DNA from: a virus
DNA length: 40,745 nt
Virus record (IMG/VR): IMGVR_UViG_3300032675_001402
Coordinates: 1-40,745 of that record
Direction: 5' to 3' (one strand)
This document shows positions 1 through 40,745 of this stretch, piece by piece. The translations under genes were made by a program, and so were the position numbers. Below the pieces are notes generated by a model. The model saw nothing but the letters and a program-made list of their open reading frames with translations. It was not told the DNA's origin and did not search any database. The stretch's first letter is position 1; each line of letters opens with the position of its first letter.

Positions 1-11
1 ATTTGGTATTG

Positions 12-126
12 ATGACCCCCGAAGAACCCTGCAAACACTTAGAAGTTATTAGGGATTATTATCCAGGATGGCAGTACGACTACTGCCCCAAGTGCGGAGA
101 GCGAACTATGACCCCCGAAGAACCCT
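12..126 (+). repeat. Short in-frame direct repeat, 19 bp (12-30 and 108-126)
   Basis: The bases ATGACCCCCGAAGAACCCT occur at 12-30 and again at 108-126, 96 bases apart and in the same frame. Each copy begins with ATG and encodes MTPEEP. It looks like a small internal duplication of a gene start. Confidence 0.8.
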
Positions 127-389
127 TAAAAACAAAAATGAATGTATTTCCATCTGTCTATTCTCTTGATGTCCCACCGGAATCAGCAGGTAATTCCATA
201 GATGAAGAACTAAGACTAAAACATTCACCACTTGAGCTGAGCCAGGGACAGACTGAGCCTGTTCGTTATTGTCGAGGTTGTGCGGCCCCTGGTGGTTCCC
301 TTAATATCAAATGGCCCTGTGATTTAATTCAGTTCCTAGACTATCAGGAGTCACTAAACTATCTACTTAGGAGTGGAGTATACAAGTGA
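12..389 (+). CDS. Hypothetical zinc-ribbon-like protein at window edge
   Basis: I do not recognise the family. The protein has 125 residues from the ATG at 12. It carries C7 and H9, then C25-x2-C28, then a second pair C87-x2-C90, so two small metal-binding knuckles are plausible. The reading frame is still open at the window start (TTG at 3), so a start upstream of the window cannot be excluded. The first 19 bases of the gene recur in frame at 108-126, so the residues MTPEEP occur twice and an internal start at 108 is possible. The next gene starts at GTG 386, inside the stop region, so the two are translationally coupled. Function unknown. Confidence 0.55.
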   Translation: MTPEEPCKHLEVIRDYYPGWQYDYCPKCGERTMTPEEPLKTKMNVFPSVYSLDVPPESAGNSIDEELRLKHSPLELSQGQTEPVRYCRGCAAPGGSLNIKWPCDLIQFLDYQESLNYLLRSGVYK

Positions 390-616
390 GAAGTCAAGAA
401 GAAATTAACTCAAGAATGATGCTTAATCGCATTGAAGAACTTGTACTCAATACAGTGTATGAACGAATGAGTAGAGCTAACTCAGCAATGAAAGAGGCAG
501 GTGCCGAGAATGATTTCGAACGGGGCTTTAATGAAGGGTTTGACAGTGCCGTTGAACGTTTATGGGAAATCATCCAAGAGCATTTGGACATCATCGACTA
601 TAGGTTGGCAAAGTGA
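386..616 (+). CDS. Hypothetical protein, 76 aa
   Basis: Start is GTG at 386, overlapping the upstream TGA in the GTGA pattern that recurs through this genome. The protein is charged and probably all helical, with no cysteines, no membrane segment and no recognised domain. It ends in the arrangement AAGTGAG that supplies the GTG of the next gene at 613, so the three small genes here look translationally coupled. Function unknown. Confidence 0.6.
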   Translation: MRSQEEINSRMMLNRIEELVLNTVYERMSRANSAMKEAGAENDFERGFNEGFDSAVERLWEIIQEHLDIIDYRLAK

Positions 617-759
617 GAGAATGTAAGCACTGTGGTGAACCCATCGTACGTTATACCAGAAACGGCAACTGGGACATGATCGGGGATGACGATCCCTGGA
701 TGCATTTGAACCCACATGGTCCCCATGAAGCTGAACCCGCCGATGAGGATAACCACTAA
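613..759 (+). CDS. Zinc-ribbon microprotein, 48 aa
   Basis: GTG start overlapping the TGA of the upstream gene; its stop overlaps the ATG at 759 (TAATG). The N-terminus holds C4-x2-C7, and there are later histidines including an HGPH stretch. The C-terminus is acidic. It is one of several small zinc-ribbon-like proteins in the window. No specific function is recognised. Confidence 0.55.
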   Translation: MRECKHCGEPIVRYTRNGNWDMIGDDDPWMHLNPHGPHEAEPADEDNH

Positions 760-1331
760 TGACTGTACTTGCTGCTGCTGTAACCAGACTAGATGGTGTA
801 GTGATTGCTGCTGACTCTCAGATCTCCTGGGACTACAGCAAGAGCGATGAAGGCAGTGGCAAACTATGGGTTGAAAAGGACCGTAGATACATCTTTGGCG
901 GATGTGGAAGCATACGAGCGATGCAGGTAATCCAACATTGGACCGATTGGCCCGAATTTCGTGATTATCACCGAGATGATGTAGAACGTTTTGTCATCAA
1001 AGAGATTGTTCCTGCACTTCGTGATGCACTAAGCGACCACGGTGCACTAGAGAGCTCTAAGAAGATTGAAACCTTTGGTGCCGGACTCATTATGGCCTGG
1101 GACAATCACCTTATAGCCATTGATGAAGACTTTAGTATCACTATTCCCATAAGCAACAGATGGGCCATGGGTTCCGGTGGCAGTGAGGCATTTGGTAGTC
1201 TAGGAGATGAAGGTCCCTGGACCAAGAATGATGTTATCAAGGCTGCCAAGAACGCTACAAAGACGGCAATGGGAGTAGGTGGAGACATCTATTATGTTAC
1301 CAGTAAGAGTTTAGAAATTAAAAAGAGTTGA
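759..1331 (+). CDS. Proteasome-beta/HslV-like Ntn hydrolase
   Basis: A 190-residue protein with the N-terminal-nucleophile fold signature of proteasome beta subunits and HslV. After removal of Met1, Thr2 becomes the N-terminal nucleophile. The segment DGVVIAADS supplies the aspartate equivalent to proteasome Asp17 (D19 here), and K35 lies where Lys33 is expected, both shifted by the same one residue. MGSGG near residue 140 matches the conserved GSG loop. No propeptide is present, as in HslV. The length is close to HslV and shorter than actinobacterial PrcB. It could be a self-assembling peptidase acting on host or phage proteins, or an inactive decoy. No unfoldase partner (HslU or Mpa type) is in the window. 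Fold call is fairly secure; substrate unknown. Confidence 0.75.
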   Translation: MTVLAAAVTRLDGVVIAADSQISWDYSKSDEGSGKLWVEKDRRYIFGGCGSIRAMQVIQHWTDWPEFRDYHRDDVERFVIKEIVPALRDALSDHGALESSKKIETFGAGLIMAWDNHLIAIDEDFSITIPISNRWAMGSGGSEAFGSLGDEGPWTKNDVIKAAKNATKTAMGVGGDIYYVTSKSLEIKKS

Positions 1332-1356
1332 TTTTCTCTTCTAGAGTTATTAACAT
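1328..1356 (+). promoter_or_regulatory. Sigma70-like promoter upstream of 1388
   Basis: TTGATT at 1328-1333, a 17-base spacer, and TAACAT at 1351-1356. The -35 box overlaps the stop codon of the Ntn hydrolase gene. The same TTGATT box occurs in front of other gene blocks of this phage (11110, 18087, 28949 and the - strand repeats), which supports it. Confidence 0.55.
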
Positions 1357-1387
1357 AATTATTAGTAGATTTAGTTAAAGGAAGATT

Positions 1388-2047
1388 ATGGACAAGTTAG
1401 TATCCAATACACATTTACTACGTGAAGTAGTTGAACCCACTTTTGAACGAAGCATTAAACCACCCACACGAACAGAAATTCGTGAACGAAGTGCCACTGA
1501 TGCTGATGCTGGAGTTTTTCTAGATCTAGTAGAGGTACTGGGTACTACAGATATTAGTGAGCCTCACCTACTAGGAGCCACCGAGGTAGATTTTCTAGCT
1601 ACAGAGCTTATTGCCGTACGTAATGCCAAGGATGTTATTGAAGGCCGTGAGAGTGCACTTAAGAAGTATGCTACGGAATCAATCGACATTAAGATTTCCA
1701 TGCAAGGTGAAGACCCCGCTGGTGCTAGTGGATTTCTAGTTAGTGCAGAAAATGGAGTTAAACTCAGTAAGGAAGTAACCGGTGGTAAGCTTACAGTAGA
1801 TGTAGAATTACTCAAGGAGATTCTATCCTTTGAAGAGTTCTCTAGTGTTACCAACCACATCACTGTAGAGCGTATGACTGTATATCCTGATGGTAAGATT
1901 TCCAAGGAATTGGAAGACTTCTATGAACTCAATGAGGATGCCTTAGAAAAGCAACTCAAGTTGGGTAACCTGGGTATGGAACAGATTATTAAAGCAACAA
2001 CTCCAGGAAAGACTCGAACTGCATTCTATGTCCGATCAGCCAAGTGA
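1388..2047 (+). CDS. Hypothetical acidic protein, 219 aa
   Basis: ATG start preceded by AAAGGAAG, a good ribosome binding site, and by the promoter at 1328, so it is the first gene of a transcription unit. The protein is acidic and mixed alpha/beta, with no cysteines, no membrane segment and no motif that I can assign. The following gene overlaps its last 20 bases. Because it is first in a unit leading to regulators and the UV endonuclease, it is probably an abundant early or middle protein, but the function is unknown. Confidence 0.7.
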   Translation: MDKLVSNTHLLREVVEPTFERSIKPPTRTEIRERSATDADAGVFLDLVEVLGTTDISEPHLLGATEVDFLATELIAVRNAKDVIEGRESALKKYATESIDIKISMQGEDPAGASGFLVSAENGVKLSKEVTGGKLTVDVELLKEILSFEEFSSVTNHITVERMTVYPDGKISKELEDFYELNEDALEKQLKLGNLGMEQIIKATTPGKTRTAFYVRSAK

Positions 2048-2375
2048 GAGACAGAAATGGGAACGAGTAGTTCGTAGAGATAACGACCCAGTATTTACTA
2101 TGGGTATGGCAGCAGCCTTCTTTGACCTAACACCACAGTCCTTTCGTAAAAAAGAAGAATTGGGTTATTGGGTTGAAAAGGATGGTAGTCCTATTACTAT
2201 AATAAGGACTCCTGGTGGAGACAGAAGGTTCAGCTTAAACGATATTGCAAAGATTGCTCATGCTCTTAGAAGGCAGAACAAGATGACCGATAGGCAGTTG
2301 AGATTAATTACTTTGAGAGTGGATGCCTTCAAGGAACCAGTCAAGAGACATAGAAAGAAGTATCGTAAGGGATGA
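2028..2375 (+). CDS. MerR-like winged-helix DNA-binding protein
   Basis: A 115-residue basic protein. Residues about 25-75 read as a MerR-type helix-turn-helix: a MGMAAAFFDL helix, a turn into a second helix, a wing with TPGGDRRF, then a helix that starts SLNDI. The motif 'R.PGG.RRF...DI' is the classic MerR/excisionase wing. No effector-binding domain follows, only a basic tail. ATG 2028 overlaps the upstream gene by 20 bases, and the end overlaps the next start as ATGA. Probably a phage regulator; the target site is not identified. Confidence 0.7.
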   Translation: MSDQPSERQKWERVVRRDNDPVFTMGMAAAFFDLTPQSFRKKEELGYWVEKDGSPITIIRTPGGDRRFSLNDIAKIAHALRRQNKMTDRQLRLITLRVDAFKEPVKRHRKKYRKG

Positions 2376-2989
2376 GAATAGCATTTACCGGTAGTCATGG
2401 AACTGGAAAGACCACTGCTGCTAAAATCTTAAGGAGGGTTCTTAATGAAGAGATGGAAGGAACTTCTATTGCTCCTCTTGGAAGTGTTACTCGTAGCGTT
2501 CTCACTTGGGGGCGTAGTGGCTCAGGAGATTCTGGACCGGTACTTTCCCCAGAAGAAAACTCCTTCCAACTAGCCTGTATCTACGAACGTAGAAAGATGA
2601 TGCTGGCCAAAGGAGCCATGAGTGCTGATTATGTTATCAGTGAACGATGGGCTCTAGATGAGACCGCTTATCAACTCTACAAGGCCCGAAAGAATACTCT
2701 AGGTGGAGATGCTACTCATACCCTAAGAGTATGTCAGATGGAAATGAACTGGGAGTTTAATAACTACTGGGACCTTATCTACTTTATCCCTGCTGATGAT
2801 CGTCCGGTGGAGGATGATGGAACTCGTCCGGGTAGTAAGGATTATCAACTAGAGATTGATAATACCGTTAAGGAAACTCTAAAGACCTATAAGAGAAGTC
2901 ACAAGATTAAAACTATGCCTACTGATCTAGAATTATGGGAACCTTACTTTAGGAAGGAAGTCCAGAGTTGGAAAGCCAAGAAAAAGTAG
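2372..2989 (+). CDS. P-loop nucleotide-binding protein, kinase-like
   Basis: Residues 7-15 form a Walker A loop, GSHGTGKTT, at the extreme N-terminus. This is the layout of small P-loop kinases and the NadR/thymidylate-kinase-like AAA_28 group. SERWALDE near residue 90 fits a Walker B/lid region. The length, 205 residues, suits a nucleoside or nucleotide kinase. It follows the MerR-like gene with an ATGA overlap. The phage also makes modified-nucleotide enzymes, so a kinase acting on nucleotides is plausible, but the substrate cannot be read from sequence. Confidence 0.65.
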   Translation: MRIAFTGSHGTGKTTAAKILRRVLNEEMEGTSIAPLGSVTRSVLTWGRSGSGDSGPVLSPEENSFQLACIYERRKMMLAKGAMSADYVISERWALDETAYQLYKARKNTLGGDATHTLRVCQMEMNWEFNNYWDLIYFIPADDRPVEDDGTRPGSKDYQLEIDNTVKETLKTYKRSHKIKTMPTDLELWEPYFRKEVQSWKAKKK

Positions 2990-3372
2990 ACTACAATGCC
3001 AACTTTGATCGTAGTGAGCGTTTAAGAGCTGAATGGATTATCGATAAGGCCAAGAGAGCTGGAGAGAATGTAGTTAGTGCTCTAGTTACTCATATGGTTG
3101 CTAAAACTCTAATCGAGGAACTAACTGGAGAAACTCCAGAACTTGAAAAGAGAGTTCGAGTAGATAAGAGTACCCAACTTCGTGAATGGGCACTTAAGAA
3201 CCTAGGCAAAGAATTTGGAACAACAGAAATTGCTAAAAGTCTTGATTGTAGCTACGATACGGCTATAAAATCAATTAAAGAGAATCCTGATTACTTTGTT
3301 AAGGTTCGTAGAGGTTACTACGGTATCCGAGATGGACTAGCAGAGCGAGAGTCCGCTAAAAAGGATAAGTAA
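2968..3372 (+). CDS. Hypothetical HTH-containing protein, 134 aa
   Basis: No ATG suits this frame. The best start is TTG at 2968, which overlaps the upstream gene by 22 bases. The C-terminal half (about residues 75-115) reads as a helix-turn-helix: 'GTTEIAKSLDCSYDTAIKSI' looks like a scanning helix, a turn at LDCS and a recognition helix. The N-terminal half is helical and charged. Probably a small DNA-binding protein of unknown target. Confidence 0.55.
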   Translation: MESQEKVDYNANFDRSERLRAEWIIDKAKRAGENVVSALVTHMVAKTLIEELTGETPELEKRVRVDKSTQLREWALKNLGKEFGTTEIAKSLDCSYDTAIKSIKENPDYFVKVRRGYYGIRDGLAERESAKKDK

Positions 3373-3672
3373 GTGAATAAAAATAGTAAGATATTCCTAG
3401 CAGTTCCAGGAATAGTAATAGTAGTGGTATTAGCCGTTATCGGACTAATGCATTTAGTACATCCCAGTTGGGTAGGAGAGCAGTCTAGTAACTCTGGTTA
3501 TTTCCAGAAAGCAATAGGACTGATTACCGATGCCCCTCATGCTAGTTCCGAGTTGTTTTACTCTTCTATTGAGAATATTATTATTCTTATGGTAAGTTAT
3601 AACTGGGCTAAGATTCGTATCAAGCAAGAGCACAAGAAAATTGATGATGAGCATGGTATTAGACATGACTAA
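3373..3672 (+). CDS. Small membrane protein, 99 aa
   Basis: GTG start directly after the upstream TAA. One strong membrane segment lies at about residues 7-27 (IFLAVPGIVIVVVLAVIGL) and a second weaker hydrophobic stretch at about 65-78. The C-terminus is charged and rich in lysine and histidine. No family is recognised. It sits just upstream of the UV endonuclease gene, whose start lies within its final codons. Confidence 0.55.
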   Translation: MNKNSKIFLAVPGIVIVVVLAVIGLMHLVHPSWVGEQSSNSGYFQKAIGLITDAPHASSELFYSSIENIIILMVSYNWAKIRIKQEHKKIDDEHGIRHD

Positions 3673-4708
3673 GAAGCGAGTAGGATTTGCCTGTAAGTGG
3701 ATTGACCACGAAGGCCAGATTGATGGTATTGGTAGTAAGGATGAGGCCAAGTCTCTTAATACCCGTAGCCTAACTCTAACCTGGATGCAGAAAAATTTAG
3801 GCCATAAAGCCGATATGAAACTCATTGAGGTTATGGAGCATAATATTAATAGTGTTAAACTATTACTAGAGCGTACTGCTGCTCGTGATGAGATCTATCA
3901 TATGGTTAGATTGGGCAGTGATCTACTTCCTCTGTATAGTATTCCTTACTGGAAAGAAATCTATCACCGTTGGGGCATTCTACAGAAGATTGAAGAAGGC
4001 TTTGGTGAGATTGGCGATTATGCTAGAAAGCATGATATTAGACTTAGTTTCCACCCTGGTGAGTTTACTGTATTAGCTTCCCATAGGGCTGATGTTCGAG
4101 AGCGTAGCCTCCAAGAGATTGAGTACCATGCCGATATGGCCTACTGGATGGGTTACGGTCAAGAGTTCCAAGATCTCAAGATTAATGTTCATATTGCCGG
4201 GCAGTTGGGTTCCTATGGTATTCAGCAAGCACTTCCTTATCTTAGTTCTACAGCCAAGAATTGCTTGACTATTGAGAATGATGAGATGTCTTGGGGTATT
4301 GATGAGAGTCTTAAACTAGAACGTGATCTTGCTCTAGTAATTGATATTCATCACCATTGGGTCAAGACCGGTGAGTATATTCAACCTGATGACCCTCGTA
4401 TGCTTAGGGCAATTGATAGTTGGCGAGGTGTTCGTCCGGTTATCCATTACTCTAGTCCTCGTGAAGAGCATTTCGTTAATCATGATCCCGAAGTGCAACC
4501 TGACTTTATTGAGAGTATAGCTCGTGGTCTGCATAAGCCCAAGCTTAGAGGACATAGTGACTTCTACTGGAATAATGCTAGCAATCGTTGGGCCTGGAGT
4601 TTCCATGATGACTTTGATATTATGTGTGAGAGTAAGGCCAAGAATCTTTCTCAGCAAAAGCTTGTAGAACAGATGCAAAACAACTATAATTTAGAGCTAT
4701 CCAACTAA
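3665..4708 (+). CDS. uvsE: UV DNA damage endonuclease, UvdE/UvsE family
   Basis: A TIM-barrel metal-dependent endonuclease that nicks DNA 5' of UV photoproducts. The start MTKKRVGFACKW is typical of the family, so I choose ATG 3665; in-frame ATGs from 3641 would add eight residues. Expected metal-ligand regions appear in order: SFHPGEF, HIAGQLGS, IENDE, DIHHHW, HYSSPR and HSDFYW. The length of 347 residues fits bacterial and fungal UVDE cores. It sits directly before the modification cluster. UVDE enzymes recognise distorted DNA broadly, so besides repair of virion DNA it could act on host or on modified DNA. Family call secure, role inferred. Confidence 0.85.
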   Translation: MTKKRVGFACKWIDHEGQIDGIGSKDEAKSLNTRSLTLTWMQKNLGHKADMKLIEVMEHNINSVKLLLERTAARDEIYHMVRLGSDLLPLYSIPYWKEIYHRWGILQKIEEGFGEIGDYARKHDIRLSFHPGEFTVLASHRADVRERSLQEIEYHADMAYWMGYGQEFQDLKINVHIAGQLGSYGIQQALPYLSSTAKNCLTIENDEMSWGIDESLKLERDLALVIDIHHHWVKTGEYIQPDDPRMLRAIDSWRGVRPVIHYSSPREEHFVNHDPEVQPDFIESIARGLHKPKLRGHSDFYWNNASNRWAWSFHDDFDIMCESKAKNLSQQKLVEQMQNNYNLELSN

Positions 4709-4716
4709 GGAGAATT

Positions 4717-5646
4717 ATGTCCTATAACCACTTTACCTACGGTGCAGAACTTGAATGGGCTGATATTGATATCAGAAATAAAGTTCCAGTGGAGTTGGGT
4801 AAGTTTGATGGTAAGGACGCTACTCTAGTTAACTCAGATGGTCATGCCAATGATCCCAGTGGTAAGACTTGGAGTTTTGGTGGAGAGATCAATACTGCTC
4901 CTAGTGACTCCATTGATCGTCAAGTAGAGATCTTTAAGGAACTAAAAGAACTTTATAACCCTACTATTAACCACCGTTGTAGTATTCACATTCATATTGG
5001 AGTAGAGGGTCTTAAAGATGACCTGGATGCCTTAAAGCAACTCTTTATCTATACCCAGGCCAATCAAGATGACGTTTACGCTATGATTCCACTACACGAA
5101 CCTACAGCAGAAGAGTATCCAGTCAAAGAAGATTTTAAACTGGCCAAGTGGTATAAGAATCAAAGAACCTATTGGAGCAAGGCCAAAGTTCCACCAAATC
5201 GTGTAATTGATATTCTTAATTCTACAGACCCCAAGAACTTTTATGATTGCCACTTTATGTGGAATGAAAAGCTCAACCGTAGACTTTACCACATTGGAAT
5301 TGTTAGAGCTGGTATTAATGTTCGAGCACTTTTCAAGTATGGAACCGTAGAGTTTAGAATCTTCCCCGGTACTACAGACCCCGAACAGTTTAGAGATATG
5401 TTTGAGTTCGCTCATATATATACCTATGCCGCTCTAAATGATCACTCGATTACAGTCAAGGATATTCTTTCTAGTGGTGAATGGAACTTCCCAGAGTGGA
5501 GCCCATTTAGTTGTGAACTTGAAAGAGGATTTAAGGCCACTAAGATCAAGTATATGGACTATCCAGACCCTAATGCAGCAGCCAAGCGTAAGAAAGCTGA
5601 AGCAGCTGAAAAGAAAAGACTTGAACAAGAGTCTGAGAACAACTAA
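4717..5646 (+). CDS. Amidoligase-family enzyme (COOH-NH2 ligase)
   Basis: Putative amidoligase of the glutamine-synthetase-like fold group. The start GAELEW resembles the metal- and nucleotide-binding G-x-E-x-E strand. SIHIHIG near residue 90 and VEFRIFPGTTDP near residue 210 are the other two hallmarks. Such enzymes use ATP to join a carboxylate to an amine. A strong AAGGAG precedes the ATG. The C-terminus is a lysine- and alanine-rich charged tail. It lies just upstream of the dpdA-like gene, so it may conjugate the modified base or its amine, or an amino acid, but this is inference. A role in peptide or cell-wall chemistry is the alternative. Confidence 0.75.
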   Translation: MSYNHFTYGAELEWADIDIRNKVPVELGKFDGKDATLVNSDGHANDPSGKTWSFGGEINTAPSDSIDRQVEIFKELKELYNPTINHRCSIHIHIGVEGLKDDLDALKQLFIYTQANQDDVYAMIPLHEPTAEEYPVKEDFKLAKWYKNQRTYWSKAKVPPNRVIDILNSTDPKNFYDCHFMWNEKLNRRLYHIGIVRAGINVRALFKYGTVEFRIFPGTTDPEQFRDMFEFAHIYTYAALNDHSITVKDILSSGEWNFPEWSPFSCELERGFKATKIKYMDYPDPNAAAKRKKAEAAEKKRLEQESENN

Positions 5647-5675
5647 CATATAATTAATACTAGTAAGGAAAGAAA

Positions 5676-6539
5676 ATGGATTTATATCTAGGTAGTCCTC
5701 ATCGTTATATTAAGCGTGTAGGTCTAGGATATGCACTCTCTCATGAGATGCAGAGTAAAACTACTCTCGAGATCTATAGGAGTCTTAATAAACTAATTCT
5801 CGATAATGGAGCAGATGAACTAGGAGAGGGTCAAGGTGGTGCTCGTTTGGCCTACCTTGCTGGAGTTCTTAATCCCAATTGGATTATTCTTCCAGATGTT
5901 CTTCATAAGGACAAGAAGACTCGTAAGCGTGGAGTAGATTTCTATAACCAGATGAAGGATTCTGGTTACCAGGGTAAGTTTATGAGTGTTATTCAGGCCA
6001 AGACCTTGGAGAAGGGTCTAGCTAGTTATGCTTTCTGGGATGAAAGTGGAATGGTAGATCGTATTGGTGTTACCTATGATACCATGATCTCTACTGCTAC
6101 TAGTGAATTACTACCCAGTTGGGGTAAGCGTTTGGGATTCTTAGAGTACCTTGCTAGTAGTTCAACCTTTACTGATGGTAATGGAACTGGAGTTCATATG
6201 TTGGGGACTCTAGAAGTAGAAGAACCCTATACCCTATTCCGTAATCCACAGTTCGAGCAGGTATTAGGTCTAGTGCAGAGTCATGATACTACAGCACCCT
6301 ATGCTTGTGATACTAAGTTTATTGTAGAAAAGAATGGTATTCGATTTGGTAGAGACAAGGACTGGCCTCGTTTGGACTTTGATGCTACTTTCTCCTATGA
6401 ACGAGAAGATATTATGCACTATAATGTTGCCTGCTACCTAACTGCTTGTAAGGTTCCATACGAAAAGTGGACTCAGTACCTTAGTCCTGCTAATGCTAGT
6501 TACTTCTATGAGAACCAAGGCCTAAGTGAGCACTTCTAA
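5676..6539 (+). CDS. dpdA: DpdA-like DNA 7-deazaguanine transglycosylase
   Basis: A Tgt-fold protein of 287 residues resembling phage DpdA, which swaps guanine in DNA for a 7-deazaguanine base. Visible features: LDNGADELG (D43), ILPDVL (D74), MSVIQAKT, RIGVTYD, HMLGTLEVEE and SHDTTAPYA (D204), which together follow the order seen in phage DpdA and tRNA-guanine transglycosylases. The zinc-binding cysteine cluster of bacterial Tgt is not apparent. A good AAGGAA site precedes the ATG, and a TATAAT box lies upstream at 5649. FolE, QueD and QueE, which make the base precursor, are encoded 5-7 kb downstream. The call rests on these motifs and on context. Confidence 0.82.
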   Translation: MDLYLGSPHRYIKRVGLGYALSHEMQSKTTLEIYRSLNKLILDNGADELGEGQGGARLAYLAGVLNPNWIILPDVLHKDKKTRKRGVDFYNQMKDSGYQGKFMSVIQAKTLEKGLASYAFWDESGMVDRIGVTYDTMISTATSELLPSWGKRLGFLEYLASSSTFTDGNGTGVHMLGTLEVEEPYTLFRNPQFEQVLGLVQSHDTTAPYACDTKFIVEKNGIRFGRDKDWPRLDFDATFSYEREDIMHYNVACYLTACKVPYEKWTQYLSPANASYFYENQGLSEHF

Positions 6540-7482
6540 AAAGACCTTACTACTATTTGATGGTCACAACGTTTTCATCCGCGCCTACAGTGGCCTAATG
6601 AAGCAAGATCTAAGGAACAAAGATGGTCAAGGGACCTGGGGAGTATATGGAACTCTCAATACCCTGGCCAGTATGATTCGTAGGTATGAACCCACTCATG
6701 TACTAATTGCTTTCGATAAGGGTAGAAGTAGTAAGAGACTGGCTATTGACCCCGAGTATAAGGCAAATAGAGTCCGTAGTAAAGAAAAGAAGGCAGCCTT
6801 AAAGGACCCAGTAGAGGACTTTAGGCCACAACTAGACCTAGTATTTCAATTCTGTCTCAAGATTGGTATTCCCTACTTAAGATTAGAGAATGTAGAGGCA
6901 GATGATATTATTGCTAAAGCAGCAATTGAATTTGGTGAAGTTTTCGACCAAGTGGTAATTGTTAGTGCCGACCATGATATTCATCAACTTATTCGAGAGA
7001 ATGTTATTGTAGTAAAGCCTTCTCTAAGTCAGAGTAGAGATGTTAAAGAAGAAGTCTTCAATACTCAATCAGTAATAGACCAGTGGAAAGTGGAACCCAT
7101 TAGACTTCCAGAGATCTGGGCCATTATGGGTGATAAAGGAGATAATGTTCCTGGAGTTCCTGGATTAGGACCAGTTAAGGCCACTAAACTAATTGAGGAA
7201 CATGGAGACCTAGAATCTGTTATTAGTAACAATGAAAAGGTCAAGGAACATGAAGAAATAGTTCGTAGGGCATTTAAGTTGATTCAGTTGGATGGAAAGG
7301 ATAATATTCCATTCCCACCTCTTGGTAATCTACAGTTTAATCCAGTAACACCCACTACTCCAGTTCATGGAGATAGGTTACTTAAGTTGCTAGATCACTT
7401 TGAACTTAATAGTATTAAAGAACGATGGTTAAATGGAACTCTCTGGAGAGAGCATTCCTTAGGAAGAAAGTTAGGCAAGTAA
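6526..7482 (+). CDS. 5'-3' exonuclease / flap endonuclease
   Basis: Resembles the 5'-nuclease domain of DNA polymerase I and phage RNase H/FEN proteins. LFDGHNVFIRAY near residue 10, IAFDKGRSSKR near residue 63, VEADDIIA near 120, SADHDIHQL near 145 and IMGDKGDNVPGVPGLG near 200 are the acidic metal sites and helix-hairpin-helix of the family. GTG 6526 overlaps the dpdA end by 14 bases. It is a stand-alone domain, with no polymerase fused. It probably removes primers during replication by the DnaE encoded downstream. Its position between dpdA and luxE-like genes puts it in the modification operon. Confidence 0.88.
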   Translation: MSTSKKTLLLFDGHNVFIRAYSGLMKQDLRNKDGQGTWGVYGTLNTLASMIRRYEPTHVLIAFDKGRSSKRLAIDPEYKANRVRSKEKKAALKDPVEDFRPQLDLVFQFCLKIGIPYLRLENVEADDIIAKAAIEFGEVFDQVVIVSADHDIHQLIRENVIVVKPSLSQSRDVKEEVFNTQSVIDQWKVEPIRLPEIWAIMGDKGDNVPGVPGLGPVKATKLIEEHGDLESVISNNEKVKEHEEIVRRAFKLIQLDGKDNIPFPPLGNLQFNPVTPTTPVHGDRLLKLLDHFELNSIKERWLNGTLWREHSLGRKLGK

Positions 7483-8537
7483 TGGATAATAGTACAGTTA
7501 ACGAGATTATCAAGAGTGCTGTTGAGTATATTCAAGACCCTGAAGGCAAGAGTTTTAATAGTGTTGCTCTAGACTTATATGATCTACATCGTGAACTTAA
7601 TCCAGTATACAAGAAGTATGATCGTGGAACTCTTGAGGACTGGAGAGAGATTCCTCTTATGCCTATTGGAGAGTTTAAGCGTGGTGATGTAGGACTGGTA
7701 ATGAGTGAACGGATGCCGTTCCCTGGAGTAGAATTCCACAGTAGTGGTACTACCCAAGGTGATAAGAGCAAGCACCGTATGTATGATACCGAGGCCTATA
7801 GAGCAAGTATTGCTTTTGGATTTAAAGATCAGATCACTAATACTCCAGTACCTACCTATCGTGTAGTTCTACTTACTCCTAAACTTCCTAACAGTAGTCT
7901 CTACTATATGATGAGTTATATTAGTGAACTTCATGACCTTCGTGGTATTCGAGAAGAATTTGATGGTATGAATGACTCTACTAGAGTGCAGGAATTACTA
8001 ACTAGTTTAACTGACGAGAGTGAACCAGTAATCTTATTTGGTACTAGTTTGGCCTTCTATGATCTCATGAAGACCATTACTTCCCATGGACTTCCTCTAG
8101 TAACCCTACCTAAGGGTTCTATGATGATTGAGACCGGTGGATGGAAGGGTAGAGATATTAATCTTACTCCCCAACAACTAACCAGTACAGTTAAAGAGCA
8201 GTTTAGATTAAACTCTGAAGATCTAATTCGTGAATACTCTATGAGTGAAATCTCTAGTCAACTATATGCCTGGGGTAATGAATCAGAGGTCAAGTATAAT
8301 GCTCCTTTCTGGTTAAATGTTCGATTGGTAGATCCACTTACTCAGACTGAAGTTAAGCCAGGAGAGAGTGGAATCATCTCCTTTGTAGATATTGCTAATG
8401 TATGGAGTTGTCCTTTTATCTTGACCGAAGATATGGGTCACCTCTATAATGATGGTAAGATTGTTTTAGAAGGAAGAGCGGTTAATGCCCCAGAAAAAGG
8501 ATGTAGCTTAACTTATGCGCAAGCAATGGGTAATTAA
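7482..8537 (+). CDS. LuxE-like acyl-protein synthetase (acid-activating enzyme)
   Basis: Adenylate-forming enzyme of the LuxE group, which activates a carboxylic acid with ATP and passes it as a thioester. S87-S88-G89-T90-T91 followed by QGDKS is the phosphate-binding loop. EYSMSEISSQ near residue 265 and a late SCPFILTEDMG are the other LuxE hallmarks. I start at ATG 7482, which overlaps the upstream stop as TAATG and gives 351 residues; an in-frame ATG at 7425 lies deep inside the exonuclease gene. The next gene is a LuxC-like reductase, the usual partner. In bioluminescent bacteria the pair reduces fatty acids. Here the surroundings are deazaguanine genes, so the acid may be CDG. Confidence 0.85.
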   Translation: MDNSTVNEIIKSAVEYIQDPEGKSFNSVALDLYDLHRELNPVYKKYDRGTLEDWREIPLMPIGEFKRGDVGLVMSERMPFPGVEFHSSGTTQGDKSKHRMYDTEAYRASIAFGFKDQITNTPVPTYRVVLLTPKLPNSSLYYMMSYISELHDLRGIREEFDGMNDSTRVQELLTSLTDESEPVILFGTSLAFYDLMKTITSHGLPLVTLPKGSMMIETGGWKGRDINLTPQQLTSTVKEQFRLNSEDLIREYSMSEISSQLYAWGNESEVKYNAPFWLNVRLVDPLTQTEVKPGESGIISFVDIANVWSCPFILTEDMGHLYNDGKIVLEGRAVNAPEKGCSLTYAQAMGN

Positions 8538-9552
8538 TCCTGAAGTAGATATGGTCAGTGTATTGGCCCAGTTTGGTAGATTTCTAGAAGACGACTATCG
8601 AATGGCCATTGAGTCCCTGGAGATTCCTCGAGACTTTGAGGAGTATACTGAGAAGACCGGTAGAAAGTTCGTTATTATTGGAGCCAAGAGTGTTCCTGGT
8701 GCTACAGCCAAGAGTGTATTCCTATGCTTAAAGTTGGCTGGTCCAGAGAGTGTAACTGTTAAAGCTCCAAGCCTAGATGAAGGCTACTTAATTCAGAATG
8801 TAATTGATACCTATGGAGAGGGTGTAGAGTGTAAGATCTTTACTACCCATAGTGATGAACTCAAACTATCTAGTGACTGGAGAAAGGCTCTAGACGAAGC
8901 TACAGATGTAGTGGTATTTGGAGATGAGAATACTGCTGAAGTGTTTGGGGAACTAGAGAATGAACATAGAGCAGTTCATATTCATGGGCCCAAGTTTAGT
9001 TTTGGTATTATTAAGGCCATAGACCTAACTCCTAGTATGATACAGGATATCTGTTTTGACTTCTTTAGTTTCTATGGAGAAGGTTGCCTAAGTCCCAAGT
9101 TCTATGTAGTGGTTGGAGAAACTGCTATGAGAATGTGGAAAGAGATTAGTGATATTCACACAGTATTGTTTGGGAGAATGATTGATGAGTTTAGAGGTAA
9201 GCTTCCTCTAACTCGAAAGAGTGAACTAGTCCAACAGTTTCTAAGTGCCAACCTAGTGGGTAAATATACTAGACTAGAACAGTTGAACTCTCCAGAAATC
9301 TTTACTACACTATATGGTGATACTCGTTTTGTAGTAGTGGATAGTCTAGATGATCTAGATCGTTTCATTAATAAATGGAGAGATCGTATTAGTACAGTAG
9401 CAATTAATCCTGATGACGAAGATACAATTGATTATGTTGAGAGTCAGATGGTTACTCGTATTTGTGATATCGGTAGTATGCAGTTCCCGGAATTCTTTGA
9501 ACAGTTTGATCCGGTTGATGACTTTGATATATATGTAGGAGATGATCGATGA
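8515..9552 (+). CDS. LuxC-like acyl reductase (aldehyde-forming)
   Basis: Resembles LuxC, the aldehyde-dehydrogenase-fold subunit that reduces an enzyme-bound thioester to an aldehyde with NADPH. The active-site motif GEGCLSPKFYVV has C191 as the predicted nucleophile, matching the LuxC pattern 'Q.C.SP'. The Rossmann part near residues 50-140 is recognisable but short. At 345 residues it is shorter than bacterial LuxC (about 480). ATG 8515 overlaps the LuxE-like gene by 23 bases, so the two are coupled. The C-terminal 60 residues are acidic and lack a recognised domain. Family call is good, substrate unknown. Confidence 0.78.
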   Translation: MRKQWVINPEVDMVSVLAQFGRFLEDDYRMAIESLEIPRDFEEYTEKTGRKFVIIGAKSVPGATAKSVFLCLKLAGPESVTVKAPSLDEGYLIQNVIDTYGEGVECKIFTTHSDELKLSSDWRKALDEATDVVVFGDENTAEVFGELENEHRAVHIHGPKFSFGIIKAIDLTPSMIQDICFDFFSFYGEGCLSPKFYVVVGETAMRMWKEISDIHTVLFGRMIDEFRGKLPLTRKSELVQQFLSANLVGKYTRLEQLNSPEIFTTLYGDTRFVVVDSLDDLDRFINKWRDRISTVAINPDDEDTIDYVESQMVTRICDIGSMQFPEFFEQFDPVDDFDIYVGDDR

Positions 9553-9707
9553 AACTTGGAGACATTGTTACTGTAAAAGCCAATCTAGGCCAAATTGTTG
9601 GTAAGACCACAGATGGTAGATGGATAGTTGAATGGGCCTATAATGAAGTGGACCCATACAATGAAGAAGACATATTTGTAGTAGAAGAAGTAAGAGATGT
9701 CGGTTAA
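9549..9707 (+). CDS. Small SH3-like protein, 52 aa
   Basis: ATG 9549 overlaps the LuxC-like stop as ATGA. The sequence MKLGDIVTVKANLGQIV followed by GRWIVEW reads as a small beta-barrel (KOW or SH3-like) with an acidic C-terminus. No enzymatic motif is present. It is embedded in the luxE/luxC/aminotransferase run and could be an accessory or carrier protein. Function unknown. Confidence 0.5.
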   Translation: MKLGDIVTVKANLGQIVGKTTDGRWIVEWAYNEVDPYNEEDIFVVEEVRDVG

Positions 9708-9792
9708 GTGTAAGTGCCCTAATTGTGGATACCCACACCTTATTGAAGAAGTAAGAAATCAAGTAGAAGAGTTAAAAAAGGAAGAGGAGTAA
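9697..9792 (+). CDS. Zinc-ribbon microprotein, 31 aa
   Basis: Starts at ATG 9697, overlapping the preceding gene by 11 bases. It contains CKCPNCG, followed by an acidic helical tail. It ends with TAA directly before the GTG of the aminotransferase, and the tail codons AAAAAAGGAAGAGGAG form that gene's ribosome binding site. It may exist partly to couple translation. Confidence 0.45.
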   Translation: MSVKCKCPNCGYPHLIEEVRNQVEELKKEEE

Positions 9793-10986
9793 GTGGAATA
9801 TTTAGCCCGTACAAATCCTTGGCCTTACGATATTACCATTACTGGTGCTCATGATAGTTATCTAGAGACCAAAGAATATGGTGATATGTTTGATATGGCC
9901 TGTGGTATTGCTGTAAATAATCTAGGCCATAACTATCCTGCTATTCAAAAGGCAGTGATTAAGACAGTTAATAAGTATGCTCATATTAATGTGTATGGTG
10001 AGTTTAATATCAAAGAGCAACTAAAGTATGCCGAGAGTATTAGTGAGAGATTCTCCACTTTAACCATGAGTAATGGTATGGCCGAAGAGAACAAGACCTG
10101 GTTCTGTACTAGTGGTACTGAAGCCAATGAACTTGCTATGAAGCTAGCTATGCTAAGTACAGGCCGTGAAGGTTTTATTGCTCTTAAGAATGGTTTCCAT
10201 GGTCGTAGTCTTGGTAGCCTAAGTCTTACTTATAAGCCTCAATATCGTGAACCCTTTGCCGGTATGGTAAACCCAGAACTCACTAAGTGGGTTGATGTTG
10301 GTGATGATATTCCAGATGAGTTTAAGAACCGTGCAGCCTTCTTTATGGAACTAGTCCAAGGTGAAGCTGGAGTAATTGCAGTTGACCCTGAATGGGCTGA
10401 ATATGTAAGCAATTGGTGTAAGAAGAATGGAGTACTTCTAGTAATTGATGAAGTACAGACAGGATTTGGACGAACTGGTACTCAGTTTGTACTAGACCAG
10501 TACCAAGGAGTCAACCCAGATATTGTTACTCTAGGTAAGGCACTAGGTGGGGGTTATCCTCTAGGAGCAGTGGTTGCTAGTGCTCAACGATGGAAGAGTA
10601 TGAGTACCGATAATCCCTTCACTCACCTTAGTACCTTTGGTGGTAACCCCATAAGTGTAGCAGCAGGCAGAGAAATGTTTAAGGCCACTAGTGACCCAGT
10701 ATTCCTAGCTATGGTTCGTGAAAAGGGTAGTCTTGCTGACCATGCCTTTAAGGATTGTAAAGTAGCCAGTCTACATGGACCTGGACTCATGAAGGGTCTA
10801 GTGCTTAATGAAGGTATTGATATCGATTCTGTAGTTCAAAAGATTTGGGGATACAAGGTCTTTACCGGTAGAGTTCTCTATGGAGTAGATACTATTAGAC
10901 TTTATGCTCCACTTGTAGCCAAGAGTAGTGAAATAGTAGCATCTTTCCTTAAGGTTCGAGCGGCAGTTGAAGACAGTGTCCGATAA
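9793..10986 (+). CDS. Class III PLP-dependent aminotransferase
   Basis: Resembles acetylornithine, GABA and other omega-aminotransferases, which convert aldehydes to primary amines using glutamate or a similar donor. CTSGTEANE near residue 110 binds the cofactor phosphate; LVIDEVQTGFGRTG carries D219; LGKALGGG has the Schiff-base lysine K249; THLSTFGGNP near residue 276 is the usual dimer loop. The length of 397 residues is normal, so it looks intact. The start is GTG 9793 with a strong AAGGAAGAGGAG site. Following a LuxE/LuxC pair, it completes an acid-to-aldehyde-to-amine sequence of the same logic as ArgB, ArgC and ArgD. Reaction type secure; substrate inferred. Confidence 0.87.
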   Translation: MEYLARTNPWPYDITITGAHDSYLETKEYGDMFDMACGIAVNNLGHNYPAIQKAVIKTVNKYAHINVYGEFNIKEQLKYAESISERFSTLTMSNGMAEENKTWFCTSGTEANELAMKLAMLSTGREGFIALKNGFHGRSLGSLSLTYKPQYREPFAGMVNPELTKWVDVGDDIPDEFKNRAAFFMELVQGEAGVIAVDPEWAEYVSNWCKKNGVLLVIDEVQTGFGRTGTQFVLDQYQGVNPDIVTLGKALGGGYPLGAVVASAQRWKSMSTDNPFTHLSTFGGNPISVAAGREMFKATSDPVFLAMVREKGSLADHAFKDCKVASLHGPGLMKGLVLNEGIDIDSVVQKIWGYKVFTGRVLYGVDTIRLYAPLVAKSSEIVASFLKVRAAVEDSVR

Positions 10987-11107
10987 CCAAGAAGAACTAG
11001 ATCATGCAGAACTAATAGTTAGTTTTTGGGGACTAGAAGACAGTCTAGACCGTATTCAAGATCTACTAAGACAGATTGCTGATCTAGTAAAAGAAGATGA
11101 AAATTAG
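10976..11107 (+). CDS. Hypothetical acidic helical protein, 43 aa
   Basis: GTG 10976 overlaps the aminotransferase end by 11 bases. It is acidic and probably one or two helices, possibly coiled coil (EDSLDRIQDLLRQIADLV). No cysteines. It ends the LuxE-LuxC-aminotransferase transcription run just before the promoter at 11110. Function unknown. Confidence 0.45.
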   Translation: MSDNQEELDHAELIVSFWGLEDSLDRIQDLLRQIADLVKEDEN

Positions 11108-11109
11108 AC

Positions 11110-11137
11110 TTGATTTAAAGTAGTAAAGCATTATACA
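11110..11137 (+). promoter_or_regulatory. Sigma70-like promoter upstream of queD
   Basis: TTGATT at 11110-11115, a 16-base spacer and TATACA at 11132-11137. It lies in the 53-base gap before queD and is followed by the leader CTAGTAAGGAG. It probably drives queD, queE, folE and the replication genes downstream. Confidence 0.6.
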
Positions 11138-11160
11138 ATATAAACCTAGTAAGGAGTAAG

Positions 11161-11616
11161 ATGAATCTCATCTCTAAAGAAATTGAGTTTGATCTCGGTC
11201 ACCGAGTGAGTACTCATGGTAGTAAATGTAGGAATCCCCACGGACATCGTTATAAAGTTCGTGTAACCTGTAAGGGAGATATAATTGATGACCCTTCCCG
11301 TAAGGACCATGGAATGCTAGTGGACTTTGGTCATCTTAAGTATATTATGAATAATAAGATTCATGATGTATTGGACCATGGATTCTGTGTATGGGAAGAG
11401 GACAAGGTGCTTAGAGCAATCCTAGATGAACCCTCTAAGACCAATGATTGGAACTATATTGTTTTTCCGTATATTCCAACAGCAGAGAATATTGCTCGTT
11501 GGGCCTGGACTCAACTTCAGTATGATATTGAAGTAGAGTTCGGTAATGATTTAGAGTTGTATGAAGTAGCCGTGTGGGAGACCCCCACTAGTGTAGCCTA
11601 CTGTAGAGGAGTATAG
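11161..11616 (+). CDS. queD: QueD, 6-carboxytetrahydropterin synthase
   Basis: Second enzyme of 7-deazaguanine synthesis: dihydroneopterin triphosphate to 6-carboxy-tetrahydropterin. Zinc ligands H14, H27 and H29 (LGHR, PHGH), catalytic C23, LDHGF, PTAENIA and VWETPTS are all present in family order. The length of 151 residues is usual, so it appears active. ATG 11161 is preceded by AAGGAGTAAG. It is the first gene after a promoter, and queE follows after one small gene. Confidence 0.92.
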   Translation: MNLISKEIEFDLGHRVSTHGSKCRNPHGHRYKVRVTCKGDIIDDPSRKDHGMLVDFGHLKYIMNNKIHDVLDHGFCVWEEDKVLRAILDEPSKTNDWNYIVFPYIPTAENIARWAWTQLQYDIEVEFGNDLELYEVAVWETPTSVAYCRGV

Positions 11617-11617
11617 T

Positions 11618-11785
11618 ATGCATGTATTGTTAGTATTCGTACTTCCAGCTCTATTCTTTACGGGAGTTGGATTCTTTATTCACATGTTTAGTGAAGGTAT
11701 TAAAAAGGGTATTTACCAGAAGAGTGAAGCACCTAAGAAGACTACCCGAGTGGGTAATGAAGATACAGGTTGGAGAAACAAGTAA
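11618..11785 (+). CDS. Small membrane protein, 55 aa
   Basis: ATG 11618, one base after the queD stop. A hydrophobic N-terminal segment of about 22 residues (LLVFVLPALFFTGVGFFI) is followed by a basic cytoplasmic-looking tail. Its stop overlaps the queE start as TAATG, so it is coupled to queE. Unrelated to deazaguanine chemistry as far as I can tell. Confidence 0.5.
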   Translation: MHVLLVFVLPALFFTGVGFFIHMFSEGIKKGIYQKSEAPKKTTRVGNEDTGWRNK

Positions 11786-12495
11786 TGGCTGATCTAAGAT
11801 TAGTAGAGCACTATACCAGTACTCAAGGAGAAGGTCCTCGTACCGGACGAACTACTCAGTTTGTTCGATTCGCAGGATGCAATATGACTTGTGCCGGATG
11901 GCCTTGTGATACTCCATTTGCTGTAGACCCAGAAGTGTATATGAAGGACGGTGGAAGTTACAAGTGTACTCCAGAAGAACTTCTCAAGGACTGTAAGGTT
12001 CAGCGTAATAAAACTGGTGCCAATAACATCTGCCTAACTGGTGGAGAACCATTCCTTCAGCCTCAGAGCAAGATGGATGAACTAATCCTACTCCTGGTAG
12101 GTGAAGGTTTTGAAGTAGAGAGTTTTAGTAATGGTAGTTTCCTTTACTCGGATATTGCTCTTAAGAATGTTACCTTTATGATGGACTGGAAGCTAGATGG
12201 TAGTGGAGAGTCTCAAACTCGTAGAGAGAATAGAGCAATTAATGCTGCTAACCTCAAGAGCGGTAGTGGTATTAAGTTCGTCTGTAAGGATAAGGTAGAC
12301 TTTGAAGAAGCTCTAGAAACCTATGACTTCCTTAAGGGTCAAGTCAAGGATGGAGTTCGATTCTGGGCCGGTAGTGCCTGGGATGTATTCCCCACCAAGG
12401 ACCTAGTAGGTCTTATGTTGGAGCATCGGGTTCCTTGGAGCCTAAACGTTCAAGTACATAACTACATTTGGCCAGCAAATGAGCGTGGACGATGA
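11785..12495 (+). CDS. queE: QueE, 7-carboxy-7-deazaguanine synthase
   Basis: Radical SAM enzyme that converts 6-carboxy-tetrahydropterin to CDG. TSTQGEGPRTGR near the N-terminus, the iron-sulfur motif at C32, C36 and C41, WPCDTPFA, and LTGGEPFLQP are family hallmarks. The spacing is CX3CX4C instead of the usual CX3CX2C; the two extra residues lie between the second and third cysteines. I choose ATG 11785, overlapping the upstream stop, over the TTG at 11770. Length 236. Probably active, with the altered loop worth testing. Confidence 0.88.
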   Translation: MADLRLVEHYTSTQGEGPRTGRTTQFVRFAGCNMTCAGWPCDTPFAVDPEVYMKDGGSYKCTPEELLKDCKVQRNKTGANNICLTGGEPFLQPQSKMDELILLLVGEGFEVESFSNGSFLYSDIALKNVTFMMDWKLDGSGESQTRRENRAINAANLKSGSGIKFVCKDKVDFEEALETYDFLKGQVKDGVRFWAGSAWDVFPTKDLVGLMLEHRVPWSLNVQVHNYIWPANERGR

Positions 12496-12599
12496 AGTTG
12501 ATCACTTGGAGGGGTCTTAAGGACCTAGTAGCTTATGGTCGTATGTACCGTAAGATTAATCGTATTAGTAAACTAAATAACAGAATGGAAAGTAAGTAA
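12492..12599 (+). CDS. Basic microprotein, 35 aa
   Basis: ATG 12492 overlaps the queE stop as ATGA, and its own stop overlaps the folE start as TAATG. The product is strongly basic and has no cysteines. It bridges queE and folE and may serve mainly for translational coupling. No function recognised. Confidence 0.45.
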   Translation: MKLITWRGLKDLVAYGRMYRKINRISKLNNRMESK

Positions 12600-13162
12600 T
12601 GTACCTCGAAGAAGGCAAGTTAGCAGTAAAGGCACTCCTGGCCTCAATGGGAGAAGATACCAAGCGTGAAGGTCTATTGGATACTCCTCGCCGAGTAGCA
12701 GAAATGTATCAGGAACTAACAGCAGGTTACGATATTGAGCCCAAGGCACTTATCGAAAAGGCAATCTTTAAAGAGGGTTCAAATGAAATGGTTATCGTCC
12801 GTGACATCCCATTCTATAGCCTTTGTGAGCACCACCTTGCTCCTTTCTTTGGTACTGCTACTATTGGGTACATCCCTAAGGGCGGTCGTGTTGTTGGCCT
12901 TAGTAAACTCGCTCGGGTACTCGATGCTTTCTCTAAGCGTCTCCAGGTCCAAGAAAGACTAGGTAGCCAGATTGCTGATACTCTCTATGACTGTGGTCTA
13001 CAGCCTCAGGGTGTAGGAGTATATATCTCAGCAGAGCACCTTTGCATGGCTATGCGTGGAGTTCAGAAGCCCGGTACTAGTACTGTAACTTCAACTCTTC
13101 GTGGTAACTTTGTAGAGCCATCTGTTAAGGATGAATGGCTTCGAGCAGTTAGTGGCCGATGA
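12599..13162 (+). CDS. folE: GTP cyclohydrolase I (FolE)
   Basis: Makes dihydroneopterin triphosphate from GTP, the entry step to both folate and 7-deazaguanines. C76-E-H78-H79 (CEHHLAPF) and H147-x-C149 (EHLCMA) are the zinc site, and the YIPKGGRVVGLSKLARV segment is canonical. The length of 187 residues is normal and all key residues are present. With queD and queE just upstream it completes the route from GTP to CDG. Base composition looks slightly more GC-rich than its neighbours, which may reflect separate acquisition. Confidence 0.95.
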   Translation: MYLEEGKLAVKALLASMGEDTKREGLLDTPRRVAEMYQELTAGYDIEPKALIEKAIFKEGSNEMVIVRDIPFYSLCEHHLAPFFGTATIGYIPKGGRVVGLSKLARVLDAFSKRLQVQERLGSQIADTLYDCGLQPQGVGVYISAEHLCMAMRGVQKPGTSTVTSTLRGNFVEPSVKDEWLRAVSGR

Positions 13163-13674
13163 TGATGGGGGTCATTGACCCTCATGATGTAGTCGCAACA
13201 GGTTGCATCTCAGGAGTACGAGAAGAGAATATCCAACCCAATAGTGTAGACCTTACAGTTAGTAAGATTTATACTATTAATGGAACTCTAGTTCTTTATG
13301 CCAATAAAGAGAATCGTAGGAAGCTACCCGAGTATACGGAAATGAAATCTTTCCTATATGAAGGAGTAGAGATGTATAAACTGGAACCCGGTATTCGTTA
13401 CCAAGTGGAATTTAATGAGCAACTAAAGTTAAATGATACTCTTTGTGGAATCACCTTGGTCCGTAGTAGTATGGCTAAGAGTGGTTGCACTGGAGAAAAT
13501 GGATTATTCGATAGTGGCTATGAAGGAGCTTGTGGTATGATGGTTCAGGTTCAAGCCGAAAGCTACATCGAAGTTGGAGCAAGTATTGCTCAGATGATTT
13601 TCTTAACTAGTGAGACTAGTAAAACATATAATGGATTTTACCAGGGGACGAATAGTCCTATGGAGTGGAGATAA
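13159..13674 (+). CDS. dUTPase / dCTP-deaminase family protein
   Basis: Trimeric beta-barrel family enzyme acting on dUTP or dCTP. QPNSVDLTV, LVRSSMAKSG and FDSGYEGACG are the family motifs, and the C-terminus has GFYQG. In E. coli Dcd the catalytic glutamate follows the GWSG-type turn within VLEF. The equivalent stretch here is GMMVQVQAE and I see no glutamate at the expected place, so it may be a dUTPase or a diverged deaminase. Three ATGs in a row (13159, 13162, 13165) make the start uncertain. It closes the nucleotide-metabolism cluster. Confidence 0.75.
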   Translation: MMMGVIDPHDVVATGCISGVREENIQPNSVDLTVSKIYTINGTLVLYANKENRRKLPEYTEMKSFLYEGVEMYKLEPGIRYQVEFNEQLKLNDTLCGITLVRSSMAKSGCTGENGLFDSGYEGACGMMVQVQAESYIEVGASIAQMIFLTSETSKTYNGFYQGTNSPMEWR

Positions 13675-14051
13675 TGGATAAGTTAGCACAACCCCAGGAT
13701 TCAATGTTCGAAAGAAACATTGCAATCATTGCTAGTAGGCGGCATGAAGTAATGGCCTACAGTGATAGCTTTGTCTATGAAGGTTTCCTATGTGGTCTTG
13801 ATGAGAAGTGGATTCAGATCTATGGACATGAAGAGGCCTCAAAGGGTGATGAAAAAGCCGAGTGGAGATTTATTCTACTAGGTCGAGACAAGCTATCAGG
13901 TATTGGTCCAACCGGACGTAGTATCTATGACTTAAGTGAGGAAACCCAAGAGTGGGTAAGTAGGAAGATCAAGACCTTCTCAGATGTTAGTGAGAAGTTC
14001 CTAAAGAGCAAGGGATTTAATAATGACGACAGTAGGAAAGAAAAGCGTTGA
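13674..14051 (+). CDS. Hypothetical protein, 125 aa, possibly Sm-like
   Basis: I start at ATG 13674, which overlaps the upstream stop as TAATG. Residues about 20-70 alternate in a way that suggests a small beta-barrel (FVYEGFLCGLDEKWIQIYG, then WRFILLGRDKLSGI), vaguely like an LSm/Hfq fold. The rest is charged and helical. The similarity is weak and I do not assign a function. It leads the replication block. Confidence 0.5.
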   Translation: MDKLAQPQDSMFERNIAIIASRRHEVMAYSDSFVYEGFLCGLDEKWIQIYGHEEASKGDEKAEWRFILLGRDKLSGIGPTGRSIYDLSEETQEWVSRKIKTFSDVSEKFLKSKGFNNDDSRKEKR

Positions 14052-14493
14052 TGGTCCTCTAAGGGACTTTGATAACGATAGTTATGATGAAGTAGTAGAA
14101 GTAGTACCGGTTAATGAGAAACCTTCTACCACTGAAGTAGACCTAGTAAAAGCTGAAGCCAAGGAACTATTGGTCTACTTTGCTAACCGTTTTAAAGAGA
14201 CACAAGGATTTGATTATAATGTCGAGTGGGTTAAAGAGATTGCGATTTTTAAGAGCTACAAGGAACGTTACGGTGACGATGCTGGTCCTATGGTTGCTCT
14301 ACTCTTTGATAAGTACAACTGTATCCTTAATGGACAAGTAATGACCGTTACTGCCTTTAGTAAGGGTAGTAAATGGATTCAAGATAAGTTGTATATTGAA
14401 CTTCGTCAGGATATAATTAAAGAAAACGAACCTAAGCCGAACCTGGAAGGATTGATGGATAGTAATGACTTCCTCAAACGACTCGCAATTTAA
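14023..14493 (+). CDS. Hypothetical protein preceding helicase loader, 156 aa
   Basis: Overlaps the upstream gene by 29 bases and the downstream loader gene by 29 bases. The N-terminal 45 residues are acidic and likely disordered; the rest is helical. No catalytic motif. Its position immediately before DnaC-like and DnaB-like genes suggests a replication accessory or initiator protein, which is inference from context only. Confidence 0.6.
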   Translation: MTTVGKKSVDGPLRDFDNDSYDEVVEVVPVNEKPSTTEVDLVKAEAKELLVYFANRFKETQGFDYNVEWVKEIAIFKSYKERYGDDAGPMVALLFDKYNCILNGQVMTVTAFSKGSKWIQDKLYIELRQDIIKENEPKPNLEGLMDSNDFLKRLAI

Positions 14494-15265
14494 TTGGAGT
14501 AAGGACTATGTAGATCTTAAGTATAAGTTCCTTAGAGATGAGGAAACTGAATACTTGGAGGCCAGAAATCCCCAGTTCGAAAAGATTGGTAAGAATGGTT
14601 GTCCTAGCTGTAGTGACCGTAGTTGTGGAGAATGTAAGATTCAACTACAACTCTATAAGCACTACTTGAATGCCGGTATCGGTCTTAACTATCAGAGACT
14701 AACTTGGAGTGACTACCAAGGTGATCCAATTGCCTTAGAGATTGCTCATAGCTACTTAAATCGCCATGCTGATATGGTCAAGGGTGGAATGGGTCTTCTC
14801 TATTATGGTAGTTGGGGAACTGGTAAAACTCTACTAACTGCCCTAATGGCCAAAGAACTAGTTAAGCTAGGTTATACAGTCTACTTTGCTACCTTTACTC
14901 AAATGGTGGATGAATTCACTCGAGGTTGGGGCAGTAATGAAGATAAGGCTAGATTTGAGAGTAAGGTTGTTAAGAGTGACGTCTTCTTCCTAGATGATGT
15001 TGGTAAGGAGTTTCGTAGTAAGAACAATCTCTCTGAGGCTACCTTCGACCATGTCCTAAGACAGAGAGCATTGGATAACCGTCCTACTTTCATGACCACC
15101 AATATGAGCATCGAAGAATTAAATACCGGCTATGGAAGTGCTATCTTTTCTCTCTTGAAAGAGCGAGTGATTATACATAATATGGTTGGTGAAGACTTTA
15201 GAAGTCAAGCTCGGGATAGAACATTAACCGAGATCAGTGAAGGAACCCAGAGGAAGATCTACTAG
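14465..15265 (+). CDS. DnaC-like AAA+ helicase loader
   Basis: A 266-residue ATPase of the DnaC/IstB-like group, which loads the replicative helicase. Residues about 40-56 contain a cysteine cluster (CPSCSDRSCGEC) that may bind zinc. Walker A is G115 to T122 (GSWGTGKT). FFLDDVGKE is Walker B, and MTTNMS is sensor 1. A late arginine-rich stretch fits an arginine finger. The helicase follows directly, with stop and start overlapping as TAGTG. Secure as a loader-type ATPase. Confidence 0.85.
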   Translation: MTSSNDSQFNWSKDYVDLKYKFLRDEETEYLEARNPQFEKIGKNGCPSCSDRSCGECKIQLQLYKHYLNAGIGLNYQRLTWSDYQGDPIALEIAHSYLNRHADMVKGGMGLLYYGSWGTGKTLLTALMAKELVKLGYTVYFATFTQMVDEFTRGWGSNEDKARFESKVVKSDVFFLDDVGKEFRSKNNLSEATFDHVLRQRALDNRPTFMTTNMSIEELNTGYGSAIFSLLKERVIIHNMVGEDFRSQARDRTLTEISEGTQRKIY

Positions 15266-16542
15266 TGGATATTGAAAAGAGTTTTGTACCGCATTTTGTT
15301 AAGTTAGATAATATTAAGATCATCTGGGATAAAGGAGTAAGGCCCGAACACTTCTTTGATGATGGAGTTCGTGAATTATTCGAATACACCCTAGAATACT
15401 ATCTCAAGAGTGAGTTTCGTCAAACAGTAGATCGTGATTTTCTAGAGACCAAGTTTCCTGATTACTTTGTTAAGAACCCTTGGCCTGAAGAAGAATATTT
15501 GGCCTTAGTTCTTATTGATGAACTACTAACCAAGTATCGTAGAGCAACTACTCAGAATGTTCTACTTAAGGCAGCAAGTGAACTCGAGAAGGACCCTGAA
15601 GCCGGAATCTCTCTTGCTCTAAGTAACCTAACCAAGATCCAGAATGATACCAGTACCCGTGAACGTATTGAGATCTATGGTGATGGATACGAACGTAGAA
15701 GTAATGACTACATCGAGAATGCTCTTAATAACTCCAAGGAGAAGAGAGGTATCTACCTTGGTTGGGATGAATTAGACGAACATACCTACGGTATCCAGAA
15801 AGGTGAACTTGCTGTAGTAGTAGGTATTCCCAATGTGGGTAAGAGTTGGGTAGGTAGTGTTATTGCTCTTGAGGCAGCTCGTAGAAAGCAAAAGGTCTAC
15901 TTTGCCTCTCTGGAACTAAGAAAAGAACTAACTCTTATGAGATTGGACTGCTTGGTTAGTGGAGTACCTTATACCAGATATGAACGTGGAGAACTTACTC
16001 CTAATGAACTCAAGAGACTAAAAGAAGCTCGAGAAGAAGTAATGGAGTTTGGTGAGTACCTACTTATTGACTCTCCTAGCCGTAAGAATGAACGAACAGT
16101 ATTGGAACTTTATAGTAAGGCCAAGCACTGGGGAGCAGATCTAATGGTAGGAGACCAGTTGAGTTGGTTGACCACTGAAAAGAACTATGGTAGCCAGAGT
16201 AATTTCCAAAGTCTACAGATGGCCGAAGTAATTACAGATGTTGCTAGTATCAATCGAGAAATGGGTATGGCCTCAGTATGGTTGGCCCAGTTTAACCGAG
16301 AGGCTACCAAGAGCAAGAAAGGCCGTGGAGGTCTAGCTCAGATTGGTCTTAGTAGTAACATTGAACAGATTGTTGACTTTGCCTTTGGTATTGGAGCAAC
16401 AAAAGAAATGAAGAGTAGTGAAGCATTGGTAATTGATATTCTCAAGAGCCGTAGAAGTGACCTAAAGAGTTGGATGATGAGCTTTGAACTAAGAGAGCAA
16501 ACATCCCTTAAGATTGTGAGAGAATTTGAAGATGGTGAGTAG
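15265..16542 (+). CDS. dnaB: DnaB-like replicative helicase
   Basis: A RecA-fold replicative helicase of 425 residues. Walker A is G187-I-P-N-V-G192-K193-S194; YFASLELRKE follows a strand as in DnaB, and a Walker B region with MVGDQLSW and an MASVWLAQFNR strand are present. The N-terminal 150 residues form the helical domain that binds primase. Start is GTG 15265. It works with the DnaC-like loader upstream and the primase at 17089. Confidence 0.88.
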   Translation: MDIEKSFVPHFVKLDNIKIIWDKGVRPEHFFDDGVRELFEYTLEYYLKSEFRQTVDRDFLETKFPDYFVKNPWPEEEYLALVLIDELLTKYRRATTQNVLLKAASELEKDPEAGISLALSNLTKIQNDTSTRERIEIYGDGYERRSNDYIENALNNSKEKRGIYLGWDELDEHTYGIQKGELAVVVGIPNVGKSWVGSVIALEAARRKQKVYFASLELRKELTLMRLDCLVSGVPYTRYERGELTPNELKRLKEAREEVMEFGEYLLIDSPSRKNERTVLELYSKAKHWGADLMVGDQLSWLTTEKNYGSQSNFQSLQMAEVITDVASINREMGMASVWLAQFNREATKSKKGRGGLAQIGLSSNIEQIVDFAFGIGATKEMKSSEALVIDILKSRRSDLKSWMMSFELREQTSLKIVREFEDGE

Positions 16543-16711
16543 AATCCCGCGTAAAAAGAAAAAGAAGATGGCTAGAATTCCAATGGAGTTTAATCTATTA
16601 GAGTGGCAGGACATTAAGCAACAAGCCAAGGCCATGAACATAAGGCCTACAGAGTATATTAAGGATGCCTTGATATCATTAGCAGCAAGTGTGAAAGAAG
16701 GACAAGTATGA
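16532..16711 (+). CDS. Ribbon-helix-helix-like small protein, 59 aa
   Basis: A basic N-terminus (RKKKKK) is followed by a segment that fits a ribbon-helix-helix fold: a short strand IPMEFNL, then helices EWQDIKQQAKAM and PTEYIKDALISLA. Starts at ATG 16532 within the helicase end; the next gene overlaps its stop as ATGA. Possibly a DNA-binding repressor of the CopG/Arc type. Confidence 0.55.
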   Translation: MVSRIPRKKKKKMARIPMEFNLLEWQDIKQQAKAMNIRPTEYIKDALISLAASVKEGQV

Positions 16712-16893
16712 CAATTGTACCAGACCCAATTGGCCCTAGACGATGTGCTAGTAAATATCGTGATCCCAATGGAGTTGTAGTGCCTTGTGGATATGATGAG
16801 TTCCACAGTCTTCATGAAGGAGATCCATGGCACCGAGCATATAGTATTGATGGTCATATTACTCATTCCTGGACGGTCAGTAATGTTGACTGA
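16708..16893 (+). CDS. Small His/Cys-containing protein, 61 aa
   Basis: ATGA overlap with the upstream gene. It contains two cysteines (RRCASKY, VPCGYDEFHSLHEG) and several histidines, which suggests a small metal-binding fold of the C-x-C-H-x-H type. A similar arrangement, with C-x-H-x-H-x-G followed by H, recurs in phage small proteins of unknown role. Function unknown. Confidence 0.5.
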   Translation: MTIVPDPIGPRRCASKYRDPNGVVVPCGYDEFHSLHEGDPWHRAYSIDGHITHSWTVSNVD

Positions 16894-17092
16894 AGGACTT
16901 AGACTTTGGGTTGAATTGCACGCTACAGATAAAGCCCCTTGGTACCGACCCTGGCACAGAGGGTATATTCAGGCCTGTAGAGATCTATTATTTCTTGAAA
17001 AAGCTAATATAGCGATATTACCATTAGAAGAGTATAGAGCCATTGAAGGTTCTATACTGGACTATTTAGAAGCAGAGTATCCATTTCCATGA
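16883..17092 (+). CDS. Hypothetical protein, 69 aa
   Basis: Best start is ATG 16883, 11 bases inside the upstream gene; in-frame ATGs further up lie wholly within that gene. The protein is tryptophan-rich at the centre (WYRPWHRGYIQ) and has an acidic tail. It ends in an ATGA overlap with the primase gene. No family recognised. Confidence 0.5.
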   Translation: MLTEGLRLWVELHATDKAPWYRPWHRGYIQACRDLLFLEKANIAILPLEEYRAIEGSILDYLEAEYPFP

Positions 17093-18090
17093 TCAAGTTA
17101 AGTGATGTATTTAGAGGACTAGATGCCGAAGGAGTCCTTAGAGATCTTATTGGTGCTCATGAGATTATAGAGAACGGTAATGAGTTAATCCACTCCTGCA
17201 AGCTTCCTTTTGGGATGCATAAGAATGGAGACAGTAACCCTAGTGCCAGTCTAAATCGAGAAAGTCTTCTATTTAATTGCTTCACTTGTGGTGGTGGAAG
17301 TATTGTATGGTTAGTCCAGAACTGTCTGGATATTGACCGTGATACTGCTATTGCCGAACTCAAGAACTATGCTGATGGCCTTAAGGTAATTCCCATTGAA
17401 GAGTTTGTAGATAAACTCAACAAGATGTTTATTAATGAGGCCTCAAGTAAGTTTGATATTCCGGTCTATAATGAACGTATTCTAGAACGATGGATTATTC
17501 CTACAGATTACTTAACCGAACGTGGAGTAAGTGTAGAGGTCCAAAGAGAAATGAAGACCGGAATTGATCGAGACCGTAGAGAGATTGCTAGAGTTGCTGG
17601 GATAGAGTTACAGATTAATCTAGACCGAGTGACTATTCCTCACTTTATGAATGGGCGACTTGTAGGTTGGGTAGCTCGAAAAGTGGAGAATGTAGATGGA
17701 GTGGCCAAGTATAAGAACTCCAAGGGATTTCCCAGACAGTATGGACTCTATAATATGGATGGAGTTCGAGGCCTTAAGAAGATTTATGTAGTAGAAAGCC
17801 CTATGAGTGTATTGGTACTCAAGAGTAGAGGCATCAATAATGTTGTTGCTACTTTTGGAGCTAAAGTATCGAAACCACAATTAGAAATACTTAGAGGATT
17901 TGAGGAAGTAACAGTATTTATGGACGGAGATGCTCCAGGTCGTAGTGCTAGTCATAACCTTGTAGATGCTCTAAGAGACTTTACCCTGGTGAAAGTAATT
18001 GATACACCGGACGGTGAAGACCCTGCTAGTATGACAGTAGTACCAGAAAGTCTAAGTAGTTTTGTATATGAACTTAGCAAAATTAGTTGA
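17089..18090 (+). CDS. dnaG: DnaG-type DNA primase
   Basis: A 333-residue primase. The N-terminal zinc-binding region reads C37..., H44, then CFTCGGG near residue 63, the CHC2-like arrangement. The TOPRIM domain follows: VVESPMSVLVL near residue 230 carries the acidic glutamate, and VFMDGDAPGRSA near residue 278 carries the DxD. It is shorter than chromosomal DnaG (about 600) because it lacks the helicase-interaction C-terminal domain. With DnaB upstream it forms the priming machinery. Confidence 0.88.
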   Translation: MIKLSDVFRGLDAEGVLRDLIGAHEIIENGNELIHSCKLPFGMHKNGDSNPSASLNRESLLFNCFTCGGGSIVWLVQNCLDIDRDTAIAELKNYADGLKVIPIEEFVDKLNKMFINEASSKFDIPVYNERILERWIIPTDYLTERGVSVEVQREMKTGIDRDRREIARVAGIELQINLDRVTIPHFMNGRLVGWVARKVENVDGVAKYKNSKGFPRQYGLYNMDGVRGLKKIYVVESPMSVLVLKSRGINNVVATFGAKVSKPQLEILRGFEEVTVFMDGDAPGRSASHNLVDALRDFTLVKVIDTPDGEDPASMTVVPESLSSFVYELSKIS

Positions 18091-18115
18091 TTTAAAACTA
18101 TTAAGAACTTATACT
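18087..18115 (+). promoter_or_regulatory. Strong sigma70-like promoter upstream of ssb
   Basis: TTGATT at 18087-18092, a 17-base spacer, TATACT at 18110-18115. The first base of the -35 box falls in the primase stop. It lies in the 83-base leader of the ssDNA-binding protein gene, a product expected to be needed in bulk. Confidence 0.65.
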
Positions 18116-18173
18116 AGTATACGGCTATAAGCCACGAAATAAAACCAAAACCTAAACTAAAAGGAAAACTAAA

Positions 18174-18980
18174 ATGGCACTAAAAAAAGGCATGTCAGCA
18201 GTAAAGGAAAGCCTAGAGCGTTCCCAAAATCGTAGTACTCCAAAGGACTATGTAGAGACCAATTGGTTCTACTGGAAGGGTGGAGAAACCAAGGCAGTAC
18301 GTTTCTTGACTGATGCAAACGACATCTTTGTTGTTCCAGTTCACGAAAATGTTCCCTCCCACGATGGAAAGACCAAGACATTTGTTTGCCGACAGGCATT
18401 TGATGCTGCTTGTGAACTTTGTGCCGAGAAGACCTACCGACGTGATGTTGGTTATGGTGTAGCAGTTCTTCGTGAAGAAGTCTATGAAGTCCAAGAAGAT
18501 GGTACCAAGAAGCTAACCGGTTACCGTGATGTAGTTAGTACCTATGAAACCGAAGAGAATGGTAAGACCGTTACTAAGAAGAAGCCATATGTGGGAATTG
18601 TTTCCCAGGGTATGCGTAACTTCTGGAACCAGATTGCTGTTATCTCCGAGAAGTATGGTAGCCTTAAGGACCGTGAGATCGAGATCATGCGTCAAGGTGC
18701 TGGTACTGATACCACTTATATGGCCTTTGCTCTAGACCCTAAGCCCATTGAGAATATTGATACTCGTTATGCTAAGTTCACTCCGGACATTGAAGGTTTC
18801 CTCAACCGAATTGGTAGTGAGGAATACTATGCCGCTCAACTACACGGAATCAAGGCCGAACCTAAGGTAGAGGCTTTTGAGACTGTAGATAGTTTTGAAG
18901 AAGATGAGTATGCTGAGGACGAGTATGTTCCTCTGGAAGAAGAGACCACAGCAGATCGTCTTCGAGCTAAGCTTCAATAA
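18174..18980 (+). CDS. Phage ssDNA-binding protein
   Basis: A 268-residue protein with an N-terminal basic segment, a likely OB-fold core and a strongly acidic C-terminus (EEDEYAEDEYVPLEEE). This is the layout of phage single-strand-binding proteins that recruit partners through the acidic tail. KAVRFL near residue 40, and FVCRQAF with CELCAEK near residues 78-92, could bind zinc as in T4 gp32-type proteins. It has its own promoter and a separate leader. Called on architecture and on context between primase and polymerase genes. Confidence 0.72.
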   Translation: MALKKGMSAVKESLERSQNRSTPKDYVETNWFYWKGGETKAVRFLTDANDIFVVPVHENVPSHDGKTKTFVCRQAFDAACELCAEKTYRRDVGYGVAVLREEVYEVQEDGTKKLTGYRDVVSTYETEENGKTVTKKKPYVGIVSQGMRNFWNQIAVISEKYGSLKDREIEIMRQGAGTDTTYMAFALDPKPIENIDTRYAKFTPDIEGFLNRIGSEEYYAAQLHGIKAEPKVEAFETVDSFEEDEYAEDEYVPLEEETTADRLRAKLQ

Positions 18981-18985
18981 GTTTT

Positions 18986-19043
18986 AGAGCTCTAGTAAGG
19001 AGAGGGGCAACCCAATCTTGATGACACTCCTTACTAGGGTTCT
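18986..19043 (+). promoter_or_regulatory. Long hairpin in leader between ssb and groES
   Basis: Perfect 11-bp inverted repeat: CTAGTAAGGAG at 18992-19002 pairs with CTCCTTACTAG at 19027-19037. With G-T pairs it extends to a 17-bp stem from 18986 to 19043. The 24-base loop itself contains a small GGGG-CAA-CCC hairpin. No T-run follows, so a classic terminator is doubtful. The stem hides an AAGGAG. A processing or stability element is more likely. Confidence 0.65.
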
Positions 19044-19059
19044 AATTAAAGTTTGGGTT

Positions 19060-19102
19060 CGGTAGAGTATATTTTGGTCCGACACTGCGGTATACTCTAC
19101 CG
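19060..19102 (+). promoter_or_regulatory. Second long hairpin before groES
   Basis: Perfect 12-bp inverted repeat CGGTAGAGTATA (19060-19071) with TATACTCTACCG (19091-19102), loop of 19 bases. The loop segment GTCCG can alternatively pair with CGGAC at 19101-19105, so two mutually exclusive folds exist. The arms could also be a symmetrical operator. The groES ribosome site (AAAGAAAGAAA) lies 3' of it. Confidence 0.6.
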
Positions 19103-19126
19103 GACTCCATTTAAAGAAAGAAAATA

Positions 19127-19417
19127 ATGTCCTTCAATGCACTAAACGATAAAGTAATCCTACAACTAGCCGAAGTAGAAGAAAAGACCGAGAGTGGACT
19201 CTTTATCCCAGATACTGCTACTCAAATGCCTAACATTGGTACTGTAGTTGCCGTAGGTCCTGGCAAGATGGCCGGTAATGGTGAAACTATCCCTACCGGT
19301 ATCTCTGTAGGAGACCGTGTAATGTTCCAGCAACGAGCAGCACAAAAGATTGAGATTGATGGTGAAGAGTATCTAGTATTCCTAGCCGAGCACATTCTTG
19401 CTATTGTAGAAGAGTAG
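19127..19417 (+). CDS. groES: GroES-type co-chaperonin
   Basis: A 96-residue Cpn10 protein, the heptameric lid of the chaperonin. LNDKVILQLAEVEEKTESGLFIPD starts the fold with the mobile loop at residues about 16-30; GTVVAVGPG and VGDRVMF are canonical strands, and the protein ends with HILAIVEE. Full length and intact. Phage GroES homologues (T4 gp31 type) reprogram host GroEL to fold capsid protein. No GroEL is in the window. Two long hairpins precede it, so expression may be controlled post-transcriptionally. Confidence 0.93.
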   Translation: MSFNALNDKVILQLAEVEEKTESGLFIPDTATQMPNIGTVVAVGPGKMAGNGETIPTGISVGDRVMFQQRAAQKIEIDGEEYLVFLAEHILAIVEE

Positions 19418-19418
19418 T

Positions 19419-19574
19419 ATGAATAGTATTTACCATCAGATGTGGTTTCACGTCTTTTTTGGTATGATACTATATCAGATTGTAGCCAGTATTATTGACT
19501 ACCAAGTAGTTCAAAGACTAGAAGAACGCCGTAGAAAAAGAGAACAAGATTCTCTTGATATCCCCAAAGAGTAA
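19419..19574 (+). CDS. Small membrane protein with basic tail, 51 aa
   Basis: ATG 19419, one base after the groES stop. One membrane segment at about residues 9-27 (FHVFFGMILYQIVASII) and a highly charged, probably coiled-coil tail (RLEERRRKREQ). No family recognised. Confidence 0.45.
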   Translation: MNSIYHQMWFHVFFGMILYQIVASIIDYQVVQRLEERRRKREQDSLDIPKE

Positions 19575-19594
19575 TACTAAACTAGTAAGTAGAT

Positions 19595-19723
19595 ATGAAA
19601 CTAGAACCCGAAATTAAAGGTTGTCCTCACCGAGATGTAGATCTATACTCGGAACCCCGAGATGGATTTATAGGCAAATGTTACGATTGCGGTAAGTCTA
19701 TTAAGGCATCCGAAGATGAGTGA
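19595..19723 (+). CDS. Zinc-ribbon microprotein, 42 aa
   Basis: Starts at ATG 19595. Holds C10, H12 and a CYDCG knuckle near residue 30. Its last bases overlap the dnaE start by 8. Similar in size and pattern to the other small cysteine-pair proteins of this phage. Function unknown. Confidence 0.5.
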   Translation: MKLEPEIKGCPHRDVDLYSEPRDGFIGKCYDCGKSIKASEDE

Positions 19724-22700
19724 TAATCTAACCCACCTCCATGTTCATACGGAGCACTCTTTCCTTGATGGATTGAGTACCGTAGAGCAATTGGTAAAAC
19801 GAGTAGTAGATCTAGGCCAAGGTTCAGTTGCTATTACTGACCACGGTGAGGTAAGTGGCCACCTAAGACTCCAGAGAGAAGCCGATAAGGCAGGCATTAA
19901 GCCACTCTTTGGTATGGAAGGTTACTTTACCGAGGACCGTTGGGTTAAAGATGGTAAGAAGGGTGAGAACTATGATCATATGACCATGGTGGCCCTTAAC
20001 CAGAAAGGTCTAGAGAACCTTTGGGCCTTGAGTAGTTTGGCCTATATTGAAGGTAGCTACTATGGTAATCCTCGTTTCGACTGGGAACTATTAGAAAAGT
20101 ATTCTGAAGGTCTAATGGTTACCGGCGGGTGTATGGGTGGTTGTATTGGTAAGCATGTTAGTACCAATCTAGAAAAGTCTATTGAACGAATCTCTCGTTT
20201 ACAAGCTCTCTTTGGTGATAACTTCTACTTGGAACTACACACCTATCTAAGTCCTGAGAGTAATAGATGGAATGAAAAGATAGCTACTATTGCTCATGAT
20301 CTCTCTGTACCTCTACTGGCCGTAAGTGATGCCCACTATGCCGAACCAGATCAGTGGTATGCTCATGAACTAATGACGGCAGTACAGATGGGTAAGAATA
20401 TGGAGGACCCCGATAGGTTCTCATATGGTCCTAACCAACTCTGTATCTTTAGTGAGTCTGAAACTCGTGAACGGTTGAGTTATCTTCCCGAGAGTGTTGT
20501 AGATCAGGCCATTAAGAATACAGCAGAGATTGCTGCTAAGGCAGATGCTAGAGTTCCTGAAGCTCGTAGTATGCCTGTATTCTTTGCCTCTCCAGAAATG
20601 GACGAAAGGCAACTGGTCAAGAGAGTTAATGAAGGATTCGAAAGAAAGATTCGTCCTCATGTTGATAAAAACCTTCTAGATAGTTATCGTGCTCGTTTGG
20701 ATTACGAGATGGAAATTATCTGTAAGCAAGGTTTCCCCGGTTACTTCCTAACCGTACAAGATATTATTACTTGGAGTAAGAATGAAGGTTATCTTATCGG
20801 CCCTAGCCGTGGTAGTGTTGGTGGTAGTTTGCTTGCCTACTGTATGGATATTACTGAGGTCGACCCCCTCAAAGCCGGACTACTCTTTGAACGTTTTCTC
20901 GACCCCGAACGTGCTTCTCTCCCTGACATTGATATTGACTTCCCTCGTTATGAGCGTCATCTAGTTCGAGAGCATCTAGAGCAGCAGTATGGTAAGTTTA
21001 ATATTGCTAGTATTGGTACTCTAAATACTCTAGGTGTAAAGCAGACCATGAGAGACCTTTGTAGAGGCCTTGCTATTGATAAGGGTGATACTGAAAAGAT
21101 CTGTAATATCATTGATGATACCTGGAATATAGCGGATAAAGGTGCAGGTCACTATGGTTGGGATAAGGTTGAGGCGGCCTATAAGAAGGAACTAGCCCCC
21201 TGGAAGGTTAAGTATCCCAAGCTATTCGAGATGATGCCCGAGTTCCTAACTCACATTCGTCATGCTAGTGCTCACGCTGCTGGAGTGGTAATCTCTAAAG
21301 ATAGTTTGATTGGTCGGTTACCTCTTCGTTATAAGAATGGTGATGTTAGAACCCAATTCGATATGTGGGATGTTGAGAGTCTGGGATTTGTTAAGATCGA
21401 TATGCTGGGTCTTAGAACCCTAAGTACCTTAATGGATGCCTTTAAACTTATTCAACGAAACCATGGAGCAGATGCTCTTCCTCACTTCTATGAGTGGCAG
21501 TATGAATGGGAAAAGTATTATGATGACTCTGAAGTATGGGATGAGATCTGTACTGGATTTAATATTGGTAGTTTCCAGATTGAGACCAGTAACCTAAGAG
21601 GATTGGTCAAGAGATTCGAACCTAGAAGTATTGAAGACCTAAGTACCATGATTGCAGTATGCCGTCCGGGTATTACTAGAAGTCAAGATGCCAAGACCGG
21701 TCTCAACCTTCTAGAACTCTACTTGAGAAAGCGTGAAGGTAAAGTAAGAGTTACCTATAAGCACCCTAACCTAGAAAAGGTATTGGGTAATACTTATGGT
21801 ACCTTTGTATACCAGGAGCAGATTATGCAGGCCTGTGTAGAACTTGCTGGATACTCTCTAAGTGAAACTGACCGTGTTCGAAAGATCATGGGTAAGATGC
21901 TATTTGATAAGATGAAGAAGGAACGAGTAATCTTTATCGATGGATGTGTTGCCCAAGGTGTAAGTAGAACTATTGCTGCCGAAGTATTCGATGAGATGCA
22001 GGCCTTCGGTACCTATGGATTTAACAAGAGTCATAGTTACGGATATGCCATGGTGGCCTATTGGACTGCCTACCTAAAGCACTACTATCCTAAGGAGTTC
22101 ATGACTGCACTCTTTAGAACTAATGCTAGTGATAGTGTAACCTATACTCGTGAAGCTCGTAGAATGGGTATTCCGGTACTAGGTCCAGACATTAACGAAA
22201 GTGGAAGTAGTTATACTTTAACCAAGAGTGGTAGTATTCGATATGGTCTAAGTAGTGTTAAGTTTGTTGCTAGTGGAGCCAGTGACTTGGCCAAACTAGG
22301 ACCATTCGAAAATATGGAAGACTTTGTTGCTAGAATTCCTAGCAAAAAGATCAACAAGAGAGCAGCAATCTCTCTTATCAAGTGTGGAGTATTCGATAGT
22401 ATGTGTGGAGATGCTAAAACAGCACTCTACCAATACTGGAAGGCTCGTAAAGATTTTAAGAACATAGATGGAGTTTGTAAAGATGATTGTGAACATTGCC
22501 ACGGCACTCTTAACGCTTTCGATTGTTATGCTGATCTTCAAGAAGACGTTAGCAATAGAGCTCTTTGGGAGAGAGAACTACTGGGTACTCTTATTAGTGT
22601 CGACCCTCTTGGAGATTATATTAATCTCATAATCGAGGAAGATACCTTCCCGGGTGAAGACCAGATGTTTGTTGGAGAAAAGTCCATGGTAGGTGGACTA

Positions 22701-23003
22701 ATTACCAAGATCAAGCCACTTGTAACCAAGAGTGGTAAGAATCCTGGAAGTCCTATGTGCCAGTTCTGGATTGAACTTCCCTTGGGTAGCTCAGCAGAGA
22801 TCGAGGACTATGATGACCAAGATGATGAAGGTTCTTCTACTAAGGATGAGAGTATTCAGATTGTAGCTTTTCCGGATACCTTTAAGCGGGTAGGAGAACA
22901 GATTGAAGTGGGTAGTCCTGTACTTCTCGAGATTGAAAAGATGGCCAGTGGATTGAGTTTGAAAAATATCTTTAGACTAGACCTACTTAAGGAGAAAGCA
23001 TAA
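19716..23003 (+). CDS. dnaE: DNA polymerase III alpha subunit (DnaE)
   Basis: A family C replicative polymerase of 1095 residues. The N-terminal PHP domain has HLHVHTEHSFLDG, TDHGEVSG and SDAHY, with metal-binding histidines kept. The palm carries PDIDIDF (D406 and D408) and KIDMLGLRTL (D562), the three catalytic aspartates. FVYQEQIM and NKSHSYGYAM with helix-hairpin-helix follow. The C-terminus ends near the OB region and looks shorter than E. coli DnaE (1160). No epsilon, clamp or clamp-loader gene is in the window. ATG 19716. It is phage-encoded, with host sliding clamp presumed. Confidence 0.95.
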   Translation: MSDNLTHLHVHTEHSFLDGLSTVEQLVKRVVDLGQGSVAITDHGEVSGHLRLQREADKAGIKPLFGMEGYFTEDRWVKDGKKGENYDHMTMVALNQKGLENLWALSSLAYIEGSYYGNPRFDWELLEKYSEGLMVTGGCMGGCIGKHVSTNLEKSIERISRLQALFGDNFYLELHTYLSPESNRWNEKIATIAHDLSVPLLAVSDAHYAEPDQWYAHELMTAVQMGKNMEDPDRFSYGPNQLCIFSESETRERLSYLPESVVDQAIKNTAEIAAKADARVPEARSMPVFFASPEMDERQLVKRVNEGFERKIRPHVDKNLLDSYRARLDYEMEIICKQGFPGYFLTVQDIITWSKNEGYLIGPSRGSVGGSLLAYCMDITEVDPLKAGLLFERFLDPERASLPDIDIDFPRYERHLVREHLEQQYGKFNIASIGTLNTLGVKQTMRDLCRGLAIDKGDTEKICNIIDDTWNIADKGAGHYGWDKVEAAYKKELAPWKVKYPKLFEMMPEFLTHIRHASAHAAGVVISKDSLIGRLPLRYKNGDVRTQFDMWDVESLGFVKIDMLGLRTLSTLMDAFKLIQRNHGADALPHFYEWQYEWEKYYDDSEVWDEICTGFNIGSFQIETSNLRGLVKRFEPRSIEDLSTMIAVCRPGITRSQDAKTGLNLLELYLRKREGKVRVTYKHPNLEKVLGNTYGTFVYQEQIMQACVELAGYSLSETDRVRKIMGKMLFDKMKKERVIFIDGCVAQGVSRTIAAEVFDEMQAFGTYGFNKSHSYGYAMVAYWTAYLKHYYPKEFMTALFRTNASDSVTYTREARRMGIPVLGPDINESGSSYTLTKSGSIRYGLSSVKFVASGASDLAKLGPFENMEDFVARIPSKKINKRAAISLIKCGVFDSMCGDAKTALYQYWKARKDFKNIDGVCKDDCEHCHGTLNAFDCYADLQEDVSNRALWERELLGTLISVDPLGDYINLIIEEDTFPGEDQMFVGEKSMVGGLITKIKPLVTKSGKNPGSPMCQFWIELPLGSSAEIEDYDDQDDEGSSTKDESIQIVAFPDTFKRVGEQIEVGSPVLLEIEKMASGLSLKNIFRLDLLKEKA

Positions 23004-23182
23004 TGGATGTCTGTAAGCATGGTACAACCAGTGAATATGGTACCTTTAAACCCTACTATAGCTACTTCTGTCCGGACTGTAAGGAACGACTTATTCCTCA
23101 AGAGTCCAACCCTTGTAGTCACAATAAGAGACTAGATGGTCACTGTGTTAAAAAGGGTTGCAATGGCAAGGTTTCAACATGA
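23003..23182 (+). CDS. Double zinc-knuckle microprotein, 59 aa
   Basis: TAATG overlap with dnaE. Contains C4, H6, then CPDC near residue 23, and later C38, H40, C47 and C52. That is enough for two zinc sites. First of four consecutive small genes joined by ATGA overlaps. Function unknown. Confidence 0.5.
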   Translation: MDVCKHGTTSEYGTFKPYYSYFCPDCKERLIPQESNPCSHNKRLDGHCVKKGCNGKVST

Positions 23183-23313
23183 GTTTCAAGCACTTCTGTA
23201 GTAGTTGCAATGTCTACTTTCATAGAGCCATAGACTTTATTAGACACAAGCATGAAGATCTTAAACCTTTAATCGATTTACTCACTGACCCAGTGGAGAA
23301 ACAAGATGACTGA
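23179..23313 (+). CDS. C2H2-like finger microprotein, 44 aa
   Basis: Overlaps its upstream neighbour as ATGA. FCSSC, then F, then H24-x1-H26, reads as a single C2H2-type zinc finger (C-x2-C-x16-H-x-H). The remainder is acidic. Function unknown, possibly nucleic-acid or protein binding. Confidence 0.5.
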   Translation: MSFKHFCSSCNVYFHRAIDFIRHKHEDLKPLIDLLTDPVEKQDD

Positions 23314-23473
23314 ATACAAGAAAGCCAACTGTAGAAACTGTAAGCGTAAACTAGGGGATATTCGAGAGATTATTCAAGGCACTAGTGGAACTTGGGTACA
23401 TAATAACCCCACTAACTATGATTTAAAGTGTCACCCCTTTCACCCTTATATAGCCGAACCTGAAGAAGAATGA
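23306..23473 (+). CDS. Zinc-binding microprotein, 55 aa
   Basis: Overlaps the upstream gene by 8 bases. Carries CRNC near residue 9, then H32, C42, H43 and H46, so a small metal-binding fold is likely. The tail is acidic. Stop overlaps the next start as ATGA. Function unknown. Confidence 0.5.
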   Translation: MTEYKKANCRNCKRKLGDIREIIQGTSGTWVHNNPTNYDLKCHPFHPYIAEPEEE

Positions 23474-23772
23474 GCAAGTATTTCGAATTAGAGCATAGTG
23501 CAATGAGACTTGCAGGAGTCCATGAAGAGGGTACCTGTATTGGAGAGTATTGCACTATTCACAACCGTAGTGACCACCATATGAGAAACCGTCCTCAAAT
23601 CTGGAGATATGATAGAGGAATTATGGAACGAATCTGTACCCATGGAATTGGGCATCCAGACCCAGATGAGTATAGAGTAATTCAAGGATACGATGACGGA
23701 GTCCACGAATGTGATGGATGCTGTCAGTTGATTAATAATGAAGAAACCACTAAAATACTAGAAACTAAATAA
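23470..23772 (+). CDS. His/Cys-rich hypothetical protein, 100 aa
   Basis: Contains C18, C23, a dense histidine run (HNRSDHHMRNR), C56, H58, H62 and a late CDGCC. Metal binding is very likely, but no family is recognised. It ends nine bases before recA and follows three zinc-knuckle microproteins. Confidence 0.55.
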   Translation: MSKYFELEHSAMRLAGVHEEGTCIGEYCTIHNRSDHHMRNRPQIWRYDRGIMERICTHGIGHPDPDEYRVIQGYDDGVHECDGCCQLINNEETTKILETK

Positions 23773-23781
23773 AGGAAGATC

Positions 23782-24894
23782 ATGGCCCGTGGCGATGAAA
23801 TGGATAAGCTTATTGCTGATCTCAATAAGTTTACACCAGAAGGTAGTAAGCCTCTAGCACTAAGAGGTAATAATATTGAGAAGATTAAGGCAATTCCAAC
23901 TTTCTCTCCAGCATTAGATTATCTTCTTGCTGTGGGTGGATGGCCTGAAGGTAAGCTAATCGAATTCTTTGGTAAGGAACACTCGGGTAAGAGTAGTTTT
24001 GCTTTTATGGCACTCAAGGATTGCTATGACTACTACAAGGGTGAAAAGATGGTGGCCATTATTGACCTGGAGCACCGATTTAATCCCGAATGGGCAGAGG
24101 CACTAGGACTCAAGGTAGATGAGAGTCTAATTGTAGTTCAGCCACCAGATGCTGAAACTGGAACCGATATGATGGTTCGATTAATCAAGAGCAAGCAAAT
24201 CTGTGCTATTGTTTGGGACTCAGTGGGTGGAGCAGCTACCAAACACTCCATGAATGAGCTCAACGATAAGAATGATAAGATTGGTGGTAATGCTGCCGTT
24301 ATGAAGAGAAACGTTCAAACAGTTGCTCCATTGGCCAATCTATATGATGTTACTGTATTCTATCTCAACCAACTTCGTCAGGATATGGACGGATATAATC
24401 GTCCTATGACTCCAGGTGGTAATGCCGTTAAGCATGCTATGAGTGTTAGAATGTACCTAAGGCCCGGAAGTGATAAATACTTCGATAAGGTCAATGGAGA
24501 AAATGTCCAGGTCGGTAACCCTGTAGTTATGAAGACCGTTAAGAATAGTTATGGTCCCCCTTTCCGTGAAGGTTGGACGGACTTCTACAATCAACCCTGC
24601 ACTGCTCTAGATCACCCGGGTATTGATACTCGTAGAGACCTAGCTCGAATGGGTATTCTTCTTGGAGTGGCCAAGCGTCAAGGAGCATGGTTCTCTTGGA
24701 AGGATATCAAGGCCCAGGGTAGAGATAGTTTCTTTGAAGAGATCTGGAGTCAAGGTCGTGGAGAAGAATTTGCTCAAGAAATTACCAATACTATTAAGAA
24801 TGGTAATGTTTTAGTTCTTAATGATCAAGATGATGAATACTTTGGTCGTCCTATTACGGATAGTAGTGAAGATATCCATGATGCAGAGGTATAA
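23782..24894 (+). CDS. recA: RecA-like recombinase
   Basis: A 370-residue RecA/UvsX-type strand-exchange ATPase. Walker A is G64-K-E-H-S-G-K70-S71. IVWDSVGG near residue 155 is Walker B, and FYLNQLRQ with PGGNAVKHA near residues 195-215 resembles the RecA L2 and ATPase core strands. Bacterial RecA has GPESSGKTT, so the loop is diverged. The C-terminus is acidic. ATG 23782 follows AAAGGAAG. It probably works with the RuvC and nuclease genes downstream in recombination-dependent replication. Confidence 0.9.
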   Translation: MARGDEMDKLIADLNKFTPEGSKPLALRGNNIEKIKAIPTFSPALDYLLAVGGWPEGKLIEFFGKEHSGKSSFAFMALKDCYDYYKGEKMVAIIDLEHRFNPEWAEALGLKVDESLIVVQPPDAETGTDMMVRLIKSKQICAIVWDSVGGAATKHSMNELNDKNDKIGGNAAVMKRNVQTVAPLANLYDVTVFYLNQLRQDMDGYNRPMTPGGNAVKHAMSVRMYLRPGSDKYFDKVNGENVQVGNPVVMKTVKNSYGPPFREGWTDFYNQPCTALDHPGIDTRRDLARMGILLGVAKRQGAWFSWKDIKAQGRDSFFEEIWSQGRGEEFAQEITNTIKNGNVLVLNDQDDEYFGRPITDSSEDIHDAEV

Positions 24895-25067
24895 TGGAAG
24901 AGCTTAAAGAGCTAATTGGTAAGGCACTCGGCAACATCGAGAATTATCGTAAAGAGCATCATGGTCGTGGACTATACAGCTATGATGATGGTCGTTATGA
25001 TGCCTACCAGGTTGTAATGGGTTGGATTAAACTTATAGAAAGTGAACATGGGCAAGTTCCAAACTAA
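24894..25067 (+). CDS. Hypothetical helical protein, 57 aa
   Basis: TAATG overlap with recA. Charged, with aromatic residues (YSYDDGRYDAY), no cysteines and no membrane segment. No family recognised; context suggests recombination accessory, but this is weak. Confidence 0.5.
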   Translation: MEELKELIGKALGNIENYRKEHHGRGLYSYDDGRYDAYQVVMGWIKLIESEHGQVPN

Positions 25068-25464
25068 AATGAGTCAACGTCAAGAGCGTGAACTCGAAGC
25101 AGAATGGCCCAAGGCCAAGAGAACTATTGGTTCTGGAGCCAAGTGGGAGAAAGCTGATCTACAGACTGCCGAATTCCAGGGGATGGAGTTCATGATAGAA
25201 TGTAAAAGCACTCAAAGTTCATCTTTTAGTATAACGAAAACTATTTGGAATACTGTTAAAAGTCATGCCCAGAATAAAAGTTGGTTGAGTCGTCCGGTCC
25301 TTGCTGTAAGACTATATGGTCCTACTATTGAGATGACCGAATGGGGTGAAAGAGAAAACACTCCAGAAACTCTTCCCGTAGAACTCGATGTAGTGGTTCT
25401 TGATAAAGATGACTTCTTGGAACTGTATGCTGACTATCTAAGACTCAAGGAACTAGAAAATTAA
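25048..25464 (+). CDS. PD-(D/E)XK nuclease, Holliday-resolvase-like
   Basis: Starts at ATG 25048, with 20 bases of overlap; a GTG at 25042 is also in frame. E near SGAKWE, then ADLQT and MIECKST, follows the order E, D, E-x-K of PD-(D/E)XK nucleases. The GSGA segment is common in archaeal-type Hjc resolvases and phage relatives. 138 residues is the right size for a single nuclease domain. It lies next to RecA, a Cas4-like nuclease and RuvC, so processing of recombination intermediates is likely. Confidence 0.72.
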   Translation: MGKFQTKMSQRQERELEAEWPKAKRTIGSGAKWEKADLQTAEFQGMEFMIECKSTQSSSFSITKTIWNTVKSHAQNKSWLSRPVLAVRLYGPTIEMTEWGERENTPETLPVELDVVVLDKDDFLELYADYLRLKELEN

Positions 25465-25679
25465 TGTGGAGTTGGACTCTAGCAATTATTGGTTCCCTGG
25501 GTATTTATGTAGTAGGTAAAAAGAACATCTGGGGTTGGTTCATCTTAATGTTAAGTGAAACCCTCTGGACCATCTATGCCGTTACTACTCATCAGTATGG
25601 ATTTATCTTTGCTGTAATACTCTATAGTGCCGCTTATATCAAGAGCTTTCTACACTGGAGAAAAGATGCTAGCAAATAA
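25464..25679 (+). CDS. Membrane protein, 71 aa
   Basis: TAATG overlap. About three short membrane segments (LAIIGSLGIYVVG, WFILMLSETLWTIYAV, FIFAVILYSAAYI) and a basic C-terminus with RKD. It resembles small phage PnuC-like half-channels with the pattern of W and Y seen in those, but it is too short for a complete transporter. Family uncertain. Confidence 0.55.
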   Translation: MWSWTLAIIGSLGIYVVGKKNIWGWFILMLSETLWTIYAVTTHQYGFIFAVILYSAAYIKSFLHWRKDASK

Positions 25680-25761
25680 GTTTATTGACTTGATCTTTAT
25701 GATAGTTGGTACTACAATTGTAACTGAGATTACTATGAGAAGGAAGAAGAAGGACAAGTGA
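25666..25761 (+). CDS. Membrane microprotein, 31 aa
   Basis: Starts at ATG 25666 inside the previous gene end, and its stop overlaps the GTG start of the next as GTGA. One hydrophobic segment (LIFMIVGTTIVTEI) precedes a lysine-rich tail. It could be a genuine small membrane protein or just a coupling reading frame. Confidence 0.4.
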   Translation: MLANKFIDLIFMIVGTTIVTEITMRRKKKDK

Positions 25762-26510
25762 GTTTCCTAGAAAGAACTCTGGCCAGTTATCAGAGTCAAG
25801 AGCCTATTACTCCATACTTGGAGCAGGCACTAATGAAGGGTGACTTTGTACCCGATGAGTATCCAGTAAAGATTTTTAATTATCCTAGAGTATTCGACAA
25901 TATGTATCACCCTAGTAGTGATATTGAAGCCGGAGAACTAAAACTCTATTATAAGTTCCACCCCGAATGGAGGCCCCTATTACAAGAAGAACGAATCAGT
26001 CCAACACTCGCAATGACCTTCCAGGTCGGTTCAGCTTTTCACTCAATCATTCAGAATATGCTAATCCATTTAGGTTTCACAACCTTGGAGAAAGTAGAAG
26101 TGAGCTTCCGAAACGAAGAAAGAATGATCGCCGGAGCAGTAGACGTGCTAGAGCTCACTACACCGGATGGCGAGAAATTCTTAGTAGATATCAAGAGCAC
26201 TAATCGTTTGCCCAATGAGGCCAGTCACCAATACTCTATGCAGTTGAGAGTGTACCAGGATAACTGTCCGGATGCTCCAGATCGTATGGCACTACTTTTT
26301 ATCGAGAAGGCCTACCCTCACAAGATTAAGACCATTGAAGTCCATAAGGACCAAGACTCATTGGACCAACTCTATGATAAGTGGAGTAGAGTTCGAGTGG
26401 CTATTAAGAATAATAGTTCTGAAGGTCTAAGACATTGCTGCAGTGGACCAGGAGATAAAACTTTTATGGAATGTCCTGCAAGAACTTTCTGTGAACATTG
26501 GAATAAATGA
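25758..26510 (+). CDS. Cas4/RecB-like PD-(D/E)XK exonuclease with Cys cluster
   Basis: A 250-residue nuclease. GSAFHSIIQ, then GAVDVLE near residue 128 and VDIKST near residue 142, give the H, D and D-x-K signature of RecB/Cas4 nucleases. The C-terminus has cysteines CC, then C at MECPAR, then C at FCEHW, giving four for an iron-sulfur cluster as in Cas4 and AddB. GTG start. No CRISPR or Cas1 is present, so a recombination or DNA-end-processing role fits better than spacer acquisition. Confidence 0.78.
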   Translation: MSFLERTLASYQSQEPITPYLEQALMKGDFVPDEYPVKIFNYPRVFDNMYHPSSDIEAGELKLYYKFHPEWRPLLQEERISPTLAMTFQVGSAFHSIIQNMLIHLGFTTLEKVEVSFRNEERMIAGAVDVLELTTPDGEKFLVDIKSTNRLPNEASHQYSMQLRVYQDNCPDAPDRMALLFIEKAYPHKIKTIEVHKDQDSLDQLYDKWSRVRVAIKNNSSEGLRHCCSGPGDKTFMECPARTFCEHWNK

Positions 26511-27019
26511 TCTTAAGTCTCGACCCAGGTTCTTCACGAATTGGGTGGAGTTTAACGACCTCTAATGGTCTAGTTGTAGAGTATGGGTTCCTAAGTCCCA
26601 TTGAAGATGTTCCCAAGAGTATGCAGTTTAATCAAAAGATGAATCTACTTACAAGAAGATTGATTCCCACTTTTGATGGTCTACTAGATCGTGTAAGTCA
26701 TGTTGCCTGGGAAATAGTTCCAAGTTTTGGAGCAATGGCCCAGAGAGATCTAGTTCAGGCCACAGCAGTTACACTCAAGACACTTGCAATCAGAAGAAAC
26801 TATGCTTATCAGCAGTTTACTCCTCAGGCCTGGCACAAACTCTTTGTCGGCAAAGGAAAATGTACAAAAGACGAAGTTAAAAGTTTAATTATTGAAAATA
26901 ATGTATTAACATTAAGTGGTAAAGCAATTGAAGAAAATTTGCCTTTTGATGTTTATGATGCAATTGCTATTGGACTAACAGCACAAAGAAAGAATGAATG
27001 GATTTATGGTGAGCTCTAA
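26507..27019 (+). CDS. ruvC: RuvC-like Holliday junction resolvase
   Basis: RNase-H-fold resolvase of 170 residues. D6 in SLDPGSS, E in AWEIVPS near residue 70, and the paired aspartates in FDVYDAIAIG near the C-terminus are the four catalytic acids in family order. The size matches bacterial RuvC. ATGA overlap with the Cas4-like gene. Resolves four-way junctions from RecA-driven recombination or debranches DNA before packaging. Confidence 0.85.
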   Translation: MILSLDPGSSRIGWSLTTSNGLVVEYGFLSPIEDVPKSMQFNQKMNLLTRRLIPTFDGLLDRVSHVAWEIVPSFGAMAQRDLVQATAVTLKTLAIRRNYAYQQFTPQAWHKLFVGKGKCTKDEVKSLIIENNVLTLSGKAIEENLPFDVYDAIAIGLTAQRKNEWIYGEL

Positions 27020-27575
27020 TTCCTCCTACTCAGGTGGTTTTAAACGAGGACTAGATTCCTTGACTGAACCAGTCCTGGGAGAGACTCACGATAATAAGTT
27101 TAATGATCTTCACAACTTTGTAGTTCGAGCCTTTACTTGGGAGAGTAAGCCAGAAGAACTTGTTGCCCTAGAGGCCATTGAAAAGATGGTTGAAGAGTTT
27201 ATGGCCGAATACTTGAGTCCTGCAGAAGTAATTATTGCTAGATTTAATAGTGATATTGGTATGAGTGATAGTGAGGCCGATAGACTATTCCTCAATCTCC
27301 AAAGTACCATTGTAGCCATCGAAGAGGAAGTAACTCGTAGATACCTTAAGGCACAGTTCAGTTACTACATCTGGGATGATAAGTATTGGGAAGCCTACCG
27401 CAAGCCTGTAAGTGGTACCCAGAATGACCTTCAGGCCCGTGCACGGATGGAAACTCGTGATGATAGATACTTCTATTTTGTTCAGTATGCTGCCTGGCGT
27501 CAGATTAGTGATAAGGTAACTTCCTTAAAGGCCACCCAGAAGTATATCCAAAATCAGATCTACAGGCGCTCATAA
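27006..27575 (+). CDS. Hypothetical protein, 189 aa
   Basis: In-frame starts at 26994, 27006 (ATG) and 27009 (GTG) all lie in the ruvC end; I take 27006. The protein is charged and mainly helical, with an aromatic-rich segment YYIWDDKYWEAYRK near residue 115. No catalytic motif is visible. Upstream of a sigma-like protein. Function unknown. Confidence 0.6.
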   Translation: MVSSNSSYSGGFKRGLDSLTEPVLGETHDNKFNDLHNFVVRAFTWESKPEELVALEAIEKMVEEFMAEYLSPAEVIIARFNSDIGMSDSEADRLFLNLQSTIVAIEEEVTRRYLKAQFSYYIWDDKYWEAYRKPVSGTQNDLQARARMETRDDRYFYFVQYAAWRQISDKVTSLKATQKYIQNQIYRRS

Positions 27576-27931
27576 TGGCCGAACGCAAGACCAGAAAGCA
27601 GGAAGTCATCAGAGGAAAGATGACTTGGCAGGTTCTGGAAAGAATCCTCAACAACTACTATGAGTGGAAGGCTGTATATGCTACCACCGGTAATCCTGAT
27701 CTTCAACTCCTTAACGGTATTACTGTTAACATTCATGATATTCTCAATGGTATCGAGAAGCTTCCTCCAAGACAGAAGCAGGCAGTAGTGCTTTCCTGCT
27801 TAGAGAATATTAAAGAAGTGGAAGTGGCCAAAATTATGGGATTCACCAAGTGGAGTAGTCAAGTGGGTATGTATAAGCGTAAGGCTTTGAAAACTCTCTG
27901 TGATACGATTTGGGTCGATTGTGTCGACTGA
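27575..27931 (+). CDS. Sigma region-4-like HTH protein
   Basis: A 118-residue protein whose C-terminal half reads LPPRQKQAVVLSC, then VEVAKIMGF and a KRKALKTL recognition helix. This is the pattern of sigma70 region 4 and Xpf-like phage regulators. No region 2 is present, so it is not a complete sigma factor. Cysteines are scattered and probably incidental. TAATG overlap. Likely directs late or middle transcription; the target promoter is not known. Confidence 0.7.
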   Translation: MAERKTRKQEVIRGKMTWQVLERILNNYYEWKAVYATTGNPDLQLLNGITVNIHDILNGIEKLPPRQKQAVVLSCLENIKEVEVAKIMGFTKWSSQVGMYKRKALKTLCDTIWVDCVD

Positions 27932-28226
27932 TCGAGATAGGGCAGAACTAGATGCCTTAATCGAGGCCAATGAGATCAAGCTTCCCAAATATTGGGATAC
28001 ACTGACTTGGGAGCAGAGAGTGGAGTTTGTTGCCCATAGACTTCTTCTTAATGGACGAACCAGTACCAAGCACACAGTGATTAAAGAAGAAGGTTGGCTA
28101 AGTAACAGTCAACTAGAACGTAGACGTAGAAGAGAAGTGCTCTCCAAGTTTGGTAGTTGGGATGAAGTTCCACCCAAGAAGGGTACCTTCGGAAGAAAGT
28201 ATAACCCGGACTCAAAGGAAACCTAA
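27921..28226 (+). CDS. Hypothetical basic protein, 101 aa
   Basis: I choose GTG 27921 (VSTDRDRAEL), overlapping the upstream gene by 11 bases, over the GTG at 27900. The C-terminal half is strongly basic (ERRRRREVL), consistent with nucleic-acid binding. The central WEQRVEFVAHRLLLNG segment is likely helical. No family recognised. Next gene overlaps as TAATG. Confidence 0.55.
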   Translation: MSTDRDRAELDALIEANEIKLPKYWDTLTWEQRVEFVAHRLLLNGRTSTKHTVIKEEGWLSNSQLERRRRREVLSKFGSWDEVPPKKGTFGRKYNPDSKET

Positions 28227-28948
28227 TGGCTGAAGAAATCGTACCAGCTAAAAAAGACTATCGTGACCTAGATAGAATGACTCCAAGCACTGGAGAACTC
28301 TTAAGTGAGACTATTGATGGTGAGACCTTTCTTTATAGAGCTATTCCTCAATGCAAAGTCTGTACCAGTGGAGATGAGATTCGTAGGTATGTAGATGACC
28401 TTCTACTCTTTCCTAAAAGCTACAAAGAGGTATTGAGAACTATTCAACCTCTTGAAGAGCGTATAGGTATTGAACCCGAGGATAGAATTAGTTACAGTAG
28501 TATTCGTACCCACTATCGTAATCACCTACCGCTTGATAAAAAAGCTGTCAGAGAGATTATTGAAAAGAGAGCAGGAGAACGAGGCCGTAGTGTAATCAAT
28601 GCCGATGGCACTCTAATGACTCCTGAGGCCTTTTATGAAGTAGTGGTGGCCAAAGGCTTCGAAGATATTGTTAGTGGTCGAGAAAGACCAACAATTAGTC
28701 AAACTATGCAGGCCGTAAACATTCTTCAGAAGATGGAGAAGGATGCTCAAAAGAACTACAAGCCTGAAGTTCTAGTTAACCAACTCAACATTATTGTATT
28801 GGCCATTCGAGAGGTTCTTCCACCCGAGTGGAGAGAAAAGGTCTTTGAAAAGATCGATGAATACTCGCAGGAAGCCGATAAGAATGTTACTGCTCTAGAA
28901 CTAGCAGAAGCTCAAGATTATGTTGATGAAGATCTTGGTAATTTTTAG
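28226..28948 (+). CDS. HTH-containing protein, possible small terminase
   Basis: A 240-residue protein. CKVCTSG, a helix, then a helix-turn-helix-like segment ending SSIRTHYRNHLP resembles the zinc-knuckle plus HTH module found in phage small-terminase candidates and related DNA-binding proteins. The C-terminal half is helical and acidic, suitable for oligomerisation. The large terminase is 6 kb away with tRNAs and endonucleases between, so the link is weak. The promoter at 28949 starts in its stop region. Confidence 0.5.
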   Translation: MAEEIVPAKKDYRDLDRMTPSTGELLSETIDGETFLYRAIPQCKVCTSGDEIRRYVDDLLLFPKSYKEVLRTIQPLEERIGIEPEDRISYSSIRTHYRNHLPLDKKAVREIIEKRAGERGRSVINADGTLMTPEAFYEVVVAKGFEDIVSGRERPTISQTMQAVNILQKMEKDAQKNYKPEVLVNQLNIIVLAIREVLPPEWREKVFEKIDEYSQEADKNVTALELAEAQDYVDEDLGNF

Positions 28949-28977
28949 TTGATTTAGATGTAGTATTAATCTAAACT
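28949..28977 (+). promoter_or_regulatory. Promoter with embedded inverted repeat upstream of 29019
   Basis: TTGATT at 28949-28954, a 17-base spacer and TAAACT at 28972-28977. TTTAGAT (28953-28959) and ATCTAAA (28969-28975) form a 7-bp inverted repeat spanning the spacer and -10 box, a possible operator. Confidence 0.5.
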
Positions 28978-28984
28978 GTATTAG

Positions 28985-29001
28985 GTCGAAATTCTTTCGA
29001 C
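28985..29001 (+). promoter_or_regulatory. Short hairpin in leader of 29019
   Basis: GTCGAAA and TTTCGAC pair perfectly over a 3-base TTC loop, just 3' of the predicted promoter and 18 bases before the ATG. Probably a leader or mRNA-stabilising hairpin; no T-run follows. Confidence 0.5.
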
Positions 29002-29018
29002 AAATAGTTAGGAGAATA

Positions 29019-30044
29019 ATGAGTTCACTTACAGTAAAAGATATGAGAGAGTTCGTAGATGCCCAAACTCCGGCCTACGATACAGTACAGGTTGGAGACC
29101 TAGAATTCTTTCCTTTAGGCGGCCCAGCTGCAGTAACTGATGGGGCTCCAGGGCACGAGATTCTTTCAGGTGGAGCATTTGTAGTAGACAGGACAACAGG
29201 TAGTAGTTATTCACTTCCTGAAGAAGGCGGACTAGAAGCTTTCTGCAAATACCTAGGAGTACCGGCTAAGTTTATTCTCAAGCTTCCAGAAGCTATGCAA
29301 GGCAATATTGTCAATCACTTCATTGCCCAGAATGCAGCTTCACTTGGAGTAATTAGTCACGTAAGTGGAGAAACTCAAGGAGTATACAAGCCTAGTTCAC
29401 TTATTATGCCTCCCAAGAAGATTGCTGCAATGGTATCAGACATCTTCAAGGATACAGACATTGTAGCCAAGTTTGACTATGCAGAAGGTTTGGCCGTTAA
29501 CATCTATACTCCAGAAATGTATGTAGATGCTCGCACTGATGATCGAACCAATGGAGGTATTCGATTTGAGGCCTTCCATGGTAATAACCCTCGTGTTAGT
29601 GCCTACATGGAACGACTAGTATGCACTAACGGTATGGTGGCTACTAGTGATCTAGACTCAATTGCCGTTAAGGGTTATAGTTTGGATGAGATTATCAACA
29701 ATATGGAATCTGCTGCTCGTCTACTTCTTACCTCCACTGTACCCAACTACTTGGAGAACTGGAAGAAGTTGACCACTATTCGTAGTACCAATCCCGAGCA
29801 ACTCATTCACCGTTTGGTCAAGGAGAATGAGATCAGTACTAAGATTGAAAGTAGAATTATTGAGGCTGCTAGTAGTCTAGAAAATGATAGCTACTACGAT
29901 GTAGTAAACCTTATTACCAGTTTCCAGCATGAATCCAGTATTGATGAGAAGCAATTTGGTAAGCTCCAGGTATTGGGTGGCAATGCTGTTCGTGATCTAG
30001 GTGGTCACCGTTGCAATGGATGTGCTCATCTACTTAATAGTTGA
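29019..30044 (+). CDS. DUF932-like protein
   Basis: A 341-residue protein. Its sequence organisation, with an N-terminal region reaching CKYLGVPAKF, a central FKDTDIVAKFDYAEG segment, and a middle core with RFEAFHGNNPRVSAYMERLVCTNGM, resembles DUF932 phage and plasmid proteins; the last motif is the family's most typical region ('R..CTNGM'). DUF932 members are often described as anti-restriction or phage-related, but the biochemistry is not established. It has its own promoter and leader hairpin. An early, highly expressed protein is plausible. A CNGC pair occurs at the C-terminus. Confidence 0.72.
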   Translation: MSSLTVKDMREFVDAQTPAYDTVQVGDLEFFPLGGPAAVTDGAPGHEILSGGAFVVDRTTGSSYSLPEEGGLEAFCKYLGVPAKFILKLPEAMQGNIVNHFIAQNAASLGVISHVSGETQGVYKPSSLIMPPKKIAAMVSDIFKDTDIVAKFDYAEGLAVNIYTPEMYVDARTDDRTNGGIRFEAFHGNNPRVSAYMERLVCTNGMVATSDLDSIAVKGYSLDEIINNMESAARLLLTSTVPNYLENWKKLTTIRSTNPEQLIHRLVKENEISTKIESRIIEAASSLENDSYYDVVNLITSFQHESSIDEKQFGKLQVLGGNAVRDLGGHRCNGCAHLLNS

Positions 30045-30081
30045 GTAATGTAAGCCCTGTATTTAATCATGGTAGTCATCG

Positions 30082-30816
30082 ATGGATACTAATTTTTGTC
30101 AATGTGGCTGTGGATCACCCGTTAAAGGTAAGTTCCTTAGAGGACATAATAGTCGTGGAGTAGTCCATTCTGAAGAGTATAAGCTTAAAATGTCCGAAGC
30201 TTGTAAGAATAAAGCTTCAATTAGTGAGCAACACAGGGAAAATCTTTCTAAGAGTCTAAAAAAAGCTTGGGAGGAAGGCACCAAGACTTACAAGCCTATA
30301 GTCCAGAAGCATTCTTTGGAAACTCGACAAAAGATGTCTGAACAACGTAAGGGTAGAAAACTAACAGAAGAGCATAAGCAAAAGATTTTAGAGTCCCGTA
30401 AGTACTACAAACATTCAGAAGAAACTAGAAAGAAAATGTCTAGTTCTCGAAAAGAAGCTTGGAATAATAGTACTTATGATACTGAAGAGTTTAAGATTTC
30501 AGCTTCTAAGAATAAGTTTGGAGTTCCGGGCTACTATAAAAATGTTTGGATGAGAAGTGGTATTGAAAGAGATGTGGCTAGATTTCTAGACTCTAGAAAA
30601 ATTGACTGGCTTTATGAGTCTAAAAGGTTTTGGCTCTTGGAAATGGGTAATACATATCTTCCAGACTTCTATCTCCCCAATCTTGATGTTTATCTAGAAG
30701 TAAAATATAATGATGATGAAGGAGAAAAAGCTAAAGCCTTTAGAGAAGAAGGCAATAGACTGATCCACATTACAAAAAATAATTTTAAGGAAGTCCTAGA
30801 CAACTTGGAAGCATAA
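30082..30816 (+). CDS. Homing endonuclease, NUMOD3 repeats plus PD-(D/E)XK domain
   Basis: A 244-residue basic protein. CQCGCGSPV and RGHNSRG at the N-terminus form a small zinc-binding motif. Residues about 40-130 carry at least three NUMOD3-type DNA-binding repeats (SEQHRENLSKSLKKAW, LTEEHKQKILESRK, HSEETRKKMSSSRKEAW). The C-terminal nuclease has E in GIERDV, D in YLPDFYLP and E-x-K in LEVK, the PD-(D/E)XK set. It stands just downstream of the DUF932 gene and just upstream of a truncated tRNA. Likely a free-standing homing endonuclease. It has few codons in common style with its neighbours, being much richer in AAG/AAA lysine. Confidence 0.82.
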   Translation: MDTNFCQCGCGSPVKGKFLRGHNSRGVVHSEEYKLKMSEACKNKASISEQHRENLSKSLKKAWEEGTKTYKPIVQKHSLETRQKMSEQRKGRKLTEEHKQKILESRKYYKHSEETRKKMSSSRKEAWNNSTYDTEEFKISASKNKFGVPGYYKNVWMRSGIERDVARFLDSRKIDWLYESKRFWLLEMGNTYLPDFYLPNLDVYLEVKYNDDEGEKAKAFREEGNRLIHITKNNFKEVLDNLEA

Positions 30817-30866
30817 TCGCCCGTAGGCACAGTAACACCTGGGTAGGTGTATAAACTGCCCCTTCC

Positions 30867-30900
30867 GGAAGAGTGGCCGAGTGGTTTAAGGCAGCTGTCT
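30867..30900 (+). pseudogene. 5' half of a class II tRNA (Ser-like), truncated
   Basis: GGAAGAG, then a D-arm GGCCGAGTGGTTTAAGGC typical of tRNA-Ser or tRNA-Leu, then the 5' anticodon strand GCTGT and loop bases CT. The tRNA sequence stops at about 30900, in the anticodon loop, and AT-rich sequence leading to the next endonuclease gene follows. No 3' half follows directly. The acceptor could pair with TTCTTCC at 31787-31793. Confidence 0.7.
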
Positions 30901-30939
30901 CTTTTAATGTAATTTTTTTATTAAGTTGTTTTAAGTAGT

Positions 30940-31677
30940 ATGGAAACTATCTGTAATTATGGCTGTGAAAATCCAGGCCTTTTTAAGTTAAAGAATAATA
31001 AATGGTGTTGTTCTTTTTCTATTAATAGTTGCCCAGGGATGAAGATTAAAAACTCTAAAAAGAAAAAGGGTAAGAATCCATGGGAGAATAAAGAACACCC
31101 TAAAGGTATGTTAGGAAAAACTTGGAAGTACAAGGGTAATACATACAAAGAGATTTATGGAGAGTCTTCAGAAGAACAAAGGGTTAAGCGTTCTAGCTCA
31201 ATAAAAAACTACAGAGAAAAACTTTCTGAAGAGGAAAAGAAAAACATCTCAGAAAAGATTTCTAAAAAACTTACCGGACGTATTGCAGGCCCAAAAGTAG
31301 GACTTGGACGTGGTCACAAAGGGTGGTATAAGGGAATTTGGTGTGATAGCTCTTATGAATTAGCTTATGTATATGACTGCTTAGAAAAAGGGTTAAGTAT
31401 AAGAAGGAACACTGAAAGGTTCCCATATGTATGGGAGGGTGTAGAAAAAGGATACTACCCTGATTTTATAGTAGAAGAGGACTTGGTAGAAATTAAAGGA
31501 TACTCCAATCCTCAAACAGAGTTTAAGATGTCGCAGTGTACTAAACCATTAACTATTTTAAGAGAAAAAGACTTGAAAAAAAGTCTAGACTCAATTAAAT
31601 TAAAATATGGTAATAAGTTTTGGGAAGTTTTATACAATAAGGAAGATGGGCAGGACGGTAATGCAGCGGATTGCTAA
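30940..31677 (+). CDS. Homing endonuclease, PD-(D/E)XK, inserted in tRNA array
   Basis: A 245-residue lysine-rich protein related in layout to the one at 30082. N-terminal cysteines (CNYGC, CCSF) form a small zinc site; a NUMOD-like basic region is central; the nuclease has SYELAYVYD, YYPDF and VEIKG for E, D and E-x-K. Its last 12 codons lie in the 5' half of tRNA-Ser(GCT), and its TAA stop is in the anticodon loop. A truncated tRNA is just upstream. It is therefore embedded in a tRNA target locus. Start ATG 30940 with a weak ribosome site. Confidence 0.8.
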   Translation: METICNYGCENPGLFKLKNNKWCCSFSINSCPGMKIKNSKKKKGKNPWENKEHPKGMLGKTWKYKGNTYKEIYGESSEEQRVKRSSSIKNYREKLSEEEKKNISEKISKKLTGRIAGPKVGLGRGHKGWYKGIWCDSSYELAYVYDCLEKGLSIRRNTERFPYVWEGVEKGYYPDFIVEEDLVEIKGYSNPQTEFKMSQCTKPLTILREKDLKKSLDSIKLKYGNKFWEVLYNKEDGQDGNAADC

Positions 31678-31725
31678 TCCGTACAGGTGTTAAAGCCTGA
31701 CTGGGTTCGACTCCCAGATCTTCCG
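31641..31725 (+). tRNA. tRNA-Ser(GCT)
   Basis: Class II tRNA. Acceptor GGAAGAT pairs perfectly with ATCTTCC (31718-31724), discriminator G. Anticodon stem GCGGA/TCCGT with loop TTGCTAA, anticodon GCT at 31673-31675. Long variable arm CAGG...CCTG. T-arm CTGGG/CCCAG with TTCGACT. No full CCA is encoded (GCA follows). The 5' half doubles as the end of the endonuclease gene at 30940. Confidence 0.9.
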
Positions 31726-31734
31726 CAAATATAA

Positions 31735-31797
31735 GGAATTAGGCAGGACCCGTGGGTTTATAGCCCACCGAGGGTTCGAATCCCTCTTCTTCCTCCA
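31735..31797 (+). tRNA. tRNA-like element, possibly truncated
   Basis: Good T-arm GAGGG/CCCTC with TTCGAAT, then TTCTTCC, T and an encoded CCA ending at 31797. Upstream, GTGGG-TTTATAG-CCCAC can be read as an anticodon arm with TAT, or as a long variable arm. A normal D-arm is absent and the acceptor 5' strand (GGAATTA) pairs at only four positions. It may be a degenerate tRNA, or the 3' half of the fragment at 30867. Confidence 0.45.
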
Positions 31798-31798
31798 A

Positions 31799-31879
31799 GC
31801 CGAAGTGGTGAAATGGCAGACACGCTAGTTTTAGGTACTAGTGCTTTATGGCGTGCGGGTTCAAGTCCCGCCTTCGGTA
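31799..31879 (+). tRNA. tRNA-Leu(TAG)
   Basis: Acceptor GCCGAAG with CTTCGGT (one G-T pair), discriminator A. Anticodon stem CTAGT/ACTAG, loop TTTAGGT, anticodon TAG at 31832-31834. T-arm GCGGG/CCCGC with TTCAAGT. Reads CUA, a codon this phage uses heavily. Confidence 0.9.
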
Positions 31880-31890
31880 CGAATGGCCAG

Positions 31891-31991
31891 TAGTAAACTT
31901 AAGTTGGGGATGGCTTGCAACCGCCTCAATGTATTGGTTAAAGGTGGTGCCTGGCTACCCCTGGTTGTCGTGTGCAAGGAAATGTTTACTA
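31891..31991 (+). ncRNA. Possible structured spacer RNA between tRNAs
   Basis: Nested inverted repeats: TAGTAAAC (31891-31898) with GTTTACTA (31984-31991), and inside it CTTGCA (31914-31919) with TGCAAG (31973-31978). The stretch is too long and lacks a T-arm, so it is not a tRNA. It may be a tRNA-array processing element or a small RNA. Confidence 0.35.
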
Positions 31992-32008
31992 AGTGACTTG
32001 CAAAAACA

Positions 32009-32082
32009 GCAGACGTGGCGTAATGGTAACGTTGGGGAGCCTAACCAGTTCCCTGTCGTGGGTTCGAATCCCACCGTCTGCC
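32009..32082 (+). tRNA. tRNA, anticodon uncertain (AAC, Val-like, or defective)
   Basis: Acceptor GCAGACG/CGTCTGC, D-arm GCGT/ACGT and T-arm GTGGG/CCCAC with TTCGAAT are perfect. The anticodon arm is ambiguous. Stem GGAGC/GTTCC gives loop CTAACCA and anticodon AAC (32043-32045), with three bases instead of one after the D-stem. Stem GGGGA/TCCCT gives an 11-base loop. No CCA is encoded. Confidence 0.65.
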
Positions 32083-32087
32083 CGTGT

Positions 32088-32169
32088 GATAGATAAGGAG
32101 TGCACCTTCTGCAAGGATGCCTGTCTATCCGGTCTAGTAGTCTCTTTCCGAATGGTTTGGGTTTACTAG
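32088..32169 (+). other. Two hairpins between tRNA genes
   Basis: First: GATAGA (32088-32093) pairs with TCTATC (32124-32129), and contains CCTT-CTGC-AAGG. Second: CTAGTA (32134-32139) pairs with TACTAG (32164-32169), followed by CTTTTT. The second could be a weak terminator or a tRNA-processing signal directly upstream of tRNA-Trp. Confidence 0.4.
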
Positions 32170-32175
32170 TCTTTT

Positions 32176-32249
32176 TCGGATGTAGTGTAGTGGTAACACA
32201 ACGGTCTCCAAAACCGTTATCGGGAGTTCGAATCTCTCCATCCGGGCCA
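32176..32249 (+). tRNA. tRNA-Trp(CCA)
   Basis: Acceptor TCGGATG/CATCCGG (first pair T-G), D-arm GTGT/ACAC, anticodon stem ACGGT/ACCGT with loop CTCCAAA, anticodon CCA at 32208-32210. T-arm GGGAG/CTCTC with TTCGAAT. Discriminator G, then an encoded CCA at 32247-32249. Confidence 0.92.
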
Positions 32250-32311
32250 TATTTTAATGTAAAACCCCTAAAATAGCATCTTAGAAAGCAAGCTCCCATC
32301 TAAGGATAGGC

Positions 32312-33214
32312 ATGTCCATTCGCTTCAAGCTTTCTAAGAAAAAAGATCGGATACCTAACTATCCTCCTCCCACTGATGTGGACCACGAACCAGGCCCTAA
32401 TGCCAGTGAATCAGAAGCAGATGCTTTTGTTCGTAAAGTAGTAGGCCCTTGTACCGGTAAAGATCCCTTTACTGGACTTCCGTGTTGGAAACATGATGAT
32501 AATGGTAACCATGTTCCCCACACTCAGTGGAATACTGTTGATGACTACTTGGAGACAGCGGATCCATTCTATATGCATCCTGATGTTGCCGGAGTTAAAA
32601 TCCCCGGTGAAAGAAGTTGGGCTCGTGATAAGTCTGACGAGAATGATCAAGGTGTAGATCATGTTTATACTATTAATGGTGACAAGGACCAAGAAAACAG
32701 CTTAAAATTCTGGGCTCGTAGTTGGAGAGCCAACAACCCTAGGCCCAACAGTAGATTCAAAGAGCGTGCAGAAGGTAATCCATACCTTCGCAACAGTCTA
32801 ATGGATGCAGCTGGAATTAAACTTCCTGCAGCTCCCAAGAAGCGTCTTCGTGTTAAGAAGCAGGAGCCAGAAGTTGCTCCTTTAAAGCCAATTGATACTG
32901 TACCCCAATTCGTTCCAGACCGTATTAACCCCGCTGGAATAACCGGTTACGCTCCTCATGATGCCTATAACCAACCTGTAACCTTTGTTACTAACAATCC
33001 TACTCACCACTGTGAACGATGCCTTCCGGTATGCTCCAACTGTGGAACTCGAGATAAAAAGAGTAACTTTGATGAAAGCGGTACCCAGCACAAGTGGGAG
33101 ATGAGAAGTGAATGTAATGCTCGCAGAACCTCACTTGGTGCCGGTGTTAACATTAGACCTGAAGTTGGAGAAAAGCCAGAGATTCCTAGCTCCATTCTCC
33201 CAAGAAAGAAGTAA
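32312..33214 (+). CDS. Hypothetical protein, 300 aa, virion-block
   Basis: First gene after the tRNA array. Rich in proline, asparagine and aspartate, low in hydrophobic residues. It has a pair CTG...C near residue 48-58 with HDD and H, and a late CERCLPVCSNCG cluster with C282, so zinc binding is possible. No catalytic motif. Neighbours to the right lead to the large terminase, so it may be a packaging or virion-associated protein, which is inference. Confidence 0.6.
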   Translation: MSIRFKLSKKKDRIPNYPPPTDVDHEPGPNASESEADAFVRKVVGPCTGKDPFTGLPCWKHDDNGNHVPHTQWNTVDDYLETADPFYMHPDVAGVKIPGERSWARDKSDENDQGVDHVYTINGDKDQENSLKFWARSWRANNPRPNSRFKERAEGNPYLRNSLMDAAGIKLPAAPKKRLRVKKQEPEVAPLKPIDTVPQFVPDRINPAGITGYAPHDAYNQPVTFVTNNPTHHCERCLPVCSNCGTRDKKSNFDESGTQHKWEMRSECNARRTSLGAGVNIRPEVGEKPEIPSSILPRKK

Positions 33215-33216
33215 AT

Positions 33217-34065
33217 ATGAGTTTCAATGAGAGATATGCTAAAGAAGAGAGTAAGACTTTTACTCCACCAGAGGGAGTTCAGTCTGCTGCTCGTAAGGCA
33301 CTTAAGTGGATTGAAGAAGGCCATGCTGGAAGTGGCTTTACCGGTGTAGGTCGTGGAAGAGCTCACCAACTTGCCAATGGTGAAGCAGTTAGTCTTAGTA
33401 CCATTAAGCGTATGCACTCATACTTCTCTCGCCACCGTGTAGACAAGCAGGGTAAGGACTGGGATAAGCCTAGTGCCGGTAAAGTTGCTTGGTATGCATG
33501 GGGTGGAGATGCCGGTGCATCATGGGCCAAGAGCATTGCAGAAAAGCATGATGGTAATAAAAAGACAGCATTTGGACCAGACTTACACACCAGTCTGGAA
33601 ATTGGTAAAGCCGGATGGAGTGCCGTTCACGGAGTAGGCCAGGTTCTTAAGGATACCTTTATGTTCCCAGCCAATGCTGCAGAGAGTGCTAGAAATCTAG
33701 TCCACGAAGTGTCTACTGGAAATGTTCCCAACCCTCCTAAGAATGATTACTATGGATGGGGCCCTAAGCACCTAACTCCCACTGAAGTTGGTGGAGCCGC
33801 TCTATATCCAGTTAAGAAGGGTCTAGATGCTGTAATCAATAAAGGTCTAGACCTTAAAGATCGTTATGATCAGGCTATGCACCCAGAAGACCGTGCTAGA
33901 AGAATGACTCCTCCAACTGCTGCCAAGTTCAAGAGTTGCACTAATTGTGATAATAGTGTACCTGCTAACACTCTAGACTCAGAAGGCAAATGCAAAGACG
34001 GCTGCAAGGCCAGTATGCAAAGAATGAGAGATAGAGCTTCAGAAAACCTCTTCTGGAACGAATAA
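33217..34065 (+). CDS. Conserved phage protein with 'RMxSYFxRHxVDK...WGGDAG' domain
   Basis: A 282-residue protein. The first 110 residues contain a motif widespread in phages: STIKRMHSYFSRH, VDKQGK, PSAGKVAWYAWGGDAG, then WAKSIAEKH. It is often found at the head-gene end of tailed-phage genomes, sometimes fused to proteases or portals; its role is not established. The C-terminal part has CTNC and C..C knuckles. ATG 33217 two bases after the upstream stop. Not a recognised enzyme. Confidence 0.6.
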   Translation: MSFNERYAKEESKTFTPPEGVQSAARKALKWIEEGHAGSGFTGVGRGRAHQLANGEAVSLSTIKRMHSYFSRHRVDKQGKDWDKPSAGKVAWYAWGGDAGASWAKSIAEKHDGNKKTAFGPDLHTSLEIGKAGWSAVHGVGQVLKDTFMFPANAAESARNLVHEVSTGNVPNPPKNDYYGWGPKHLTPTEVGGAALYPVKKGLDAVINKGLDLKDRYDQAMHPEDRARRMTPPTAAKFKSCTNCDNSVPANTLDSEGKCKDGCKASMQRMRDRASENLFWNE

Positions 34066-34071
34066 ATACAC

Positions 34072-34077
34072 TATAAT
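34072..34077 (+). promoter_or_regulatory. Possible -10 box upstream of 34105
   Basis: A perfect TATAAT in the 39-base gap before 34105. No convincing -35 box lies 16-18 bases upstream, so the call is weak. A good AAAGGAA ribosome site follows. Confidence 0.3.
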
Positions 34078-34104
34078 AGATAACAACTCTATTAAAGGAA
34101 TATA

Positions 34105-34587
34105 ATGGCCGACTACAGTAACCTTCCAGGAATTGCCCCAGAGGACGTAAAAGTAAGTCCTGAAGCTCAGGCTCAGATTGATGCCTATCTTGCTAGCCAA
34201 AAGGCTGAAGAAGAAGCACTGGGTAAGGAACAAGAAATTGAACTCTATGAGAGTGAGCTAATGGCTTGCTGGAAGCTTCTTCGCGAACTTCAGGACAAGT
34301 ATGGTTACAAAAAGGCCAGTTTTGAAAACCTTCTATCACTCAAGAGTGAAGCAGATGACAAGTTCGAAAAGATCGGACTTCAAGTTGTTGTTGACTGGGT
34401 ACTTCCTGGTCTAAACGAAACCCCAACTCCTCCAACTATTACTATTGTTGGTAGAATTGGTGAGCCAGAGTTCAACCCTGAACAGGCTCGTTATGAAATC
34501 GGTGAAGGTATTGCCGATGACTACTACAAGGCCAAGCGAGAAGTCGCTAAGAGCAATGGTAAGAAACTTATCATTCCTGGACAGTAA
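34105..34587 (+). CDS. Hypothetical protein, 160 aa
   Basis: Acidic helical N-terminus (about residues 15-80) that may be a coiled coil, followed by a beta-rich proline stretch (ETPTPPTITIVGRIGEPEF). No catalytic residues. Preceded by a strong ribosome site and a possible -10 box, suggesting high expression. In the virion/packaging block. Confidence 0.55.
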   Translation: MADYSNLPGIAPEDVKVSPEAQAQIDAYLASQKAEEEALGKEQEIELYESELMACWKLLRELQDKYGYKKASFENLLSLKSEADDKFEKIGLQVVVDWVLPGLNETPTPPTITIVGRIGEPEFNPEQARYEIGEGIADDYYKAKREVAKSNGKKLIIPGQ

Positions 34588-34596
34588 AGGGACACT

Positions 34597-35025
34597 ATGA
34601 GAAAAATCTCTAGAGCACAAGACTACATTACTCCTCTCAATCTCAAGACTGCTGTAAATGATGAGCATGGTCACTACCAGTATATCCACAAGCGTGGAGA
34701 CAAGTGGGTAGTAGTGCAAAAGGGTACTGGTAAGGTTCTCTCTACACATGACTCAGAAGCAGATGCTATTGCTAGCTTCAAGGCCATGATGATGAATAAG
34801 CATGGTAGTGTAGTGGAGGCTGGAGCATGGCCTAGTGAAACTGACTGGGAAGGCCACTTGAAGAATCTTGAAACTCTACACTCAGAAACTCAAATGGGTG
34901 TAGGCTGGCATGCTGCCAAAGATGAAAAGAAAGAAATGAAGGCCCATGCCAAGGCATCAGATGCTATTGAAAAAGCCATTGATGCTGTTAGAGAAGTAAT
35001 GAAGTTTAACCCTGCAAAGAAGTAG
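34597..35025 (+). CDS. Hypothetical protein, 142 aa
   Basis: N-terminal 60 residues read as a small domain with YIHKRGDKWVVVQKGTGKVLSTHDSEADA, like a beta-hairpin domain seen at the start of phage proteins that are proteolytically processed. The rest is helical, with lysine-alanine-rich runs. ATG 34597. No function assigned. Confidence 0.55.
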   Translation: MRKISRAQDYITPLNLKTAVNDEHGHYQYIHKRGDKWVVVQKGTGKVLSTHDSEADAIASFKAMMMNKHGSVVEAGAWPSETDWEGHLKNLETLHSETQMGVGWHAAKDEKKEMKAHAKASDAIEKAIDAVREVMKFNPAKK

Positions 35026-35026
35026 T

Positions 35027-35263
35027 ATGAACTTCGGGCAACGTTATATCTATGATCAGTTAAACAAGAAGGCTGCTGGAGTATTAACTCCTGAACTTCT
35101 TGGTCCTTGTCGTGGTAAAGAATGCCCAACCTGTACTCACTTTGATGAGACCATTGCAGGTCTAACTAAGTCTAGTGAAACTCAAAAGCCCAGTGCCAGT
35201 GATCGTAGTAAGGCCAAGCAACTTAAAGAGTTGAAAACCAAGCACAAAAAGGTTAGGGTCTAG
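35027..35263 (+). CDS. Small basic zinc-knuckle protein before terminase, 78 aa
   Basis: C26 to C38 region has PCRGKECPTCTH, a zinc-knuckle, and the C-terminus is lysine-rich (KAKQLKELKTKHKKVRV), so nucleic-acid binding is likely. Its stop overlaps the GTG start of the large terminase, so the two are coupled. It could serve as a packaging accessory, but this is inference. Confidence 0.55.
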   Translation: MNFGQRYIYDQLNKKAAGVLTPELLGPCRGKECPTCTHFDETIAGLTKSSETQKPSASDRSKAKQLKELKTKHKKVRV

Positions 35264-37242
35264 TGAGTCGTGTTTCTAAGGGCGGCAATCAAAATATCCT
35301 CAAGGAGCAGAATGACTTCTTTGAGATTGCCAAACAAGCTCTTAAAACTACACCAGATATTCCAGACATTGTTACCTTTGCTGAGCACTCTGACTTTCTA
35401 GGTCGACGTCTATACCCCAGACAGAAAACTCTTCTCAAGCTCATTAATCTGGAAACAGAAAATATGACCGACTATGACCTAGAGGTTATTGGTGAGTGGA
35501 CCAAGGGTTTTGATCGCAGTGGAGTTTCAATAGGCATCTGCCCAGACATCTGGGCTCGTGTAGAATATCTCAAGGCCAACGGCTATAGTCACTTTCGTGA
35601 AGTGGTCAACATTACTGGCCGTCGTGGTGGTAAGGGTCACATTGGTGGTATTCAAGGTGCCTATCTCAACTGGAAGCTCATCATGCTTGATGACCCACAG
35701 TGGTACTATGGTATTGACAAGAGTAAAGATATCTACCTCTTCTGTGTAGCCACCAACATTGAACAGGCCAAGAGATACCAGTTTGCTGACTTGGCCAACA
35801 CCATCATTGATGCTCCTTGCTTCCAGCCCTATGTAGCCAAGGCCAATGAATATCTTGTTGCTCTTAGAACTCCAAGTGACGTTAGAAGAATTGCTGCCTT
35901 TGAAGCTAGAGGTATTAGACCTCAAAGAATGATTGCCAGTGTTAGAAATATGGCAGTGACCAGTAACTCAAAGGCCTCACGTGGTGCTGCTGCTTTTGGA
36001 GTAATGTTCGATGAGTTTGCTCACATGTTGGTGGGCACTGCTGGACCAAGAACCAGTGATGAAGTCTATAATGCCATTACTCCTGCATTGGACCAGTTCG
36101 GTAAAGATGGATTTATCTATATCCCTACAAGTCCTTTCACTAAGGTAGGAAAGTGTTTCGAACTTTACGAAAATGCTCTCCAGGTTAATGAAGATGGAAC
36201 TCCAGCATTCCCAGATATGATGATGGCTCAACTTCCAAGTTGGGGACCATATCAAGACTGGCAGGACCCAAGAGCCACTGGAGGATTCCAGTTCCGTGGT
36301 GCTCCTCAGAGTTATGATGATGCCATGATTCGTTTGGAGAAACGTGAACCTGATGCCTTTAAGGTAGAGCGTTTGAGTCAATGGGCCGAAGTTACCGATG
36401 CCTACCTCAATCCTAAAATTGTTGAGCGTATGTATGAGCCATTTAAGGATGCTACTGGGGAGCTAAGGCACCTCGAAGAACAACGAACTGGTACTATGGG
36501 ATTCATCTATAGAGGTCACTGTGACCCTTCTAAGAGTAATGCCAATACTGCAGCAATGATCTGCCACATTGAGGCCATCCCGGACCCTGAAGATGGTGAG
36601 ATCTGGTTCCACGTTATTGTAGACTGGCAAAAGGTCTGGAACCCAGAAGATTATGATGAACACCAGGTCGACTATGAAGAGATCGAAGAAGAGTTGGTGG
36701 AGACTATTGCTCGATTTAACACTCTTAAAGTATTCTCCTTTGACCAATATGGTGGCTTTGTAACTCTTCCAAGATTAAAGAAGCGTCTTAAAGAAATTAA
36801 ACACAAGGCCATTGTTAAAGAAGAACAATTCCAGAATGCCAGTAATGATAGAAGAGCAGAGAGATTTAAGAGTGCTCTTGGTATGAACTGGGTACACTCC
36901 TACAAGGATGAATTCGGTCCTGATGGTACTTGTCTACTGGAACAGGAACTCAAGTTCCTTCAAGAGGTTAATGGCCGAGTCAAGAAGCAGGACTTTGGTC
37001 CAGTACAGACCAAGGACCTTGCAGACTGTCTAATGGTCTGTGTAGATCAACTTCTTGAAGATAACTTTATCAAGTTGGAGATGAGAGATAAGTTGGGTAA
37101 TACCAACCTCTATCCTGGTAGCCAAGGTGGATACCACACCGGTAGAGCTAATCCTCTAACTGCCAGAGAAAAACTTAGAAGCTTTGGTTCTAGTAGAAGT
37201 AATAACCCATACCCAGGTATGGCTCACAGAAGGTATAAGTAA
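35263..37242 (+). CDS. terL: Terminase large subunit
   Basis: The motor and nuclease of DNA packaging, 659 residues. The ATPase domain has a Walker-A-like loop at residues 119-126 (GRRGGKGH), VFCVATNIE as motif, and D250-E251 in VMFDEFAHM as Walker B. The C-terminal RNase-H-like nuclease has HCDPSKSN near residue 420, VFSFDQYGG near residue 490 and DLADCLMVC near residue 588 as metal aspartates. Start GTG 35263. At 659 residues it is larger than many terminases but within the range. Family call secure. Confidence 0.9.
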   Translation: MSRVSKGGNQNILKEQNDFFEIAKQALKTTPDIPDIVTFAEHSDFLGRRLYPRQKTLLKLINLETENMTDYDLEVIGEWTKGFDRSGVSIGICPDIWARVEYLKANGYSHFREVVNITGRRGGKGHIGGIQGAYLNWKLIMLDDPQWYYGIDKSKDIYLFCVATNIEQAKRYQFADLANTIIDAPCFQPYVAKANEYLVALRTPSDVRRIAAFEARGIRPQRMIASVRNMAVTSNSKASRGAAAFGVMFDEFAHMLVGTAGPRTSDEVYNAITPALDQFGKDGFIYIPTSPFTKVGKCFELYENALQVNEDGTPAFPDMMMAQLPSWGPYQDWQDPRATGGFQFRGAPQSYDDAMIRLEKREPDAFKVERLSQWAEVTDAYLNPKIVERMYEPFKDATGELRHLEEQRTGTMGFIYRGHCDPSKSNANTAAMICHIEAIPDPEDGEIWFHVIVDWQKVWNPEDYDEHQVDYEEIEEELVETIARFNTLKVFSFDQYGGFVTLPRLKKRLKEIKHKAIVKEEQFQNASNDRRAERFKSALGMNWVHSYKDEFGPDGTCLLEQELKFLQEVNGRVKKQDFGPVQTKDLADCLMVCVDQLLEDNFIKLEMRDKLGNTNLYPGSQGGYHTGRANPLTAREKLRSFGSSRSNNPYPGMAHRRYK

Positions 37243-37520
37243 TGAGTTGGGCCAAGCGTTATGCTAATGAACTACCTCGTGACCCCGATGAGGAAATTCT
37301 ACTTCCTTTGACCAACCAGGAAATGGAAAACCATATTGTTAATGACCATAGTGATGTACTAACTAATGTTGGTAACCTCAACTTTGATCTTAGAAAGAAT
37401 AAAATTCTAGATATGGTTCGTAAGATGACCTTTCAAGAAAAACAAAAGTACCACACTAGTCTACACGGTCCAAGAGCTGGATTTACTCACGGTACTACCC
37501 ACAAGCATGGAGACTACTAA
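37242..37520 (+). CDS. Hypothetical protein, 92 aa
   Basis: TAATG overlap with the terminase. Acidic first third, then NDHSDVLTNVGNLNFD and a His-rich end (HGTTHKHGDY). No cysteines and no membrane segment. Overlaps the next start by one base. Function unknown. Confidence 0.55.
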   Translation: MSWAKRYANELPRDPDEEILLPLTNQEMENHIVNDHSDVLTNVGNLNFDLRKNKILDMVRKMTFQEKQKYHTSLHGPRAGFTHGTTHKHGDY

Positions 37521-38005
37521 TGAGTGATGAGACTCAAGAACCATATGATGTAGAGCACGAACATGATAACCTTGCTAGTTACTTTCGTTACCTACAAGAG
37601 ACTCAACCCAACTGGCAACTGTTAAGAGAAAAAGTTGTTCGCAAACGTAATGACATTGTCTCCCACTTTAAGCGTAGAAAAAGTGAAGAGGATATGTTTG
37701 CTCAAGGTAACTGCTTCCAACAAGGTCCAGCAGTTAAAGAAAAGTTTTTTAGTGAAAAGCCATCTGAGCAAGAGCAGGCCAAGAAGGTCTGTACTGGTTG
37801 CCCCATTAAGGGAGCCTGTCTTAATTTTGCTTTAGAGCACCCCGAAGGTATTCATGCCGGTAGTGGAGTATGGGGTGGTACTACCGAGGGTGAGCGTCAG
37901 GTATATCGTAAACCCATAGCACTAGGACTACTGCACCCTCTTGATACTCCTGAACTTAAGAGTACAGAAAAACGTGGTATCCTAGGCCAAGGTACAGAGC
38001 AGTAA
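37520..38005 (+). CDS. whiB: WhiB-like iron-sulfur transcription regulator
   Basis: A 161-residue Wbl protein. The four iron-sulfur cysteines are in GNCF and then VCTGCPIKGAC (C-x2-C-x5-C), and the conserved turn GVWGGTTEGER follows. A basic C-terminal end (K and R) contacts DNA in this family. It has about 60 extra N-terminal residues compared with typical host WhiB (about 85-100). Wbl proteins occur only in Actinobacteria and their phages. Such phage WhiB proteins can bind host sigma factor and alter transcription. It ends one base from a convergent - strand gene. Confidence 0.92.
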   Translation: MSDETQEPYDVEHEHDNLASYFRYLQETQPNWQLLREKVVRKRNDIVSHFKRRKSEEDMFAQGNCFQQGPAVKEKFFSEKPSEQEQAKKVCTGCPIKGACLNFALEHPEGIHAGSGVWGGTTEGERQVYRKPIALGLLHPLDTPELKSTEKRGILGQGTEQ

Positions 38006-38006
38006 G

Positions 38007-38291
38007 TTAGTCTTCTTCTCTTTCTAGGTATTCTAATAGGTCACCTAGAACCTCTTTAGTGGCACTTAGTTGCTTGATACTGGTTTCGAATACACCAGTT
38101 AGCTCATTCTGCTCTTCTAGTTCCCGTTTAACTTCCTCTATAGAGTTGCCAGTTAGTTCGGCTATAATCTTATAGGCAAACAATAGCATCCGGGGATAGT
38201 AATCCATTAGTGTTTGTAGAGCATCCATGCCTATATCACTAGCTATAAGGCCTGTATCTAATGCGTGTAGATCTTCTTCCTCAAAATTCAT
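38007..38291 (-). CDS. Hypothetical acidic helical protein, 94 aa
   Basis: First gene on the - strand, convergent with whiB (end to end with a one-base gap). Acidic, likely a helical bundle (LHALDTGLIASDIGMDALQTL, then EEVKRELEEQ). ATG 38291 follows AAAAGGAAGAAT. Its 5' leader contains the predicted three-way-junction structure at 38317-38415. Function unknown. Confidence 0.6.
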   Translation of the reverse strand: MNFEEEDLHALDTGLIASDIGMDALQTLMDYYPRMLLFAYKIIAELTGNSIEEVKRELEEQNELTGVFETSIKQLSATKEVLGDLLEYLEREED

Positions 38292-38316
38292 ATTCTTCCT
38301 TTTTATTTATTTAAGA

Positions 38317-38415
38317 ATAGTATTAACTACCCTAAAGGACTACCAAAACTCCCAGGATAAAGGAGTTTGAGAAACCCGAGCAGGTTTGATAGTCCTTTAC
38401 AGCAGTTAATACTAT
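38317..38415 (-). ncRNA. Predicted three-way-junction RNA / structured 5' leader
   Basis: Nested stems: ATAGTATTAACT (38317-38328) with AGTTAATACTAT (38404-38415); AAAGGACTA (38334-38342) with TAGTCCTTT (38390-38398). Inside are two hairpins, AAACTCC/GGAGTTT (38346-38352 with 38362-38368) and AAACC/GGTTT (38372-38376 with 38383-38387). All are perfect pairings. The outer stem and inner stem are separated by 5-base internal loops. It lies immediately 5' of the 38291 gene on the - strand. Confidence 0.6.
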
Positions 38416-38418
38416 GTG

Positions 38419-38493
38419 TTATTTATACTTATTGAGTCCTCTAAGCTCTCTAGCAATGAACAATAGCATTAAAAAAATTATAATTCCTAGCAT
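38419..38493 (-). CDS. Putative membrane microprotein, 24 aa
   Basis: ATG 38493 follows AAGGTAAATA. Codes for a hydrophobic run (LGIIIFLMLLFIA) and a basic end (RELRGLNKYK), the look of a small single-span membrane peptide. Its stop is four bases from the structured element, so it may be translated as part of it. Too short for certainty. Confidence 0.35.
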   Translation of the reverse strand: MLGIIIFLMLLFIARELRGLNKYK

Positions 38494-38673
38494 TATTTAC
38501 CTTATTTTTTTATTTTTTAATATTAAAAAGCAGTGGTTATAAGAGACTAGAGAGCAGGATGCATGGCTAGAATTTTCTCTTATATGTATCCATACCTAGA
38601 GTATAGTAGACTACAATAATGAGTTCAAGAAAACTATTAAAAAATAGTTCTCTTTAAGAAAATCAAATCGTAG
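38494..38673. other. AT-rich non-coding stretch
   Basis: I see no convincing gene or strong hairpin here beyond the small CTATT...AATAG arms near 38633-38648. Confidence 0.4.
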
Positions 38674-38832
38674 TTATGCTCCTAGATTATAAATCTCGTG
38701 TCTAACATCATCTAGTAGACTTATTAGATATGCTAGTTGAGTGTTATTACCTTCTTCAATATTGCACTCTACCATGAAATCAGAGATAGAGTCCCTTAGT
38801 TCATTGAGTCTTTGAAGTGTAGTTGGTTTCAT
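38674..38832 (-). CDS. Hypothetical protein, 52 aa
   Basis: ATG 38832 is preceded by AAGGAAG. Acidic and helical (LQRLNELRDSISDFM), no cysteines except one. Sits downstream of the tRNA-like element on the - strand. Function unknown. Confidence 0.5.
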   Translation of the reverse strand: MKPTTLQRLNELRDSISDFMVECNIEEGNNTQLAYLISLLDDVRHEIYNLGA

Positions 38833-38861
38833 AGTTACTTCCTTTCTTACCTTTCGGTAGG

Positions 38862-38952
38862 GGATATGATGAGAATTGAACTCATATGTAGGCCAGTAAA
38901 TTGTTGAGGAGTTAATGGGAACCTACGTTTTTCCAAGTTAAACTACATATCC
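38862..38952 (-). tRNA. tRNA-like element with enlarged anticodon loop
   Basis: On the - strand: acceptor GGATATG with CATATCC, D-arm GTTT/AAAC with a loop containing GG, and T-arm ATGAG/CTCAT with TTCAATT, all perfect. An anticodon stem GTAGG/CCTAC is also perfect but closes a loop of 29 bases, starting TTCCCAT. It may be a tRNA with a small insert, a decayed tRNA or a tRNA mimic. No CCA follows. Confidence 0.5.
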
Positions 38953-38988
38953 ATGTGGGCCCGTTAAGGTGGAACCCATACCTATTAG

Positions 38989-39294
38989 TTAGGCTACTTC
39001 AGTAAATAGCTCGTGAGTGGCCCAAATCATACGTTCCGATTCAGACATACCTCCCCACCAACCTACTTCCATTTGCCTTACCGCTTCTTTGCGACAAGTG
39101 AGGAGGACGGGGCATTCCTCACAAAGTTGAAGGAGTTTTTTGCGGCTCCTTTTCGATGGCTCTTCGCCACCATAGACAAAAGTACTGACATCTTCCCCAA
39201 CACACTTACCATGTGTAGACCAGCCGAGACGTGCGGGTGGGATTGACTCAGCAAGCTTTTTGAATTGTACTTTGCTAATTTTTTCATTACTCAT
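38989..39294 (-). CDS. Second WhiB-like regulator
   Basis: A 101-residue Wbl protein: one cysteine at GKCVGED, then LCEECPVLLTC (C-x2-C-x5-C), followed by VGWWGGMSESER. The usual G[VI]WGG turn is changed to GWWGG. ATG 39294 follows AAGGAAGAAG. It is encoded on the opposite strand to the WhiB at 37520 and is of standard length. Confidence 0.9.
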   Translation of the reverse strand: MSNEKISKVQFKKLAESIPPARLGWSTHGKCVGEDVSTFVYGGEEPSKRSRKKLLQLCEECPVLLTCRKEAVRQMEVGWWGGMSESERMIWATHELFTEVA

Positions 39295-39314
39295 CTTCTT
39301 CCTTTTTTTTGTTG

Positions 39315-40031
39315 TTACTTAGTCAATGCTCGAGTATAACTAATTCGAGTCTGACCAAGATCTGCTCTACTACCGCTGGCCTTACCAGCACTATAGCCAC
39401 TAGCACTTGTTAGGGTTCTAGTAGCTGCACTTACTTTACTTACCGACTGCCAATAGTCAAGAATGGCTTCTTCCTTACTTACCAACACCAAGGAGAACTT
39501 ATTGTCCCCAGTGGCCTTAGCAACAGCATCAGCCTGTTCTTGCTTGGCCTCTTTAAGTCTCTTACCAATCGTTTGAGCATAACCAGCTAGAAAGCTCTTC
39601 TTCCAGCTAGTAGTGTTAATCGTATGGTGATCAACTGTCATTCGTAGTTTATCGAGTTCAAACATCATTTGTCTAATCATATCGGTAAGTAAGAACCGGT
39701 ACATAGTTAATGAGAGTTCAATATCACTTTCATAACCATAGATAACGGCATAGTTCTTACCTCTAAGAACTCGACAGAAGTTTTCTCTAGCAATACTACC
39801 CAATAGCATAATCTTATCAATATAGTAAGGACTGGGAACTTCCACTCTCTTACTAATGATAACATCTGATTTTTGAGTACCAAATAGATTTACTTCATCT
39901 ACCTGGTACTTGGTCATCAATTCCTGAGCCTTTTGTTGGCAGGACTTGGCTTCCTCAGGGTAGTCGGTATTATTGGCTCTAGTTAGTAAAGCCTCTACCT
40001 TACGAATAACATCTTGTAGTTTGCTATCCAA
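39315..40031 (-). CDS. DUF2786-containing protein
   Basis: The start is TTG 40031, six bases after AAGGAG, and downstream of the promoter box at 40060-40088; a longer reading from 40088 would begin upstream of the predicted -10 and can be discarded. The N-terminal 40 residues (KLQDVIRKVEALLTRANN, then AKSCQQKAQELMTKYQ) are the DUF2786 domain, found in phage and plasmid proteins of unknown activity. The middle has HTINTTSWKKSF and an alanine-rich helix. 238 residues. Expressed from the duplicated promoter cassette. Confidence 0.78.
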   Translation of the reverse strand: MDSKLQDVIRKVEALLTRANNTDYPEEAKSCQQKAQELMTKYQVDEVNLFGTQKSDVIISKRVEVPSPYYIDKIMLLGSIARENFCRVLRGKNYAVIYGYESDIELSLTMYRFLLTDMIRQMMFELDKLRMTVDHHTINTTSWKKSFLAGYAQTIGKRLKEAKQEQADAVAKATGDNKFSLVLVSKEEAILDYWQSVSKVSAATRTLTSASGYSAGKASGSRADLGQTRISYTRALTK

Positions 40032-40059
40032 GTTGTTCTCCTTTTTCTTACTATCTATT

Positions 40060-40088
40060 ATTTTATTTACAACCTGATTATAAATCAA
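40060..40088 (-). promoter_or_regulatory. Proximal promoter of cassette copy 1
   Basis: On the - strand: TTGATT (40083-40088), a 17-base spacer and TAAAAT (40060-40065). It drives the DUF2786 gene, 30 bases upstream of its TTG start. Confidence 0.55.
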
Positions 40089-40092
40089 CTAG

Positions 40093-40121
40093 AATCTATC
40101 TCATCAGTTGAGGCTAATCAA
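40093..40121 (-). promoter_or_regulatory. Distal promoter of cassette copy 1
   Basis: On the - strand: TTGATT (40116-40121), 17-base spacer, TAGATT (40093-40098). Tandem with the proximal promoter, 4 bases apart. Confidence 0.5.
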
Positions 40122-40156
40122 TACCCCAAGACCCCTCACGGGGTTTCGAATCTTAC

Positions 40157-40612
40157 TTACTCCCAATCTCCATTGGTTTGCTCTAATAGACTTTCTCCTT
40201 CTATCTTCCAAAGCCTTGGGTCTTCTCCACCGCAATCACGACAGATAGTTTTCCAATCTGTATTAGCTTCTATAGCAGCAAATGTATCACGCTTACCACA
40301 AAGTTCACAAACTGTATAGTTATCAATCATTTTTAGCACATGCTCCATTGCAAATTCATATGCTGCATCTGTATTAAATGGATACGGACATTTTTCTACT
40401 TCATTAACAACTGGGTCAGTTATAAGATTATAGACATCACCTGTACAGAACTCCAAAGGTACTCCACCACGTATATAACAAACTTCTCCATTATCCTTTG
40501 TCAACAAAAAGATATGTGTAATATCGTCATTAATTGGAACATCTAGCTTATAATACCTTGCTGTAATTTCATCACCATCTTCACGGCGATCAACTAATTC
40601 AACTGCATTCAT
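40157..40612 (-). CDS. Hypothetical zinc-ribbon protein, 151 aa
   Basis: ATG 40612 is preceded by GGAGA in cassette copy 2. The N-terminal half is beta-rich; the C-terminal part contains VCELCGKRD and ICRDCGG, a four-cysteine zinc ribbon (C-x2-C...C-x2-C), near residues 100-125. No catalytic motif. The final codons GAG TAA lie in the 127-bp repeat, so the gene beyond the window may end the same way. Function unknown. Confidence 0.65.
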   Translation of the reverse strand: MNAVELVDRREDGDEITARYYKLDVPINDDITHIFLLTKDNGEVCYIRGGVPLEFCTGDVYNLITDPVVNEVEKCPYPFNTDAAYEFAMEHVLKMIDNYTVCELCGKRDTFAAIEANTDWKTICRDCGGEDPRLWKIEGESLLEQTNGDWE

Positions 40613-40618
40613 TTTACA

Positions 40619-40745
40619 TCTCCTTTTTCTTACTATCTATTATTTTATTTACAACCTGATTATAAATCAACTAGAATCTATCTCATCAGTTGAGGCTAAT
40701 CAATACCCCAAGACCCCTCACGGGGTTTCGAATCTTACTTACTCC
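40619..40745 (-). repeat. 127-bp direct repeat, copy 2: promoter cassette
   Basis: Identical to 40037-40163 and reaching the window edge, so it may continue. Carries tandem promoters at 40642-40670 and 40675-40703 for the 40157 gene. Confidence 0.88.

Follow-up and report, generated by a model that had tools for sequence, protein, structure and literature searches.

The split tRNA gene at positions 30,867 to 31,797 of the window, by which is meant the whole stretch of 40,745 nucleotides of IMG/VR virus record IMGVR_UViG_3300032675_001402, is best read as the site of a mobile cassette. A free-standing PD-(D/E)XK homing endonuclease and a diverged tRNA for the same amino acid would together have entered the anticodon arm of a resident tRNA gene, as a natural cleave-and-rescue element (probability about 0.72). 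This reading draws on three independent comparisons of filled and empty alleles, namely the window against two related contigs (L015 and L022), locus L087 against locus L103, and the cultured phages of the Ackermannviridae. Such comparison of sequences establishes the joint insertion of homing endonuclease gene (HEG) and tRNA, the splitting of the target, the occurrence of both in varied backgrounds and, where relics are legible, the agreement of target and cargo in amino acid (Ile, Met, Gln, Ser). The insertion occupies a fixed site and is absent from otherwise collinear alleles, which is the mark of a free-standing HEG. In addition, we infer that the anticodon arm is the DNA target recognised by the endonuclease.

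The locus runs from a tRNA-Ser 5' half, through a PD-(D/E)XK-type endonuclease ORF overlapping an intact tRNA-Ser(GCT), to a tRNA 3' half, with the following parts.

30829..30866, plus strand: left flank directly 5' of the tRNA, conserved in filled and empty alleles, its first 29 nt at 90% identity in L015/L022
30867..30900, plus strand: 5' half of the target tRNA-Ser (positions 1-33), 33/34 identity to the intact tRNA-Ser(ACT) of L015/L022
30901..30939, plus strand: left end of the element, an A+T-rich endonuclease leader; homology to the empty allele ends at 30900
30940..31677, plus strand: PD-(D/E)XK endonuclease gene, 245 aa, its final 12 codons overlapping tRNA-Ser(GCT)
31641..31726, plus strand: intact, element-borne tRNA-Ser(GCT), the proposed replacement (ARAGORN; Rfam RF00005, 48.2 bits), not in the empty allele
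31675..31677, plus strand: endonuclease stop codon TAA, within the anticodon loop of tRNA-Ser(GCT)
31727..31737, plus strand: short tail from the carried tRNA to the 3' relic; the right end of the element is not fixed to the base
31738..31797, plus strand: 3' half of the target tRNA-Ser, with conserved T-arm and acceptor, CCA, and a diverged anticodon stem and variable arm

The 5' half, GGAAGAGTGGCCGAGTGGTTTAAGGCAGCTGTCT (30867-30900), ends after U33 and has the top score of all loci against a tRNA-Ser 5'-half profile (19.6 bits). An initial annotation, made from the letters alone, had placed a Ser/Leu-type 5' half here with its end in the anticodon loop at 30900, which the 33/34 match to L015/L022 bears out. 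It had likewise set the end of the endonuclease gene and its TAA inside the 5' half of an intact tRNA-Ser(GCT), and ARAGORN and Rfam agree; the TAA consists of the final base of the GCT anticodon followed by AA. A tRNA also lies at the equivalent place in endonuclease relatives, and there the position of the stop in the anticodon loop does not hold generally, the ORF ending anywhere from 48 nt within the tRNA to 12 nt ahead of it. The tRNA-like 3' part with CCA is a real 3' half, although it starts at about 31738 and not at 31735 as annotated. Within it, CGAGGGTTCGAATCCCTCTTCTTCCTC (31769-31795) is identical at 27/27 positions to the T-arm and acceptor of the L015/L022 tRNA-Ser(ACT), and in the alignment conservation is sharp only over this stretch, 31738-31768 having diverged. 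The noted pairing of its TTCTTCC with GGAAGAG of the 5' half is also present, with 6 Watson-Crick pairs and 1 G-U. In its intron mode ARAGORN reports a tRNA-Glu made up of the first half and tRNA-Ser(GCT), which was rejected as a false call. Just 5' of the split tRNA lies a second endonuclease gene (30082-30816), with NUMOD3 repeats and a T7-endonuclease-I-like domain containing PDF...EVK.

Scanning with 26 nt from the window 5' half returned ten contigs, of which two, L015 and L022 (the latter the same contig as the L107 record), were syntenic with the window. Their flanks are 72-78% identical to it on either side. Neither of the two window endonucleases, that at 30082-30816 included, is present in them, and a single uninterrupted tRNA-Ser(ACT) matches both window fragments, the window having 868 nt (30901-31768) where this tRNA has 27 nt. 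Because both relatives show the fragments as one gene, at the same locus and between alignable flanks, the fragments are not a product of chance. The proposal that the endonuclease gene lies inside a tRNA gene is thereby sustained; no relative lacking the endonuclease was found to carry both fragments, and the flanks are not those expected of an ordinary duplication. Among 24 relatives recovered by a terminase search, only the L107 record keeps the tRNA-Ser site, and a nucleotide search of named phages with the whole region gave tRNA-Leu matches only. The anticodons of window cargo (GCT) and empty allele (ACT) differ; AGY serine codons are read by both, and the window has not kept the anticodon of the target itself. 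A variable-arm string, AGGTGTTAAAGCCT, is common to the carried tRNA-Ser(GCT) (31641-31726) and the empty-allele tRNA-Ser(ACT) (L015:8558-8645) and absent from all other fetched loci; as a similarity in sequence, this hints at recombination that a simple insertion model leaves unexplained.

The most exact comparison of filled and empty states is offered by a tRNA-Ile(GAT) that is intact in L103 and interrupted by 749 nt in L087. The left arms (L087 2047-2194, L103 496-644) are 96.7% identical over 148 nt and the right arms (L087 2944-2985, L103 644-685) are identical at 42/42 positions (100%), placing the insertion directly after the anticodon GAT with no loss of target. The insert comprises a leader, an HEG and a complete, very different tRNA-Ile(GAT). 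It was suggested in the initial annotation that the element may rebuild one tRNA on insertion. Read as a new 5' half within the ORF end that is completed by the target's own 3' half, this has to be given up as distinctly improbable. The extension of the ORF into a tRNA 5' half is what such a model expects, and the 14-nt variable-arm string shared by the window's carried tRNA and the empty allele also speaks for it. Against it, in both L087 and the window the two target halves persist as relics, the 3' half standing separately beyond a carried tRNA that is itself complete, diverged and element-borne; for the L087 locus, the complete separate tRNA and the undeleted target rule out rebuilding from halves. 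Furthermore, the pairing of 5' relics with the next tRNA (acceptor/anticodon) is no better than control at nearly all loci, L034 being the only one that fits (11.5 versus 0/65 controls), and a search upstream of the HEG for the 5' half of the carried tRNA gave no signal across the loci except at L034. On these grounds the simple model of a new 5' half joined to an old 3' half is rejected.

The same pair of loci bears on a plainer explanation, in which an ordinary free-standing HEG has settled in an array of tRNAs, with the intact tRNA merely the next resident and the broken one a product of recombination between tRNA copies. The arrays are indeed dense in tRNAs, and SegB is a known HEG lying between tRNA genes (PMC2988022). 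The explanation is nevertheless strained by L087, where HEG and carried tRNA were inserted jointly, both being missing from the empty allele of L103, and it is considered unlikely.

Further evidence for joint movement comes from cultured Ackermannviridae, where one cassette of HEG and tRNA-Met occupies the same point in three tRNA-Met alleles (PhaxI, SW16-7 and cp19), most relatives being empty. In the Kuttervirus PhaxI, a CDS annotated as 'endonuclease' overlaps tRNA-Met by 10 nt, at the place where an ordinary tRNA-Met stands in SFP10, PLL1, ST-W77 and JN03. The 255-nt left flank of PhaxI is 92.6-99.6% identical to these four empty phages, homology ends at tRNA-Met position 27 (GAGCAG), and right-hand homology (58/58) picks up at the tRNA 3' end. 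The insert consists of the HEG, a different tRNA-Met and a tail, and most of the target 3' half is lost, giving a variant in which an intact tRNA is brought in as the 3' part of the target disappears. In SW16-7 (Agtrevirus) the cassette, 96.8% identical over 833 nt, lies in another tRNA-Met allele and matches PhaxI at 138/138 positions across carried tRNA and tail. Klebsiella phage cp19 (Taipeivirus) has a version at 85%, whose left-hand homology to Klebsiella phages, Magnus among them, likewise ends at tRNA position 27. One cassette, tRNA included, with one left junction in three genera speaks for mobility and against a chance neighbourhood of HEG and resident tRNA. KE27 has the tRNA-Met and tail of the cassette with the HEG absent, as expected either after HEG loss or of a source state. 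A 10-nt overlap of an 'endonuclease' with tRNA-Met, as in PhaxI, is also seen in Vibrio phage Kuja.

These phages also weigh on two further alternatives. The window halves could be those of an intron-containing or trans-split tRNA joined after transcription, HEG and tRNA-Ser(GCT) lying in the intervening sequence, given that the acceptor pairing GGAAGAG/TTCTTCC is kept and that tRNA introns usually sit in the anticodon loop, where the break is. This is highly improbable, since Rfam matched no intron family, group I or other, either in the window at gathering thresholds or in 30780-31900 at E<=5, only about 12 nt separate the carried tRNA from the 3' half, and the anticodon loop and stem of that half have diverged; the relics of relatives are moreover often eroded or missing, as with most of the 3' half in PhaxI. 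An assembly artefact or chimera is conceivable for a metagenomic contig such as the window and is scarcely credible here, because a separately listed IMG/VR contig (3300032665_000279, possibly from the same sample) is 99.98% identical across the site, and the same architecture in finished genomes of cultured phages refutes an artefact in kind.

The window protein has a zinc-finger-like N-terminus (C5...C24) and a nuclease domain at about residues 120-232. Across 63 aligned relatives E140, P174-D175, E184 and K186 are invariant, so that the family carries the PD-(D/E)XK active-site signature E...PD...(D/E)xK. The profile of the endonuclease matches T7 endonuclease I (E=2.6e-4). The window protein itself has no hit in Pfam, falling short of the curated cut-off of Phage_endo_I (PF05367), a domain found in 16/63 relatives at E<0.01 (best 9.6e-7). 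A Pfam search of window protein and relatives found no GIY-YIG domain, and the active-site motif differs. Structure prediction gave a pLDDT of 83 overall and 93-97 in the nuclease domain, and Foldseek returned weak matches (E 0.018-0.2), the best being the PD-(D/E)XK-type nucleases Bax1 (E=0.018) and 3hrl. The tRNA-encoded C-terminal tail, residues 237-245, is of low confidence in the model and probably disordered.

A profile search of IMG/VR yielded 199 relatives, 80 of these 199 being among the matches listed, and the family counts cover 66 non-redundant loci. The other ORFs of the same loci, spurious ORFs and other HEG types included, served as controls. With ARAGORN at a relaxed threshold, the HEG ends between -60 and +15 nt of a tRNA start at 54/66 loci (82%) against 51/259 control ORFs (20%); default settings give about 40/66. 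That as many as 51 control ORFs end near a tRNA lends something to the idea of an ordinary HEG beside resident tRNAs, against which stand the difference from 82% and the relics of the same amino acid. A tRNA-Ser 5'-half profile scored at least 6 bits upstream of the HEG at 14/66 loci and 0/254 control ORFs, its matches typically stopping at the anticodon with GTCTTGA, a motif found 5' of the HEG at 15/66 loci and 0/254 controls. When the profile was built from every tRNA type it lacked specificity, with 4/66 loci against 1/254 control ORFs at 6 bits.

Relatives of the endonuclease recurrently interrupt tRNAs within the anticodon arm. The arrangement of the window is found again in dozens of other phages, cultured phages of Salmonella and Klebsiella among them. 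After the carried tRNA, relics of the 3' part that comprise T-arm, matching acceptor and CCA occur in L051, L067, L072/L059, L037, L047 and the window, and 6 strong matches were counted, a number equalled in 20/2000 permutations. The 3' relic of L051 (...GTGAGTTCGAATCTCACCTCTTCCGCCA) matches the 5' relic GGAAGAG and that of L067 (...CGCTTCCGCCA) matches GGAAGCG. Relics and cargo were compared by eye, the relics being eroded in many loci, and many family members have no legible 5' or 3' relic. Where legible, the amino acid agrees beyond Ser for Ile (L087), Gln (L031) and Met (PhaxI, SW16-7, cp19), and Ser(CGA) agrees in L034 and L067. Exceptions are L061, with a Ser-type relic followed by tRNA-Leu, and several Ser TGA relics followed by tRNA-Ser(GGA) cargo. 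The relic of L072 resembles the tRNA borne by the L037 element, which suggests serial invasion. Among prokaryotes, 6 relatives were found in 84,980 species genomes, all 6 amid tRNA clusters.

Several further features were observed in these loci. A T4-type late-promoter-like sequence, TATAAATA, often stands directly 3' of the 5' tRNA relic (16/66 loci versus 13/254 control ORFs) and is seen in the leaders of many members (for example L087, L098, L099 and L050), so that late expression of the HEG is possible. In nine loci (L002, L004, L005, L006, L057, L074, L088, L091 and L093) the HEG leader shows GGTTCGA, a T-loop motif, in this form or a variant one, ahead of an A+T-rich stretch, and in several of them Glu/Asp tRNAs lie downstream. 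As judged from these motifs, they may form a second class in which the tRNA is broken in the T-arm or T-loop and not in the anticodon arm; for none of the nine was an empty allele found. At about 990-1753 of L140 (phage IME341, grown on E. coli BL21(DE3)), a tRNA-Arg-like 5' piece (..GAGCAGTCAACTTCT) precedes an 'endonuclease' CDS overlapping tRNA-Arg(TCT), possibly the same arrangement.

If the cassette reading is right, the endonuclease would act in a mixed infection, cutting an unbroken tRNA gene of another phage in the same cell within or beside the anticodon loop, and recombination repair would copy the cassette into the break. Such copying is suggested because the same cassette occupies different tRNA alleles. 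The target tRNA remains as a 5' half, together with its 3' half unless this is lost, as seen in the alleles compared. The carried tRNA, specifying the same amino acid with a different sequence, would replace the lost function and escape the enzyme, its immunity presumably coming through sequence divergence; both the shared amino acid and the strong divergence of cargo from target are seen in the L087 and PhaxI comparisons. Once an empty site had been converted, loss of the cassette would cost the tRNA too, making this a natural home-and-rescue or cleave-and-rescue element. It may be speculated that, where ORF and tRNA overlap, processing of the tRNA by RNase P trims the end of the HEG message.

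Parts of this arrangement have precedents. SegB of T4/T6 is a GIY-YIG free-standing homing endonuclease of the tRNA region that cleaves within tRNA genes, with a SITE-seq motif, RAWTSGAAC, that corresponds to the complement of the T-loop GTTC (PMC13096335). It is inserted between tRNA-Arg and tRNA-Ile, its target being given as the 'tRNA intergenic region' (PMC2988022). As far as the available parts of these accounts go, SegB is like the window element in being a free-standing phage HEG of a tRNA cluster that cuts in tRNA genes, and unlike it in its GIY-YIG nuclease, with no carried replacement tRNA or split target described there. Another comparison is with the mORFs of fungal mitochondria (Glomus, Allomyces), which lie in atp6, atp9, cox2 and nad3 and whose endonuclease brings a foreign copy of the displaced gene part, the native part becoming an untranscribed relic (PMC3630166). 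The principle of an HEG with a foreign replacement of what it disrupts is alike; however, mORFs use LAGLIDADG or GIY-YIG enzymes in protein genes and fuse a C-terminal portion to the native 5' part, whereas cargo of the L087 type is a whole, unfused tRNA gene. T7 endonuclease I (Phage_endo_I) and other PD-(D/E)XK nucleases share nuclease motif and profile similarity with the HEG family, which differs from T7 endonuclease I in its zinc-finger-like or NUMOD3 N-termini and its association with tRNA genes, the window protein lying below the Pfam cut-off. F-CphI was tried as a T7-endonuclease-I-like HEG for comparison and dropped, the literature assigning it an Endo VII motif (PMC6083498). Group I introns with HEGs in tRNA anticodon loops place the HEG alike, but save the host gene by splicing; the window element, matching no intron family, has a spare gene instead. 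No earlier description of an HEG with a whole replacement tRNA was found in the open-access (open-licence) literature.

Synthetic cleave-and-rescue and home-and-rescue drives employ a nuclease that disrupts a useful gene and carry a cleavage-resistant replacement of it. They are engineered and operate in eukaryotes, whereas the HEG cassettes are natural, belong to phages and have a tRNA as cargo; if the present reading is true, they would be a natural instance of the same principle, with filled and empty alleles in cultured phages. To our knowledge, there is no settled account of why large phages have scrambled, redundant tRNA arrays filled with tRNA pieces and small ORFs; codon usage and the defeat of host anticodon nucleases have been the main explanations offered. 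The HEG family would add a testable third cause, with tRNA genes as homing targets and tRNAs as the cargo that makes homing harmless, and its cassettes would account for some of the tRNA fragments and atypical tRNAs overlooked by annotation pipelines. The chances are about even that there is a widespread, phage-specific cleave-and-rescue family that destroys competitors' tRNA genes at the anticodon arm and brings as antidote a recoded tRNA of matching amino acid, and that arrays are partly assembled, and changed in sequence, by serial invasion.

The window virus is actinobacteriophage-like. Inspection by eye found ORFs resembling 7-deazaguanine genes (QueD/QueE/FolE) and a WhiB-like ORF (11161-13162 and 37520-38005), pointing to an actinobacterial host. 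The contig end has a 127-nt exact direct repeat (40037-40163 and 40619-40745). On the minus strand at 38860-38952 lies a tRNA-like gene (Rfam 42 bits), which ARAGORN calls tRNA-Gly(CCC) only by allowing the anticodon loop an insertion of 14 nt.
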